NCBI GenBank assembly: GCA_033032865.1
Contig: JAWHQI010000068.1
Coordinates: 2,976,001 to 3,040,000, forward strand
Source of the DNA: Dactylorhiza incarnata
Taxonomy: Eukaryota > Streptophyta > Magnoliopsida > Asparagales > Orchidaceae
DNA: 64,000 nucleotides
Direction of reading: 5' to 3'
Shown piece after piece: positions 1 to 64,000 of the stretch. The translations under genes and the position numbers were made by a program. Within the stretch, counting starts at the first letter, position 1. Every line of letters begins with the position of its first letter. Below the pieces are notes generated by a model, which had not been told where the DNA came from, ran no database searches, and worked only from the letters and a program-made list of their open reading frames with translations.

Positions 1-2
1 CC

Positions 3-506
3 GGAATTTTTGAAATAGACACAAACGCAAATTTAGCTTTACAAGTTGAGCGCTTAACAAAGCAAGTGGCGAAGATGTCTGCTTCCTCCGCCACTCCTAC
101 TTGGGCTAATAACGTTTTAATTGAAGAATATGTTGACTACATGGGAAATCCACCTCGGCCTTCCTATAACCCGAACACCGCTCCGTATAATAACACCTAC
201 AATGCGGGTTATAGGAATCATCCGAATTTCTCATGGAGCAACCAAGGAAATGCTCAGCGTCCTATGAATTTAAATCAACCTCCCCCTAATCAACTTCTTA
301 ACTTAACTCCGCCTCCAAATTTGATTTCTCAAAATTATAATCCACCCGGTTTTCCACCGCAACAGCAAAAACTCTCTCCGATTGAAGAGGTTTTTGCAAA
401 ATATGTTGCTACAAATGAAACGAACATCCGGAACCTTACCAGATCGATAAAAAATTTAGAGAATCAAGTAGGCAACCTCGCAAAGATGATTTCTGAGCGT
501 CAATAA
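3..506 (+). pseudogene. gag: Athila-like gag, C-terminal part, ended by a premature stop
   Basis: The frame is open from base 3, upstream of the first ATG at 66, so this is the tail of a longer gag and not a small gene. It begins with a helical, coiled-coil-like stretch, then a Pro/Asn/Tyr-rich segment containing YRNHPNFSWSN, the signature of Athila-type gag, and ends with another helical region rich in Asn, Leu and Lys. Gag forms the virus-like particle in the cytoplasm. The TAA at 504-506 lies in frame with the following gag-protease linker, which continues to 2336 in the same frame, so it reads as a nonsense mutation (CAA or CAG to TAA) and not a natural terminus. Confidence 0.85.
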
Positions 507-2336
507 GGAGCACTACCGGGGAACACCGAGCAAAATCCAAAGGAGAGCGCGCACGCGATTACACTCCGAAGCGGGAAGGAGGTGGTTCAAAAACAGGACG
601 AACCCAAGGTAATTTCCTCTCCTCCTCCTCCTACTTTTAATTCATCTTCGAATTTGCCCGCTACGATAGCTCCGCACACTCCGCACACTCCGCACACTTC
701 TATTTTAAATCCGCGCGCTCCTACTTCTAATATTCCGTATCCATCAAAATTTAAAAATGAAAGCGCCGAAAAAAATTATAAAAAGTTTTTAGATGTTTTA
801 AAACAAATCCATATTAATGTACCTTTCTGTGAGGCTATCTCACAAATGCCTAAATATGCGAAATATCTTAAGGAGTTGCTCTCCAATAAGAAAAAGTTAG
901 AAGATATTTCGCATATTTCTTTAAACGCAGAATGCTCCGCGGTTGTACTCAACAAATTGCCGAAAAAAGCAAATGACCCGGGACGGTTTTCCATCCCATG
1001 TCTTTTTGGCAATTCGTTAGTAAAACACGCCTTAGCGGATCTTGGAGCAAGCATCAACCTTATGCCATTTTCTTTGTTCAAAAAGCTAGGTCTAGGAAAT
1101 CCAAGGCCCACTCGAATGAGTATCCAATTAGCGGATCGTTCTTTAAAATATCCGATAGGAATAGTGGAGGACGTGCTCGTCAAGGTTGACAAATTCATCT
1201 TCCTAGTGGATTTTGTCATTCTTGACATCGAAGAGGATGCCGAAGTACCCCTCATACTCGGCCGCCCCTTCCTTGCCACCTCCCGCGCTATTATCGACGT
1301 AAGTAACAGAAAGCTCCTCCTACGGGTTGGAGACGATGAAGTTACTTTCGGCATAAATTCCTCGATGCGGAACACGCTAGAAAATGATGATTCATGTTTT
1401 TACTTAGAAGAGTGTTGTGAGTTCGATTCATCCCTCGAGTTAGTTTCATCGACGAGTAGTGATTCCGAGCCCATAGAGCTCTTTTGTGATGAAGAAGAAG
1501 TTTCTCACCCCACACCACCCGAACCATTATTTTTAGAAAAATTAAAAATCAAGACTTCTTATGAAGAACCACCTGTATTGGAGTTGAAACAACTCCCCCC
1601 TCACCTTAAATACTTGTTTTTGGAAAAAGAGTCTAAGCTACCCATCATCATTTCATCCGATCTTAGCGACTCAGAAATTTCTGAGTTGACTATAGTCTTA
1701 AGAAAGCACCGCCACGCAATTGCGTGGCAATTATCGGACATTAAGGGTATAAACCCATCTTTCTGCACTCATAAAATATTTCTCAAAGATAATTCCCGAA
1801 ATTCAGTCCAGCCTCAACGACGACTAAACCCTAACATGAAAGAAGTCGTTAAGACCGAAGTTATAAAACTTCTGGACGCGGGAATCATCTACCCGATATC
1901 GGACAGTACTTGGGTTAGCCCAGTACAAGTCGTGCCAAAGAAAGGTGGTGTCACGGTAGTTGCGAACGAAAATAACGAATTGATCCCAACCCGTACTGTT
2001 ACGGGTTGGCGGATGTGCATCGACTATCGGAAATTAAATGATGCCACCCGTAAGGATCACTTCCCTCTACCATTTATCGACCAAATTTTAGAACGCCTTT
2101 CGGGTCACTCCTACTACTGTTTTCTAGATGGTTTGTCAGGATACTTCCAAATTCCGATTTCGCCCGACGACCAAGAGAAAACCACTTTCACTTGTCCCTT
2201 TGGCACCTTCGCTTATCGAAGGATGCCATTTGGTCTTTGTAACACGCCAGCTACATTCCAAAGATGTATGTTGGCAATTTTTGACGAGTTAGTGGAGGAG
2301 GTGATGGAAGTATTCATGGACGATTTTTCCGTGTAA
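507..2336 (+). pseudogene. pol: Athila-like gag-pol: protease and reverse transcriptase palm
   Basis: Same reading frame as the gag above. The gag-pol linker (motif AITLRSGKE near 555-582) is followed by a Pro/Ser-rich spacer. The aspartic protease has DLGASI near 1038 and ILGRPFLAT near 1254. RT motifs are WRMCIDYRKLN (about 2009-2040), LDGLSGYFQI (about 2125) and the active site FMDD (about 2312). The frame stops at TAA 2334-2336 just after FMDDFSV. The next frame-0 codons resume the family sequence, so the TAA replaces a Tyr codon usual at this site. Upstream sites are intact, and decay here is one base deep. Confidence 0.9.
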
Positions 2337-3560
2337 GGGAGTTCATTTGAAAACTGTTTAAAAAATCTCGAGCGCGTGTTGCAGCGATGTGAGGAAACGA
2401 ATTTAGAACTTAATTGGGAGAAATGCCATTTTATGGTCAAGGAAGGACTAGTCCTTGGCCATAAAATTTCAGGCAAGGGGATCGAGGTCGATAGGGCCAA
2501 GATTGATGTAATTGAAAAACTTCCCCCTCCCACAAATGTAAAAGCTATTAGGAGTTTCCTAGGCCACGCAGGGTTCTATCAGCGCTTTATACAAAATTTT
2601 TCCAAAATCACAAAGCTGTTAACCCATCTTCTTGAAAAGGAATCCTCATTTATTTTTAGCGATGAATGCCATTTGGCCTTTACACTTATCAATGAAAAAC
2701 TTATAAACTCCCCGATTCTAGTCGCGCCGGATTGGTCGCTCCCTTTTGAAATCATGTGCGACGCGAGTGACATTGCGGTTGGTGCCGTTTTAGGCCAACC
2801 GGTGAGTAAGTATTTCCACCCTATTTATTATGCGAGCAAAACACTCACGTCGGCACAAGCGAATTACACCACTACCGAAAAAGAGCTTCTAGCGATCGTT
2901 TTTGCCTTTGATAAGTTTAGGTCATACATCACCCTCTCGAAAGTTATCGTCTTCACGGATCACTCCGCACTTAGGTATCTTTTAAGCAAATCGGACGCCA
3001 AGCCTCGTCTTTTGCGATGGCTCCTCCTCTTGCAGGAGTTTTACTTAGAGATCCGGGACAAAAGGGGAGCCGAAAACTTGGCGGTCGGTCACCTCTCCCA
3101 TTTAGAAAACCCCGCCTCTGACGTATTAATAGAATCTGACATTAATGATAAATTTCCCGAAGAGCGCCTCCTTACTCTCGAAAATATTAATTCATCGTCT
3201 ACCCCCTGGTTTTCAGATCTGGCTAACTATTTAGTAGCCCGGGTCCTGCCAAAAGAATTCTCGAGTCAGCAAAAGAAGAAATTCTTTTCTGATTTAAAGA
3301 ATTACTTTTGGGAGGACCCCTTTTTATTCCGTGTATGCGCAGACCAGGTAGTAAGACGATGCGTCTCGAGTGAGGAAGGCCTTAAAATTTTACGTCATTG
3401 TCATGAGGGACCCACCGGAGGTCATTATCATTCAAACCGAACCACAAGGAAGGCGCTGGAGGCGGGCTTTTATTGGCCCTCGCTCTTCAAAGATGCTCAC
3501 ACCCTTGTGAGTACTTGCGACAACTGCCAGCGGTCGGGGACATCTCCCGCCGGGATGAGA
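2337..3560 (+). pseudogene. pol: Athila-like pol: RT thumb, RNase H, integrase zinc finger
   Basis: Continues in frame 0 after the nonsense codon. The RT connection ([13 protein letters not shown] near 2570) leads into RNase H: IMCDASD (about 2751), the TTEKELLAI region (about 2872) and [11 protein letters not shown] (about 2950). At the fourth catalytic site the usual Asp of the lineage (ADHLSRL) reads Gly (VGHLSHL near 3085), which should impair RNase H. The integrase HHCC finger follows, with His residues in [12 protein letters not shown] (about 3400-3432) and Cys residues in CDNCQR (about 3515). The frame is lost at about 3560, where the family sequence moves to frame 2. Confidence 0.85.
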
Positions 3561-4491
3561 TGCCCCAAAACATTTTCTTAGAATGCGAAATTTTCGACCT
3601 TTGGGGTATCGATTTTGTTGGTCCTCTCCCTCCATCTTTTTCAAATAAATATATTCTAGTGGCAGTCGACTACGTATCGAGGTGGGCGGAAGCGCAAGCT
3701 CTCCCCACGAATGATGCGCGAGTCGTCGTTAATTTCTTAAAAAAATTATTTTCTCGATTTGGCACGCCGCGCGCTATTGTGAGTGATCGGGGCACCCATT
3801 TTTGCAATACTCAATTTACAAAAATCTTAGCAAAATATGGTGTCACTCACAAATTATCCACAGCATATCACCCACAAACGAGCGGCCAAGTCGAAGTTGT
3901 TAATCGAGAATTAAAACGGATTTTAGAAAAAATAGTTTCTATCAATCAGAAGGATTGGGCAATAAAGCTCGATGACGCGCTATGGGCCTATCGAACGGCA
4001 TACAAGACCGCTATCGGTTGTACACCGTATCGAATGGTTTATGGCAAGGCTTGCCACCTTCCGGTCGAATTAGAACACCGCGCATTTTGGGCACTTAAAT
4101 TTTTAAACCTCGATTCCACTCTAGCGGGAGAACAAAGAAAATTCCAAATGAACGAATTAGATGAGTGGTGAGCGAATGCGTATGAGGCAATAAATTATAT
4201 AAGGAGCGAACGAAGTTTTATCACGATAAGCATATAAAATTTCCAAAAACTTTTTCGCCGGGCGATCTCGTCCTCCTTTATAATTCCCGCCTTCGCCTTT
4301 TTCCGGGAAAACTAAAATCCCGATGGTCTGGACCCTTTATTGTTAAAGAGGTTTGGTCCTATGGGACAATTTTAATTTCCCACCCGGAAAAAGGTACCTT
4401 CAAAGTAAACGGCCACCGCCTTAAATTATATCATCCGGGAGAGTTAACTAATGAAAAGAGTGATTCGATTGTATTTCAACCTATAATATGA
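3560..4491 (+). pseudogene. pol: Athila-like integrase core and C-terminal domain, frameshifted
   Basis: Frame 2 carries the integrase catalytic core: Asp in [11 protein letters not shown] (about 3601-3633), Asp in VSDRGTHF (about 3780) and Glu in [12 protein letters not shown] (about 3880-3912), so the D,D,E triad is present. TGA at 4169-4171 interrupts MNELDEW; the codons after it continue the family sequence, so CGA to TGA is likely. Near 4200 the frame shifts again to frame 1, where the C-terminal domain [13 protein letters not shown] and the end of pol are readable up to a TGA at 4489-4491. Integrase inserts the cDNA into chromosomes; this copy cannot be translated whole. Confidence 0.85.
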
Positions 4492-4742
4492 TCGGCAAGT
4501 GGGTCAAGCTACGCGACCTTAAACAAAGCGCTGTTGGGAGGCACCCCAAAGTTATCTTTTATTATTTTCTCTTGTCTTTTCTTTTCTTCTTTAACAACTT
4601 TTGCAGGTAATCGCGGCTTCCCCACAAAAGCTTCAAAAAATCAGGGAAGCCCTTTTTCCTTCTCTTCTTTCGTTTTTGCATTTCTTTTTACCTTTTCTTA
4701 CTTCATACTTATTTTTAAACATTGGGGACAATGTTTAACTTT

Positions 4743-4755
4743 AAGTATGGGGGTG
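4743..4755 (+). other. Internal (central) polypurine-tract copy
   Basis: AAGTATGGGGGTG matches the LTR-adjacent tract at 6111 in 12 of 13 bases but lies 1.37 kb upstream of it. The second Athila-like element in the window also has two copies of its tract. A central tract could act as a second plus-strand primer; the function is inferred. Confidence 0.5.
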
Positions 4756-4933
4756 TAAATAGCCCTTTGTAAATATTTGTAAATAGTTTTAAAAAGAAAA
4801 TTTTCAAAAAAAAAAACAACAAAAAGAAAATTTTAATTTTGTTTTTATGATCTCCTTTATTTAAGCACTTGTAAAATCCAAAAACCCAAAAAAAAATTTA
4901 AAAAATCGAAAATTTAAATCTTGGAAAGGGACG

Positions 4934-5006
4934 TTTGGGATTTCATCCCATCACACCTCCTAGTACCTTGCGAACCCTTCACCGGGTAGCCCTTGGGAAG
5001 TCCAAG
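4934..5006 (+). other. Conserved 73-bp module, copy A
   Basis: Shares TCATCCCAT, CCTAGTACC, GGGTAG and GGGAAGTCCA-type blocks, in the same order and spacing, with 7632-7706 and 17986-18058 read on the minus strand. It lies in the sense strand of the Athila-like element, between pol and the 3' LTR. No ORF explains it. The start GGGATTTCATCCC can fold as a small hairpin. Confidence 0.65.
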
Positions 5007-5490
5007 ACTTGCAAAAATTGTTAAGTTTTAAAGCTAGTTTCCTTTCTTTGTAAATAGTTTTTAATGTCAAAAATTCAAAAAAAAAAGATAAAAAAAAAAG
5101 ATAATATCAAAAATTCAAAAAATTCTTATATCCCTCCTTCTTGTTGTTTTTGTGATTTCTTAGAAATCTAGTTGAGAATGTTTATAAGCATGTTTAAGTT
5201 TTTAATTGGCTAAAATTTTGCTTATCATAGTTTGTTAATTTTAAATTTGAGGTAATCTTGATTTAAGAATCATCTTATGATTTTAAATTGATTAGAGAAT
5301 TTTGTTAGGATGACTTCTCTTTTTATTTTTAAATGGCTTCATTTTGTAGTAAATTTCCTAAACCTCTTTAGATTTCAATTATATTTTCTTCTAACTTCTT
5401 AGATCTTAGGAATTTTAATTTTACTAGAATTTGCTCTCAATATGATTTAAAGATAGCTAGATTTATTTTCCCCTACCATACCCCCTTTGA

Positions 5491-5745
5491 TGGCATAAAA
5501 AAAATATTAAAAGATCATATGTCATGGGAATAAGAGGATAAAATTCATTATTCCCTAAAACATATGCACCCAAAATATTTGAAAAGATTATATGGCATGG
5601 AGTAAGAGGATAAAATTCATTACTCCTAAACCATATACATTTTGGGTTTTTATTAGAAGAGAAAAAAAAGAGAAAGAAAGAAAAAAAAGGGAAATTTCAT
5701 GATAAATTCCATTTCCTCCATTCAAAAATTTCTCTTCTTATGCCA
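5491..5745 (+). other. Tandem covarying hairpins enclosed by an outer stem
   Basis: Two units with a period of about 73 bp. Unit 1 pairs CATATGT (5516-5522) with ACATATG (5560-5566) and GGGAATAA (5526-5533) with TTATTCCC (5548-5555). Unit 2 pairs TATATGG (5589-5595) with CCATATA (5631-5637) and GGAGTAA (5599-5605) with TTACTCC (5620-5626). The 14-nt loop is identical in both. Where the stems differ, both arms change together. TGGCATAA (5491-5498) pairs with TTATGCCA (5738-5745) around the whole. This points to a selected RNA fold or a past palindromic duplication. Confidence 0.6.
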
Positions 5746-6110
5746 AATTTTATGAAATCCCCCTTAGCCAATATCATTGTTCTAGTTTTAGTTGAAAATT
5801 ATGGAGAGAGCAATATTTAGTAATTTACTTTTCCTTAAGTTTCTTTTAAGGTAGAGTTCTTATAATTTTAATTTAATTTAGTTTAATAATTTCTACAATT
5901 TTGTCAAACTACTTAATTTTTTTGAGAAGTTCTTGCCTAAACATTTTTCCCTCTTTTCAAATCATCATCATAATTTAGGACTTAACTCCCCCTTGAATTT
6001 ACTCTTAATTTAACTTTTGGTTAAATGAAATTTTAGTTTTAAATTAAAATTTTTTTAAGGATGTCTTATAAATTATGTCTCACACTTTTGCTCTGGAATA
6101 GCAAAACCTC

Positions 6111-6123
6111 AAGTATGGGGGTA
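6111..6123 (+). other. Polypurine tract of Athila-like A
   Basis: AAGTATGGGGGTA lies two bases before the LTR start TGATA at 6126. This is the expected place for the plus-strand primer of reverse transcription. Confidence 0.75.
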
Positions 6124-6295
6124 TTTGATAAGTAGTATTTTTATAACTTTTTAATAGAAAATTTTGTAAATATTTAATATGAATTTTCCTTTTTATGTCA
6201 ATTTTAGGTTATAAGTAGTTCTTTTTGTAATTTTTGATTCTAACTTAGCTCAATTTCAATTTTTGCAGAATTTTGGGACAAATCGGGAAAAATGG

Positions 6296-6760
6296 CATGT
6301 CACGCCCTCGGTCACGCCCGTGACCAAGGGCGTGTAACCTGAAGATCAGTCCAGAATCGATGCCACGCTGTTTGAACCAGTCCACACCAAGTCACGCCCC
6401 AGGTCACGCCCATGACCCAAAGTCACGCCCGTGATCGGGGGCGTGTAATCTTAGAATCTTCCACGTAGAGCCGCCGTCGAGACATGGAGCTGCAGTCGAG
6501 AAGTCAACTTGAATCACGCTCTTGACCCACATGTCATGGCCGTGACTTGCCCGCGTGATCTCTGCTTCGCCGCCGCGCCAAATTCCAGCCCACGCCGCAT
6601 TTAATGCAGCCGTCCAAAGTCACGGCCGTGACCCGACATGTCACGCCCGTGACATGTCATTTCTCGCCGCGCCGTCCAGAAAGCCCACGCCGTTGTCGGA
6701 TCCGATGTGAATAGTGCAGTCATGCCCTTGGTCACGCCCGTGACCAAGGGCGTGTAATCT
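6296..6760 (+). repeat. Dyad-symmetric GTCACGCCCGTGAC array in U3
   Basis: At least five GC-rich repeats built on GTCACG-CC-CGTGAC. The best is at 6724-6751, with 13-bp perfect arms around CC. Another at 6301-6334 has 16-bp arms with one mismatch. The flanking LTR is A/T-rich. The array stops about 20 bp before the TATA box. Confidence 0.75.
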
Positions 6761-6772
6761 GAAATTTTTTCC

Positions 6773-6779
6773 TATAAAT
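6773..6779 (+). promoter_or_regulatory. TATA box of Athila-like A LTR
   Basis: TATAAAT in CCTATAAATTC, downstream of the dyad array and about 240 bp before an AATAAA signal. The spacing fits a U3/R boundary near 6800-6810. Confidence 0.6.
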
Positions 6780-7204
6780 TCAGAGGTTCTCCTTGAGTCC
6801 AGGGTTCAGAATTTTGGAGTGGGGGAGGTGCTGCTAGAGCTGTTAGTGAGTTCTTCAATGCAATTGTTCATGTCTTTAAGCTTTCATGTCTTCCTTTTCA
6901 ATTCATGCAATATTTTAGTTTAACTTTCATGTACTAGCTCTTTTTAAGCTTGTAATCTTCATTTTCCTAGCTTGGTAATCTCTCTTTAAGATTGTAATAG
7001 TTTTGATTTTCAATAAAAATTAGCTTGCTCTCTTTCATTTGCTATTTCTCCTTAAGTACTTCTCCTTTCATGCAACGTTAAGTTTTCTTTCCTTTTTCCC
7101 CTCCACTATGTTGAGCATTAAGACTTTTTTTTATCGTTTTAATCATTCACTAAGTTTGCAAAATGTCTCTTTTTAACTAAGTAATCAAAACCTCCAAAAT
7201 ATCA

Positions 7205-7309
7205 TTAGATAAGATAATCAAAACCTCCAAAATATCTCGTTTTCAAATAGTTATTATTAATTCCATATGTTTTATTAAAATAATTATAAGAAAAACCCGG
7301 GGCGTTACA
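7205..7309 (-). repeat. LTR tip starting TGTAACGCCCCGG, cut by the Athila-like insertion
   Basis: Read on the minus strand, 7309 starts TGTAACGCCCCGGG, a common start for plant gypsy LTRs. The segment is A/T-rich and is lost at 7205, where the Athila-like LTR abuts. Its other part should lie left of the window. Its right edge abuts a truncated direct repeat of the TRIM-like unit, so it probably inserted into that unit. Confidence 0.4.
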
Positions 7310-7613
7310 ACACGCCCTTCCGTTTCGAATAGCACCGCAGCACAGGGGCAATTCTGAACCGCAGTTCCAACAATACCCCCCAGAAACGACCCCGGGGTTT
7401 CGAACCCGCGACCCCCTCTGATACCAATTGAGAGGACCCAGCGCCACCAACTCGACCAAAAGACCGGTCTGTTGGTGAAGGCGCAACTGTTCTTTATATC
7501 AACTTGGTCCTCGGGCGGATCCACAGGGCAGCCAGTTAGGCCCACGGGGGGCACGCCCATCTGCTTCGAATAGCACCGCAGCACCGTGGCGATTCTGAAC
7601 CGCAGTTCCAACA
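7310..7613 (-). mobile_element. Miniature TRIM-like (or tRNA-related SINE-like) element
   Basis: On the minus strand, a repeat starting TGTTGGAACTGCGG occurs at 7613 and again at 7372, each followed by about 60 similar bases. The first copy runs to ...CTCTCA (7429), giving a 185-bp LTR. TGGTATCAGAGG (7415-7426) then matches an initiator-Met tRNA primer binding site. A short G-rich tract (7375-7380) precedes the second copy, which is cut at 7310. The internal part is only about 55 bp. The same strand also shows A-box-like TGGTCGAGTTGG and B-box GGTTCGAAACC (7396-7406), so a tRNA-derived SINE is the alternative. There is no ORF. Confidence 0.5.
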
Positions 7614-7631
7614 CTAAATTTTATGGTTAAC

Positions 7632-7706
7632 CATGGACTCCCCGCGGACTACCCTGTGAAGGGCTCACTACGGTACTAGGAGCTACAATGGGATGACACC
7701 CCCAAA
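7632..7706 (-). other. Conserved 73-bp module, copy B
   Basis: Read on the minus strand it carries TCATCCCAT, CTCCTAGTACC, CCCTTCACAGGGTAG and GGAGTCCATG in the order of copies A (4934) and C (17986). It lies near the inner end of the minus-strand LTR-like block, again in the sense strand. Confidence 0.6.
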
Positions 7707-10498
7707 GCTCCCATTCCAAGGTACTTAGTATTATTAGTGACTACCCACAAGTACACCCTCCTTAACATTACACTTGAATTACCCTACGTATTTTATGGCC
7801 TTCTAAGGGGAAAGACGATCTTTCGTCGGTCCCGAACACAACCTTCTCCTTATCTTATCGGGTACACTCAACATATAGACCTCTAATGGTGACCACACAT
7901 CTTCTCTACCAGACTAGGTGCACCAACTAACTTCCATTCTCACCTAAGGATCCATCAAATAGTCAAGTTTTACAGTTTTACTATATGCAGACCAAGTGAG
8001 TTATATGAGTTACATAAGGGAAGGTACCACAAATATTCATCCAACTGCCTCAAGAATATTTTTGGGTCTCTATCATGATATTCTAAGACTAAATACAGAG
8101 GATCATATTTTTCCTTATTTAATTGGTATTTATTATAATTTTCCTCAACATTGTCCCAATATGAAATTGAACATGAAGTATAAAATCCTCTTATGATATG
8201 GCCTCCACAAAACTATGGAAAATCTATCAAGTCAAAATTACAGTAAATACATAATATCAAAATTTTGCAGTAAGGGGTTGACCTCTAATTATAATATTGA
8301 ACAATTACCCCAAATTAGAATTTAAAGATGGAACCACCAAAAATACTTGTCTAATAAATATGGGAAAATTATCTAACCTTCATAAGAATCAGAAATGTTT
8401 ACTGGCCAAATTTCAGATTTTATCAAGACTAATTAATCACATAAATAAATATTCCAAGTAAACTCATACTAGGGAAAATTATGAAGGAACCTATTGACAA
8501 ATAAATCCAAAAATTATACAAAAATTCAGAGAGCTTTCTATAGTCCTAAAATGTCCTACCACCAAGTTTCATAATTTTCCAGAGGATATTTGGCCCTTAA
8601 TTATTTATTACATTCTTAAGACCAAATAGATGGCTTGTGAATGAAGTGCTAAATAAGTTAATTCAATAATTACCCAAAAATTACCAGAGATCTATCACAT
8701 GACTAAGAGGGTACCACCACATTTTCATTATCATCCAAGATTATTTGTGCATATTAATTTCTCTCCTAAGGAGGCTCCCAAAATGATTATAACCCAAATT
8801 AGAGGGAATAATTGGTCCTAAAATTCTCTCAAAATTTCCTAGGGAATATTTACTCCCCATGAACTTCTCTACCAAGTTTCATGACCATCCAATGACATAT
8901 GCCCTTATGTCCATCACAAGGCTTAAAGTGAAACCCTAAGGTTAAAACTAGGGTCCTAGGGCATATCCACCCCACATCACCACAAATTACTCAAGGGGGT
9001 GTATTAAGTGGTCCTAAACCAGTGGCCAAAGTTTCACACCACTTGGATGAGGTTTGACCACCTAATTCCAACACGTGCACTTTTAACCTAGTTTGACCTA
9101 ATTTGACCAAACTTGGGTTAATAAATTACCCAACCAAATCAGTCCCAATTGGGCTGAAATTTTTACCAGGGTCATATAATAACCCTAAAGAGCACCCACC
9201 AAAATTTGGAGGGATTGGAGGTCATTAGACTCGATAATTAATTAATATGTGAAATTTTAAATTATTACAAAAACCATAGAAGAATGTTCTCCTAAAATTC
9301 CCATCTATGGATATGTTAAGGGGGTTGGTACAAATAGCCCAGGTTTCAATTTTTATGCAATAGCAATTCCCTATCAAAAGTTATTCAAGAAAAGGTGGCT
9401 GCCCTACCCTAGGGACCAGTCCCACCAAAATGGCTCTACAGGGAGCTACAGTGCCCCTATTGGGCTGAAACAAATTTTCAATTAAACTAAACACCAAAGG
9501 CTATAACTTTGATGTTGGGCACTGTTTCATTAGAGGGGCTCTAGTATTTTTAATAATTAAATTAAACTACTACATAATATGTGACAACAAATCATGTAAC
9601 TTAAGCATTTAATCATCTAGGTCTGCGAATAGCAGATCACGACTGATCCAACGACGCCCAATCATCGTCCCCAATGAATGGACGGTCCCTGACAGCCCAT
9701 CCCGGGTGACATTTGCGCTCGATTTTCCGGCCACCCTTGCATCCTTTCGGCCGGCTGGTGCCACCACCACCTTCGTCGAGGTGGTGGCAGGCGATTGGCC
9801 GGGGTTTGCCGGCCGGTGGTGGCCAGAGGGGGTTTTTCTAGTGGGTGAAAGGGGCTCGAAAACGAACCATTTCGGGAGCATGATTCAAGATCGATTGAGC
9901 TCGAATCAAGCCCCAAACTGATTGAGATCTATGCACTAGGGGAGAGAGGGAGGACCGGACCTGTGCTGGGGCCTGGTGTCGCAAATTCTGGCGGGTTGCC
10001 ATGGCCGGTGGTGGTGCTTTTGGTGCCATGTTGATCTAGGCTTTTGGTGCACGATTTCTTCTGTGAAGAGGATGGTTTCATTCCATTCCGACCTCTGAAG
10101 ATGTTAAAGAGTTCAATTCGGGGAGGGGAGGAGCCATGACATCAATTGCCATTAACACCATTAATGGTGATTTTCGGTTTCATATGGGGGGGGGGGAATG
10201 AATTGGGCATCAATGTGGCCGGGAGAAGGCTGGAAACTTCTCCTCTCCTCAAGAGGAGATGAATTGTGCCATGAATGAAGAAGATGGGAGGTTTCTTCTT
10301 CCTCCCCACTAACACCATCCATTCTCTCTCTCTTTCAATTTGAGTTTTCTCTCTCCTAGCCAATTTTCCTGAAATTGATTGGCCTATTCAGTAGCACTCA
10401 ACCCCATTAGGTGGTGGACCACCTCATTTGGGTCTAGCCCAAGAGGATTGGGCTTGATTTGGTCAACATAGGTCATTTTGACCTAAATTTGAGGTAGA

Positions 10499-10925
10499 GT
10501 TGACTTTGGTCAAATTGACCATTTGGGTTGACCCCAATGGGTGTCTCATGACTTATTGGCCTCCCTTATGGGCTAGGAAGGTATGGGTAGGGTTAATTTG
10601 GTAAGATGAGGGTAAATTGACCCTTAATAGGGACTTTTGACCAAATTAGGGATAAGGTTGACTTTTGTAAAATTGGCCAAATTGGAGGCCCCATGATGGG
10701 GCATTTTGGTCCATTGGGTCCCTAGTTTCCTTATAATGCTAAGGGTAAGGTTAATTTGGCATGGTGAAGGCCAATTGGCCCTAACTAAGCTACTTTGACC
10801 AATTTCGGGTTAGGTTGACTTTGGTGAATTTGGCCTCTTTGGTTGACCCTAATGGGTCCCTGGTGCTCTAAGGGGACCCCTTATGGGTTAGGGATGTTAT
10901 GGTGGGGTCAAGGAATCAAGGTGAG
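10499..10925. repeat. Degenerate tandem repeat, period about 158 bp
   Basis: GTTGACTTT recurs at 10499, 10657 and 10814, each followed by a similar order of motifs (AATTGRCC, CCCMATGGG, GGGTTAGG-like). The spacings of 158 and 157 bp indicate three diverged units, the last incomplete. Confidence 0.55.
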
Positions 10926-11030
10926 ACCTTAAAGTCCAACCCTAGGCTTGGTATGTTAAAATTACTATTTGCAGACCGCTTGAGTTTTCTCCTTCTTACC
11001 TAAGTTCACATGGTCATAAGCTCTTCCTAT

Positions 11031-11061
11031 GGTTTTGTCATGACCTAGTCATGACAAAACC
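11031..11061. repeat. Perfect 14-bp inverted repeat near an LTR tip
   Basis: GGTTTTGTCATGAC (11031-11044) and GTCATGACAAAACC (11048-11061) are exact reverse complements separated by CTA. The repeat lies 34 bp inside the TGTAACATCCC terminus at 11095. Confidence 0.75.
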
Positions 11062-11401
11062 AACTTGGGGATCAAATTGTTTGAGGGATGTTACAGATGG
11101 GGGGCTAGAGGGGCCAGGAGGAGAGAAGGAGGCAGGAGAAGAGGGAGAGTGAAACATTCGAGAAGAGGAGATGGAGGAGGCTCATGGGGAGCAGGCCGAG
11201 CAAATGGAGGAGGAGGCTGCGGTAGGAGAGGAGACCCAATACAAAGGAAGGGAGGCAAGGGGCAGATGGGAAGAGCCATCCCGGCTTGATGCGGCGGAAG
11301 AAGTGGTCGAGATGGAGGTCACCACCCGGGAGGGGAAAGCGGAGAAGGTGCGAGTCAGCGGGGGCCATGGCCCTGAGGACAGGGAGAAGATGCTGGAGTG
11401 A

Positions 11402-12340
11402 ATCCAGAGGAGCATGGACATCTTCGCAAGGAGCGCGACAGACATTTCGGGCATCGATGCGGACTTGGCCTACCACTGACTCAACCTCAAGCCAAGAACC
11501 AGCCCCATCCGACAAAAGAGGAGGGCCATCGCTGACAAGCTGGAGGAGCCGATCCGTGAGGAAGTCGAGAAGCTCCTCAAAACAGGTTTTGTCTCAGAGA
11601 TCCAGTATCCAGGTTGGGTCTCCAATGTCGTCATGGTAAAGAAAGGCGATGACCGCTAGAGAATGTGTACCGATTTTTCACTTTTAAACAAAGCATGCCC
11701 TTAGGATTGTTACCCCATACCTTAAATCGATGCGTTGGTTGACTCAGTCGTCGGTTTTTCTGTAATGAGTTTTTTAGATGCTTTTTCAGGTTATCATCAG
11801 ATCAGGATGCACCCACCGGACGTCAAGGATGTCTCCTTCATCATGAGAGAAGGGTGCTACTCCTATAAGATGATGCCGTTTGGGCTAAAAAATACAGGGG
11901 CGACGTACTAGAGGATGATGAACCGAGTCTTCCGGGAACAAAGGGGAAGGAACTTGGAGGTATACGTGGATGACCTCAAGGTAAAAAGCAAGGATGTGAG
12001 CTCCCACCTACAAGACCTAGAAGAGACCTTTGCCACTCTGCGCAGGTTCAAGATGAGGTTGAACCCTTTGAAATGTATCTTCAGAGTCGGCAAGGGGAAG
12101 TTTCTATGTCACCTCCTTACCCCGGCGAGGGTAGAGCCTAACCCAGACAATGTGAAAGCAATAATGGAATTGAGATCGCCTCGGAATGCTAAGGAAGTCC
12201 AGCGCCTGACGGGAAAGCTTGCAGGGTTGAGTAGGTTTCTCTCCTGGGTGGGAGAGAAATGCTCCCCCTTTTTCAAAGTATTACGGGGCAATCAAAAGTT
12301 TGAGTGGACGAATGAGTGTGAGGAGGCCTTCCAAGCCTAA
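11402..12340 (+). pseudogene. pol: Tat-like reverse transcriptase, many stop codons
   Basis: Frame 2 carries the RT entry region (PIREEVEKLLKTGF, about 11545-11590), MCTDFSLLNKACP (about 11663-11701), SFLDAFSGYHQIRMHP (about 11768), MMPFGLKNTGATY (about 11870) and the active site YVDD (about 11962-11973). The connection region runs to 12340. In-frame stops occur near 11478, 11657, 11700, 11721 and 11909 and at 12338-12340. Several fit CAG to TAG, CAA to TAA or TGG to TAG changes. The active-site aspartates are still present, but the frame is unusable. Confidence 0.8.
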
Positions 12341-12798
12341 AAAATCAGCTCACCAAGGCTCCACTACTCCAAGGTCCTAAGGAGGGAGAGGGCCTAGCCT
12401 TATACCTCGGAGTCGGGGCTAAAGCCGTAAGCTCTGTCTTGGTCCGAGAAGAGGGAAAGAAGCAGCTGCCCGTTTACTACGTGAGCAGGGTTTTGAAGAA
12501 GGCGGAGCTCCGATACCCGATTTTAGAAAAGCTGGCCTTCGCTCTGGTCATCTCAGCTAGGAAGCTCAGGCCGTATTTCCAAGCTCATTCGATCCAAGTG
12601 GTGACCGACCACCCCCTTCACAAAATCTTTGAGGGGGTAGAGAATTCATGGAGGATCGCAAAGTGGTTAGTGGAGTTGAGCGAGTTTGACATCACATTTG
12701 TCCCTCAGCTATCGATGAAGGCTCAGGTCATTTTAGATTTCATGGCGAACTATGTGGTTAAGCTGGAAGAGGAGCAAACCCCTAGGCACGTCCCCTAG
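12341..12798 (+). pseudogene. pol: Tat-like first RNase H domain
   Basis: After a frameshift near 12340 the domain is read in frame 1: KQLPVYYVSRVL (about 12460), ELRYPILEKLAFAL (about 12508), VVTDHPLHKIF (about 12597) and the tail ISELDITFVPQ-like segment (about 12680-12710). It ends at TAG 12796-12798, which interrupts the linker to the second RNase H in the same frame. Confidence 0.75.
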
Positions 12799-13083
12799 AA
12801 GTTGCTGGTTGATGGGGACTAAGGAAAGAACTCTCCTAGAGGGGGAGTGGTATTGGAAAGCCCTCATGGAGTGAAAATTGAGCAAGCACTAGTAATATAT
12901 TTTCCCATCACCAACAACCAGGCGGAGTACGAGGCAGTGATTGCCGGTTTATGTCTAGCCCAAGAGTTAGGGGTTCATGATCTGGAGGTCCTCACAAATT
13001 CGATGGTAATAGCCTCACAAGTCAAGGGTGTGTTGAAACCGATTTCTTGGTCTCTTGTGAAGCTCGGGCCCTCAACGAGTTAA
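12799..13083 (+). pseudogene. Second, plant-type RNase H of a Tat-like element
   Basis: Same frame as the first RNase H. It shows LLVDGD (about 12805) as the first catalytic Asp region, NNQAEYEAVIAGL (about 12913) with the catalytic Glu, and LTNSMVIASQVKG (about 12991), where the family normally has Asp (DSQLV) but here has Asn. A stop follows VDGD near 12820. This extra domain was gained by Tat elements from a cellular-type RNase H. The D-to-N change together with the stop suggests loss of function. Confidence 0.75.
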
Positions 13084-13260
13084 GGGGCAGCTTGCCCTTA
13101 CTGATCCCTCGGAATGGGCAGACTGGAGACTTGGAACTAGAATAAGACCTTAGTCACATCGAGGAGGTCCCACCACAAACCCGGAAGATCGTTGAGCGCT
13201 TCCCCTCCCAAGCCAAAGCTGAGACTGGGCACCTTGGAGAGCTAGAGAGCTGAACCAAAG

Positions 13261-14083
13261 TGACCTAGGGAGGAAGAAGCTCAGAATATGAGATTTGGAA
13301 TCCTCTCCCAAGGTGCCCTTCAAGGTCTATTTATAGTTTTTTGCTCGTGGTCTGTTAATAGCGGAATTCCGCCTTTTGGTTTTACTAAACGCACCCCAAT
13401 TTGGCCTGCTAACAACCAAACTCCACTGTTTAAAGGGGATAACTGCAGACCACCAGAGGTTTCTAGGTAAAAAACACCTCCGGGCTCTTACTGGGCGAGC
13501 TACCCATAGGAGCTCCCCTCGCGACCTGACCCGGCGAGGGGGGGTGGCGAAATCTCCACCTCAACAAGAGGCGTTCTATGTGAAAATCTGCTGAACTGGC
13601 GGGAAGATTGAGTTCGTCGAGTTGAGAAGCAAATTTGTCGAACTGAAGCGTGACGTTCATCGAACGCAGAACAGATTTCGTCGAATGCAGAGCTGAGTTC
13701 GTCGATCTCAAACCGGAGTTCGTCGAACTGAAGACAAAATCTGCAGAGCTGGCTGGAAGACTGAAATCGTCGAGCTGAAAAGCAAGTTCGTCGAACTAAA
13801 GCGGGACGTTCGTCGAACACAGATTGAAGTTCGTCGAACGCAGAAACTTGGAAAGAATTCGGCTCGCCCAGAAGACCACTATAAGCGGGCCGCGAGGATC
13901 TGGCTCGCCCGCTTTCTCGCGAGCGGTCGCCGAGTGCCCGGCTCGCCCGCCTTCCTGCGAGAGACCTTTGAGACTCTGGCTCACCTTCCATATTACTTCT
14001 TTCGCCTGTTGAATTCTCCATCTATGCCCATCTCTTGGCGAATATCAGGGTTGTACACAATCCCCGCTCTTCGCAGGGCTACC
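13261..14083 (-). repeat. LTR-like fragment with TTCGTCGAAC array, split by LARD-1
   Basis: Contains a minus-strand TATA box (13333-13341) and, upstream on that strand, an array of GTCGAAC-type motifs (13582-13857) with an internal period of about 156 bp. The array closely resembles 57662-57795 in the SIRE-B LTR, but flanking DNA does not match. 13880-14030 is GC-rich with GCTCGCCCGC/GCGAGCGG dyads. LARD-1 inserted at 14083, and the host sequence resumes at 22076. Confidence 0.55.
13333..13341 (-). promoter_or_regulatory. TATA-like element CTATAAATA
   Basis: Minus-strand CTATAAATAG lies about 240 bp downstream, in the minus sense, of the GTCGAAC array. Because CTATTTATAG is almost symmetric, the direction rests on the array order. 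Confidence 0.35.
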
Positions 14084-14994
14084 TGTTGGATCTGTAGGCG
14101 CCCTTAGAGGGGGGGGGGGATGAATAAGGGTTTTAAACTTTTCAAGATTGTTTAAGAATAAATGCACTGCTTCTACCGCCAGCGGTAGAGTTACCGCTTG
14201 GCGTTAGCAATAGAGAAAGTCCTTTTTAGGTTAGAACAATGAAAAACATAAAGCATGAATCAGAGATGAAGAACCAAACATATTTTCATTAAATTAAAAA
14301 GAAACAACTATGATTACAAAATCTTCTCCCAATGACGCTTGGAGAGAGAGGCGACTAATGAAAAACACTTTTGGTTTTCTATACCGACTCGTATCCCCAC
14401 GAACCGGCTGGCTTTAGCCGATCTCTCCCCAGATACGGCCTCAAGCCGCTCTAGCCAATCTATCACAAGAAAGGTCTCGAGCACCCCCAAGATCTACTCC
14501 CTAGACCCAGTCGCCGTGTGGCGAATTCCTCCCTAAGTCCTACCTAGACCTAGTCGCCGTGTGGCGAATTCCCCTTAGTCCCCGCAAGGCCCTAGTCACC
14601 GTGTGGCGAGTTTCTCTACCGAACAAAAGATATAAATGTTACAATTTGAAAGTAAAAACAAAACTCAAAATAAAGACTCCCTCAAATGTAGAACTTGATG
14701 TCGATGTAGATACGTTCGTATTGGTCTTCAAGTTCTTTTGCGTTCACGAACATTGACGGAGTACTTGGGGCTGCTTGGAGAAGGCTCTCACGAGTTCTCT
14801 GAATATATGGCTTCTATTCCTTCTGTATCAGCAAGCAGCAACGAAGGTAACACCACTCTTTAAATAGATTCGACAGCTACCGCCTGTGCTAGTACTACCG
14901 CCCCGCGATAGTGACACGATGCGCACACGGATCATGGCAGTTAAGGCAACTTCATTGCGCAAACGGTTATGACAGCCTAGCGCGTCACGGTAAC

Positions 14995-15013
14995 ACTATC
15001 GCCCCGCGATAGT
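14995..15013. repeat. ACTATCGC-CCC-GCGATAGT dyad in LARD-1 U3
   Basis: Perfect 8-bp arms around CCC. The matching position in the other LTR (about 21554) reads GTGATAGT on the right arm, which still allows a G-U pair. Confidence 0.7.
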
Positions 15014-15255
15014 GCAATTTCCTTCCTTCAGCCAATATCTCTTTCCCTATTTTCCCCTCAATCAACTGCAGATGGGATGTTTCCAAAAGCTACCGCCGGG
15101 CGTTATACCTAACGCGCCACGATAGTACTTGCCAAACATAGCGACCCGTCAACATTCCTTTTTCTGCACTATTTCCATTCTGTCAATAGTTTCCATATAT
15201 GCTAACGCCAGCGTCAGTTCTAGCGCTCCGCGGTAGATCATTTCATCGGGCCAGC

Positions 15256-15347
15256 TTGCATCTCAGCGGTTTCCCTTCTCAGCTGTTTCGTATCAGCGGT
15301 TTCGTATCAGCGGTTTCGTCTCAGCGGTTTCATTTAAGCGGTTCGTT
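15256..15347. repeat. CAGCGGTTTC short tandem repeats in LARD-1 LTR
   Basis: CAGCGGTTTCGTAT-like units of about 16 bp occur five to six times. The second LTR (about 21819-21905) has one or two more units, so the repeat number changed after insertion. Confidence 0.7.
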
Positions 15348-15515
15348 AGTGCTAGCGCCAGCAGTAATGTTAATGCAGCGCGGTAGCAACAAAAACAGCA
15401 CCATGGAGATTTGAAAGCACAAAATCCTGCATACTATAAACACAAAACAAGTATGATCAAGTACAATAGGATTTGTTATTGTCAAACCAAGAGATGCGGA
15501 AAGCATGTTCCAACA

Positions 15516-15530
15516 AACTCCCCCTTTTGA
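15516..15530 (-). other. LARD-1 polypurine tract
   Basis: On the minus strand, AAAAGGGGGAGTT directly precedes the 3' LTR start TGTTGG. The same tract occurs at 24277 and 44616. Confidence 0.75.
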
Positions 15531-16114
15531 TAATAACAAATCTCCTTAGAAAGAAATAATACAATTGATAGGAATTTGTGTTTATAATAGAGATAAGCAT
15601 GAAATGTAAGACAGATGCATATGCTCCCCCTAAATGAATGCCCCCTACAACAAATCTTCCTATGAGCTTAACTCCCCAAACATGTTAATTTCTTTCAAAT
15701 TTATTCTCCCCCTTTTGGTATTATCAAGAGAGGGTGGAGAGGAAGGCCAACAAAAAGTGTGTAATTACTGTGTAGAGAGGGAATGAGCATGATAAACATG
15801 TAAACACTAAGGAAAAATACAATGGATAGGAGTGAAAAGAGAAAGTGAAGAGATTGTCATAAAAAGACCACTTGTTGGGAAAAACATTCATGATCGAGCA
15901 TACAAGTAGTAAAGAGGTGGAAAGCATGACAAAATATTTGTTTTAAGTGAACATCTATATAGGAATTGAGAAGCATAGTAGATGATTAAGAATTTTGGAT
16001 ATAACAAAATAGATGTTGTAGCAATTTAAGTTCACAAAGGATTTTGCTTTATAAAAGTTTTAAGCACACAAAAAAGGTAATGAATTCCAAATAACCAATC
16101 TACCCAGAAAATAT

Positions 16115-16360
16115 GTCTACACCCTAGCCCCGTACTAAGTGACGGATGGGCATGAGGAGCTATATACATGGCGTAGGTTGGGGTGTTAGTCCCATATGCA
16201 AACACTAGACAAAAAACTTAACCTAGCACTCTTTCCCCCCAGTGCCTCGCAAGGCCCCACTGGAACCCTCCCCGGTTAAGGACAAGACATGACTAGAGAT
16301 AATGTTATCTAATGTCTACAATCTACGCCCCTGCTATGGTTAGATATGAAGTCATGGATA
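16115..16360 (-). other. Conserved GC-rich structured block in LARD-1
   Basis: About 245 bp that stand out as GC-richer and much better conserved (with 46756-46998) than the A/T-rich flanks. CCAGTG (16239-16244) pairs with CACTGG (16258-16263), enclosing CCT-CGCA-AGG. In LARD-2 the right arm is CATTGG, which keeps a G-U pair. It has no ORF in common with LARD-2 that would explain the conservation. Confidence 0.55.
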
Positions 16361-17220
16361 ATAATTATTGGAAACATTTAAGCGTTTTAAATCTAATGAT
16401 GGGTACATAGCCTATGGATTTATATTTTTGTTTGAATTTTTTACCGAAAAGGGCACATAGCTAATTTGAAATTCATTAATAAATCAGAGTTTTTGCGGAA
16501 GAAATAACATTTTGGAATAAAGAATACATCCTTTTAGCAATAAAAATGATTTGAAATTCACTAATAAGAGGATGTTTTTAGCATAAAAATTTTCATTGAA
16601 ATAGATCAGAGTTTTTAGCATGAAAGTGATATATGTGTTAGAATAACCAATATCAATTTTACCAAGCAAGTCTACCATTTGTTGAAAAAGGAATTTTGAT
16701 ATTTAAGACTTGATAGAAGCATGAAAGCGCAAGGTAGAAAAAATATATGGTGATGATGCGGAAGACTTATAGAAATACAAGAAAACATCCTTTTATAATC
16801 ATGATTATTCATAAGAAGAAATATGAGTTAAATTCCAAAGATGATGTTTTTTGTAAATCATTTTGCATTTAAAATCTTTAATTTGACAATAAAGTAACCA
16901 AGCATGAAATAATGTTTTCAAAAAGAAATTACTACAACGTTATATTAATTCACAAATTCAACACATACAAAACATTGTAGAGAGCATGCTAGGTTATCTA
17001 GTGCATTTCATAAATAAAGAGTAGTATAGAATTAGCATTAGGATCCAATACTCATGAGAATAAGTGTTATGGAAGATAATGATGTGCACATAAGTGTATT
17101 TTGAATAGAGTAAACAAACGTTTTAATCAAAAATACAAGAACTATGTAAAGTAAAGAGCACAATAAAACACAAATAGTTTTACTTCCACAAACTTCAATG
17201 CACAAAAAAATGTACAACTA

Positions 17221-17460
17221 CCAAGGCGCTTTGCACACACAATGCTCATTAAGACTTATCAGGGTGCAAAGTAGTGCTTGGGGGATCACATATTTTATTT
17301 TATTTTAATGTTGAGACTAGTGATCCTGTGTACTTAAGAGTAAGTGGTTTTTATTTTGAAAGAAAGATATGGTTTGCACAAGATACTTTACTATTCTTTC
17401 CAAGGTGCTTAACCTCACAATGCTTATTAAGACTAATCAGGAGGTTCAAGTAGTGCTTGG
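17221..17460 (-). other. Two covarying stem-loops in LARD-1
   Basis: Copy 1 (17221-17281) pairs CCAAG with CTTGG and CTTTGCAC (17229-17236) with GTGCAAAG (17264-17271). Copy 2 (17400-17460) pairs CCAAG with CTTGG and CTTAACCTC (17408-17416) with GAGGTTcAAG (17441-17450). The inner stems differ in sequence but pair in each copy, and the loop ACAATGCTYATTAAGACT is conserved. LARD-2 has one copy at 45496-45556. Confidence 0.6.
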
Positions 17461-17985
17461 TGGAGTTATCTTTGTCACTTTATTTTATGATTTTTGTTTT
17501 GTACAAAGTTCTCCGAATACACTTGTTTTGCAAACCAATATAATTTATGAAAACATAACCACTTTTCTTAACTTTTAAAAGTGCAAACAAAGGTTGTGTA
17601 GGTAAGATACTTGTGCAATTTTTAATTCATTGTACTATTACAAAAACATACACAAGCATTCTTAGATTAAAAACATGTGTAGATAATGCCAAAATAAGTG
17701 AGTGAATAAATACCATTATCAAACATAAAACATTTACTCATACTTAGAGGCATGCTAAACTTGGTTCTACACAACTTTTACAATATAATTTATGCACATG
17801 AGTTTAGAAGTACCAAGGCATGAAAAAGAGAATGTTCAAAGTAGTTTGAAAATATGAATCACACATTGTAGAAAGTCTTAAGGGATAGAAGAAATCATGC
17901 TTGATTTTCACAATAAAGTCCATTCAGTATTTTTGATATTTTTGAGAAAAATTTTAATTTAAAGTTTGAACTCATATAATTTGAT

Positions 17986-18058
17986 CTTGGACTTCCCGAG
18001 GTCTACCCTGTGAGAGGTTCGCCCGATAATAGGTGATGTGATGGGATGATAACCCAAA
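17986..18058 (-). other. Conserved 73-bp module, copy C
   Basis: On the minus strand it reads TTTGGG, TCATCCCATCACA, CCTATTATC, CACAGGGTAG and CGGGAAGTCCAAG, matching copies A and B. LARD-2 lacks it at the matching place (about 46030), so it was either inserted in LARD-1 or deleted from LARD-2. Confidence 0.65.
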
Positions 18059-19122
18059 TCACCCTTTCGCAAGATACATGTAAATAGAAAAGTTAAGTTC
18101 AAAATAATAATTTTTGATACTTGTTTTTGTTTTATATTTTTGTATTTGATTTTTACATATAGGAATAGAAATCAAACAAATAACCAAAGAATGGAATAAA
18201 ATATTTTTTTGTAATTTGGCTTTTGTAATTTTGTATTTTTATTTTTCAAAAAATCAATTATAGGCAGAAATGCAAAAATGAGTAGTACATATAAAATAAT
18301 ATATTTTTAGTGATTTTTCAGAATTTTTAAAATTACAGAAAATCGGATACTTGAGCTAGCGCCGGCGTTGGTCCTAGCTCCTGCGTTAGCTCACAGAGAG
18401 TGCTTATTTTAATCATATGGCCTAGATTTTATTCGATTTTGCTTCCGATTTTTCTTAATTATGTTTGTGCAATGTAAGGCCTGTCTAATGAAGTGAGGAG
18501 ACGAGAAGAAATCGCAAAAAGTTGCGGAAGTTAAAATTTTAGTACATGGGTTTCATATTCATTAAACCTTAATTCTTGAGTTTTGCACAACATATGCATG
18601 AGTGAAATGATCATAAATAAGTGAAATTATATTCATGCAATTTTTAAATTCCGGTTTGACATGATTGTGATTAAACATACTAAGGGTAATCAAAATGATG
18701 CAAATATATTAAATATTTAAGCAAAACATGCGCATTTTATAAGTTTAGCCTAATACCCCCCAAAACACCTTTTGAATCCATTTTGACACTTATTTCATTT
18801 AGTCTTAATAATATCATATGACAAAGTTAGTTTTTCAAATTTTATAAGACTTTTAGGAAATGGATTTAGAAGGGTAAAAATAAAAAAGATAAGTAGATCA
18901 CTAGAAAAATGATATGACTTTTTATTCAACTTTATTCAATTTGATTTATTTATGAATTTTGGTTTAATATGTGGAAGACATATCACATGTTATATAAAGT
19001 GATCATATCATGATGGCTCAAAGAAATAAAATCAAGAACAAAAAGGAAATAAAGCATACCATGAAGTAGAGAATTGATATTTCATTTTTAATTGATTTCT
19101 ACTTCATGCAAATGATAAGATA

Positions 19123-19308
19123 CTATTGAATGAGAGATTTAGGTATCCAAAGAGGACCAGGTGTGACGGTTCCTTTGGGTACCCAAATACAACGTGTTTT
19201 CTTTTGGGGAGATAGTGATGAATGAGCCCTTTTAAGTGGAGTTAGTGTTTCATTTTTAACTTTGGGCCTCCATTCAAACATTGGACAAACATTATTTTTA
19301 GTTTTCAA
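19123..19308 (-). pseudogene. LARD-1 gag-pol linker remnant
   Basis: A 61-residue minus-strand frame contains FEWRPKVKNETLTPL, CIWVPKG and PLWIPKSL. WVPKG repeats of this sort lie between gag and protease in SIRE-like copia polyproteins. LARD-2 has the same segment (about 48860-49119), also ending just after IPKSLI. No protease follows, so this may be the shared end of coding in the family. Confidence 0.5.
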
Positions 19309-19672
19309 ATTTCCATAATCATTTACTTGAATATTTGGTTCAAAATGATTTTTGAATTTATAATTTAGAGGAAATTTGTAAATAATTTTAGGTTGGGAGA
19401 AGAATGAATTGTAAATAATGGTGATTTTGAATTTGATTTACAAATCCTTTATGTTTCTTACTCCCATTATTAACCTTTGTTAAGATGTTCATATTCATAT
19501 TCAACTTGTTTTTAGATATAGTTTGATATTGTGAATTTGTATTTACCATTTTCATAAGCAAGTTGATTTTTGATTTTAATTCACCATTCTTAACTAGAAG
19601 ATTATGTCTAGCTTTATTATAAGCGATTGTGCTCTTCTTAAGAATGGAAACAATTGAATCAATATGATTTTG

Positions 19673-20592
19673 TTAGTTATTTCTATATTCATCAAATGTT
19701 TCATCCATCTCTTTAATTTCAATTTTATAGTCCTTACACTTAGCACAATTATTTTTCAAGGATGAATTTTCTAAACATAATCTTTCATTTTGTTTTTTTT
19801 TAATAAAAAGAAGTTCCTTTTCAAGTTCCTTTTGATTTTCTTTTAATTCATTATATTCTACACAAGGTGTACTGTTTTCAACTAAGGAACCATGGATAGA
19901 ATTAGATAAATTTGAATTTGATTGTTCATTAATTTTTGCCTTAAAATTTTTATTTTCTAAGCGCAAATGTTTATTAGCATTCTTTAATTTCTTAATTTTT
20001 CACTTTGTAGTTTGAAGCAATTGTAATGTAGAAATAGAAGTACAAAAATGGGATTTGATTTCCTTACATTGCTTTCAGGAGAGGCACAATTTGAACATAT
20101 CATTTCTTTGACATCTTTTTGGCACTCCTCTTCCGGAGATAGTATTTCTTCTTCTCTTCCATTTGATGTGTGCTCCATTGATCCGTCATGAGAGGAGCAT
20201 TCTTGGAGACTTGTGCAAGCTTGCATATTCTCCAGTTCTTGTGAATGTTCCGTACCTGTAGAAGGAGAATCATAAGTTCTTTCAAGAAAATTCCAAATCT
20301 CATAAGCGGTAGGTAAAATATAAATAAGTTTGAAAATATTTTGGTCTAACGCACAAAATAAACTATTCATAGATTTTGCATTTAACAAAATTTCATTTCT
20401 AGTTAGTACGCCATGTGGCTTTTCAATAGTAATATTCCAAACTTTTTCATCTAAAGCCTTAAGAAAATTTTTCATTAATATTTTCCACCCTTTATAATTT
20501 TTGCCCATAAATAAAGGTGGTGACAATACTTTTTCATTTATATTAAAATTTTCCCCACTAGTAGAAGCGAGATCATGATCAAGAGACGCCAT
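19673..20592 (-). pseudogene. gag: LARD-1 gag-like ORF with a break
   Basis: The ATG at 20592 lies about 36 bp after the primer binding site. The first 202 residues hold the copia gag N-terminal pattern: PPLFMGKNYKGWKILMKNFL, VWNITIEKP, NSLFCALDQNIFKLI and AYEIWNFLERTYDSP. This matches LARD-2 gag closely and resembles UBN2/DUF4219-type gag domains. The frame ends at 19984, and the helical continuation (RLENKNFKAKINEQ) is in a second frame at 19673-19966, so one frameshift or stop splits it. No zinc knuckle is visible. Confidence 0.75.
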
Positions 20593-20627
20593 TATTCCCA
20601 GTTGTTAAGCCGATTTGGAAAAACGTA

Positions 20628-20639
20628 CCTCTGATACCA
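20628..20639 (-). other. LARD-1 primer binding site
   Basis: Minus-strand TGGTATCAGAGG, 2 bp from the 5' LTR end, differs from the initiator-Met tRNA site by one base. Confidence 0.8.
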
Positions 20640-20641
20640 CT

Positions 20642-22075
20642 CGTTGGATCTGTAGGCGCCCTTAGAGGGGGGGGGGGGTGAATAAGGGTTTTAAACTTTT
20701 TAAGATTATTTAAGAATAAATGCTCTGCTGCTACCTCCAGCGGTAGAGTTACCGCTCAGCGTTAGCGATAGAGAATGTCCTTTTTAGGTTAGAACAATGA
20801 AAAACATAAAGCATGAATCAGAGATGAGGAACCAAACATATTTTCATTAACATTAAACAGAAACAACTATGATTACAAAATCTTCTCCTAATGACGCTTG
20901 GAGAGAGAGGCGACTAATGAAAAACACTTTTGGTTTTCTATACCGACTCATATCCCCACGAACCGGTTGGCTTTAGCCAATCTCTCCCCAGATACGACCT
21001 CAAGCCGCTCTAGCCAATCTATCACCAGAAAGGCCTCGAGCACCCCCTAGATCTACTCCCTAGACCCAGTCGCCATGTGACGAATTCCTCCCTAAGACCT
21101 ACCTAGACCAAGTCGCCGTGTGGCGAATTCCCCCTAGTCCCCGCAAGGCCCTAGTCGCCGTATGGCGAGTTTCTCTACCGAACAAAAGATATAAAAGTTA
21201 CAATTTGAAAGTAAAAACAAAACTCAAAATAAAGACTCTCTCAAATGTAGAACTTGATGTCGATGTAGATACGATCATATTGGTCTTCAAGTTCTTTTGC
21301 GTTCACGAACATTGATGGAGTACTTCGGGCTGCTTGGAGAAGGCTTTCACGAGTTCTCTGAATATATGGCTTCTATTCCTTCTGTATCAGCAAGCAGCAA
21401 CGGAGGCAGCACCGCTCTTTAAATAGATTCGACAGCTACCGCCTGCGCTAGTACTACCGCCCCGCGATAGTGACACGATGCGCACACGGATCGTGGCAGT
21501 TAAGGCAACTTCTGAGCGCAAACAGTTATGACAGCCTAGCGCGCCGCGGTAACACTATCGCCCCGTGATAGTGCGATTTCCTTCCTTCAGCCAATATCTC
21601 TTTCCATATTTGCCCCTCAATCAACTGCAGACGAGTTGTTTCCAAAAGCTACCGCCAGGCGTTAGACCTAACACACCGCGATAGTACTTGCCAAACATAG
21701 CGACCCGTCAACATTACTTTTTCTCCACTGTTTCCTTTTTGTCAATAGTTTCCATATATGCTAACGCCAGCGTCAGTTCTAGCGCTCCGCGGTAGATCAT
21801 TTCGTCGGGCCAGCTTGCATCTCAGCGGTTTCCCTTCTCAGCGGTTTCGTCTCAGCGGTTTCATCTCAGCGGTTTCATCTCAGCGGTTTCATCTCAGCGG
21901 TTCATTAGTGCTAGCGCCAGCGGTAATGTTAACGCGGCGCGGTAACAACAAAACACAGCACCATGGAGATTTGAAAGCACAGAATCCTACATACTATAAA
22001 CACAAAACAAGTATGCTCAAATATAATAGGATTTGTTATTGTCAAACTAAGAGATGCGGAAAGAATGTTCCAACA
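20642..22075 (-). repeat. LARD-1 5' LTR
   Basis: 1434 bp, very similar to 14084-15515. Its inner end reads CCAACG instead of CCAACA on the minus strand, a single change at the terminal CA. The outer end abuts the target duplication CTACC. Confidence 0.85.
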
Positions 22076-22995
22076 CTACCTAGGCTCGCGAAGAAACATC
22101 CAACCCCTGGTATTTGCCAGCCTCTTGATGATGTGGCGCAAATCTTTTGGTGTGGCCCGGGCCTGTAGCTATAAATACCATTCCTCCCAGCTGATGTTCA
22201 TACTTTTTCTTCCTCTTCTGAAGCTTTTTCCCTTCGTCGTGAGACTCAGTGCGATGTACAAAATGGAAGAGATGCTGGCCCGCCTTAGGGCCTCGTAGGT
22301 GGCTCAGAAGGCCAAGGCAATCACGCTCGCTTCCTGGGCCTCACCGCAGCGTGCTTCGCCTCAGACCCTCACAAAAATGGCAAAAACCGTCCGGTGCTTG
22401 CCCAGCGAAGATGGGTCTTCTCCTCTATCTCCATCCTCCCATGACAAACTCGCCTCGCAGGTACTAATGCCAAACTCGCTAATTTAACGTCTTTCTTACC
22501 TGACATTGCTTCTTCGCTCGCAGAACACTCCCCCGGGAGAGAATACACTGGAGAAAACAACTTTGGAGATTCACACCTCCACCCCTGGGAGGATTGACGC
22601 CGCATCCCGGATCGTGGGGACCTCTGATATGCGGGCCCTGCCCTCGCAGTCAGGTGAGTTGTCCTCCTCACCTTCCTTTGAAACATATTTCCTTACTTTC
22701 TAAGTTTTCCTTATCCCTTATGCCGCGCCTCTTCTCGCAAATTTGGAGGAGCAGATTCCTCCTCCAGCGGACCCGCCGACCCCGCCGAATCAGACCATCA
22801 TCACTCCCGGATTCAGCATTCTGGGACAAAAGAGCCCCGAAGGGACATTACTTGCCGAGCCCAGACTCATTGCCGAAGCCGCGTTCCCCCGGTCTGGGGA
22901 AGGCTGTTACCCCTGCCTTCGTCGAAGCGTTCCAGGGCCGGCCGGACACATCTCGCCAGCGGCCCAGTAGCCAAATTCCCCCACCAGGTTAGACC
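22076..22995. other. Host DNA of LARD-1 resumed; unidentified GC-rich segment
   Basis: Continues the sequence interrupted at 14083. It has a plus-strand TATA-like CTATAAATACC at about 22170 and several short overlapping frames with no recognisable domain. The AG/GTGAGT-like junction at about 22651 looks like a splice donor, so an LTR leader or a captured exon fragment are both possible. I cannot assign it. Confidence 0.35.
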
Positions 22996-24494
22996 TGTTG
23001 AATCGATTGGCGCCCTTAGGGGGGGGGTGAATAAGGGAATAAAAATTCTTTTTAAATTTTAGATGAATTACTAAATTGTTTATAGAAACGAAATAACAAT
23101 TTAGCTTAAAACAAGAAACAATACTAATTTGCAATTTTATAATTTATGCCAAATGAAAGAAATCAAGTAAACACAAATAGAGACATGATTATATTATATG
23201 AAAAGGTGTTTACAAAAATTGATTTCTATATCGCTAGAAATCGGAGGCGTACAAATGTAAATTTCTTTTTCTTTTCTATACCGACTTGTATCCCCACAAA
23301 CCGGTTGGCTTTAGCCAATCCTTCCCGGATAAGGCCTCAAGCCGCTCTAGCCAATCCTTCCCCGGATATGGCCTCGAGCCCCCTAGATCTAATCACCTAG
23401 AACTAGTCGCCAACATAAGGCGAATTCCCCCGTAAGTCCTACCCAGACCTAGTCGCCAACACAAGGCGAATTAACTTAACGATTACAAAAATTATGGAAT
23501 GAAAATAAATATAACAATAATGAAACTCCCTATATGAGATCTCTGAAGATGAGGATGAAGGATCGGTGTAGCATAAGCGAGGTTGAAGCGATCGTTCTTC
23601 AGATGCAGTGTGGTGGCTTCCTTCTCCAGAAATCCTCTTTGAATTTGAGTGGGAGATGAACTTTCGGCAGAGTAGCAGCTCTGGAAATATGGCACAAGTA
23701 ATCTCTCTGGAAGCACTAGCTCAAAACTAGAGAGAGCCCATCATTTTATAGAACTTAGAGATAGCGCCTGCGTTAGCTCCTAGCTCATGCGGCAGCATTC
23801 GTGTGGAGCGGTTGCGAAACCGTCGGCAGCGTGGCGCTGTGCACGAACTTGAGATAGAACCTGGCGGTAGCGCTAGCGCTGGCGGCTGCGGTTGCAAAAC
23901 CATCGGTGGCGTGGCAGAACAAACTTTCGTCTAACAAAATTTTTGTCGAACGAAGTTTTCGTCGAACGGAGTTCCACATTCGTCGAACGGAAATTTTCGT
24001 CGAACGGAGTTCCACATTCGTCGAACGGAAATTTTTGTCGAACGGAGTTCCACATTCGTCGAACGGAGCTTCAAGTTCGTCAAACGAGCTAGCGCCTGGC
24101 GGTAGCGCTAGCGCTGGCGGTAGTGCATTCTTCCAGATTTTTGAATTCAGCTGCTTTCTACCTGTGGAGTATTGCACCTATAGTTCCTGCACACTATAAA
24201 CACACAACAAGCAAGATCAAATACAATTTGGGATTTGTTATTCTCAAACAGAAGGATGTGACATACATGTCCAACAATCTCCCCCTTTTGATAATAACAA
24301 ATCCTCTTAGCAAGAAATCAACAATAGTGTTTATAGTATATGATAAACAAGATGATAGTGCAACTATAGTATATGATAAGCATGATAATATGCATACTCC
24401 CCCTATCTTAATGCTCCCCCTACATAAATGCAATTTATGTTTTACTCCCCCTAAATGATAGATTACATGAATGAATTAGTCTCCCCTTATTCTC
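22996..24494 (-). mobile_element. LARD-3: LTR plus internal stub, truncated
   Basis: A 1281-bp LTR (22996-24276) starts TGTTGAATCG and ends ATGTCCAACA, like LARD-2. It is followed by the polypurine tract (24277-24290) and about 200 bp of internal sequence. At about 24495 it stops abruptly inside chromovirus LTR sequence, so a deletion or recombination joined the two. TATA is at about 23738-23745 (minus). The U3 array at 23765-24120 has GTCGAACGGAGTTCC repeats flanked by GCGCTAGCGCTGGCGG motifs. Confidence 0.75.
23924..24092. repeat. TTCGTCGAACGGA tandem array in LARD-3 U3
   Basis: Nine or so GTCGAACG/GTCAAACG units separated by about 15-20 bp, with a higher-order repeat GAGTTCCACATTCGTCGAACGG. 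It sits between GGCGGTAGCGCTAGCGC clusters, just upstream of the TATA box in the minus sense. Confidence 0.75.
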
Positions 24495-25051
24495 GTAGTG
24501 CATCACAACCACACTGTTGTGGAATAGTGACCACACGTACTCTGAATTAACTTCTGTCAGTTCCGTTAGATTTGTATCACCAATATGAGCGCAACAGAAC
24601 TCATTGCACTTCAATCCGAGGTCATACAGGAAATATGTCTTTTTTAGGTTTTGTAGACCGCTATGACATAATTTTCGAAATACTAAGCATACAAACTCGG
24701 AATTAACTTCAGTAAGTCTTAGTAGACTCCTAAAGTCAAAATGAGACCAACAAAGTTTGTTGTAACCAATTCCAACATCGAAAAGTCAACACACAGTCAA
24801 ATCAAGATTTAAGTCACGTCGAAAAGCGTGCACGCACCCATATTTATTTGACTCCCCGATAATAACACTTTACCCGACAAGTTGGACCCCTTGGACCTTG
24901 ACCCACATGGGGGACCCTCCCTAGGGTTGACCATGGTTAAAACCTCCCCCCAAACTCTATTTTTTGGGAATTTTTCCCTAAGGGAGAACACCCATAATGG
25001 AGGCTACCCTAAGCCCTAAATGGCCAGCCCACTTCAAGTTAGTGAAGGGAG

Positions 25052-25076
25052 GGGGGGGGGGGGGGGGGGGGGGGGG
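25052..25076 (+). repeat. Poly-G tract
   Basis: About 25 consecutive G. The other LTR has about a dozen at 34568-34580. Length in the assembly may be unreliable. Confidence 0.85.
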
Positions 25077-25151
25077 AGAAATATCTTCACCCACCCACCC
25101 TCCCTTTAGTCCTACATCGGGAGAAAGGGAGGGAGGACCCCCCTCCTTCAC

Positions 25152-25158
25152 TATAAAG
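25152..25158 (+). promoter_or_regulatory. TATA box of chromovirus 5' LTR
   Basis: TATAAAG, with the same motif at 34661-34667 in the 3' LTR. Both are followed by a CT-rich segment typical of a transcription start region. Confidence 0.6.
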
Positions 25159-25642
25159 TGAATACTCCCCCCTCCCCTCTAAGCTAACACCCCCCTCCAG
25201 CCAGCCTCCCCTCCTACCGGAAGCCCCCCTCACCGGAGAGCCCTACATAAGCCTCCACCACCGCCACCCCCCTCATGGACGCTTAGAACATCACCTCCCG
25301 ATCCCCTCTCCCTCAGGTGAACGACTTTCCCCTCCTCCTTCCCACTCCCCCAGCACCATGCGCGCCACCTCGTCGCCGGAGCACCGCCAGCACAACCCGA
25401 GCCATGCCTAGGCTCGGGTGGTGGCTCAGGCGCAAGGGCCTCACCCCAGCACCAATGGTGGTGCTGGGGGAGCAGGGCCCCACTCGGGGACCCTCGCCCT
25501 GACGAAGGGAGGCGGCAGGGCTACCGAAGAATGCATCTCCGGTGGTGCCCGCAAGCCCCCCTATCGGTTTGCTTTTTCAGTACCGCTTTGACGGCCATCT
25601 TCGGCGGCGGTGGGCGGCGCATGGCCACCAGACCACCACTAG

Positions 25643-25651
25643 AGGTAAGCC
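25643..25651 (+). promoter_or_regulatory. Splice-donor-like site in chromovirus LTR leader
   Basis: AG/GTAAGCC follows a GC-rich stretch. The 3' LTR keeps the identical junction at about 35152-35160, although neighbouring bases differ. A leader intron is possible, but I could not fix an acceptor. Confidence 0.3.
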
Positions 25652-26937
25652 ACACCCCTGTTGACCCTACCGGTGGCGGAGGGAGTCCTACCTAGAGGGA
25701 GGGGTGGCGCGGAATCGGCCAGCATGGCCCATGCAGGCCGCGCCACCGCCCCTCCTCTCTAAAATCTGACGGTGTCCGGCGGCCTGAGGCCGCCGGACCA
25801 TCGCCGGATTGATCGCCGGCCCCCGACGAGTTGACAGGGGGCGGCGCAGGCATCTGACGGCCACTGCCCGGCACTGGAAGCGGCTGCCACGTTCCACCTC
25901 CTCGTCAAGAGAGGGGGTCCGTCCGATCTCCATGATGAGATCGGACGAACCCGGTTTTATCGTCCCCCCCACCCCCGCATGAAATTACGCTCCCCCACAG
26001 CGGTTTGGCCCCGGATCCGCTGTGGGGGCCAGAGGAAAACGCGTTGTCCAGCGCCCCTCCCGCTCTCTGGTTTTCTCTATCCGCACCCCACCCTCACACA
26101 CCATTCCTGATTTTTTAAGAAAAATCTAGACTCCTAGGGAAAAAGTTTTGAATATGAATGTTGTTCCTTATTAAGAGGCCTAACTCCTGTAAATGTTTTG
26201 GGAATTTATGGAAGTAATTTTCTATTTTTAAAGGCCTCTACAAAAATCATTTGAATAAAATGAGTGCCTAAAATACCATGGAAAATTCTTGGAAAATTAT
26301 GGGCTTATGTTTGGGGCCTCTTGGAGGTATAATAAAATTTTGGGATTATTCTGAATTGTTTTTCTATTTTTAAAGGCCTAAACAATCCTTTGTTGGACAA
26401 AATAAACCCCCTAAAAGAATCAAAAAGGTTTGGGAAATATTTATAGCCTTTAGACGAATATTTTGAGGGCACTATCAAAATATGGGGATCATTTGGATAA
26501 GGGTTTATATACATCAAATTTTTGGGTAAAATGATCGTGCTTCATTTATCGAACGATCGAAAATTTGGATGAAGAGGACGCATCATGCAAATGGGTATAA
26601 TCGGTGGATAATATCACAACTAAAGAGTGACCTGACGATTAAACATGCAAACTCCAGCTCGAAGAAATTTGGGGCCTTGTGAGTCACCGAGCTGCGTTTA
26701 GTACGATTACTGGACATGCGAATTCATCTATTTAAGGAAACCAAGAAGCACCTAATAAAATGATATATAAAGAGCGCAAATAACACCCTTAACCGGGCTA
26801 TAACTACGAAAGGCAACACTTGGAAGAACCCCTATGAAAGGGGATAGAACAGAACTTTCCTCCTAAGAACTGAGATGAAACTAAAGCCTCCTTATTATGG
26901 AGTGATTGGACTACTAACCTGTTTATTTTTTCATGTT

Positions 26938-27215
26938 CTCCGTTCTCGTACTGGTCCCATACTTACTGCCTTCTGTTTATTCTTTTCAACACTCCAGTTT
27001 CACACTGGTCAGCTATTTACTGCTTTCTGTCTATTCTTTTCAATACTACAGTTTCACACTGGTCAGTTATTTACTGTTTTGTTTGTCCTGTTCGATATTC
27101 CAGTCTCGCACTGGTCATCTATATACTGCTTTCTATTTGTTCTTTTCGATACTCCAGTCCCGCACTGGTCAGCTAATTATTGCTGCTAATCCAGTCTCGT
27201 ACTGGTCCAGTTATT
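26938..27215. repeat. 54-bp tandem repeat with CCAGT/ACTGG hairpins
   Basis: Units start near 26938, 26991, 27045, 27097, 27151 and 27190. Each contains CCAGTYYCRCACTGG, whose ends CCAGT and ACTGG pair around a 5-nt loop. The period equals 18 codons, so a 104-residue open frame (26875-27189) arises, but it has no known domain. Confidence 0.75.
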
Positions 27216-28770
27216 CCGGCCCCTTGCTTTCGGCCTTCATTTCTGTAAAATGCTTTATTACTCAACACCGTAGTTTATTTTGCACCATAACTATCATACT
27301 TATACCAACGGTGCTAACCCAGGTTTGAATCTAGCAGACGGTTTTCCTGCTGGTGAGGACTTAGTTGGGGATAACCGCGAGTTGAGTATCTCCTCCAGAG
27401 TTAGCCCCAGATAATGTGCCCACACGTCCGTTGCTTCTCCCGACCAAAAGTTTGGTAACCAGTAGAGTCAAGAAAGCTGCGGCAGACCTAAAGTAGTTGA
27501 TCCTTTATATAAAATGTTTGTGAACTGCTTGCTGTAAAAGTGGCTGGTCGGTCATGCCCGCAGACTGTTCGTACCAATGCTGGAGGGTTGACGACTCATG
27601 GCGACATGGAGATGTGCACTGCGGGCTATCACCACTTCGAACCAGCTGATTTTCCTCCACTGGTCGGCCAAAATCTCGAAATTGCAGGATGTCGCTCACA
27701 TCCAAGTAGTACATCAAGTTGTACGGGAGGGCCTGGGTGATACGGTATGACTACGCTCAGAAGTGGCAGGACTGGCCACTGTCACTGACGGCCACATCAG
27801 TGAAGCCCGCAGGATTCGCTACCTTACTGGAAGGAAAGCGGTCCAAACTGTCGACACGGGATTTTGTGTACTGGTTTAAACACCCACTGTGTGTGAGAAA
27901 TATTTTATTATTAATATTACTATAGTTATAAACTGCGCTTCTCCCAATTATAATTGTTAGTTTGAATAAGAGGTCCGATATATACATACTGCTAAACCTT
28001 CTTGCTTTGGCTATCAATTTTTAGTGCTTAAGCCCATCCCCAGGATACGAATCCGGTGAGGGGATGTGTTTTCCACATAGCTCTGTGACTAACAGTTGTT
28101 TTTATAACCATTCGCAGGAGAGGGGATAGCTCTAATCCCCACACCGTTGGATGACTTACAAGCTATCGAGATTGCCCAATCGGATACTCCAGCATCACCC
28201 CCTGTCTTCCGTGATCTGAGAACTAAAGTATCGGACTGAATAAGGAGTGTTTATGTTGTAGTATTTATTTTTAGACCACAAGGCCATTCAAGTAAACATT
28301 AGGCTACGACTTCTTGCTTACATATATCTGTTGCCTTTTTAGACTTCCTTACTTCTGCTTCCTCATTATGACTCTGTTGTGATATGATGATTCTTGTGCC
28401 AGACAAGGCGACCGCTCAGCGCTTGAGAGGGTGGGTCGTTTCCACCCGGAAAGCGCTAAGTGGCCTTCTTTGGCAGTATGATCCCCTTCCCCCGACCTGG
28501 GTTCAGTTTTGGAGGAGGGGTTTACAAATGGATCAGAGCTATCACGATCCGACCACTTGGGCAGTCTTTAGATCCTTCCTTCCCAGGTTCCATTTCTTGG
28601 TTTGGGATGAAACACGCAGCGGAAGCCTGGTGGACCCATAGGTTAAGTGTTTAAGGATTCTAGACTGCACAGTAGTACACCCACACACATTTCGCTTCTA
28701 TTTCAGTCAGTTTTTGGAAAATTCAAGAACTTTTGCAAGTACTGATGTTCGTCTGTTACCTCTCTAGATA
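27216..28770 (+). other. Chromovirus leader region, no identified gene
   Basis: Lies between the LTR and gag. Short overlapping frames give no recognisable product. I found no clear match to the initiator-Met primer site. Confidence 0.4.
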
Positions 28771-29880
28771 CCGGAGTCCAGTAATGGAAGGTCTTCCTCT
28801 AGGGACCAGTACCATACTACCACTCCACCACCAGTCCCGGCTGCTCCAACTGTAGTCCCTTTTACTGAGACTGACCTGAGACGGACACTAACAACACTGC
28901 TGGCCACCTTTCAGATGACCATCATACAGCCACCCCAGTAGCCTAGTGTGCCCATAGACCTTCTTACGACCTTTCGGGGGCTAAGGCCCCCTAACTTCCA
29001 AGGCACCGAATCTGCCCTGCAGGCGGAGGAGTGGGTAAAGAGATTCTAGGAGCAACTAGTCGGTATTATGTGCCCTGCCATTGCCGCAGTGTCCTTAGTG
29101 GTGACGTTACTGGAGGGCTATGCCCGGGACTGGTTGAGGGCAGCCAGTCGCTCCACGTTCAGAGGGCGACCACTCAGCACGATTCTCTGGGGAGAATTTT
29201 TCGAGGCCTTCTTGGAGCACTTCATCTCAGATGCTGACCGAGTTGCACTCCAGGAGCGGTTCCTGCACATCCGACAGGGAGAGAGGACAGTGCTGGAATA
29301 ACATCGCGAGTTCATTCACTTAGCCCGCTTTGCGGCGACTTTGGCAACCACCGATGGAGATAGAGCCGCTAGATTCTTCCGAGGACTGCATGATGACCTT
29401 CGACAGGCCTTGATCATGATTTCACAGTCTACCATCCACACGATCGCCACGCACACTGCAACATTAGAGAAGGATCAACAGATGGTAGCCCAGCAACGGA
29501 GGGAACAGGTGGAGGTTCCCCAGTCCCGAGGCCGAGAAAGAAGGACTGCTCCTCAAAGGAAGGACCAAGATTGAAGGCAGCGCCACCGCCACTAGCCCTA
29601 CAGGCAGGCACCTCAGCCTCGACAGGCACCTCTAGCCCCAGCACCCCGACCAGCTCCAGCACCCCAGCCCGCACCAGCTGCTAGACGAGATGTTTTCTTT
29701 GCAGGGAATTGCTTCTTTTGCCAACAGTCTGGGCACTTTAGAGCTTTCTGCCCTCAGGCTATAGGTAGGCCAATCCTAGGAGTAGTGCTTGGAGTAGCAG
29801 AGAGAGGGCGAGGATGAGGACGTCTTAGAGGACGACCTGCAGACAGGGCATGGAAGCACCACTTGAGGCGTACGCACTGG
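28770..29880 (+). pseudogene. gag: Chromovirus gag with CCHC zinc knuckle
   Basis: The capsid region reads PPNFQGTESALQAEEWV (about 28988), LEGYARDWL (about 29110), WGEFFEAFLEHFIS (about 29188) and RQGERTVLE (about 29275), the Retrotrans_gag pattern of plant chromoviruses. A Gln/Pro-rich linker leads to the zinc knuckle CFFCQQSGHFRAFC (about 29708-29749), a full CX2CX4HX4C motif. In-frame stops occur near 28939, 29047, 29299 and 29572. Gag packages element RNA. The zinc ligands survive although the frame does not. Confidence 0.8.
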
Positions 29881-30029
29881 AACTTCTGCACGGACCTGCC
29901 CCGAACGTAGTTATAAGTATATACTTTCATTAGTTATGCTATACTTGGATGTTATGATCTAGTAGGAAACATATGATGTAGCCTTTTGTTTTGATAGTAC
30001 TTCATCTGTATACCCATAAAAGTCCTGTA

Positions 30030-30454
30030 TATATATGTTACAAGGTTTACTTTTGGTAGAAGGTCACACTGCTAAAATATTATTTGATACTGGTGCCACC
30101 CATTCCTTCGTCTGCCGGGATTTCATGGCAAACAAAGAGAACGTCATTTGATTGTCTTGAATTTAAATACGAATATGAATATTAGACGTGTCAGACATGA
30201 TATCCATAGAAAAGTGCTCATTCCAAGCAATGCTGGGAGACATGGAGTTCGAAATCTTCGCAACTATTCTAGCAATAACCGGGTTTGACATCATCCTAGG
30301 AATGAACTGGTTGGCCGTGCACAATGCCCAAATCAATTGCTCGACCCGAGAAATCAACCTCCAGAACCCAAACGGGCAATCTATCACTCTAGCAGGTATA
30401 CCATCTGTCACCCGCATCATTCTAATGTCCGCACAAACTGTCAAATCGGTCTGA
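30030..30454 (+). pseudogene. pol: Chromovirus aspartic protease
   Basis: ILFDTGATHSFVC (about 30080-30115) holds the catalytic DTGA. FDIILGMNWL (about 30286) and HNAQINCSTREI (about 30319) are the usual C-terminal landmarks. Stop TGA 30452-30454 and a break near 30150 interrupt it. The protease would cleave the gag-pol polyprotein. Confidence 0.75.
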
Positions 30455-30479
30455 CGAAAGGATGAAATGTACGTGATCT

Positions 30480-31390
30480 ACTTCGAAATGGAAGACAAAA
30501 TGCGAGTACTCACCAAAGTGCCCATAATCCGAGACTTTACAGACGTCTTTCTAGAATTCCTTCCGGGTTACCCCGCAACGAGAAGTAGATTTCCAGATTG
30601 AACTTGCACATGGAGCTCAACCAGTGTCCTGAGCACCCTACCAAATAGCCCGAAAGTAACTAGCCGAGCCTAAGATATAACTACAGGAGATAATCGATGC
30701 AGGTTTTGTTCATCCAAGTACCTTACCCTAGGGAGCCCCTATATTATTCGTCAAAAAGAAGGACGGCTCGTTACGCCTGTGCATCGATTATAGGGAACTA
30801 AATTAACTTACCATCCGAAATACCTACCCTCTACCCAGGATAGACTAGTTATTTGATCAACTACAAGGCGCTTTCGTGTTCTCCAAAATGGATTTGAGGT
30901 CTGGCTACTACCAGCTTCGGGTATGAGAGAAGGACATCCCCAAAACAGCCTTTAGCTCCCGCTATGGACTCTACGAGTTTACGGTTATGCCAATTGGGCT
31001 GACCAACGCCCCGTCCGCCTTCATGGCCTTAATGAATAAAGTGTTTGAACCATTATTGGACCACTTTGTGATCGTCTTCATAGACGATATAATCATCTAC
31101 TCGAGGAGCAAGGCAGACCATGCCAGACATCTCCAAATGGTGCTACTCAAATTGCAAGAACACTCACTCTTCACAAAATTTAGTAAGTGCGAGTTCTGGA
31201 TGGAGGAAGTCAGGTTCCTCGGACACACAATCAATAAGAATGGGGTAGCAGTGGATCAGGCCAAAGTATAGGCGGCACAGAATTGGCCACCACTTAAGTC
31301 AGCTGCAGACATCGGAGGCTTCCTTGGTCTCGCCGGATACTACCGTAAGTTCGTGGAGGGTTTTTCCAAGATCGCCTTACCCCTCACGAC
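30480..31390 (+). pseudogene. pol: Chromovirus reverse transcriptase
   Basis: VKKKDGSLRLCIDY (about 30754) with stops at the following residues, KMDLRSGYYQLRV (about 30887), MPIGLTNAPSAFMALMN (30987) and the active site FIDDIIIYS (about 31079). FLGHTINKNGV and FLGLAGYYRKFVEGFSKI complete the connection. Stops include TAG at 31269-31271. The catalytic aspartates are intact. Confidence 0.85.
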
Positions 31391-31860
31391 CCTCACCAAA
31401 AAGGATACAGTGTTCTAATGGACACCCGAATGTGAAGCAGTGTTCGTAGAACTAAAGAACTGCTTAACATCCGCTCCAATCCTGACACTCCCCTCAGGCA
31501 CCGAGGGCTTCCAAATCTACACCGACGCATCAATAAAAGGGTTTGGAGATATACTAATGCAACATGATAGAGTAGTCGCTTACGCATCACGACAATTAAA
31601 GCCTCATGAGCTGAACTACGCAACCCATTACATGGAATTGGGTGCAGTGGTATTCGTGCTAAATATCTCGAGACATTATCTATACGGAATAATGTGTGAG
31701 ATCTTCTCCGACCACAAAAGCCTCAAGTTCTTCTTCACCCAAAAGGAGCTGAACCTCCGACAGCGCCGGTTGTTCGGGTTTCTGTGCGATTATGACTTCG
31801 CCCTCCAATACCATCCCGGCAAAGACAAAAAGGTTGCGGATGCCTTGAGTTGAGAACCCT
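31391..31860 (+). pseudogene. pol: Chromovirus RNase H
   Basis: Frame 0: [11 protein letters not shown] (about 31516), [16 protein letters not shown] (about 31609), [11 protein letters not shown] (about 31699) and [13 protein letters not shown] (about 31812), so all four catalytic positions can be traced. The frame is bounded by TAA near 31418 and TGA at about 31851, both replacing codons inside the family sequence. Confidence 0.8.
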
Positions 31861-33270
31861 CTGTGACCGGAAGTTGTCTAGAACTGATACTAGGAGAGTT
31901 AATCAAGTCCTTAGCAGACTTAGACATCACCCTTATCACCCACATAAACCCTATGGAATACCAAGCCCAGCTATATTGGATGAAGATACATTGTGATATT
32001 AGGGACAGGATACGTGAAGCACAAAAGGTCGACCCAGAAGCAGCTCCAATCATCCAGACCCTGTAGCACGACGCTCAAGAGGACTACAACCTATATGATG
32101 GTATTCTACAATACAAACACTGCATATTCATCCCTTCCACAGAAGGAATCTGAGAAGAGATACTCCGCGAAGCACACCAATCAAGATATTGTATTCACCC
32201 TGGAGTAGTAAAAATGTATGCAGATTTACGAAGGACACTGTTCTGGCCAGATATGAAAAGGGATGTCACCAATTATGTGGCACACTGCCAAACCTATCAA
32301 ATGGTCAAGGCATGAAGTTGCAGTCCAGGAGGCCTACTACAACCTCTACCCACACCAGAATGGAAGTTTGAGGATATCTCCATGGATTTTGTCCATGGCC
32401 TGCCCTGATCTCGTGAAGGGAATGACTCAATATGAGTCATGGTGGATCGGCTCACAAAGGTGGCTCGCTTCATTCCGAACTGACAAGGTGACGATGTCGA
32501 CATCCTAGCCTGACTTTTTATAGAGCAAGTAGTCCGATTCCATGGGATACCCAAATCGATTGTGTCTGACCGCGACAGACGATTTACTTCGAAGGAATGG
32601 AGAAGAGTCCAAGTGTATCTGGGAACCAAGTTGGCTTTCAGCACCGCTTTCCATCCTCAAACAGACGGGCAAACGGAAATAACAAATTGGAGGATGGAAG
32701 ACCTCCTCCGACTATTCATTGTAGAACACAACGAACATTGGGAGTAGGTGCTACCCTTGGTGGAATTTTCATGCAACAACAGCTTCCAGGAGAGTATCAA
32801 GATGGCACAATATGAGGATATATGTGGAAGATGCTGCCGAACACCGTTATCATGGGCACAGGATGAGGACCCAGAATCTCTAGGTGTCACCTACATAGAT
32901 GACACCATGACAGTAATAAGGTTAATCAGAGATCGAATATTAGAAGCACAAAGTCGCCAAGCAAAGCATTACAACGCACTCCATCGACCAATGGAATTCA
33001 ACATAGGGGATATGGTATTCCTAAAGATTAAACCGATGCACGGGATCTCCCGGATAAAGAATCAGAAAAAGCTGGATCCTCGCTACCTAGGCCCAAATCA
33101 GGTCATAGAAAGAATTGGCTCTGTTGCATAAAGATTAGCCTTGTCGGCTTAGTTGGGAAACCTTAACGATGTCTTTCATGTTTCATCACTAAGACGTGTT
33201 CTTCGCCAACCAGTTCGACATCTCTCTACACCACAAGCATCAATGCAATCTGACCAATCCATTCAACTCG
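31861..33270 (+). pseudogene. pol: Chromovirus integrase
   Basis: HHCC finger near 32171-32310: the His residues are present, but the second Cys of CXXC reads Tyr (CQTYQ). The catalytic core has Asp in [11 protein letters not shown] (about 32370), Asp in VSDRDRRF (about 32561) and Glu in HPQTDGQTEITN (about 32652). The GPY/F-type module runs over DPRYLGPNQVIERIG (about 33073) and DVFHVSSLRRV (about 33166). Stops and frame changes are scattered. Active enzyme is not expected. Confidence 0.8.
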
Positions 33271-33421
33271 AACCAGTGAAGATAGTGGATTCCAAGGTCA
33301 AGGAACTACGAAACAAAACTATCTCAATGGTCAAAATCCTATGATCAAACTACGGATGCGAGGAGTTTACATGGGAGCCAGAGACACTTGTTCAAGAAAG
33401 ATACCCGACACTCTTCCCCTA
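33270..33421 (+). pseudogene. Integrase C-terminal chromodomain
   Basis: IVDSKVKELRNKTISMVKIL, a stop in place of Trp (TGA 33342-33344), then FTWEPETLVQERYPTLF and a stop near 33419. This pattern defines plant chromoviruses with a CR-type chromodomain, which is thought to steer integration to particular chromatin. The aromatic positions are only partly kept, as usual for this group. Confidence 0.75.
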
Positions 33422-33501
33422 GGTATGTCATACAACCCCCCTACCTTAGGAAATTTTCGAGGACGAAAATCCTTTTATTTTTATTGGATTGTAACATCCC
33501 G

Positions 33502-33543
33502 ACTTTTATTGGGTCACTAGACCCTAGTGGACCTAATAAAAGT
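33502..33543. repeat. Near-perfect inverted repeat at LTR tip
   Basis: ACTTTTATTGGGTCACTAG (33502-33520) pairs with CTAGTGGACCTAATAAAAGT (33524-33543) with one G-U pair and one bulge, leaving a 3-nt loop. It sits 12 bp inside TGTAACATCCC. Confidence 0.75.
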
Positions 33544-33610
33544 AACCCCAAAAGATAGAAAGTGACCCAATTAAGGGATTTTGTGCTAAGAAACTCCCAA
33601 TTTTCTTTTT

Positions 33611-34160
33611 GTCAGTTCCGTTTGACCCGTGCAATCAATACGAGTGTAATGGAACTCTTTTCATTCCAATCCGAGGTCATTTGAAGAAAACGATCGTTTT
33701 GAGTATCATTGTACGACACAACTAAGTCATTGGGGTACAATGACCAAACGTACTCCAAATTGACATTTGTTAGTTCCGTTAGACTCGTGTAAACAATATG
33801 AGTGCAATGGAACTCGTTGCGTTCAAATCCGAGGTCATTTAGTGAAAATGACCATTTTGAGTATCGTAGCGCGTCACAACCACACTATTGTGGAATAGTG
33901 ACCATACGTACTTCCGTCAGTTGAATTAGACTCGTATGACCAATACGAGCCCAACTGAACTCCTTCCATCTCTATCTGAGGTCATTTAGGGAAAACGACC
34001 ATTTTGAGTATCGTAGCGCGTCACAACAACACCGTTGTGGAATAGTGACCACACGAACTCCGAATTAATTTTTGTCAGTTCTGTTAGACTTGTATCACCA
34101 ATACGAGCGCAACGGAACTCGTTACACTTCAATCTGAGGTCATACGGGAAATATTTCAAT
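33611..34160. repeat. U3 tandem repeats of 147-158 bp
   Basis: GTCAGTTCCGTTAGACTCGT-like starts at 33611, 33769, 33916 and 34074. Most units end in a CACTATT-GTGG-AATAGTG-type hairpin (best at 33883-33900). Only the last unit survives in the truncated 5' LTR (about 24495-24650). Confidence 0.75.
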
Positions 34161-36265
34161 TTTAGGTTTTGTAGACCGCTTCGGCAAATTTTCGAAAAAC
34201 TAAGCATACGAACTCGGAATCAAATTCAGTAAGTCTTAGCGGACTCACAAAGTCAAAATGAGGCCAACAAAGTTTGTTGTAACCAATTCCGACATCAGAA
34301 AGTAAACCTATAGTCAAATCAAGCTTTACGTCTTGTCGAAAAGCGTGCACGCACCCATATTTATTTGACACCCCGATAATAACCCTTCACCCGACAAGTT
34401 GGACCCCTTTGACCTTGACCTACAAGGGGAACCCACCCTAGGGTTGACCTTAGTCAAACCTCCCCCGCAAACTCTATTTTTTGGGAATTTTTCACTAAGG
34501 GAGAGCACCCACCATAGAGGCTACCCTAAGCCCTATGTGGCCAGCCCACTTCAAGTTAGTGGAGGGATGGGGGGGGGGGGAGAAATATCTTCCCTCACCC
34601 TCCCTCCCTTTAGTCCCACATCAGGAGAAAGGGAGGGAGGACCCCCACCCCCTCCCTCCCTATAAAGGGAATACTCCCCACTCCCCTCTGAGCTCACCCC
34701 CACTCCAGCCAGCCTTACCTCCTGCCTGAACCCCCCCTCGCCGGAGATCCCTCCCCAAGCCTCCACCTCCGCCACCACCCTCATGTCCGCTCAGGACACC
34801 ACCTCCCGAGCCCCTCTCCACTAGTGGACGTCCTTCCCCTCCTCCTTCCCACTCCCCCATCACCATGCGCACCACCTCCCATCGTCGGAGCACCGCCAGT
34901 ACCACCCGAGCCATGCCCAGGCTCGGGTGGTGGCTCGGGCGCAAGGGCCTCACCCCAGCGCCGGTGGTGGCGCTGGGGGAGATGGGTCCCAATAAGGGAC
35001 CCTAGCCCCGGCGAAGGGAGGCGGAAGGGCCGCCTAAGAACACGACTCAGGCGGTGCCCGCAAGCCCCCCTCTCGGTTTGCTTTTCCTGTAACACTTCAG
35101 CGGCCATCTCCGGCGGCGGCCGGCGGTGCCTTGCCGCCGGACCACCACCAGAGGTAAGCCCCGCCCTCGGCGACCCGGCCGGGGGTGGAGGGAGGCCCAC
35201 CCAGAGGGAGGGGTGGCGCGGCATTGGCCAGCATGGCCCATGCAGGCCGCGCCACCGCCCCTCTTCCTCTCTAAAATCCAATGGTGGACAGTGGAGCCAG
35301 GCCGCCGGACCACCGCAGGATTAATCGGCGGCCCACGGCGAGTTGACCGGTGATGGCGCCAGTGTCTGGCGGCTGCTGCTCTGTGGTGACAGCGGCTGCC
35401 ACCTTCCGCCTCCCCGTTAAGAGACAGAGGCCGTCCGATCTCCATGATGAGATCGGACGGCCCCTATTTTATCGTCCCCCCTGCATGAAATTACTCGTCC
35501 CCACATAAGATCGGCCCCGGATCTGCTGAAGGGGCAAGAGGAAAACGTGTTGTCCAGCGCCCCTCCCGCTCCCTGGTTTTCTCTATCCACAACCCACCCT
35601 CAAATACCCTTCCTGATTTTTTTAAGAAAAATCTAGACTCCTAGGGAAAAATTTTGAATATCAAAGTTGTTCCTTATTTAGAGGAATAACTCCTCTAATA
35701 TTTTGGGAATTTATTGAAGTAATTTCCTATTTTTATAGGCCTCTATAAAAATCATTTGAAAAAAATGAGTGCCTAAAATACCTTGGAAAATTCTTGGAAA
35801 ATTATGGGCTTGTGTTTGGGGCCTCTTAGAGGTATTATAAAATTTGGGGAATATTCTGAATTGTTTTGCTATTTTTAAAGGCCTAAACAATGCTTTGTCA
35901 GACAAAATAATCCCCCTAAAAGAATAAAAAAGGTTAGGGAATATTCTGAATTATTTTGCACTATCAAAATAAGGGGATCATCTAGATTAGGGTTTATATA
36001 CATAAAATTTTCGGGGTAAAATGATCGTGTTTCATTTATCGAATGGTCGAAAATTTGGATGAAGAGGACGCAGCACGCAACTGGGTTATAATCGGTGGAT
36101 AATATCAAATCTAAAGAATGACCAGGCGATTAAACATAAAAACTCTGGCTCGAAGCAACGTGGGGCCTTATGAGTCTTTGAGTTGCGTTTAGTACGATTC
36201 TTGGACATGGGAATTCATCTATTTGAGGAAACCAAGAAGCACCTAGTAAAATGGTATATAAAGAG

Positions 36266-36382
36266 TGAAAGTGAGGTATTAGATCTAAGATTTACTCTAG
36301 AGGGGGGTGAATAGAGTATTAAATGTTTTTAACTTTTATAGCGGAATTAAAATAATGATATGTGTATGTGTAATAGAGTGAG
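36266..36382 (-). repeat. SIRE-B 3' LTR, distal piece
   Basis: On the minus strand it ends ...CTCACTTTCA at 36266 and carries TATTCACCCCCCTCTAGAG, the U5 end of SIRE LTRs. It is separated from the rest of its LTR (56523-57925) by the insertion of SIRE-A. The last five bases, GTGAG (36378-36382), are the target duplication. Confidence 0.8.
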
Positions 36383-36599
36383 TGTTGGAACAACCCTATT
36401 ACTAATTTGGGCTAGGATCACTATATGTTGATTAGGATCTGTATTGACCCCAATGTATAGCCTTAGGGTCAAGTTCTAGGCTGATTAGAATAGCAGAACT
36501 TAGGGAAATTCAAGCTCAACACATGGCAAGTGGTGTTCGACGAATGACCAGATTCGTTTGAAAAATTGCTTCCAGCAGACTGAAGAAACTCACAGTTCC

Positions 36600-36725
36600 A
36601 GCGGTCGACAAATTCTAAGCCAGCGCTCGACAAATGACTACCAGCGGTCGACAAATTCTAAGCCAGCGCTCGACAAATGACTAACAGCGGTCGACAAATT
36701 CTAGCCAGCGCTCGACAAATTGCTT
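36600..36725 (+). repeat. 43-bp tandem repeat in SIRE-A U3
   Basis: Three units of CAGCGGTCGACAAATTCTAA plus GCCAGCGCTCGACAAATGAC. Each half is itself a related 21-bp unit with the core CGGTCGACAAAT or CGCTCGACAAAT. The 3' LTR has the same three units (about 55268-55393). Confidence 0.8.
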
Positions 36726-37471
36726 TCTGATGTTCAGACTTTTATTCTCAGTGGATGTCAGTTCTCTGAACTCAAATCAGCAGAATAACAGATATATTTA
36801 TTTCTCCTTGGACGTATTCAGGTAGCCAAGTAAGGATATCTTTCTTATTTATTATATCCTTATATTCCTTCTATTCCAAGAAGAAGAATAGCCGTTGGCA
36901 TTTAATGCCAAAGGCATCTTTCTCGACAAAAGGAATTAAAAGGACCTGCCAAAGTCGTTTTGGGTGGCTACCTAGTTCCAAGAAGGATTTATGTCAGAAA
37001 AATATATTCCTTAAATAGACAGAAGATTTTGAATTTCAAAAACAACAAGCTGTCGAAAAAAAAGATATAGAGATCAAGTATTCTTTGAAAAGAAAAACAC
37101 AGAGAATAGAAGCAGTTTAAGAAGAAGAAGAAGAATATATTTTCGTGAAGCATTCTTCCTCAGAAAAGCAACATCCTCTTTATTCTGAGAACAACATTCA
37201 ATCCCTCAGATCTGCTGTAAAACAAAGTCTTTCAAGAGCAACAACAATCTAAAGATTAACCTCTTCCAGATAATCAGCTACAAAGATTTCTGTTTTTGAA
37301 AGCTCTGTCCTAAAGGCTGTCATCAACTCTCATTAGACAGGGGGAGCTTTCTGCTTCAACATCTTTTGTCTTCTCTCAGATCATTGACAGAGAAGAACAC
37401 TCTACACCTTTTATCTCATCCTATACAGGGTTAATACTCCCTTAAAAAGTTTACCCAGTGGTGGCAAGACA

Positions 37472-37565
37472 CCTTATCAAAAAATCCCTGTGTGGTTTTT
37501 AAGCACCTTATCAAAAGCTTATTGGTGTGTGGACACCTTATCAAAAACCCCTTGGTGCCTGGGCA
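37472..37565 (+). repeat. CACCTTATCAAAA repeats in SIRE-A R/U5
   Basis: Four copies spaced about 27-37 bp, the last preceded by GGTGCC-TG-GGCACC, a perfect dyad. SIRE-B has four GGCACCTGATCAAAAA copies at the same place on its minus strand (about 56657-56780), so the motif outlasted its spacers. Confidence 0.7.
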
Positions 37566-37863
37566 CCTTATCAACCCTCCTAGTGGATTCCTACCAAGGG
37601 TGGTAGAAGAGTAGACGTACCCAGATTTATTGGGGAACTACTATAGCTCCTTGTGTCTGCTGTGCTTGTTTATTTTTTGTGTTCTTGTGCTGTGTGCTTT
37701 TCATTACTTCTGTCTCTATCTTTCACTCTCACTGATTATATATATATATATATATATATATTTATTCAGTATTTTAAATTCCGCTATAAAACTAAGCAAA
37801 AAGTTTTAATACTCTATTCACCCCCCCTCTAGAGTAATTTAAGATTTGACCTCCACTTTCAAT

Positions 37864-37875
37864 TGGTATTAGAGG
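37864..37875 (+). other. SIRE-A primer binding site
   Basis: TGGTATTAGAGG, directly after the LTR end. It differs from the initiator-Met site TGGTATCAGAGC at two positions. Confidence 0.7.
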
Positions 37876-37977
37876 GGTGTTGATTCTTTACAGGCTAACA
37901 CCTGAATCACAAAGATCAACCAGATCTAAATTTTTCTAAGAGTTTCCCTCTCTAGAATTTTATCTTATTTAAAACTC

Positions 37978-39705
37978 ATGGCACAAAACAAGGAATATTC
38001 CAGCACAAGACCTCCTATGTGCAATCTCAATAAGTTTGCACTATGGAAAGCAAGGATTAGGCTTTATATGAACTCCATTGATGAGGAGATTTTTAATGTT
38101 ATTCTTACAGGACCTCCAGCACCTACAACATCAGCTAGTACTGTTGCAACAACAAACAACACTACTGTACCACCTCCTGAGTGGACTGAGGCTCAGAAGA
38201 AGCAGAGAAATGCAGATGCAAAGGACATGAACATTCTGGCCCTAACTATGTCAGATGACATATTCCAGAAAGTAGTTGAGTGCACCTCAGCAAAAGAAAT
38301 TTGGGAATCTCTCAACAACATGGTGGCAGGCTCAGCAGATGAAAGAAAAGATAGAAGATCTCACCTGATCTCTCAATATGAGAACTTCAAGAAGGGAGAA
38401 TAAGAAAATGTTGCTGATATGTACAATAGGCTCAGCCTCATAATAAATGAGCTGAAGTCTCTGGACAAAGTGATCTCACTCACAGAGATAAAGGACAAAA
38501 TACTTATGTGCTTTCCCAGCACATGGGACTCCAGAATCTGACCAATCAAAGAAGCCAGAAGTCTCAATGAGATCACCACTGAAGCTCTGTTGGGCAAGCT
38601 CAATTCTTATGAGCAGCTCATCAAAACTAGGGAAGCTGGAGAATCTACTTCATCCCCAGCACCCAAGAAGGAAAGAAGCATAGCCTTCAAGGCTGCAGAA
38701 GATAAAGGAAAAGCTCCTGACAAAGAGGAGTTTATGAGTCTGTTAGCCAAAATATTCTATAAGATGGCTAAGAAAGACATCAGAAAATAGCTATCCAGAA
38801 GTCATGACAAGCCAAGGTATGACAAAAATCATTCTAATGAAATCATATGTTTTGGCTGCAGGAAACCAGGACACATTGCTCCTGAATGTCCATAGATTCA
38901 ACACAAGAAGGACAGAAGAAAAGAAAAGGAAGAAAAGAAGGGCTCCAGCAAATCTTCCTCCCACTCTCACAAGAAGAATGGAAGAGGATTTCTAGCAACA
39001 TCCTGGAGTGAAACAGAATCTGAATCAGAATCTTCATCTGGTTCTTCCGATGAAGAAGAAACAAAAGAAAACAGCCAATGCTTAATGGCTATTTATGACT
39101 CAGACAATGAGTCACAATCAGCATTATCATCCAGCTCCAGTGAAGATGAAGAAGAAAAAAGTTTTTGCATGATGGCAATCAATGCCTCAATTAACAATTC
39201 TGATGAAGAGAAATCAGAATCAGAACCAGAAGATGATATTGATAAGGTATTATCTGACTTTGATTTCACTTCTTTTGAATTCAAAGATGATTTCAAAACT
39301 CTTTGCCAAGACTTAATAAAATCTGAGAAAGAAATAATCTCTCTCAGAACTAAGTTAGTTGAAATGAACAATATAAGTGAAGAGAATGCAAATCTTAAGA
39401 AAGATTTGGCTGCCTCCAGAGAACACATTACTACTCTTGAGAATGAGTTATCTGAAGCCAAAAAGTTTGAAGAATCCCTCAATGGGAGAAGTATCAAGCT
39501 GATGGACATCACAAGCACTGTCAATGCTAGATTTAATAATAGCAAACTGGGCTTGGGTGCTTCATCAAGTGAGCCATCTCTGATTAAGAGAAACGCCCTC
39601 TCCACACCCATAAAATTCATTTCTGCTAAAAGCAAAGAGGCTGCAGAAAGAAATAAAGACATTTCAAGCAAGTTTGTTAAGGATAAAAGAATTCAGAAGA
39701 ATTAG
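37978..39705 (+). pseudogene. gag: SIRE-A gag, five in-frame stops
   Basis: ATG at 37978, about 100 bp after the primer site. Frame 1 carries the copia gag domain: FALWKARIRLYMNSI (about 38026), ILALTMSDDIFQKVVECTSAKEIWESL (about 38230-38310) and LISQYENFKKGE. Stops fall at 38401-38403, about 38539, 38788-38790 and about 38893, all inside the family sequence. The zinc knuckle CFGCRKPGHIAPEC (38848-38889) is complete. After it comes an acidic Ser/Glu-rich stretch and a coiled-coil-like segment (about 39330-39470). The frame ends at 39703-39705, just where TCGAACGA and CTCGACAAA motifs of the LTR type appear inside coding DNA. Confidence 0.85.
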
Positions 39706-40452
39706 TCGAACGAAACTCGACAAAAGGATTTAAATCTGTCGAACGAGGCTCGACAAAAACTGAGAACAAATTTTTAGTATATTAATAAAATGAACAGTAG
39801 TCGACGAATTTATACAAATTCCTCGAACATGCACTATACAGAAAATTCTAAGAATTCTAATCCTAAATATACTAAAAATCCTTTTACTGAGTGGACTATA
39901 CCTCCAAGGAGATATCATCCACAAGGCTACAAGGATCAGCCTGAAATGACATTTATCTCTGAATTTTGTGGTAACATAAAAGGACCCAAGGTAGTCTGGG
40001 TCAAAAACAACTAGTTTATGTTTTTGTCATTGCAGGTACACAACCATCCAAGATTAAATCAAAAATGGTACTTGGATAGTGGATGCTCAAAGCATATGAC
40101 AGGGAACAAGGCCAACCTGAATAACTACAAGGCAAAACTTGGACCCAAGGTGATCTTTGGATAATCCAACTGTGGACAAACCAAAGGCTATGGTCAAATT
40201 AAAGTTGGAACAGTGACATTCAAGGAAGTAACCTATGTCAAGGGTCTAAAGCACAACCTCATCAGCATAAGTCAGTTATGTGATGAAGGTTATCAGGTAA
40301 CATTTAATAAATCAGAATGCATCATTAAATCATCTGATAATGTTACTGTTCTATCAGGAATTAGACAAGGAAATATATATTTAGTAAATTTCAACTCATC
40401 TAAATCAGAAATTTGTTTATTTAATGAGTTAAGCAAATCTAGTGAATTATGA
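39706..40452 (+). pseudogene. pol: SIRE-A protease region
   Basis: Same frame as gag. VVWVKNN (about 39993) and the catalytic motif WYLDSGCSKHMTG (40066-40104) identify the copia protease; DSG is intact. Landmarks downstream are VKGLKHNLISISQLCDEGY (about 40236) and the start of the pre-integrase segment. Stops occur at 39703-39705, about 39772, 40012-40014 and about 40162, and TGA 40450-40452 stands where ELWHKRLGH needs Trp. Confidence 0.8.
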
Positions 40453-41920
40453 CATAAAAGATTAGGACATGTAAACCTTAGGACCATTGCTAAATTAGCT
40501 AAGGATAATCTTGTTAGAGGCTTACCATCAGGATCATATAAGAAAGAAGGTCTTTGTAGGGCATATCAATTAGGTAAGCAAACCAAAAATAGCTTTAAAT
40601 CATTATCTAAAAGTGATTCACCTAGAATCTTATATTTGCTACATATGGACCTTTTTGGACCTATTGCAATAATGAGCTTAGGGGTCTTACACTCTAGTTA
40701 TTGTGGATGACTTCTCTAGATTCACTTGGGTGTTCTTTTTGAAAGAAAAGTCAGATAACTTTAAAGTTCTTACAGACTTTCTTAAGAGCATACAGATTGA
40801 GTACTCTACTGTAGTTGCATTGATCAGAAGTGATCATAGCACTGAGTTTGAGTCTCTTCTTATGCAAGAATTCTGTGAGATGGAAGGTATCAGGCACTGC
40901 TTCTCAGCTCCTAGAACTCCTCAACAAAATGGGGTAGTTGAAAGAAAGAATAGAACTCTAATTGAATCAGCAAGAACATTGCTTGCAGATGCTAACTTGC
41001 CCCTATCCTTTTGGGCTGAGGCTGTCAACACAACAAATTATGTTCTGAATAGAAGTTTGATACACAAACTTAAGGGTAAAACTCCCTATGAATTGCTTAA
41101 AGGGAAGAAACCCAAAGTTGATTATTTTAGAACTTTTGGATGTAGATGTTTTGTTCATAACAATGATAAGAAATATCTTAGAAAATTTGAACCAAAATCT
41201 GAAGAAGGAATCTTCTTAGGATATTCAATAGTTAGTAAAGCATATAGGGTATTTAACAAATCCTCTCTTAAAATAGAAGAGTCTATGCATGCTTCCTTTG
41301 ATGAAACTAACATGTTTTACAAGGAGAAGAACTTTTCTACCAAGGACACTTTGCAGGTACCAGCTCTATGTGAAGAGCTTAAAGGGTTAAATCTACAGAC
41401 TGGAGATTCACTGCATCCATCACCTCAAACTCTTGAAGATAGTGAAGAAGAAGATCATCCAAATCTTGTTGATTACCAGAATCAAGCAACAGCAGAACAT
41501 CCTCCACAGGATGTAATAGCTGAACAAGTTCCCAATGTGGATACTACTGCTGAATCATCTCCAACTGCTGACCACATCACAGTCAGAGATCATCCAATTT
41601 CACAAGTGATTGGTGATATCACAGCAGGTGTTCAAACAAGGCATCAACTACACCAAAATCAGATGCATACTTGCTTTCTATTACAAGTTGAACCTCAAAC
41701 CATAAAAGATGCAGAACAAGATCCAAATTGGATTCTTGCAATGCAAGAGGAACTCAACCAGTTTGAAAGAAACAAGGTCTGGGTTTTGGTTCCAAGACCA
41801 AGAGGCCATCCAGTTATTGGCACCAAGTGGGTCTTCGGGAACAAGCTTGATGATCAAGGAAATATTGTGAGAAATAAAGCAAGATTGGTAGCTAAGGATA
41901 TTCACAGGAAGAAGGCATAG
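40453..41920 (+). pseudogene. pol: SIRE-A integrase and RT N-terminus
   Basis: The HHCC finger (HKRLGH near 40453) has its CXXC changed to CRAY, losing one zinc ligand. A frameshift near 40685 moves the frame from 1 to 2. The catalytic triad is Asp in HMDLFGP (about 40645), Asp in IRSDHSTEF (about 40830) and Glu in NGVVERKNRTL (about 40929). The spacer then leads to RT motifs WVLVPRPRGHPVIGTKWVF (about 41780). Another frame change near 41900 ends this frame at 41920. Confidence 0.85.
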
Positions 41921-42900
41921 ATTATGATCAGACATTTGCCCCTGTTGCAAGGCTTGAAGCTATAAGGATTTTCTTGGCCTTTGCTGCATTCAAGAAGTTT
42001 AAGGTATATCAAATGGATGTGAAAAGTGCTTTTCTCAATGGATACATCAAAGAAGAAGTCTATGTGGAACAACCACCAGGTTTCATCTCTCCAACTCATT
42101 CCTCCTATGTATTTAAACTTAATAAAGCTCTCTATGGTCTCAAACAAGCTCCCAGAGCATGGTATGAGACTTTAGCTAACTTTCTCTTGGAAAACAATTT
42201 CTGTAGATGCATGGTAGACAAAACATTATTTTACAAAGCACATAAAAGTCAAACTCTACTAGTTCAAATATATGTTGATAACATTATCTTTGGATCTACT
42301 GATTCAAATTTGTGCAAAAGATTTTCCAATCTAATGCAATCAAGATTTGAAATGAGTAGTATGGGTGAATTATCATACTTCCTTGGTCTTCAAGTGAAGC
42401 AAACCCCATCAGGAATCTTCATCTCTCAATCTAAGTATGCTAAGGAATTAGTGAAGAGATTTGGAATGTCTGATTCTTCTATTATGAAGACACCCATGGC
42501 CTCTAATGCTGTTATTAATACTGATGAATCAGGGAAACATGCTGATCAGAAACTGTATAGGGCAATTGTTGGCTCTCTACTCTATTTAACAACCAGTAGG
42601 CCAGACATAATGTTTGCTACATGCATTTGTGCTAGGTTTCAAGTTAATCCTAAAGAATCTCATCTTACCTTTCTAAAAAGAATTTTAAGATATCTAAAGG
42701 GTTGCCCTAATCTAGGACTTTGGTATCCAACAACATATGAATTTGAATTAACTGGATTCTCAGACTCAGATTATGCTGGATGTAGGGTAGATAGGAAAAG
42801 CACATCAGGAACTTGTCAGTTTCTTGGTGATAGGCTTGTGTCTTGGTTTTGTAAGAAACAAACATTGTGTCTACATCAACAGCTGAAGCTGAATACTTAG
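41921..42900 (+). pseudogene. pol: SIRE-A reverse transcriptase, active site altered
   Basis: Frame 1: [20 protein letters not shown] begins near 41971, then [28 protein letters not shown] and the active site [12 protein letters not shown] (about 42268). The usual YVDD reads YVDN, which should abolish polymerisation even if the frame were open. The RNase H start ([17 protein letters not shown], about 42763) follows, and the frame fails near 42862. Confidence 0.85.
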
Positions 42901-43223
42901 CTGCTGGCAGTTGCTGCTCACAAATATTGTGGAAACAAAATCAGCTCCTAGACTATGGTGTCAACTTAAATAATTCAGTTATATTTTGTGACAACACTAG
43001 TGCAATATCTATAACACAAAATCCAGTTCTCCATAGTAGGACTAAACACATAGAAATTAGGCACCACTTCCTCAGGGACAATGTGGATAAAAACAAAATT
43101 TGCCTACAATTCATTTCTACTGATTTGCAAAGAGCTGATATTTTCACCAAGCCCCTGGATGAAAAGAAGCACATCTTCTTTATAAATCAACTAGGAATGA
43201 TAGATGGAGATTCAATCTGCTAA
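42867..43223 (+). pseudogene. pol: SIRE-A RNase H C-terminal part
   Basis: Frame 0 after a frameshift near 42862: [12 protein letters not shown] with the catalytic Glu, IFCDNTSAI with catalytic Asp (about 42984), TKHIEIRHHFLRD and RADIFTKPL. Ends at TAA 43221-43223, the natural end of pol. 85 bp later LARD-2 begins. Confidence 0.8.
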
Positions 43224-43306
43224 AAATTAAGTATTTCTATTTATCTCACAAATTCGTCGAATGAAGAACGACAAATTTGAATCATTTGTCGAACGGTGGT
43301 CTCTGA

Positions 43307-44615
43307 TGTTGGATCTTACGGCGCCCTTAGAGGGGGGGGGGGGTGAATAAGGGAATAAAAATCTTTTTATAATTTTATGAAAAATACTAAATTGTTTTAT
43401 AATATGAGAAACGCAAAATGACAATTTAGCCAATTTGTGAGAATATCATAATTTTCAAGTTTAGAAATAAGTACTAAATTGTTTTATGATTAAGAGATTG
43501 AAATAAACAATTTAGATAAAGTAATTTGGACTTAAGACTTTGTAACCAATATTTTAGAGATAACGCCAAAGGAGAGAAATCAAGTAAACACAAATAGAGA
43601 CATGATTGTATTTATATAAAAGAAAAGTGTTTACATAAATTTGATTTCAATATCGCTAGAAATCGAAGGCGTACAAAAGTAAATTTCTTTTCCTTTTTTA
43701 TACCGACTTGTATCCCGACAAACCGGTTGGCTTTAGCCTATCCTTCCCCGGATAAGGCCTCAAGCCGCTCTAGCCAATCCTTCCCCGGAAATGGCCTCGA
43801 GCCCCCTAGATCTAATCACCTAGAACTAGTGGCCAACACAAGGAGAATTACCCCCTAAGTCCTACCCAGACCTAGTCGCCAACACAAGGCGAATTAACAA
43901 AACGGTTACAAAGAAAGTATGGAAAGAAAATAAAGATAACAATAGTAAAACTCCCTATATGAGATTTCTGAAGATGAGGATGAAGGATCGCTGTAGTGTG
44001 AGCGAGGTAGAAGCGATCGTCCTTCGAATGTAGCGTGACGTAGTCCTCCTCCAGAATTCTCCTTAAGATTTTTGTGGGAGATCCATCTTCGGCAGCATAA
44101 CAGCACTGGAGTTGTGGCACAAGCAACCTCTTTGGGATCTCTGACCAAAATGAGAGAGAGCCCACCATTTTATAGAACTTGGAGCTAGCGCCTGCGGTAG
44201 TGGCTAGCGCCGGCGATAGTGTTCGTGTGGAGCAGTTGCAAAACCGTCGGCGGCGTGGCGCTGTGCACGAACTGGAGATAGCGCCTGGCGGTCACGATAG
44301 CGCTGGCGGTAGCAGGAGATTGAGTCCGAAACTTCTCCAGACTGTAGATTGAGTCGTTCTCATCTCTGAAATGGGGTAGCACGTTCTGTAACTCTTCCTG
44401 GATTGAACGTTATGGCCATTTTAAGATCAGCACACAAAACTCATGCTTTTGCTTTTTCTAATGTGTACACACTCTCGGATTATGCCCATGAACGAGGACT
44501 TGTCTCCTCATTGAACCTGTACAGCCTGGACACCTTAAACACACAAAATACTAGATCAAATACAATATGGGATTCATTATTCTCAAATAAAGGGATGTGA
44601 CACACATGTCCAACA
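43307..44615 (-). repeat. LARD-2 3' LTR
   Basis: Ends TGTTGG/CCAACA. U5 holds TTAGAGGGG(n)TGAATAAGGG. TATA CTATAAAATGG is at about 44167-44177 (minus). Upstream in the minus sense is the GCTAGCGCC, CGGCGG and GATAGCGCTGGCGG array (44185-44310). Confidence 0.85.
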
Positions 44616-44630
44616 ATCTCCCCCTTTTGA
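44616..44630 (-). other. LARD-2 polypurine tract
   Basis: Minus-strand AAAAGGGGGAGAT directly precedes the LTR start TGTTGGACATG. Confidence 0.75.
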
Positions 44631-47600
44631 TAATAACAAATCTTCTTATCAAGAAATCAACATTAGTGTTTATAGTATATATGATAAGCATGATAAAAAG
44701 TGCAACTATAGTAAATGATTAGCATGATGAAATTGTGCATACTCCCCCTACATAAATGCAGTTTATGTTTTTACTCACCCTAAATGATAGATTGCATGAT
44801 TTAATTATTCTCCCCTTAATCTTCTCGATTTCTTGAATTAATCTCCCCCTTTTGGTATTATCAAAAGAAGGTGGGGTGAGGGTAGTAAGGAGGCATTTAA
44901 ATAATAAAGCATGATCGAGCTGTTGAATATATGAAATGATAAAGAGTTGAAGCATATTATACATAAGAGATTTCAAATAAAAAGATATGAGTTGTAAGCA
45001 AGCGAAAGATTATAAGAAACATCCTTTTTTGTAAGCATGAAAAGCATAAGTAAAAATATGAGTTTTAGTTCAAAATTGAAAGATGTTTTAACCTTTTTGA
45101 AATCTCAAAGTTTTTCATAAAGATACCAAGCATGAAATGAACATATTAAAGAGAGATTATACTACAATGTTACTTAATTTTAAGTTCAAGAGATACCAAA
45201 ACATTGTAGAGATCATGCTAGGTTATCTAGTGCATTTTTATATAAAGAGTAGTATAGATAAAGCATTAGAATCCAATACTCATGAGAAGAAGTGTTATGA
45301 AAGATAATGATGTGCACATAAGTGTATTTTGGGCAATGTTAACAATTGATTTAAATCGTCAAAATACAAGACATATGTAAAGTAAAGTGCACAATAAAAC
45401 ACAAGTAAATTACTTTCACACACTTTTAATGCACATAATGTTTTAACAAAGTGGTGTAATAACTAAGGTTTGCACAAGCCACTTTACTATTCTTTCCAAG
45501 GTGCTCAACCTCACAATGCTTTTGAAGACTTATCAGGAGGTTCAAGTAGTGCATGGTGGAGTTATATTTGTCTACATATATATTTTTTGTTCACAGTTGT
45601 GAGACAACATTCTCCGAATACACTTGTTTTGCAAACCCAAATTTTTTTTTTAAACTTTTAACCACTTTTCTAAATTTCATAAGTGCAATTCAAATGTAGT
45701 GTAGGTAAAAAACTTATGCAAGTTTTAATTCATTGTACAAATACAATACACAAGCAAGCATTTTAAATTTAGACACACATGTTGATTACCAAAATAAGTG
45801 AGTGAAATATATCATTATCAATCATAAAACATTTACTCATACTTAGAGGCATGCTAAGCTTGGTTCTACACATTTTCAATACAATTGATGCACTTAAATA
45901 GATATATCAAAGCATGATAATCAAAACTATGTTCATAGAAATTTCAAGAAATAAATTTTAACATTGTAAATAATTCTAAATAATAGAATTCATACATGCT
46001 TGATATTGGCAATAAAGATCATATTGTTTTTTTTAAGTTTTATCATTTTTTAAATCAAATAAAAACAGAAAATCACAAAAACATATTTTTGTAATTTTTG
46101 AATTTTGAATTTTTGTAGTAGATTTTTCATAATAAGAAGAAAAAAAACATAAATAACAAAAACATATTTTTGTATATTTTTTTAATTTTGAACTTTTGTA
46201 GTTGATTTTTCATAATATGATTAAAAACACAAATAGCAAAAAAAAAATTTTGTATTTTTGAATTTTGATTTTTTGTAGTTGATTTTTCATAATATAAATA
46301 AAACAAAAATAACAAAAGTCAGAAACACAAGAAATAAGTAGAAAATATGAACCAACATATTTTTACGGATTTTCAGAAATTTTAAAAATCAGAAAAGTCC
46401 AACACCCACGCTAGCGCGGGCGCTAGCGCTAGCGCTGGAAACAGTACTCGATTTTTTGAGAATTTTAAAAATCTGATTTTTTATTTTGATTAAGTGTCCT
46501 TAGAGTAGTTCCATGCTGAAATTTCAGAATTTTCAGAGATGTCTTGATTGCTCAAATTTGCATAAAACTTTAGTTTTTTCAAATACATGTGTTTTACAAA
46601 AACATTTAAGCTCAAAAAGATAAATTATGCAAACACATGAGGACATTTTTATTAAACAACCCAAAAAATGCATGATTTAAGTGATAAGTAAATAAAGTGA
46701 TCATGCAATACGTAATATAGGTATGTCCTAAGATTAGAAACTACCCCAACTAAATGTCTACACCCTAGCCCCGTACTAAGTGATGGATGGACATGAGGAG
46801 CTGCACGCATGCCGTAGGTTGGGGTGTTAATCCCATATGCACACACTAGAGAACACACAACCTAGCACTCTTTCCCCCCAGTGCCTCGCAAGGCCCCATT
46901 GGAACCCTCCCCAGTTAAGGACAAGACATGACTTAGAGGTTAGGTCTCTAATGCATACAACCCTACGCCCTCGCTATTGTGAGATATGAAGTCATAGGTG
47001 AATAATCTTTTGGACAACCTATGCTTTTTAAATCTATGGGTTGATATATAAACTATGGGTTTTTGTGAAGAGTTATAAAGCCGCATAGTTTTTCTATTCT
47101 TATGAGATGACGATATGAGATAACTAACACAATTACTAATATGAGATAAATGGTAATGCTAGTATGATGAGTTTTGGGTTTAATGTCATGTCATAAGTTT
47201 AACATTTATATTGCATGTATTCCAAACAAGAGTTTCAAATTATAGATCTAGAATAAAGTGATGATTTTAATTTATTCTTATTATTACACATTTGATTCTA
47301 GAATCTATACATATGTGAGATACATGCAATCAATAGCAACGCATATTCATACACCAACTAATGTAAAGAAAACAATATTCATATCTTTATCATAAAATTC
47401 ATAATTCCAATTTGTTTTTGAGATTTTTCTTGATAGAATATTAATTATGATTTATGATTATAGAGAATTTTGCATAGAATATATGTTAGATCATCATGAT
47501 GTATGTGATTTCTACTCCTTCTAGACTTATGATAATATGATTTGGTGATTTTCTTTTGAATAAGCATGTTTGATTTTTAAGTCTAGAAATTGATGATCAT

Positions 47601-48850
47601 GTAATCATATCAAAGACAAAGATCACATATATAACATTTTGAAATTTATAATAAAATTGCATTGGATAATTAGATTTATTGATCTTTGGTTTTCCATGAT
47701 GATATATAGTTTCATGATATATATACTAATGATTAATCCATAAACTATGTGTTTGTTGGAATTTTGGTATTCTATTATAATTTCAAAATCACATAGTTAT
47801 CAAGAAAGTTGAATATCATTGTAAGTGTTCTACCCAGCATAAATATATAAGCATAGACCAAGAAGCAATGCTAGGATGATGAGTTTGAATGCAATGTTAT
47901 TACATAGGATTAATGGAGATTATGTTGCATGTAATATGAGAAGTTTTCAAATTAATTTTCTTTAGACCTAGAATGAAATGATTAAACTTTTGATTTGATC
48001 TTAATGATTCAAGATGATTCTAAGGTCTAAGTTACATGCAAACATAGGTGACACACATCACACACATAATATAAAATTTGAAACAATTATTCTAAGGATA
48101 GCGTGTGATGAAAAAATTCATAAACACAGAAATTTCCAAATCAAGCAAACTAAGATAGCTTTTAAAACGGAGTTGTAATTGGACAAGTTGACAGCACCAA
48201 GAGAACTCAAATGAACAAGCCTAGTTTGCCATTGGATGGAGATTTTTGTGCTCTTTCCGAAAATATATTAAACGCGAAAATCGGACGAGCAGATCAAAAG
48301 ATATGACTATTTGAAGTTTTGATCAAAAACTCGCTTTTTGAAAGATTAAGCATGCGTTTAGATGAATTTTTGTTTTCAATTTTTCTAGATAATGTTCTTC
48401 ATTATAAGGGCTATCATATGCAGCAAATAAAATAGATGATTATCATAACGTTGCGCATTTTAATTTTTAGCTTAAGCCCTTTAATAAACCATTTAAATCC
48501 TTTTTTTTTAAAATAATTTCATTAGTCTTGAAAATAATTTCTATATTCAAATTATAATGTTAATTCAAGACATAGATGGATAAAGGATTTAAAAGGATAA
48601 AGAACAATCATAGATTAGTGATAGATCACTTTTGAAAAATATATGACTTAATGTTCAATTTTAACTCAAATTTGATTTGAAAGACATTAGGCTTAATATA
48701 TGAAAGTCATATTACATGATATATAAAGTGATCATAGCATGTTTTTTTAATATAAAATAAACAAAAGAAAAAGAGACAATAAGCATATCATGAAGTAGAG
48801 AATTGATATTTCATTTTTAATTGTTTCTACTTCATGCAAATGATGATTCC
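44631..48850 (-). other. LARD-2 non-coding centre
   Basis: A/T-rich, with no ORF of known type. It shares islands with LARD-1: 45170-45345, the stem-loop 45496-45556, about 45780-45870, the block 46756-46998 and about 48660-48740. A GCTAGCGCGGGCGCTAGCGC cluster (about 46408-46437) repeats the LTR-type dyad motif inside the element. Confidence 0.6.
45496..45556 (-). other. LARD-2 stem-loop, third copy
   Basis: AACCTC (45507-45512) pairs with GAGGTT (45537-45542), and the loop matches LARD-1. The outer stem is CCAAG/CATGG, with one mismatch. LARD-1 has two copies, LARD-2 one. Confidence 0.55.
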
Positions 48851-48856
48851 TAGTGA

Positions 48857-49119
48857 ATGAGAGATTTAGGTATCCAAAGGGGACCAAGTGTGATGGTTCC
48901 TTTGGGTACCCAAATACATCATGTAGGCTTTTGGAGAGATAGTGATGAATGGGCCTTTACAAGTGGAGTTAGTGTTTCGTTTTTAATTTTGGGCCTCCAT
49001 TCATACTTTGGTTGTTTATCTTTTAAATTCATGTTTTGATTATGTGACATCTTTATATGATTATATTTGTTTGAAAAATAATTCATTTGTGATTCATGTT
49101 TATTCAAATTATTTTTCAA
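48857..49119 (-). pseudogene. LARD-2 gag-pol linker remnant
   Basis: Matches the LARD-1 remnant: YEWRPKIKNETLTPL, HSSLS, then a TGA where LARD-1 has Arg, then CIWVPKG and PLWIPKSLI. It ends at the same place as LARD-1, with no protease after it. Confidence 0.5.
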
Positions 49120-49346
49120 AATAGATTGATGTTGATAATCATAATGAATTTTATTATATGGATTGTTTGAAATTTTATAAGAGTCATTGTCTTTCTTTAG
49201 AAGTGATTATTGAAAGAGTGAGTTACAATATCTTTTAAAAGATTGATTATTATTTTGATGATTTTCATTTCCACTCTTTCTTATAGACATACTCTTATAA
49301 TATGAAGGATAATATTTTATATTTTGATTTTCATGAAAAGGAGTTT

Positions 49347-50456
49347 TTAAATTTGAGTCATGATTTTATATTGAGACTTATAATAGTGACTCTTAAGAAT
49401 TTTGTGAGGGTCATAATTCTTTTTGAAACTAAACTCCTTTTGAGTTGATGTATGAAAATGATCCTTTTTAGAAATGATTTTGTAAGTTAATTTATCCTTG
49501 TTATTCAAAATCTTATGATGAAATTCATTACATGACATTTGAAATTTTTCAACAAAAGATTTTAATTGTATTAACTCATAAGATAAAACATCATTTTCAA
49601 TTAACAATTTTTCATTATGCCTTTTAGAAATTAAGAGCCCTTTTTCAATTTCCTTGAATTTTTCTTTAAATAAATTGCAATCAAAACAAGGAGTAGGAAT
49701 TGTAACTAAAGAGCATGAAATAGAATTTAACACATCAATATTTGTTTCTACTTTATCGTTTGCTTTTAAAGATTTATTTTCTAAACGTAATTTGGAATTA
49801 ACAATTTTTAACTTTAAAATTTTACGTTTAGCAATTTTAAGCATACGAGATGTAGAAATAGAATTTTTTACAAAAAGAGAAGATTTAGATTTTCTTACCT
49901 TGCAATAGTTTCCGTCTTCTCTTTTGCTTGATGTGTTGCCAACAAATGAGTCCAATATTGTGATGTTGTATTCTTCTTCCTCCAAGCATAAGTCCTTATC
50001 GATTTCTTCTCTTGGATCCATAAGAAATTCCTCGTCGATTTCTCTCTTAGATTTATCATCGTCCAAGAATGAGTCCTTGTCGATTTCTTCTCTTGGATCC
50101 ATAAGGAATTCCTCTTGTTCATCATCTGTAGAAGGAAGACTATAAGTATTCTCAAGAAATTTCCAAACTTCATAAGCAGTAGGAAGTGTATAAATAAGTT
50201 TGAAAATATTTTGATCTAATGCACAATATAGACTATTCATAGATTTGGCATTTAAAAACATTTCATTTTTATTTAAAATACTTGGGGGCATTTTAATTGT
50301 AATATTCCATACTTCCATATCCAAAGACTTAAGAAATTTTTCCATTAGAAATTTCCACCCATTATAATTTTTCCCTTCAAATAAAGGTGGTGCTAAAGAT
50401 TTTTCATTTATAAGAAAATTTCCCCTATTAGTAGAAGCGAGATCATGAGACGCCAT
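49347..50456 (-). CDS. gag: LARD-2 gag-like protein, 369 residues, intact frame
   Basis: ATG at 50456 lies 34 bp after the primer site, the natural start. Residues 1-110 hold a copia gag N-terminal domain (PPLFEGKNYNGWKFLMEKFL, VWNITIKMP, NSLYCALDQNIFKLI, AYEVWKFLENTYSLP). Residues about 110-170 contain an acidic segment with a duplicated unit (EEFLMDPREEIDKD). The rest is Lys/Asn/Leu-rich and probably coiled-coil. No zinc knuckle is seen before the stop at 49347, though the linker remnant at 48857-49119 suggests the original protein was longer. It is the longest undamaged retroelement frame here and may still assemble particles. Function is inferred from family resemblance. Confidence 0.75.
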   Translation of the reverse strand: MASHDLASTNRGNFLINEKSLAPPLFEGKNYNGWKFLMEKFLKSLDMEVWNITIKMPPSILNKNEMFLNAKSMNSLYCALDQNIFKLIYTLPTAYEVWKFLENTYSLPSTDDEQEEFLMDPREEIDKDSFLDDDKSKREIDEEFLMDPREEIDKDLCLEEEEYNITILDSFVGNTSSKREDGNYCKVRKSKSSLFVKNSISTSRMLKIAKRKILKLKIVNSKLRLENKSLKANDKVETNIDVLNSISCSLVTIPTPCFDCNLFKEKFKEIEKGLLISKRHNEKLLIENDVLSYELIQLKSFVEKFQMSCNEFHHKILNNKDKLTYKIISKKDHFHTSTQKEFSFKKNYDPHKILKSHYYKSQYKIMTQI

Positions 50457-50490
50457 TATTCCTGGTTTTTACACCGTTTGGAATAACCTA

Positions 50491-50502
50491 GCTCTGATAC
50501 CA
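50491..50502 (-). other. LARD-2 primer binding site
   Basis: Minus-strand TGGTATCAGAGC, a perfect initiator-Met tRNA complement, 2 bp from the LTR end. Confidence 0.9.
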
Positions 50503-50504
50503 CT

Positions 50505-51806
50505 TGTTGGATCTTACGGCGCCCTTAGAGGGGGGTGAATAAGGGAATAAAAATCTTTTTATAATTTTATGGAAAATACTAAATTGTTTTATAATATGAG
50601 AAAGGCAAAATGACAATTTAGCCAATTTGTGAGAATATCATAATTTTCAAGTTTAGAAATAAGTACTAAATTGTTTTATGATTAAGAGGTTGAAATAAAC
50701 AATTTAGATAAAGTAATTTGGATTTAAGACTTTGTAACCAATATTTTAGAGATAACGCCAAAGGAGAGAAATCAAGTAAACACAAATAGAGACATGATTG
50801 TATTTATATACAAGAAAAGTGTTTACATAAATTTGATTTCAATATCGCTAGAAATCGAAGGCGTACAAAAGTAAATTTCTTTTCCTTTTTTATACCGACT
50901 TGTATCCCGACAAACCGGTTGACTTTAGCCTATCCTTCCCCGGATAAGGCCTCAAGCCGCTCTAGCCAATCCTTCCCCGGAAATGGCCTTGAGCCCCCTA
51001 GATCTAATCACCTAGAACTAGTCAGCAACACAAGGCGAATTACCCCCTAAGTCCTACCCAGACCTAGTCGCCAACACAAGGCGAATTAACAAAACGGTTA
51101 CAAAGAAAGTATGGAATGAAAATAAAGATAACAATAGTAAAACTCCCTATATGAGATTTCTGAAGATGAGGATGAAGGATCGCTGTAGTGTGAGCGAGGT
51201 AGAAGCGATCGTCCTTCGAATGTAGCGTGACGTAGTCCTCCTCCAGAATTCTCCTTAAGCTTTTTGTGGGAGATCCATCTTCGGCAGCATAACAGCACTG
51301 GAGTTGTGGCACAAGCAACCTCTCTGGGATCTCTGACCAAAACGAGAGAGAGCCCACCATTTTATAGAACTTGGAGCTAGCGCCTGCGGTAGTGGCTAGC
51401 GCCGGCGGTAGTGTTCGTGTGGAGCGGTTGCGAAACCGTCGGCGGCGTGGCGCTGTGCATGAACTGGAGATAGCGCCTGGCGGTCGCGATAGCGCTGGCG
51501 GTAGGAGAGATTGAGTCCGAAACTTCTCCATACTGTAGATTGAGTCGTTCTCATCTCCGAAATGGGGTGACACATTCTGTAACTCTTCTTGGATTAAAAG
51601 TTATGACCATTTTAAGATCAGCACACAAAACTCATGCTTTTGTTTTTTCTAATGTGTACACACTCTCGGATTATGCCCATTAACGAGGACTTGTCTCCTC
51701 ATTGAACCTGTACAACCTGGACACTATAAACACACAAAAGACTAGATCAAATACAATATGGGATTTGTTATTCTCAAATAAAGGGATGTGACACACATGT
51801 CCAACA
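50505..51806 (-). repeat. LARD-2 5' LTR
   Basis: 1302 bp, nearly identical to 43307-44615 but with 6 instead of about 12 G in the U5 run. TATA is at about 51359-51369 (minus), and the dyad array is at 51377-51505. Confidence 0.85.
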
Positions 51807-51834
51807 TCTGAAACCTCTTAAACGCAGAGTCAGT

Positions 51835-51978
51835 TAAGAAAATTTCACTTGTCGAACGACGGTCGACGAAAAAGATGTTCTCGTTGAACGCTTTCAGACA
51901 AGGAAATAAAAGCCTTCTCGACTTCTAACTTTATTAGGTTTTGTCGAACAGTGGTTTACGAATACGCCCTCATTCTTC
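51835..51978 (+). repeat. TTCGTCGAAC-type motifs between pol and the SIRE-A additional ORF
   Basis: GTCGAACGACGGTCGACGAA, TCGTTGAACG and GTCGAACAG motifs also occur at 43255-43300 just before the LARD-2 insertion. The same motif type occurs in SIRE LTRs and in SIRE-B at the matching place (60950-61110). Confidence 0.6.
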
Positions 51979-51986
51979 GACCCTTC

Positions 51987-51994
51987 TATATAAG
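51987..51994 (+). promoter_or_regulatory. TATA-like element before the additional ORF
   Basis: TATATAAG lies 97 bp before the ATG at 52091. SIRE-B has no equivalent, so an internal promoter is only weakly supported. Confidence 0.3.
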
Positions 51995-52065
51995 CCTTAT
52001 TTTATCTTATTCTAAGCTTTGCGCCTACAGAAATCGTCTTTCCCTCCAGTTCCCCTCTGCACTTG

Positions 52066-52086
52066 ATCTTCAACTTTCTTTGCAGG
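52066..52086 (+). promoter_or_regulatory. 3' splice-acceptor-like site before the additional ORF
   Basis: A pyrimidine-rich run ending TTTGCAG/G lies 5 bp before ATG 52091. SIRE-B has CTCTTGCAG/G at the same distance from its ATG (about 60783-60790, minus). The conservation suggests the ORF is expressed from a spliced subgenomic RNA. Confidence 0.5.
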
Positions 52087-52090
52087 AACA

Positions 52091-54870
52091 ATGGCGATTC
52101 CTCAGGCCTCTCTGCACCTAATGAAGTTTGATGCAGGTTTCAACATTGACATGGACTCGTTTGCACAGTCAGACCAAATCTTCAAGGACATTCTTCAAAC
52201 GCTGGATGAACAACATCTAAGGAAGCTTCTAAGCACCAGGCAGAAGATAGCTGTTGCAGAGATAAAAGAATGGGTTTTCACTGCAAAACCAGTCGATGAA
52301 AGCTTGTCGGGAACAATCTCAGGTCATAATGTCTCTCTCTCTCCCATCATCCTTTCTGAAATCTTTGGTTTTGAAAATGGTGAAGATGAATTAGACATAA
52401 GCTCAAATGAATTTGATGAAGCTTTAGTCAAAATGGGCCATTTGACTGTAAACCCTAGCCACCTTCTGAAAAAGAACCTGTCTCAGGACTACAAGTTCTT
52501 AGCAGATATTGTTGGAAAAGTCTTGTTGAGCAAGACTTCTGGGCATGACTATATCAGTAGGCACCAATTTCTGTTAATGGTGGCCTTAATGAAGAAGAAG
52601 AAAGTCAATTGGGGATCAATTCTTTTTGACCTAATTGAAAAGAAAAACTCTAAAGACAATGTATGCTTTGGAAGAGTTTTAGGGATTTTTCTGCATGAAA
52701 GGCATCCAGAGCTTCTGGTGTCACCAAAAGTAACAATAAATGCCAGCAAGAGGCTGACCTCAGCACTCTTTGCTAAATGGGATAGAGTAATTCCCAAGAA
52801 AAATACAGGAGCTGATGCCTCCAGAAAAAGGAAAGCTTCTGAGGACACAAGGACTGATCAAGTCTCTCCCTCTACCCTTCTAGAAGCTCCTTCCTCAATT
52901 CCTTCTTCCTCTCATATCCTCTCTCCACCTGCTCAACAATCTCCTGCACATTCTCATTCTTCATCCCCTCCTTCAACTGCAATATCACCCATCAATGATA
53001 TTCCACTTTCAACTGCCCACATCAGTGCTGTCCACCTCCACCTCTATCTTTAGAACCACTACCTACCACACCTCCCTCTCCAATACACAATGAATATCAT
53101 TAACCTATTCATTCTCCTAGTCCAACCCATCTAGACATTCCCACACATACCACCAACATCAGCAATACCATTCCTCCAATATCATCTCCATCCACTTCAC
53201 AACCATCCTCTAGCCATCCACCAGATTATCCATCCCTCAACCTCTCCTCCATTGCTGATCAAGTTTTTGATCTTATCCTTCCTAAACTAAGCCAGCTCCT
53301 GGATGCAAAACTTGCTCCAGTTCTTCAGGCACTTTCTACTTTATCTGCTAAGATAGCTTCTCTTCCCTCCTCCACTGCTGTCCCTTCTACTAGGGGCCTA
53401 GATTCAGGCTGCCCTGCAGCTAGGCAGGGGGAGATGTCCTATGAAGAAGCTCCAGAAATAGAAGAAACTCCAGAAGATACAAAAATTACAGTCTTTGATA
53501 CAGATATAATTGATTCAGATACACAAGTTATAGAAGAAATAAATAATATATGCATTCATCCATCCTGTGATCTATATAGCTTATTATCAAAATTTGATGT
53601 CACATATACTTTAAGGGTATCACCAAAGGTATACATAGAGGATCTATCAAAGGCTCTGATTTGCCTTCCTCAGAAGACTCATTCTGATATCATACAAAAT
53701 TACATATCCTCTATTCCTTCATCCACTGTTCAAGACATTCAAATAAAGGATCATTCTGCAGAATATGAAGATGATCTTGCAGAATTCCTTGATGATACAA
53801 CAGCCTCAAAAATTACTTCTTCACCTCCAATTCCTGTATGGAATGAAGAACCAATGCCAAGCTTTGATGAAATCTGGAAAGAAGCAGATGCAGAGTTTGA
53901 CAAAGCTGAAGAAGAAAGATTAAAGGCTCGTGAAGAAATCAAGAGAATTGATGATTTATATAATAAGACAATCTCATCTTCTGACTCTGATGATGATGAT
54001 GATGACAACAGTGATTCTGATGATACACTTTTAAAGAAAAGAAAGAAAAGAACAGCTAAGTCAAAGGCTGCTCCCAAGCCTCCAAATCCAAATAATGACA
54101 TTCCTTTGTACATTTTGTGTAATGTTCCTCTTGATGAGAAAACTCCTCACTGGATGAAGCTCTCCAGAAATGAGAACAACAGGAGGAAGAAATTCAAGAT
54201 GACTGACTACATCCCTGACAAACCAGTCAAGCACAATCATCCTCCTCCTCCTCCAGCAGCTGGTAAAGCAGGATCAGCAGGTGTGTCATCTTCCTCTCAG
54301 AAGCCAAGCTCTCAACATTCAGGGAGACTTGGTAGTTCTAGTGGTTCTCAAGCCTCTGGATCAGCCAGTGCTCCTCCTTCTAAGAAATCAGCACCTATCT
54401 TTCAAGAAAGTCAAACCATTTCTTCTTCTCAAATATCTTTAGAATACAAACTTCACATTTCTGATGGATCTGTTCAAAGAGATAAAGTACCTCAAAAGGT
54501 CATTCAAGATAAAAATGATTCAGAAGATATTTATTACTTTCCAGATCCAGAAGAAGAGAAAATCTGTCAGATGACAAGACTGAGAGAAACAATTGCATAT
54601 GCACAGATTAAAACGGCTAAAGCAGAAGGCAAAGACTTCTCAAGTTTCTCAACCATGTCAGAATACAGAAGAAAAGAACTTGAAAAATACAAAATAGTTA
54701 AAGCATTCAATACTGAGGAATATATTGATATGCACCCAGAAGCATTTATCCCTCATGTCAAAGAACAGAAAATCATTGGAGCTCAAGATTTGTTTATCAG
54801 CAAAAAGAAATCAGAAGACCCCAACAGGAAAATCATATTCAAGCCACCTTCTCAGGACAAAAAGTCTTAA
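52091..54870 (+). pseudogene. SIRE-A additional (env-position) ORF, one frameshift
   Basis: Located where SIRE/Maximus elements have an env-like ORF. The first 320 residues (52091-53053) contain a folded-looking domain: KFDAGFNIDMDSF, AVAEIKEWVFTAKP, SEIFGFENGEDELDI, KFLADIVGKVLLSKT and HQFLLMVALMKKKKVNWGSILF. A frameshift near 53020 moves to frame 1, open to 54870. The second half has a Ser/Pro-rich stretch, an acidic run (SDDDDDD near 53985), a basic cluster KKRKKRTAKSKAAPKPP (about 54034) and the conserved WMKLSRNENNRRKKFK. I see no signal peptide or membrane segment, so envelope function is doubtful; the basic cluster could direct nuclear entry. SIRE-B has a diverged copy. Confidence 0.75.
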
Positions 54871-55037
54871 ATAAATTGCTTGGTTATGAATGTAAAGTTT
54901 CTAAACTCAGAGCATTTATTTTTATCTTATCTGATGATCTATTTTAATCTATCAGATATATTTCATTTCATTGTTGCTCTGTTGATTATACTTTCTGCTG
55001 TATCTATTCAATTATTTGTCAAATAGTATCCTAACCC

Positions 55038-55051
55038 AAATAGGGGGAGAT
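55038..55051 (+). other. SIRE-A polypurine tract
   Basis: AATAGGGGGAGAT precedes the 3' LTR start TGTTGG at 55052. The same tract occurs in SIRE-B. Confidence 0.8.
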
Positions 55052-56522
55052 TGTTGGAACAACCCTATTACTAATTTGGGCTAGGATCACTATATGTTGA
55101 TTAGGATCTGTATTGACCCCAATGTATAGCCTTAGGGTCAAGTTCTAGGCTGATTAGATTAGCAGAACTTAGGGAAATTCAAGCTCAATACATGGCAAGT
55201 GGTGTTCGACGAATGACCAGATTCGATCGACAAATTGCTTCCAGCAGACTGAAGAAACTCACAGTTCCAGCGGTCGATAAATTCTAAGCCAGCGCTCGAC
55301 AAATGACTACCAGCGGTCGACAAATTCTAAGCCAGCGCTCGACAAATGACTAACAGCGGTTGACAAATTCTAGCCAGCGCTCGATAAATTGCTTTCTGAT
55401 GTTCAGACTTTTATTCTCAGTGAATGTCAGTTCTCTGAACTCAAATCAGCAGAATAATAGATATATTTATTTCTCCTTGGACGTATTCAGGCAGCCAAGT
55501 AAGGATATCTTTCTTATTTATTATATTCTTATATTCCTTCTATTCCAAGAAGAAGAATAGTCGTTGACATTTAATGCCAAAGGCATCTTTCTCGACAAAA
55601 TGAATTAAAAGGACCTGCCAAAGTCATTTTTGGGTGGCTACCTAGTTCCAAGAAGGATTTATGTCAAAAAAATATATTCCTTAAATAGACAGAAGATTTT
55701 GAATTTCAAAAACAACAAGCTGTCGAAAAAAAAAGATATAGAGATCAAGTATTCTTTGAAAAGAAAAACACAGAGAATAGAAGCAGTTTAAGAAGAAGAA
55801 GAAGAATATATTTTCGTGAAGCATTCTTCCTCAGAAAAGCAGCATCCTCTTTATTTTGAGAACAACATTCAATCCCTCAGATCTGCTGTAAAACAAAGTC
55901 TTTCGAGAGCAACAACAATCTGAAGATTAACCTCTTCCAGATAATCAGCTACAAAGATTTCTGTCTGTGAAAGCTCTGTCCTAAAGGCTGTCATCAACTT
56001 TCATTAGACAGGGAGAGCTTTCTGCTTCAACATCTTTTGTCTTCTCTCAGATCATTGACAGAGAAGAACACTCTATACCTTTTATCTCATCCTGTACAGG
56101 GTTAATACTCCCTTAAAAAGTTTACCCAGTGGTGGCAAGACACCTTATCAAAAAATCCCAGTGTGGTTTTTAAGCACCTTATCAAAATCTTATTGGTGTG
56201 TGGACACCTTATCAAAAACCCCTTGGTGCCTGGGCACCTTATCAACCCTCCTAGTGGATTCCTACCAAGGGTGGTAGAAGAGTAGACGTACCTAGATTTA
56301 TTGGGGAACTAATATAGCTCCTTGTGTCTTCTGTGCTTGTTTATTTTTTGTGTGCTTGTGTTGTGTGCTTTTCAATACTTCTGTCTCTATCTTTCACTCT
56401 CACTAATTACATATATATATATTTATTCAGTATTTTAAATTCTGCTATAAAACTAAGCAAAAAGTTTTAATACTCTATTCACCCCCCCTCTAGAGTAATT
56501 TAAGATCTGACCTCCACTTTCA
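55052..56522 (+). repeat. SIRE-A 3' LTR
   Basis: 1471 bp, aligned end to end with 36383-37861. Differences are scattered substitutions and a shorter TA run (about 56410-56420). It is followed by the target duplication GTGAG. Confidence 0.85.
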
Positions 56523-57925
56523 GTGAGTATAAAAGCAAAACAAAAACAACACAGCATAGTACAGAAAGAAAAACACAATCACAGCAGACACAAGGATCTA
56601 TAGTAGTTCCCCAATCAACCTGGGTACATCTACTCTTCTACCACCCTTGGTAGGAATCCACTAGGTTTTTGATCAGGTGCCCTATCACCAGTGGGATTTT
56701 TGATCAGGTGCCCAAACACCACTGAGCTTTTAATCAGGTGCTCAAACCAAACCACAGGTTTTTGATCAGGTGCCCTGCCACCAAAGATTAACTTTTGAAG
56801 GGAGTTAGAACCCTGTACAAGATGGGTAAAAAGGATAAACAAAAAAGGTGTTTATGAAGTTCTTCTCTGTCAATAAGATCTGAGAGAAGACTAGTGGATT
56901 GTTGTGTTGTAAAGCTCCCCCTGTCTGATAGACTTTCTTGACAGATAATGGATGGAGCATTCTCTTGGATGAAAAGGATCTTCCTTGATAGCAGATGAAT
57001 TTGAGAGAAGATGTTTCTCAGATTATTGTTGCTCTTTGAAGATTAAGAACCAGCAGCTGAAACTGAGAGAAGATTTTTGTTGTTTTCAGAGAATGAAAAA
57101 TGCTGCTATTGATGAAGAATATATCTGTATTCCTTTTTGTCTTTTTGTATTTCACAAGTATGTTACTTCTCTAGTCGTGCACTGCTTCATCCTTTTACTT
57201 AGAGATATAAGACTGATTTTTAAATTCAAATCTTCTGGTTAAGGAATAGAATAATCTGAATTAAATCTTTCTTGGGGACTGCAATCTGATTCAGTAGGAA
57301 TACTTTAATTAGTTTTCCTTTTCCATGAAAGTATCCTTTTCCAATATGTCAATGGCTACATTCTCGAAAGAAGAGAATAGAAAGGAATATAAAGAGGAAG
57401 GATCAAATCTCGACTTATCTGAAAATGAATAAGTCCAAATATATGAATAGATCCGTTGCTGAATAGACGATCTGAGTTCAGAGAAAAGAGATAACTGATT
57501 CTTCAGAAGTTGTCAAGTTCAAGAGGAATTTCGTCGAACATAAAGCTGAGTTCATCGAGCAGAGAGCTGAGTTTGTCAAAATGAACACTTAGTTACTCAT
57601 TCGTCGAACAAGAGGCTGAGTTCATCGATCTCAATCTAGAGTTCGTCGAACTGAGAGATAGAATCTGCAGAACTGCTTGAAAGACTAATTTCGTCGAGCT
57701 GGAGAACAAGTTCATCGAACTAAAACACGACATTTGTCGAACACAGGAAAGAGTTCGTCGAACGCAGAAAGATGTTCGTCGAACACAAAAACTTGGAATT
57801 TTTTTAAGTTATAGCTGACTTGGACAAACTTAGACCTTGACCCTAAGACTATACAATGGGGTCAACTTGAATCTTAATCATAGATAGTGATCCTAGCCCA
57901 AATCAGTAATAGGGTTGTTCCAACA
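56523..57925 (-). repeat. SIRE-B 3' LTR, proximal piece
   Basis: Starts TGTTGGAACAACCC at 57925 on the minus strand. U3 has a long TTCGTCGAAC array (57525-57785), and R/U5 has GGCACCTGATCAAAAA repeats (about 56657-56780). It breaks at 56523, where SIRE-A inserted. Confidence 0.85.
57525..57785 (-). repeat. TTCGTCGAAC array in SIRE-B U3
   Basis: About 15 units of GTCGAAC, ATCGAAC, GTCGATCT or GTCGAGCT at 15-25 bp spacing. 57662-57795 closely matches 13738-13857. Confidence 0.75.
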
Positions 57926-58107
57926 ATCTCCCCCTATTTGGTTTAGGATACTATTTGACAAAATCAAATAATAAAACAAACAGCAATAAACATAGAGCAT
58001 ATATATCTGACAGAAAATAAATTTCATTTCAGCAGATAGAAAATATAGTACTCTGAGTTTAGAGAGCTTTACACTGAAAGCAGAAAATTAGCCAAATCAA
58101 ACAATCA

Positions 58108-60778
58108 TGAGCTTTACTCTTTCTTTGAGGAAGGCTTGAAAATGATTTCTCTGTTTGGGTTCTCAGATTCTCTTTTGCTCATATAAAGATCATTTTCTCC
58201 CAGCAGTGTTTGAGATGAAGCATGAGGAACCACTGCAGCTGGTTGCAACCTTAGATAATCTTTAGCATTAAAGAGATGTCTTGAGCTGTACCTTTCAAAT
58301 TCTTTTCTTTTGAATTCAGGCATAGTTGAATACTGAGAGTAGTCTTTTCCTTCTTCTTTTGCTTTATTTATCTGATTTGTAGCAATAGTTTCTTTGTATC
58401 TAGCCATATAAGCATTCTTCTCTGAATCTGGATTGATAGCAGATGGAGGCCTTTCATCAATTTCACTAGACTGATATGAGGATTGAAAATCTTAAGGATA
58501 TCTTTTTCTGTGAAAAGAGCCATCCGATACATGATATTTATAAATTGAGGAAAGTGCTCTGGCAGATCCTGAAGGAGGAGCTCTGGATGATCTTGAACTA
58601 TGATAGCCACTTGAGCTTCTATGACTTTCTCCTGATTTTCTTGAATGCTGAGGGATAAATTTCTGAGAGGAAGAAGACAACCATGCTGATCCTGCTGCTG
58701 GAGGAGGAGGAGCAGGAGGATTAAACTTGACAGGCTTGTCTGAGTAGAATCCTGTCTTCTTCATTTTCTTTCTCCTTTTATTCTCATTCTTTGAGAATCT
58801 CATCCATGCTGGAGAATCCTTGGTAAGGGTAATGTTATTCAAAATGTAATATGGAGTATCATTTGTTGAAGAGGGAGGTTTAGGAACAGCCTTTGCTTTG
58901 ATTCTGGACTTTCTTTTATTTGAGGATTTTGCATCTGAATCATCAGAATCATCACTATCATCATTATCATCATCATCAGAAAACTGAGCAGGGTTATCAT
59001 ACAGATCATCAAGATCTTTAAGAGCAATATCCAAATCTTGCTCAACATCCTCTGGAAGAGGAGAATCATCATACAAAAAGGTTGGAGGTGAATTCACCAA
59101 ACCAACTTCTTATGTTACTACAACTGTAACTGGAACCTGAACTGGAACTGGAACTCAAAAACTTTTGATGATTTTCTTTAATAAAACTGTATCTATTGGA
59201 GCTGTATAGGGAACTATAGCTTTTGAAAAATCTTGAGGCTTAGACAACCTGCTGAAAACTTAATTGAAGTTTGATAATAAAGAAATAATATCTATTGAGG
59301 GATTAATAGATATATTATTCACTGAATCTATGACTAGAATGAATAACTCTGAAGCTGCTACTGAAGCTGTCATATCTGTATCAATAAATATATCTGATTC
59401 TGCATCAAATGGAGCTTCTTCATTGAGAATCTCCCCCTGCCAAGTTTCAGGGAGACCTGAATCTAGGCCCCTAGAAGAAGGGACATAGGATGAGGAGGTA
59501 GGGAAGGATGAAAGCTTAGAAGATACGTCAGAGATAGCTTGAAGAACTAGAGCTAATTTTTCATCTAGAAGAGCAGTTAGCCTAAGAGAGATATGAGTGA
59601 AAATCTGGTCAGCAATAGAAGAAAAATCAACATACACAAAATAAGATGTATGTTGAGAAGATGTGAATGGGGTAAGGGAAGATGAGGGAATAGAGGAGGT
59701 AAGAAGATGTTAGTAGCATCTGAAATGGGTGGAAGATTATCATCAGGGATGTGAGATTGAGGTGGAGTATGTTGAGGAGACAGGAGGTCTAATGAAGGAG
59801 GGTGAAGAGAATCAACATCTAGAATAGATGATGATGGAAGCTCTGCAGACTGATTTTTCTGGAGAGGAGGAGAAGAAGGCAATGAGGAAGGAGTGTTTAT
59901 GGGAGGATTGGAGGGAAGAACTTCTTCAGTAGTAATGTTCTGAAGAGGTTGAGAAGGGAGAGGAGAAGAAGATTCAGAGAGAGGAACTTCTGGTAGGGTT
60001 GAGGGAGTGGCTGTGTCAGCCCTTGTGCTTTCAGAAGCCTGCCTGGAAGATTCTGCCCTTAGAGTCCTCTTGGGAATCACTCTCTCCTACTTACCAAAGA
60101 GAGCTGGAGTCAGCCTCTTGCTTACATTGATAAAGACTGTTGGAGACACCAACAGCTCTGGGCATTTTGCTTGAAGAACAATGCCTAAGATCCTGCCATA
60201 GCAAGCACTGAATTTGCTTTGCTTCTTCTTAATTGATTCAAAGAGAATCAATCCCCAATTCACCTGCTTCTTCTCCACCAAGGCCACCATCAACAAAAAT
60301 TGGTGCCTGGGAATATAATCATGAGCAGAGGTTTTTCCTAGTAAAACCTTGCCAACTACGTCAGCCATGAATTTGTATTCAACTGACAAATTCTTTTTCA
60401 GAAGATGATTAGAGTTTCCACTGGAGTGACCCATTTTGAACAATTCAGCATTAAATTCATCAGAGGTGATATCTAAATCATCATCACCATTTATCAATCC
60501 AAAAACATATGTTAAAATTTCTGGGAAAGAGAGACCTGATTTCCTGAGATTGTTCTTGAGATTGTTGTTGCATTCAGTGACTGAATGGTGTGTACCCATT
60601 CCTTTATCTCTACAACTGGAAGCTTTATCCATGTAGTCATAAACTTTCGCAACTGCTGTTCTTCAAAAAGTTGAAGAATGTCCTAAAAAATCTGGTCAGA
60701 ATGAGCAAACGACTCCATGTCTATGTCAGAGCCTGCATCAAACTTCATTGACGAGATCAATGCCTGAAAGATTGCCAT
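58108..60778 (-). pseudogene. SIRE-B additional ORF, several breaks
   Basis: ATG at 60778 (minus) follows the acceptor-like TTGCAG/GTACA. The readable parts include EILTYVFGLINGDDDLDI, FMADVVGKVLLGKTSAHDYI and VEKKQVNWGLILF (60087-60632), a Pro/Ser-rich centre (59577-60080), the acidic run and KRKSRIKAKAVPKPP (58492-59100) and the C-terminal EFKRKEFERYSSRHLF (58114-58407). These match SIRE-A in order. Stops and frameshifts separate the pieces. As in SIRE-A, no membrane segment is seen. Confidence 0.75.
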
Positions 60779-61143
60779 TGTACCTGCAAGAGAAAAAGAT
60801 CAAGTGCAAGGGAATTAGAGGCAAGAGCAAGTTCTGTAGGCGCAAAGACGAAAAGAAATCAAAGTTTTGATTTTAAGAGAGAGAGATCGGAGAAGGTGCG
60901 AGCTTTCGTTGAACGGGGTTCGGCTAAACCTAAGAAAATCAGAAGTTGAAGAGTCATTGGGCTTCATCAAATTGCGTTCGACGAAGAATAAATTTTCGTC
61001 AATCTCAGATTGACGAACGAGCTGACTTCGTCGATCTTTGGATTTAATAGGTTTCGTCGATCTCCGTTCGACGAACGACTAAATTTCGTCGATCTCCGTT
61101 CTACGAAATGATGGGATAAGTAAAAAAAATATAATTTTTAATT

Positions 61144-61765
61144 TATTGAATCTCCATCTATCATTCCTAGCTGATTAATAAAGAAGATGTGCTTCTTTTC
61201 ATCCAAAGGTTTGGTGAAAATATCAGCCCTTTGTAAGTCAGTAGGAATAAATTATAGGCAAATTTTGTTTTTATCCACATTATCTTTGATAAAGTGGTGC
61301 CTAATTTCTATGTGTTTAGTCCTACTATGGAGTAATGGATTTTGTGCTATAGATATTGCACTAGTATTGTCACAAAATATATTTAATTTATTTAAGTTGA
61401 TACCATAGTTTAGGAGTTAATTTTGTATCCACAAAATCTGTGAGCAACAACTGTCAGCAGCAATATATTCTACTTCAGCTATTGATGTAGACACAGATGT
61501 CTATTTCTTACAAAACCAAGACACAAGCTTATCACCAAGGAACTGGCAAGTTCCTGATGTGCTTTTCCTGTCTACTCTGCATCCAGCATAATCAGAATCT
61601 GAGAATCTAGTTAATTCAAATTTTGATGCATTTGGATACCAAAGTCCTAGATTTGGACAACCATTTATATATCTCAAAATTCTTTTTAATAAAATATGGT
61701 GAGATTCTTTGGGGTTAACTTGGAACCTAGCACAGATGCATATAGCAAACATTATGTCTGGTCTA
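61144..61765 (-). pseudogene. pol: SIRE-B RT and RNase H fragment, cut by Athila-like B
   Basis: On the minus strand, [22 protein letters not shown] (from about 61760), [28 protein letters not shown], then stop changes, CDNTSAI-like and ADIFTKPL motifs. It starts abruptly at 61765 in the middle of the conserved TSRPDIMFA motif, where the Athila-like LTR begins. Confidence 0.85.
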
Positions 61766-63266
61766 TGATGCGCGATTTCAGCAATGCTAATTAGCAAGCA
61801 CGAAATGCGATACACCGGCAGTGCACCGGTCGCTCAAGTAATAAAATAGTGAGGAACTCCCCGAATGTCGATCTCAAAGGAATGCAGGTTCTGGTGAACA
61901 AAGCGTGTGGTGATTCGATTGTTACACGAGCGAATAATGTGAAACAGGGGCGTTGTGATTGGATAACTAAGCTATTGCGGAAATAAGAGAAATGCGGGTC
62001 GAAAACCACCGCTTCGAAAGGTGTGGGTGAATGCAGCGACCGCGATGCCGCGCTTCGGTAAGCGGATGGAGTGGCCACAGTGCGAGGTTTGTGAGGGTCG
62101 TATTCACCTCTTCGCCAACATCACCACTAGCAAGTGCTAGATGGCTTCACACACAAATAACCTAGGCTATCACAACAACAACAAAAGCTATTCTCACCAC
62201 CACATCATCATTACACATGAACACAAGCAAGGATCCATAACATTAACCTAACAAGCGTTCGTACAACAACACAAAGAGAAAGCACAAGCATCAAAGTTTA
62301 GAAAGGACCACATAAAAGATGTCACCGCGTCTTGGGTTCTCGGCTAGAGTGAGAGGTTGTCGGGCTCTCTCCAGGCTCGACCCTCAGATGGTGTGTGGAC
62401 TGGAAGGAGGCTGTCACCGCTCCAACGATCTTCAGCGCTTCTATGGTCTCCTCGGCGAAGAATGCTTGAACTGGTGGCGGAGAATGCTTGCAAATGCTCC
62501 CAGATGGAAGAATGGCAAAGGAGATCGCTGGAAATGGTCTCCTCTTGTCTCCTCTGGTGGAAAGGGCGAAAATGGCGGGGTTCCTGGTTTTTCCCGCGAG
62601 GGGAATCCTCCTTCTCCCGTAGCGGCATTTCCTGCTTTAAATAATAAACAGGCAGAATTTTGGGCACGCACGGTCGAACGCACGATCGTGCGCTGCCCGT
62701 ACAATAATTAATGATAAAAACTGGCGTGAAGACGAAGTTGTGCCGCCCGTGCGATTTACTCACGCACGGGCAAATCCGCCCGTGCGTCGAAATGCACGGG
62801 TAAATTCAGAAAAGCTAAAAAATAGGAAGAAACAGGCGTCCGTGCGTTTGACTCACGCACGGGCAATTCCGCTCGTGCATCAAAACACACGACCAAACTC
62901 AGATCTCCCGTTTTCTGCCCAGATGAGAACGCACGACCACAACCGTCCGTGCGTCAAGGATACGCACGACCGTGCGTTGCACACAATCATGAATTCTGGG
63001 GGAAAACTAGATGATCCGACCACCTGTATACAAGATAAAATAGCTGGGAAAACACCTCCAGCACTAGATAAACATAGAGAAAGAGATGGGGAGCACCATG
63101 TGCTTACCCCCAATAACAAGGAGCGCAAATGCACACCGAAACGGGCCTAAGAGTGCACCTAGCATGGAATAACAAATATGATCAAAAACATGCCTAAAGT
63201 GTAGTGCATCGACTAGAAATACGGCCCAGATGAGTCCATAAATGTGTATATAAATGGGACTCATCA
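61766..63266 (-). repeat. 3' LTR of Athila-like element B
   Basis: Starts TGATGAGTCCC at 63266 (minus) and ends GCGCATCA at 61766, a perfect 5-bp terminal inverted repeat. A likely TATA TTATTTAAAG lies at about 62635-62645 (minus). Short overlapping frames at 62319-63150 coincide with the repeat array and show no known domain. Confidence 0.75.
62660..62975. repeat. CGCACGGGC / GCCCGTGCG dyad array in U3
   Basis: Includes the perfect 14-nt palindrome CGCACGATCGTGCG (62679-62692) and CGCACGGGC-AAATCC-GCCCGTGCG (62763-62786). CCGTGCG...CGCACGG pairs recur near 62748 and 62831. It lies just upstream of the TATA box in the minus sense. Confidence 0.75.
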
Positions 63267-63279
63267 CACCCCCAGACTT
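63267..63279 (-). other. Polypurine tract of Athila-like B
   Basis: Minus-strand AAGTCTGGGGGTG directly precedes the LTR start TGATG. Confidence 0.75.
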
Positions 63280-63785
63280 AACCATTTGCACGTCTCAGGC
63301 AAACTATTCAGCTCTCCTGTCGGAACAATTGGATGTTAGAGTGAGTTTGAGCGGTAGAGACCTATGCGAAGTCGCATGCACACGTGCATAGAAATACATT
63401 AGAATAGAATTTAACTCAAGATTATATCTAACTATTTCTAGAACAGTAATTTGAAATTTTTTTTACTTGGATGGTGAATCCCGGTGAATCTTTCGGTCGC
63501 GCAAAAGGGAAAATAGCGTGACTAATGAGTAGAGTTTTACTCGAATCAAAGCTCAGGACAAACTCCTAAGAAATCCATCAAAGTCGGTGTCCATAGGCTT
63601 GCACGTTCGCACTCTCTACTGCATGAGATGATTCGTATCTAAAATCAATAGGACTTATGGGTTAGGATTGGTCTTAGGTTGAGTTTAGGCTAGAAAAGTA
63701 GAAGGACAATGGGAATCACATTCAACATAACTGAGCACTCAAGCGAATTACAATCACCAATACAACATTTTCAAGAATTACACAA

Positions 63786-63798
63786 CACCCCCAGACTT
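63786..63798 (-). other. Internal polypurine-tract copy of Athila-like B
   Basis: The same 13 bases as the LTR-adjacent tract, 519 bp further inside the element. It parallels the duplicated tract of Athila-like A. Confidence 0.55.
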
Positions 63799-64000
63799 CA
63801 ACTGAACATTAGGTGCGTGCTAAGCCAAATATAAATTGAATTTGTTGAGAGAGTATTCATTTTGAACAACCCCTTTTTTTTCTTTTCTTTTCTCTTCTCG
63901 ACAGAATACTTTTGTAGGAACAATAAAAATGTCTCCTTTAGCTAATTCAAGGCTGCCATACACCACAGAGATAACACCAAATGCGATCGATAAATAAATT

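Follow-up and report, generated by a model that had tools for sequence, protein, structure and literature searches.

The cis-acting signals by which the RNAs of plant LTR retrotransposons are selected are poorly defined, and LTR retrotransposons account for a large share of big plant genomes. Among the closest described systems are the Sireviruses, for which the consulted part of the report (Bousios et al. 2010, PMC2829016) describes an inverted repeat at the terminal polypurine tract (PPT) and repeated palindromic motifs, with the authors' suggestion that the inverted repeat forms a stem-loop aiding PPT priming. LARD and TRIM elements, which are non-autonomous LTR elements, conserve RNA secondary structure according to the sections consulted of PMC7215508. 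For the Athila clade (non-chromovirus, OTA), a large non-coding region and a PBS to tRNA-Asp are given as features in the accessible text of PMC6317226; not every relative has a 3' region of such length, because pol of the soybean element Diaspora ends 128 bp before the PPT (excerpt of PMC1142308).

The hairpin array described here resembles the Sirevirus structures in consisting of conserved inverted repeats in non-coding DNA, near multiple PPT copies 5' of the 3' LTR. As far as the consulted part of PMC2829016 goes, Sireviruses are Ty1/copia elements with one inverted repeat flanking the terminal PPT, whereas the element here is Ty3/gypsy and has as many as four hairpins of identical loop, which lie about 370-620 nt 5' of the terminal PPT and whose stems covary; a closer match to the PPT-flanking repeat is a separate hairpin at 4704-4749. 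In comparison to the LARD and TRIM structures (PMC7215508, same sections), the array is a defined motif, occurs in pol-bearing elements as well and has covariation statistics pair by pair. With the tandem repeats of Retand elements it shares the position between pol and the 3' LTR, the tandem arrangement and family-specific units, but hairpins, stem-loops and secondary structure are unmentioned in the consulted portion of PMC11963269, and the units here are distinct and structured. Packaging and dimerization stem-loops of retroviruses and Ty elements, such as the Ty1 kissing loops (PMC5454406, in part), are stem-loops needed in cis on genomic RNA and offer a candidate for how the array may work; the array differs from them in its 3' non-coding location, its long A-rich loop, a longest loop complement in the window element of 9 nt, in the leader, and a function that is putative. 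Such an array in Athila elements was not named in the title or abstract opening of any paper among the open-access PMC matches listed.

The window is the whole 64,000-nucleotide stretch analyzed (G000:C2839:2976001-3040000), from a Dactylorhiza incarnata assembly of 3.27 Gb in 3184 contigs. Its first 7.2 kb are occupied by a Ty3/gypsy element, recognized by the domain order RVT_1, RT_RNaseH, Integrase_H2C2, rve (reverse transcriptase [RT] and RNase H before integrase), an LTR pair, a PBS-like sequence in locus L123, which holds the upstream part of the element, and PPT-like tracts; a protease match was below the cut-off. The nearest named proteins are mostly annotated as RT-domain proteins, and the name Athila is a label kept from the original prediction, not a placement in an RT tree. 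The PBS following the 5' LTR is TGGCGCCGTTGCCGGGGA, which we take to be the tRNA-Asp type of Athila/Tat elements. The 5' LTR is located outside the window (G000:C2839:2973722-2974814). The match between the LTRs ends at 7218 and the 5' LTR is seemingly about 135 nt longer (L123:4315-4450), which suggests truncation or rearrangement of the 3' LTR. A non-coding stretch of about 1.6 kb separates pol from the 3' LTR; it contains two PPT-like tracts (AAGTATGGGGG), and the hairpin array is situated between these tracts (Table 1). A block of about 90-130 nt at 4881-5010 recurs reversed at 17985-18075 and 7634-7720 (both on the minus strand, 78-81% identity), and one pol-less element has it close to its 5' end (L119:4415-4553). 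In the non-coding segment 5151-5450, the variation among 21 close copies was just 0.2-1.5%, compared to 3-14% in bins of the LTR.

Table 1 Positions of the pol region, 3' LTR, polypurine-like tract and hairpins in the window
Feature	Position	Strand	Basis and details
Pol region (RT, RNase H, integrase; more than one frame)	507..4171	+	Domain matches; relatives' reading extends to about 4490
Nested hairpin adjoining the internal polypurine tract, CATACTTA..TTAAACATTG-GGGA-CAATGTTTAA..TAAGTATG	4704..4749	+	Family comparison
Outer 8-bp stem, 5' arm TGGCATAA	5491..5498	+	Fold; paired transversions in L069
Unit 1 hairpin	5516..5566	+	Outer arms 5516-5522/5560-5566; inner arms 5526-5533/5548-5555; loop 5534-5547 (14 nt)
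Extension stem below unit 2, CCCAAAAT (5569-5576)/ATTTTGGG (5639-5646)	5569..5646	+	Fold; absent from the original prediction
Unit 2 hairpin	5589..5637	+	Outer arms 5589-5595/5631-5637; inner arms 5599-5605/5620-5626; loop 5606-5619 (14 nt)
Third hairpin, GAAGAGAAA (from 5656)/TTTCTCTTC (from 5729)	5656..5737	+	Fold; absent from the original prediction
Outer 8-bp stem, 3' arm TTATGCCA	5738..5745	+	Fold; L069 comparison
Terminal polypurine-like tract AAGTATGGGGG preceding the 3' LTR	6111..6121	+	Sequence
3' LTR (matched part)	6126..7218	+	98.35% identity over 1093 bp to the 5' LTR

The original prediction had described two adjacent hairpins with an identical loop, stems that differ in a paired way, and an outer stem around both. 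All the stem and loop letters that it quoted were located in the region: the outer unit stems CATATGT/ACATATG and TATATGG/CCATATA, the inner stems GGGAATAA/TTATTCCC and GGAGTAA/TTACTCC, and the 14-nt loop GAGGATAAAATTCA in both units. The four stem differences that it listed were each matched on the opposite arm, with 8 of the 60 alignment columns differing through three base-pair changes and one paired loss; the loop and joint columns showed no difference between units 1 and 2. In the minimum free energy (MFE) fold, the 8-bp stem TGGCATAA/TTATGCCA encloses both hairpins as proposed. The observation was correct and understated. The third hairpin contains a decayed unit at about 5690-5713, 71% like unit 1; in other subfamilies this hairpin is occupied by unit 3, unit 4 or both in intact form.

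The MFE of region 5491-5745 was -61.5 kcal/mol (z -5.35), which was reached by none of 200 shuffles. Two-stem hairpins of equal strength gave 11 raw, overlapping matches in the 64 kb, compared to 0-4 in 20 Markov sequences. A chance palindrome is ruled out by the shuffle folds, the Markov hairpin counts and the absence of genomic matches to a reversed loop pattern. A protein-coding origin of the repeats is likewise ruled out: no ORF of 150 amino acids was found in the array region between pol and the 3' LTR, and the units differ by a single paired base loss. A search of 4400-6400 against Rfam returned two sub-threshold matches and no family above the gathering threshold, and the loop core and the integrase each had zero matches in viral contigs.

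Family members were collected in two ways. A genome search with the whole region gave 419 candidates, 40 of which were scored, and all of these except the window itself were 95-98% identical. In 20 aligned close copies the units were near-invariant, with two broken pairs (L016 and L024), and such copies are too similar to be used for covariation. The second search, over the whole assembly, fixed only the loop and a few letters 3' of it; it yielded 6692 + 6582 = 13,274 exact matches of loop and 3' context, and none for the reversed pattern. The first 100 matches in genome order, a sample therefore not ranked by similarity, represented 58 elements, of which 57 were used (70 loci, 13 duplicates dropped). 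They contained 162 loop matches with three mismatches at most. Of these, 151 entered the analysis; the 11 set aside mostly represented the decayed third unit and were further from the loop consensus than the counted units.

The flanks were homologous to those of the window in 56 of the 57 elements, down to about 68% identity. Each element had two to four kept units in the order U1-U2-(U3)-U4, and the CAT/TAAA internal loop was usually constant in units 1-3. In seven loci (L065, L067, L069, L051, L052, L059, and L074), units 1 and 2 were 77-100% identical to the window and the two flanks 50-78%; in the pol-less element of L065 the values were 98-100% and 68-78%. Among units with two loop mismatches at most, the exact loop was found in 28 of 34 with a 3' context that deviates from the search pattern and in 25 of 27 U4 units. 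Part of this constancy, and of the occurrence of the array in pol-less elements, is due to ascertainment, because all 57 elements were found through an exact loop in at least one unit. Ordinary tandem subrepeats, or a captured foldback element or MITE with TGGCATAA/TTATGCCA as terminal repeats, are a scarcely credible source of this arrangement. Retand elements do frequently have tandem repeats in the interval from pol to the 3' LTR (consulted portion of PMC11963269), and the outer repeats do resemble terminal ones; against such an origin stand units that are distinct and keep their order, stems that covary around a constant loop, and a 3' context that is the same in 56 of 57 elements. Capture of a MITE or foldback element was also rejected, as the ends of the 255-bp region (5491/5745) show no target duplication.

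At least eight perfectly paired inner stems carry the one 14-nt loop in the 57 elements. Besides the two of the window, both of which covary in the family comparison, they include GGAATGA/TCATTCC, GGAAATGA/TCATTTCC, GAGGTGA/TCACCTC, GATGTAA/TTACATC, GAAGTAA/TTACTTC, GGAAAATAA/TTATTTTCC, and others. In 59 distinct inner-arm pairs, 312 of the 354 cells at pairs 1-6 were Watson-Crick, compared to 25-45% in slid frames and a maximum of 256 cells when the 3' arms were shuffled (0 of 1000 as high). A separate count on 59 distinct units gave 90.8% paired cells (0 of 500 shuffles), 80 cells changed on both sides versus 35.0 ± 6.4 in shuffles (0 of 500), a covariation score of 0.487 versus 0.272 (0 of 500), and 12 further pair types versus 10.1 (3 of 500). 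On one of the five measures the units did not exceed the shuffles: two-sided change of any kind was seen at 5 of 7 pairs (364 of 500). Slid frames were all lower on paired cells, two-sided cells and covariation score, and compensatory changes were in excess of both controls. The outermost stem changes in step as well, with two paired transversions between TGGCATAA/TTATGCCA in the window and TGGCAAAT/ATTTGCCA in L069; no clear outer stem was found in the folded L052 and L086 or in the subfamily-D elements L074 and L101. The original prediction had taken paired change as the sign of a selected structure and named independent changes of the two arms in homologous elements as the observation that would speak against it. 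The stems covary across subfamilies, which supports that interpretation.

Shuffles leave relatedness in place, and the pair states were therefore mapped on a tree built from the flanking sequences, with eight unit classes assigned by hand and each unit limited to pairs 1-7. Of the 10 changes on internal branches, 6 were two-sided Watson-Crick changes, compared to 6 of the 40 changes on terminal branches (Fisher P = 0.007). The other changes numbered 4 of 10 on internal branches, among them two one-sided changes to A.C, and 34 of 40 on terminal branches, 12 of which ended as a G.U pair. The contrast is as expected from selection in mobile lineages combined with decay of dead copies; the two internal A.C changes and an internal A.G mismatch carried by three copies (L067, L085, and L095), with one reversal, count against selection. 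Perfect palindromes could also be maintained without selection or function by template switching that copies one arm onto the other, for which the consulted part of PMC8794818 describes consistent mutation patterns in RNA genes and to which the change of pairs 4 and 5 of unit 4 on the same branch would conform. Template switching should also act in dead copies, yet two-sided changes are concentrated on the internal branches, and it leaves the constant loop and the array of a minimal element unexplained. This mechanism is already disfavored and is held to be extremely improbable.

The strand on which the structure acts was approached through wobble pairs, as the RNA strand should tolerate G.U and not A.C. 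No preference for G.U was observed on the plus strand: at pair 2, 149 G.T and 198 A.C were counted genome-wide (binomial P about 0.01), and the table of distinct units had 16 G.T versus 22 A.C at pairs 1-7. Plus-strand folding is without wobble support because A.C is not fewer than G.T, and the wobble counts may lean slightly towards the minus strand. A structure acting on the minus strand, whether in single-stranded cDNA while reverse transcription proceeds or in antisense RNA, would agree with these counts, since A.C on the plus strand is G.U on the minus strand; with the two internal A.C changes, which read in the same way; and with the better folding of the minus strand of the array (-73.4 kcal/mol, z -6.95, 0 of 200 shuffles as good). 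Against it, most mismatch cells probably reflect decay of dead copies, for which equality is expected (terminal one-sided changes comprise 11 G.U and 9 A.C), and clones can inflate mismatch counts. Action on the minus strand is considered distinctly unlikely.

The array is also found in elements without pol. In 17 loci with about 1.5 kb of upstream sequence, the pol C terminus was at the expected place in 7 and absent in 10. Four of the 10 pol-less loci were followed up over eight loci (upstream and central), in which tblastn with RT, RNase H, integrase and gag pieces found no match. All four elements have paired LTRs (identity by segment 97-99%, 96-98%, 98-100%, and 89-92%) and carry the array; all were found through the loop, and their mobilization in trans is inferred. 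The L065 element, with nearly identical LTRs of about 1.79 kb flanked on both sides by GTTAT as a 5-bp target duplication and with no gag-pol match, is of the LARD/TRIM type. Its internal region of about 1.79 kb contains a PBS identical to that of the window element, a 70-nt leader block (87% to the window element) and blocks matching window positions 4638-4757 and 4873-6124, and its longest open frame is 120 amino acids. The three other pol-less elements (L119/L052, L120/L059, and L122/L074) have a different, Asn-rich ORF with a YSWW/YFWW motif, which matched neither Pfam nor, by tblastn, the gag stretches compared.

From their contents, pol-less and pol-bearing elements therefore have in common the LTRs, the PBS/leader and the 3' region with the array, which, judged from sequence, would be the layout expected of cis-acting signals. 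Because the array persists in elements without pol, it is probably a cis-acting mobilization signal, most likely a repeated protein-binding (packaging) element. As a guess, this persistence would suit a role in packaging, reverse transcription or export more than one in translating the element proteins. In the best explanation, to which we give about an even chance, the two to four stem-loops would present the same loop GAGGATAAAATTCA on interchangeable stems, each loop being a putative binding site of a single RNA-binding protein, for which the nucleocapsid portion of Gag is the likeliest candidate. Repeated sites would raise avidity, and the element RNA, that of pol-less partners included, would thereby be chosen for packaging and reverse transcription. 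The step served would probably be packaging; retroviral packaging signals are usually located in the 5' leader, which counts against an array at the 3' end. A broader proposal, that a modular 3' recognition code is common to Athila elements and their pol-less partners, in which the loops are read by a single protein and decide particle entry, perhaps touching a leader motif on the PBS side, is put forward more tentatively, at somewhat less than an even chance.

Instead of Gag, a host protein may bind the loops and export or stabilize the element RNA, as with a constitutive-transport-like element. Export and stability would be no less necessary for non-autonomous RNAs than for autonomous ones, and repeated identical loops would suit an avidity-based host adaptor; nothing specific speaks against this, and no described RNA family was matched apart from the two sub-threshold Rfam matches. 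From the sequence evidence at hand we regard the host-protein alternative as possible but unlikely.

Contact between RNAs is a weak lead; a leader motif 3' of the PBS, for instance, could pair with the loops and so join the ends of the element RNA. The motif TTTTATC, the complement of GATAAAA in the loop, was present in all five leaders inspected (L123:4543, L065, L119, L120, and L122), 56-60 nt from the PBS start. In L119 and L120, a 10-nt complement TGAATTTTAT precedes it by about 10 nt (as long in 2 and 6 of 300 shuffles), and the longest complement in the window element is that of 9 nt at L123:4543 (17 of 300). Two elements have a complement of just 7 nt (129 and 170 of 300 shuffles), at chance level in A/T-rich leaders; stretches of 9-10 nt are also found elsewhere in some of these loci, and a single contact would not require four loops. 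As the function of the loops, such contact is very improbable.

Long paired RNA from a high-copy element is a usual source of siRNA, and the hairpins could feed or titrate the host siRNA pathway as a small-RNA precursor or a silencing decoy. A constant loop on variable stems is the reverse of the pattern expected from a conserved small RNA in the stem, and little credence is given to this role, even though Athila-linked small RNA is the subject of PMC3276544 (seen in part).

If the proposal of a recognition code is true, protein-less copies would be able to parasitize one Gag by means of such a signal, and a plant retrotransposon would have a 3' packaging array supported by covariation. The array is a defined 60-nt motif with evolutionary support at the level of pairs, and the natural minimal element narrows the cis requirements to the LTR, the PBS/leader and the 3' region; with motif and minimal element available, packaging, export and non-autonomous parasitism are directly testable.

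The hairpin at 4704-4749, whose outer 3' arm extends into the internal PPT, recurred in each of the 17 loci inspected, among them the pol-less ones; its loop was GGGA (GNRA-like) or close to it. Covariation was analyzed in 15 rows (the window and 14 others, with two duplicates and L078 omitted). Two-sided changes were found at 3 of 10 pairs of the inner stem and at none of the outer stem; the whole structure had 7 two-sided cells versus 2.2 in shuffles (1 of 500), and the numbers of two-sided pairs (94 of 500) and pair types (241 of 500) were not above shuffles. The low identity of this hairpin in L051 and L052 by alignment (37% and 41%) is probably a misalignment, because local matches reach 91%. 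A small hairpin, TTTTGCT-CTGGAAT-AGCAAAA, is located just 5' of the terminal PPT (about 6088-6121) and recurs in most of the examined loci. Within the LTR (window 6300-6790), several direct and inverted repeats of the GTCACGCCCGTGAC type were observed, which recur in the LTRs of relatives.
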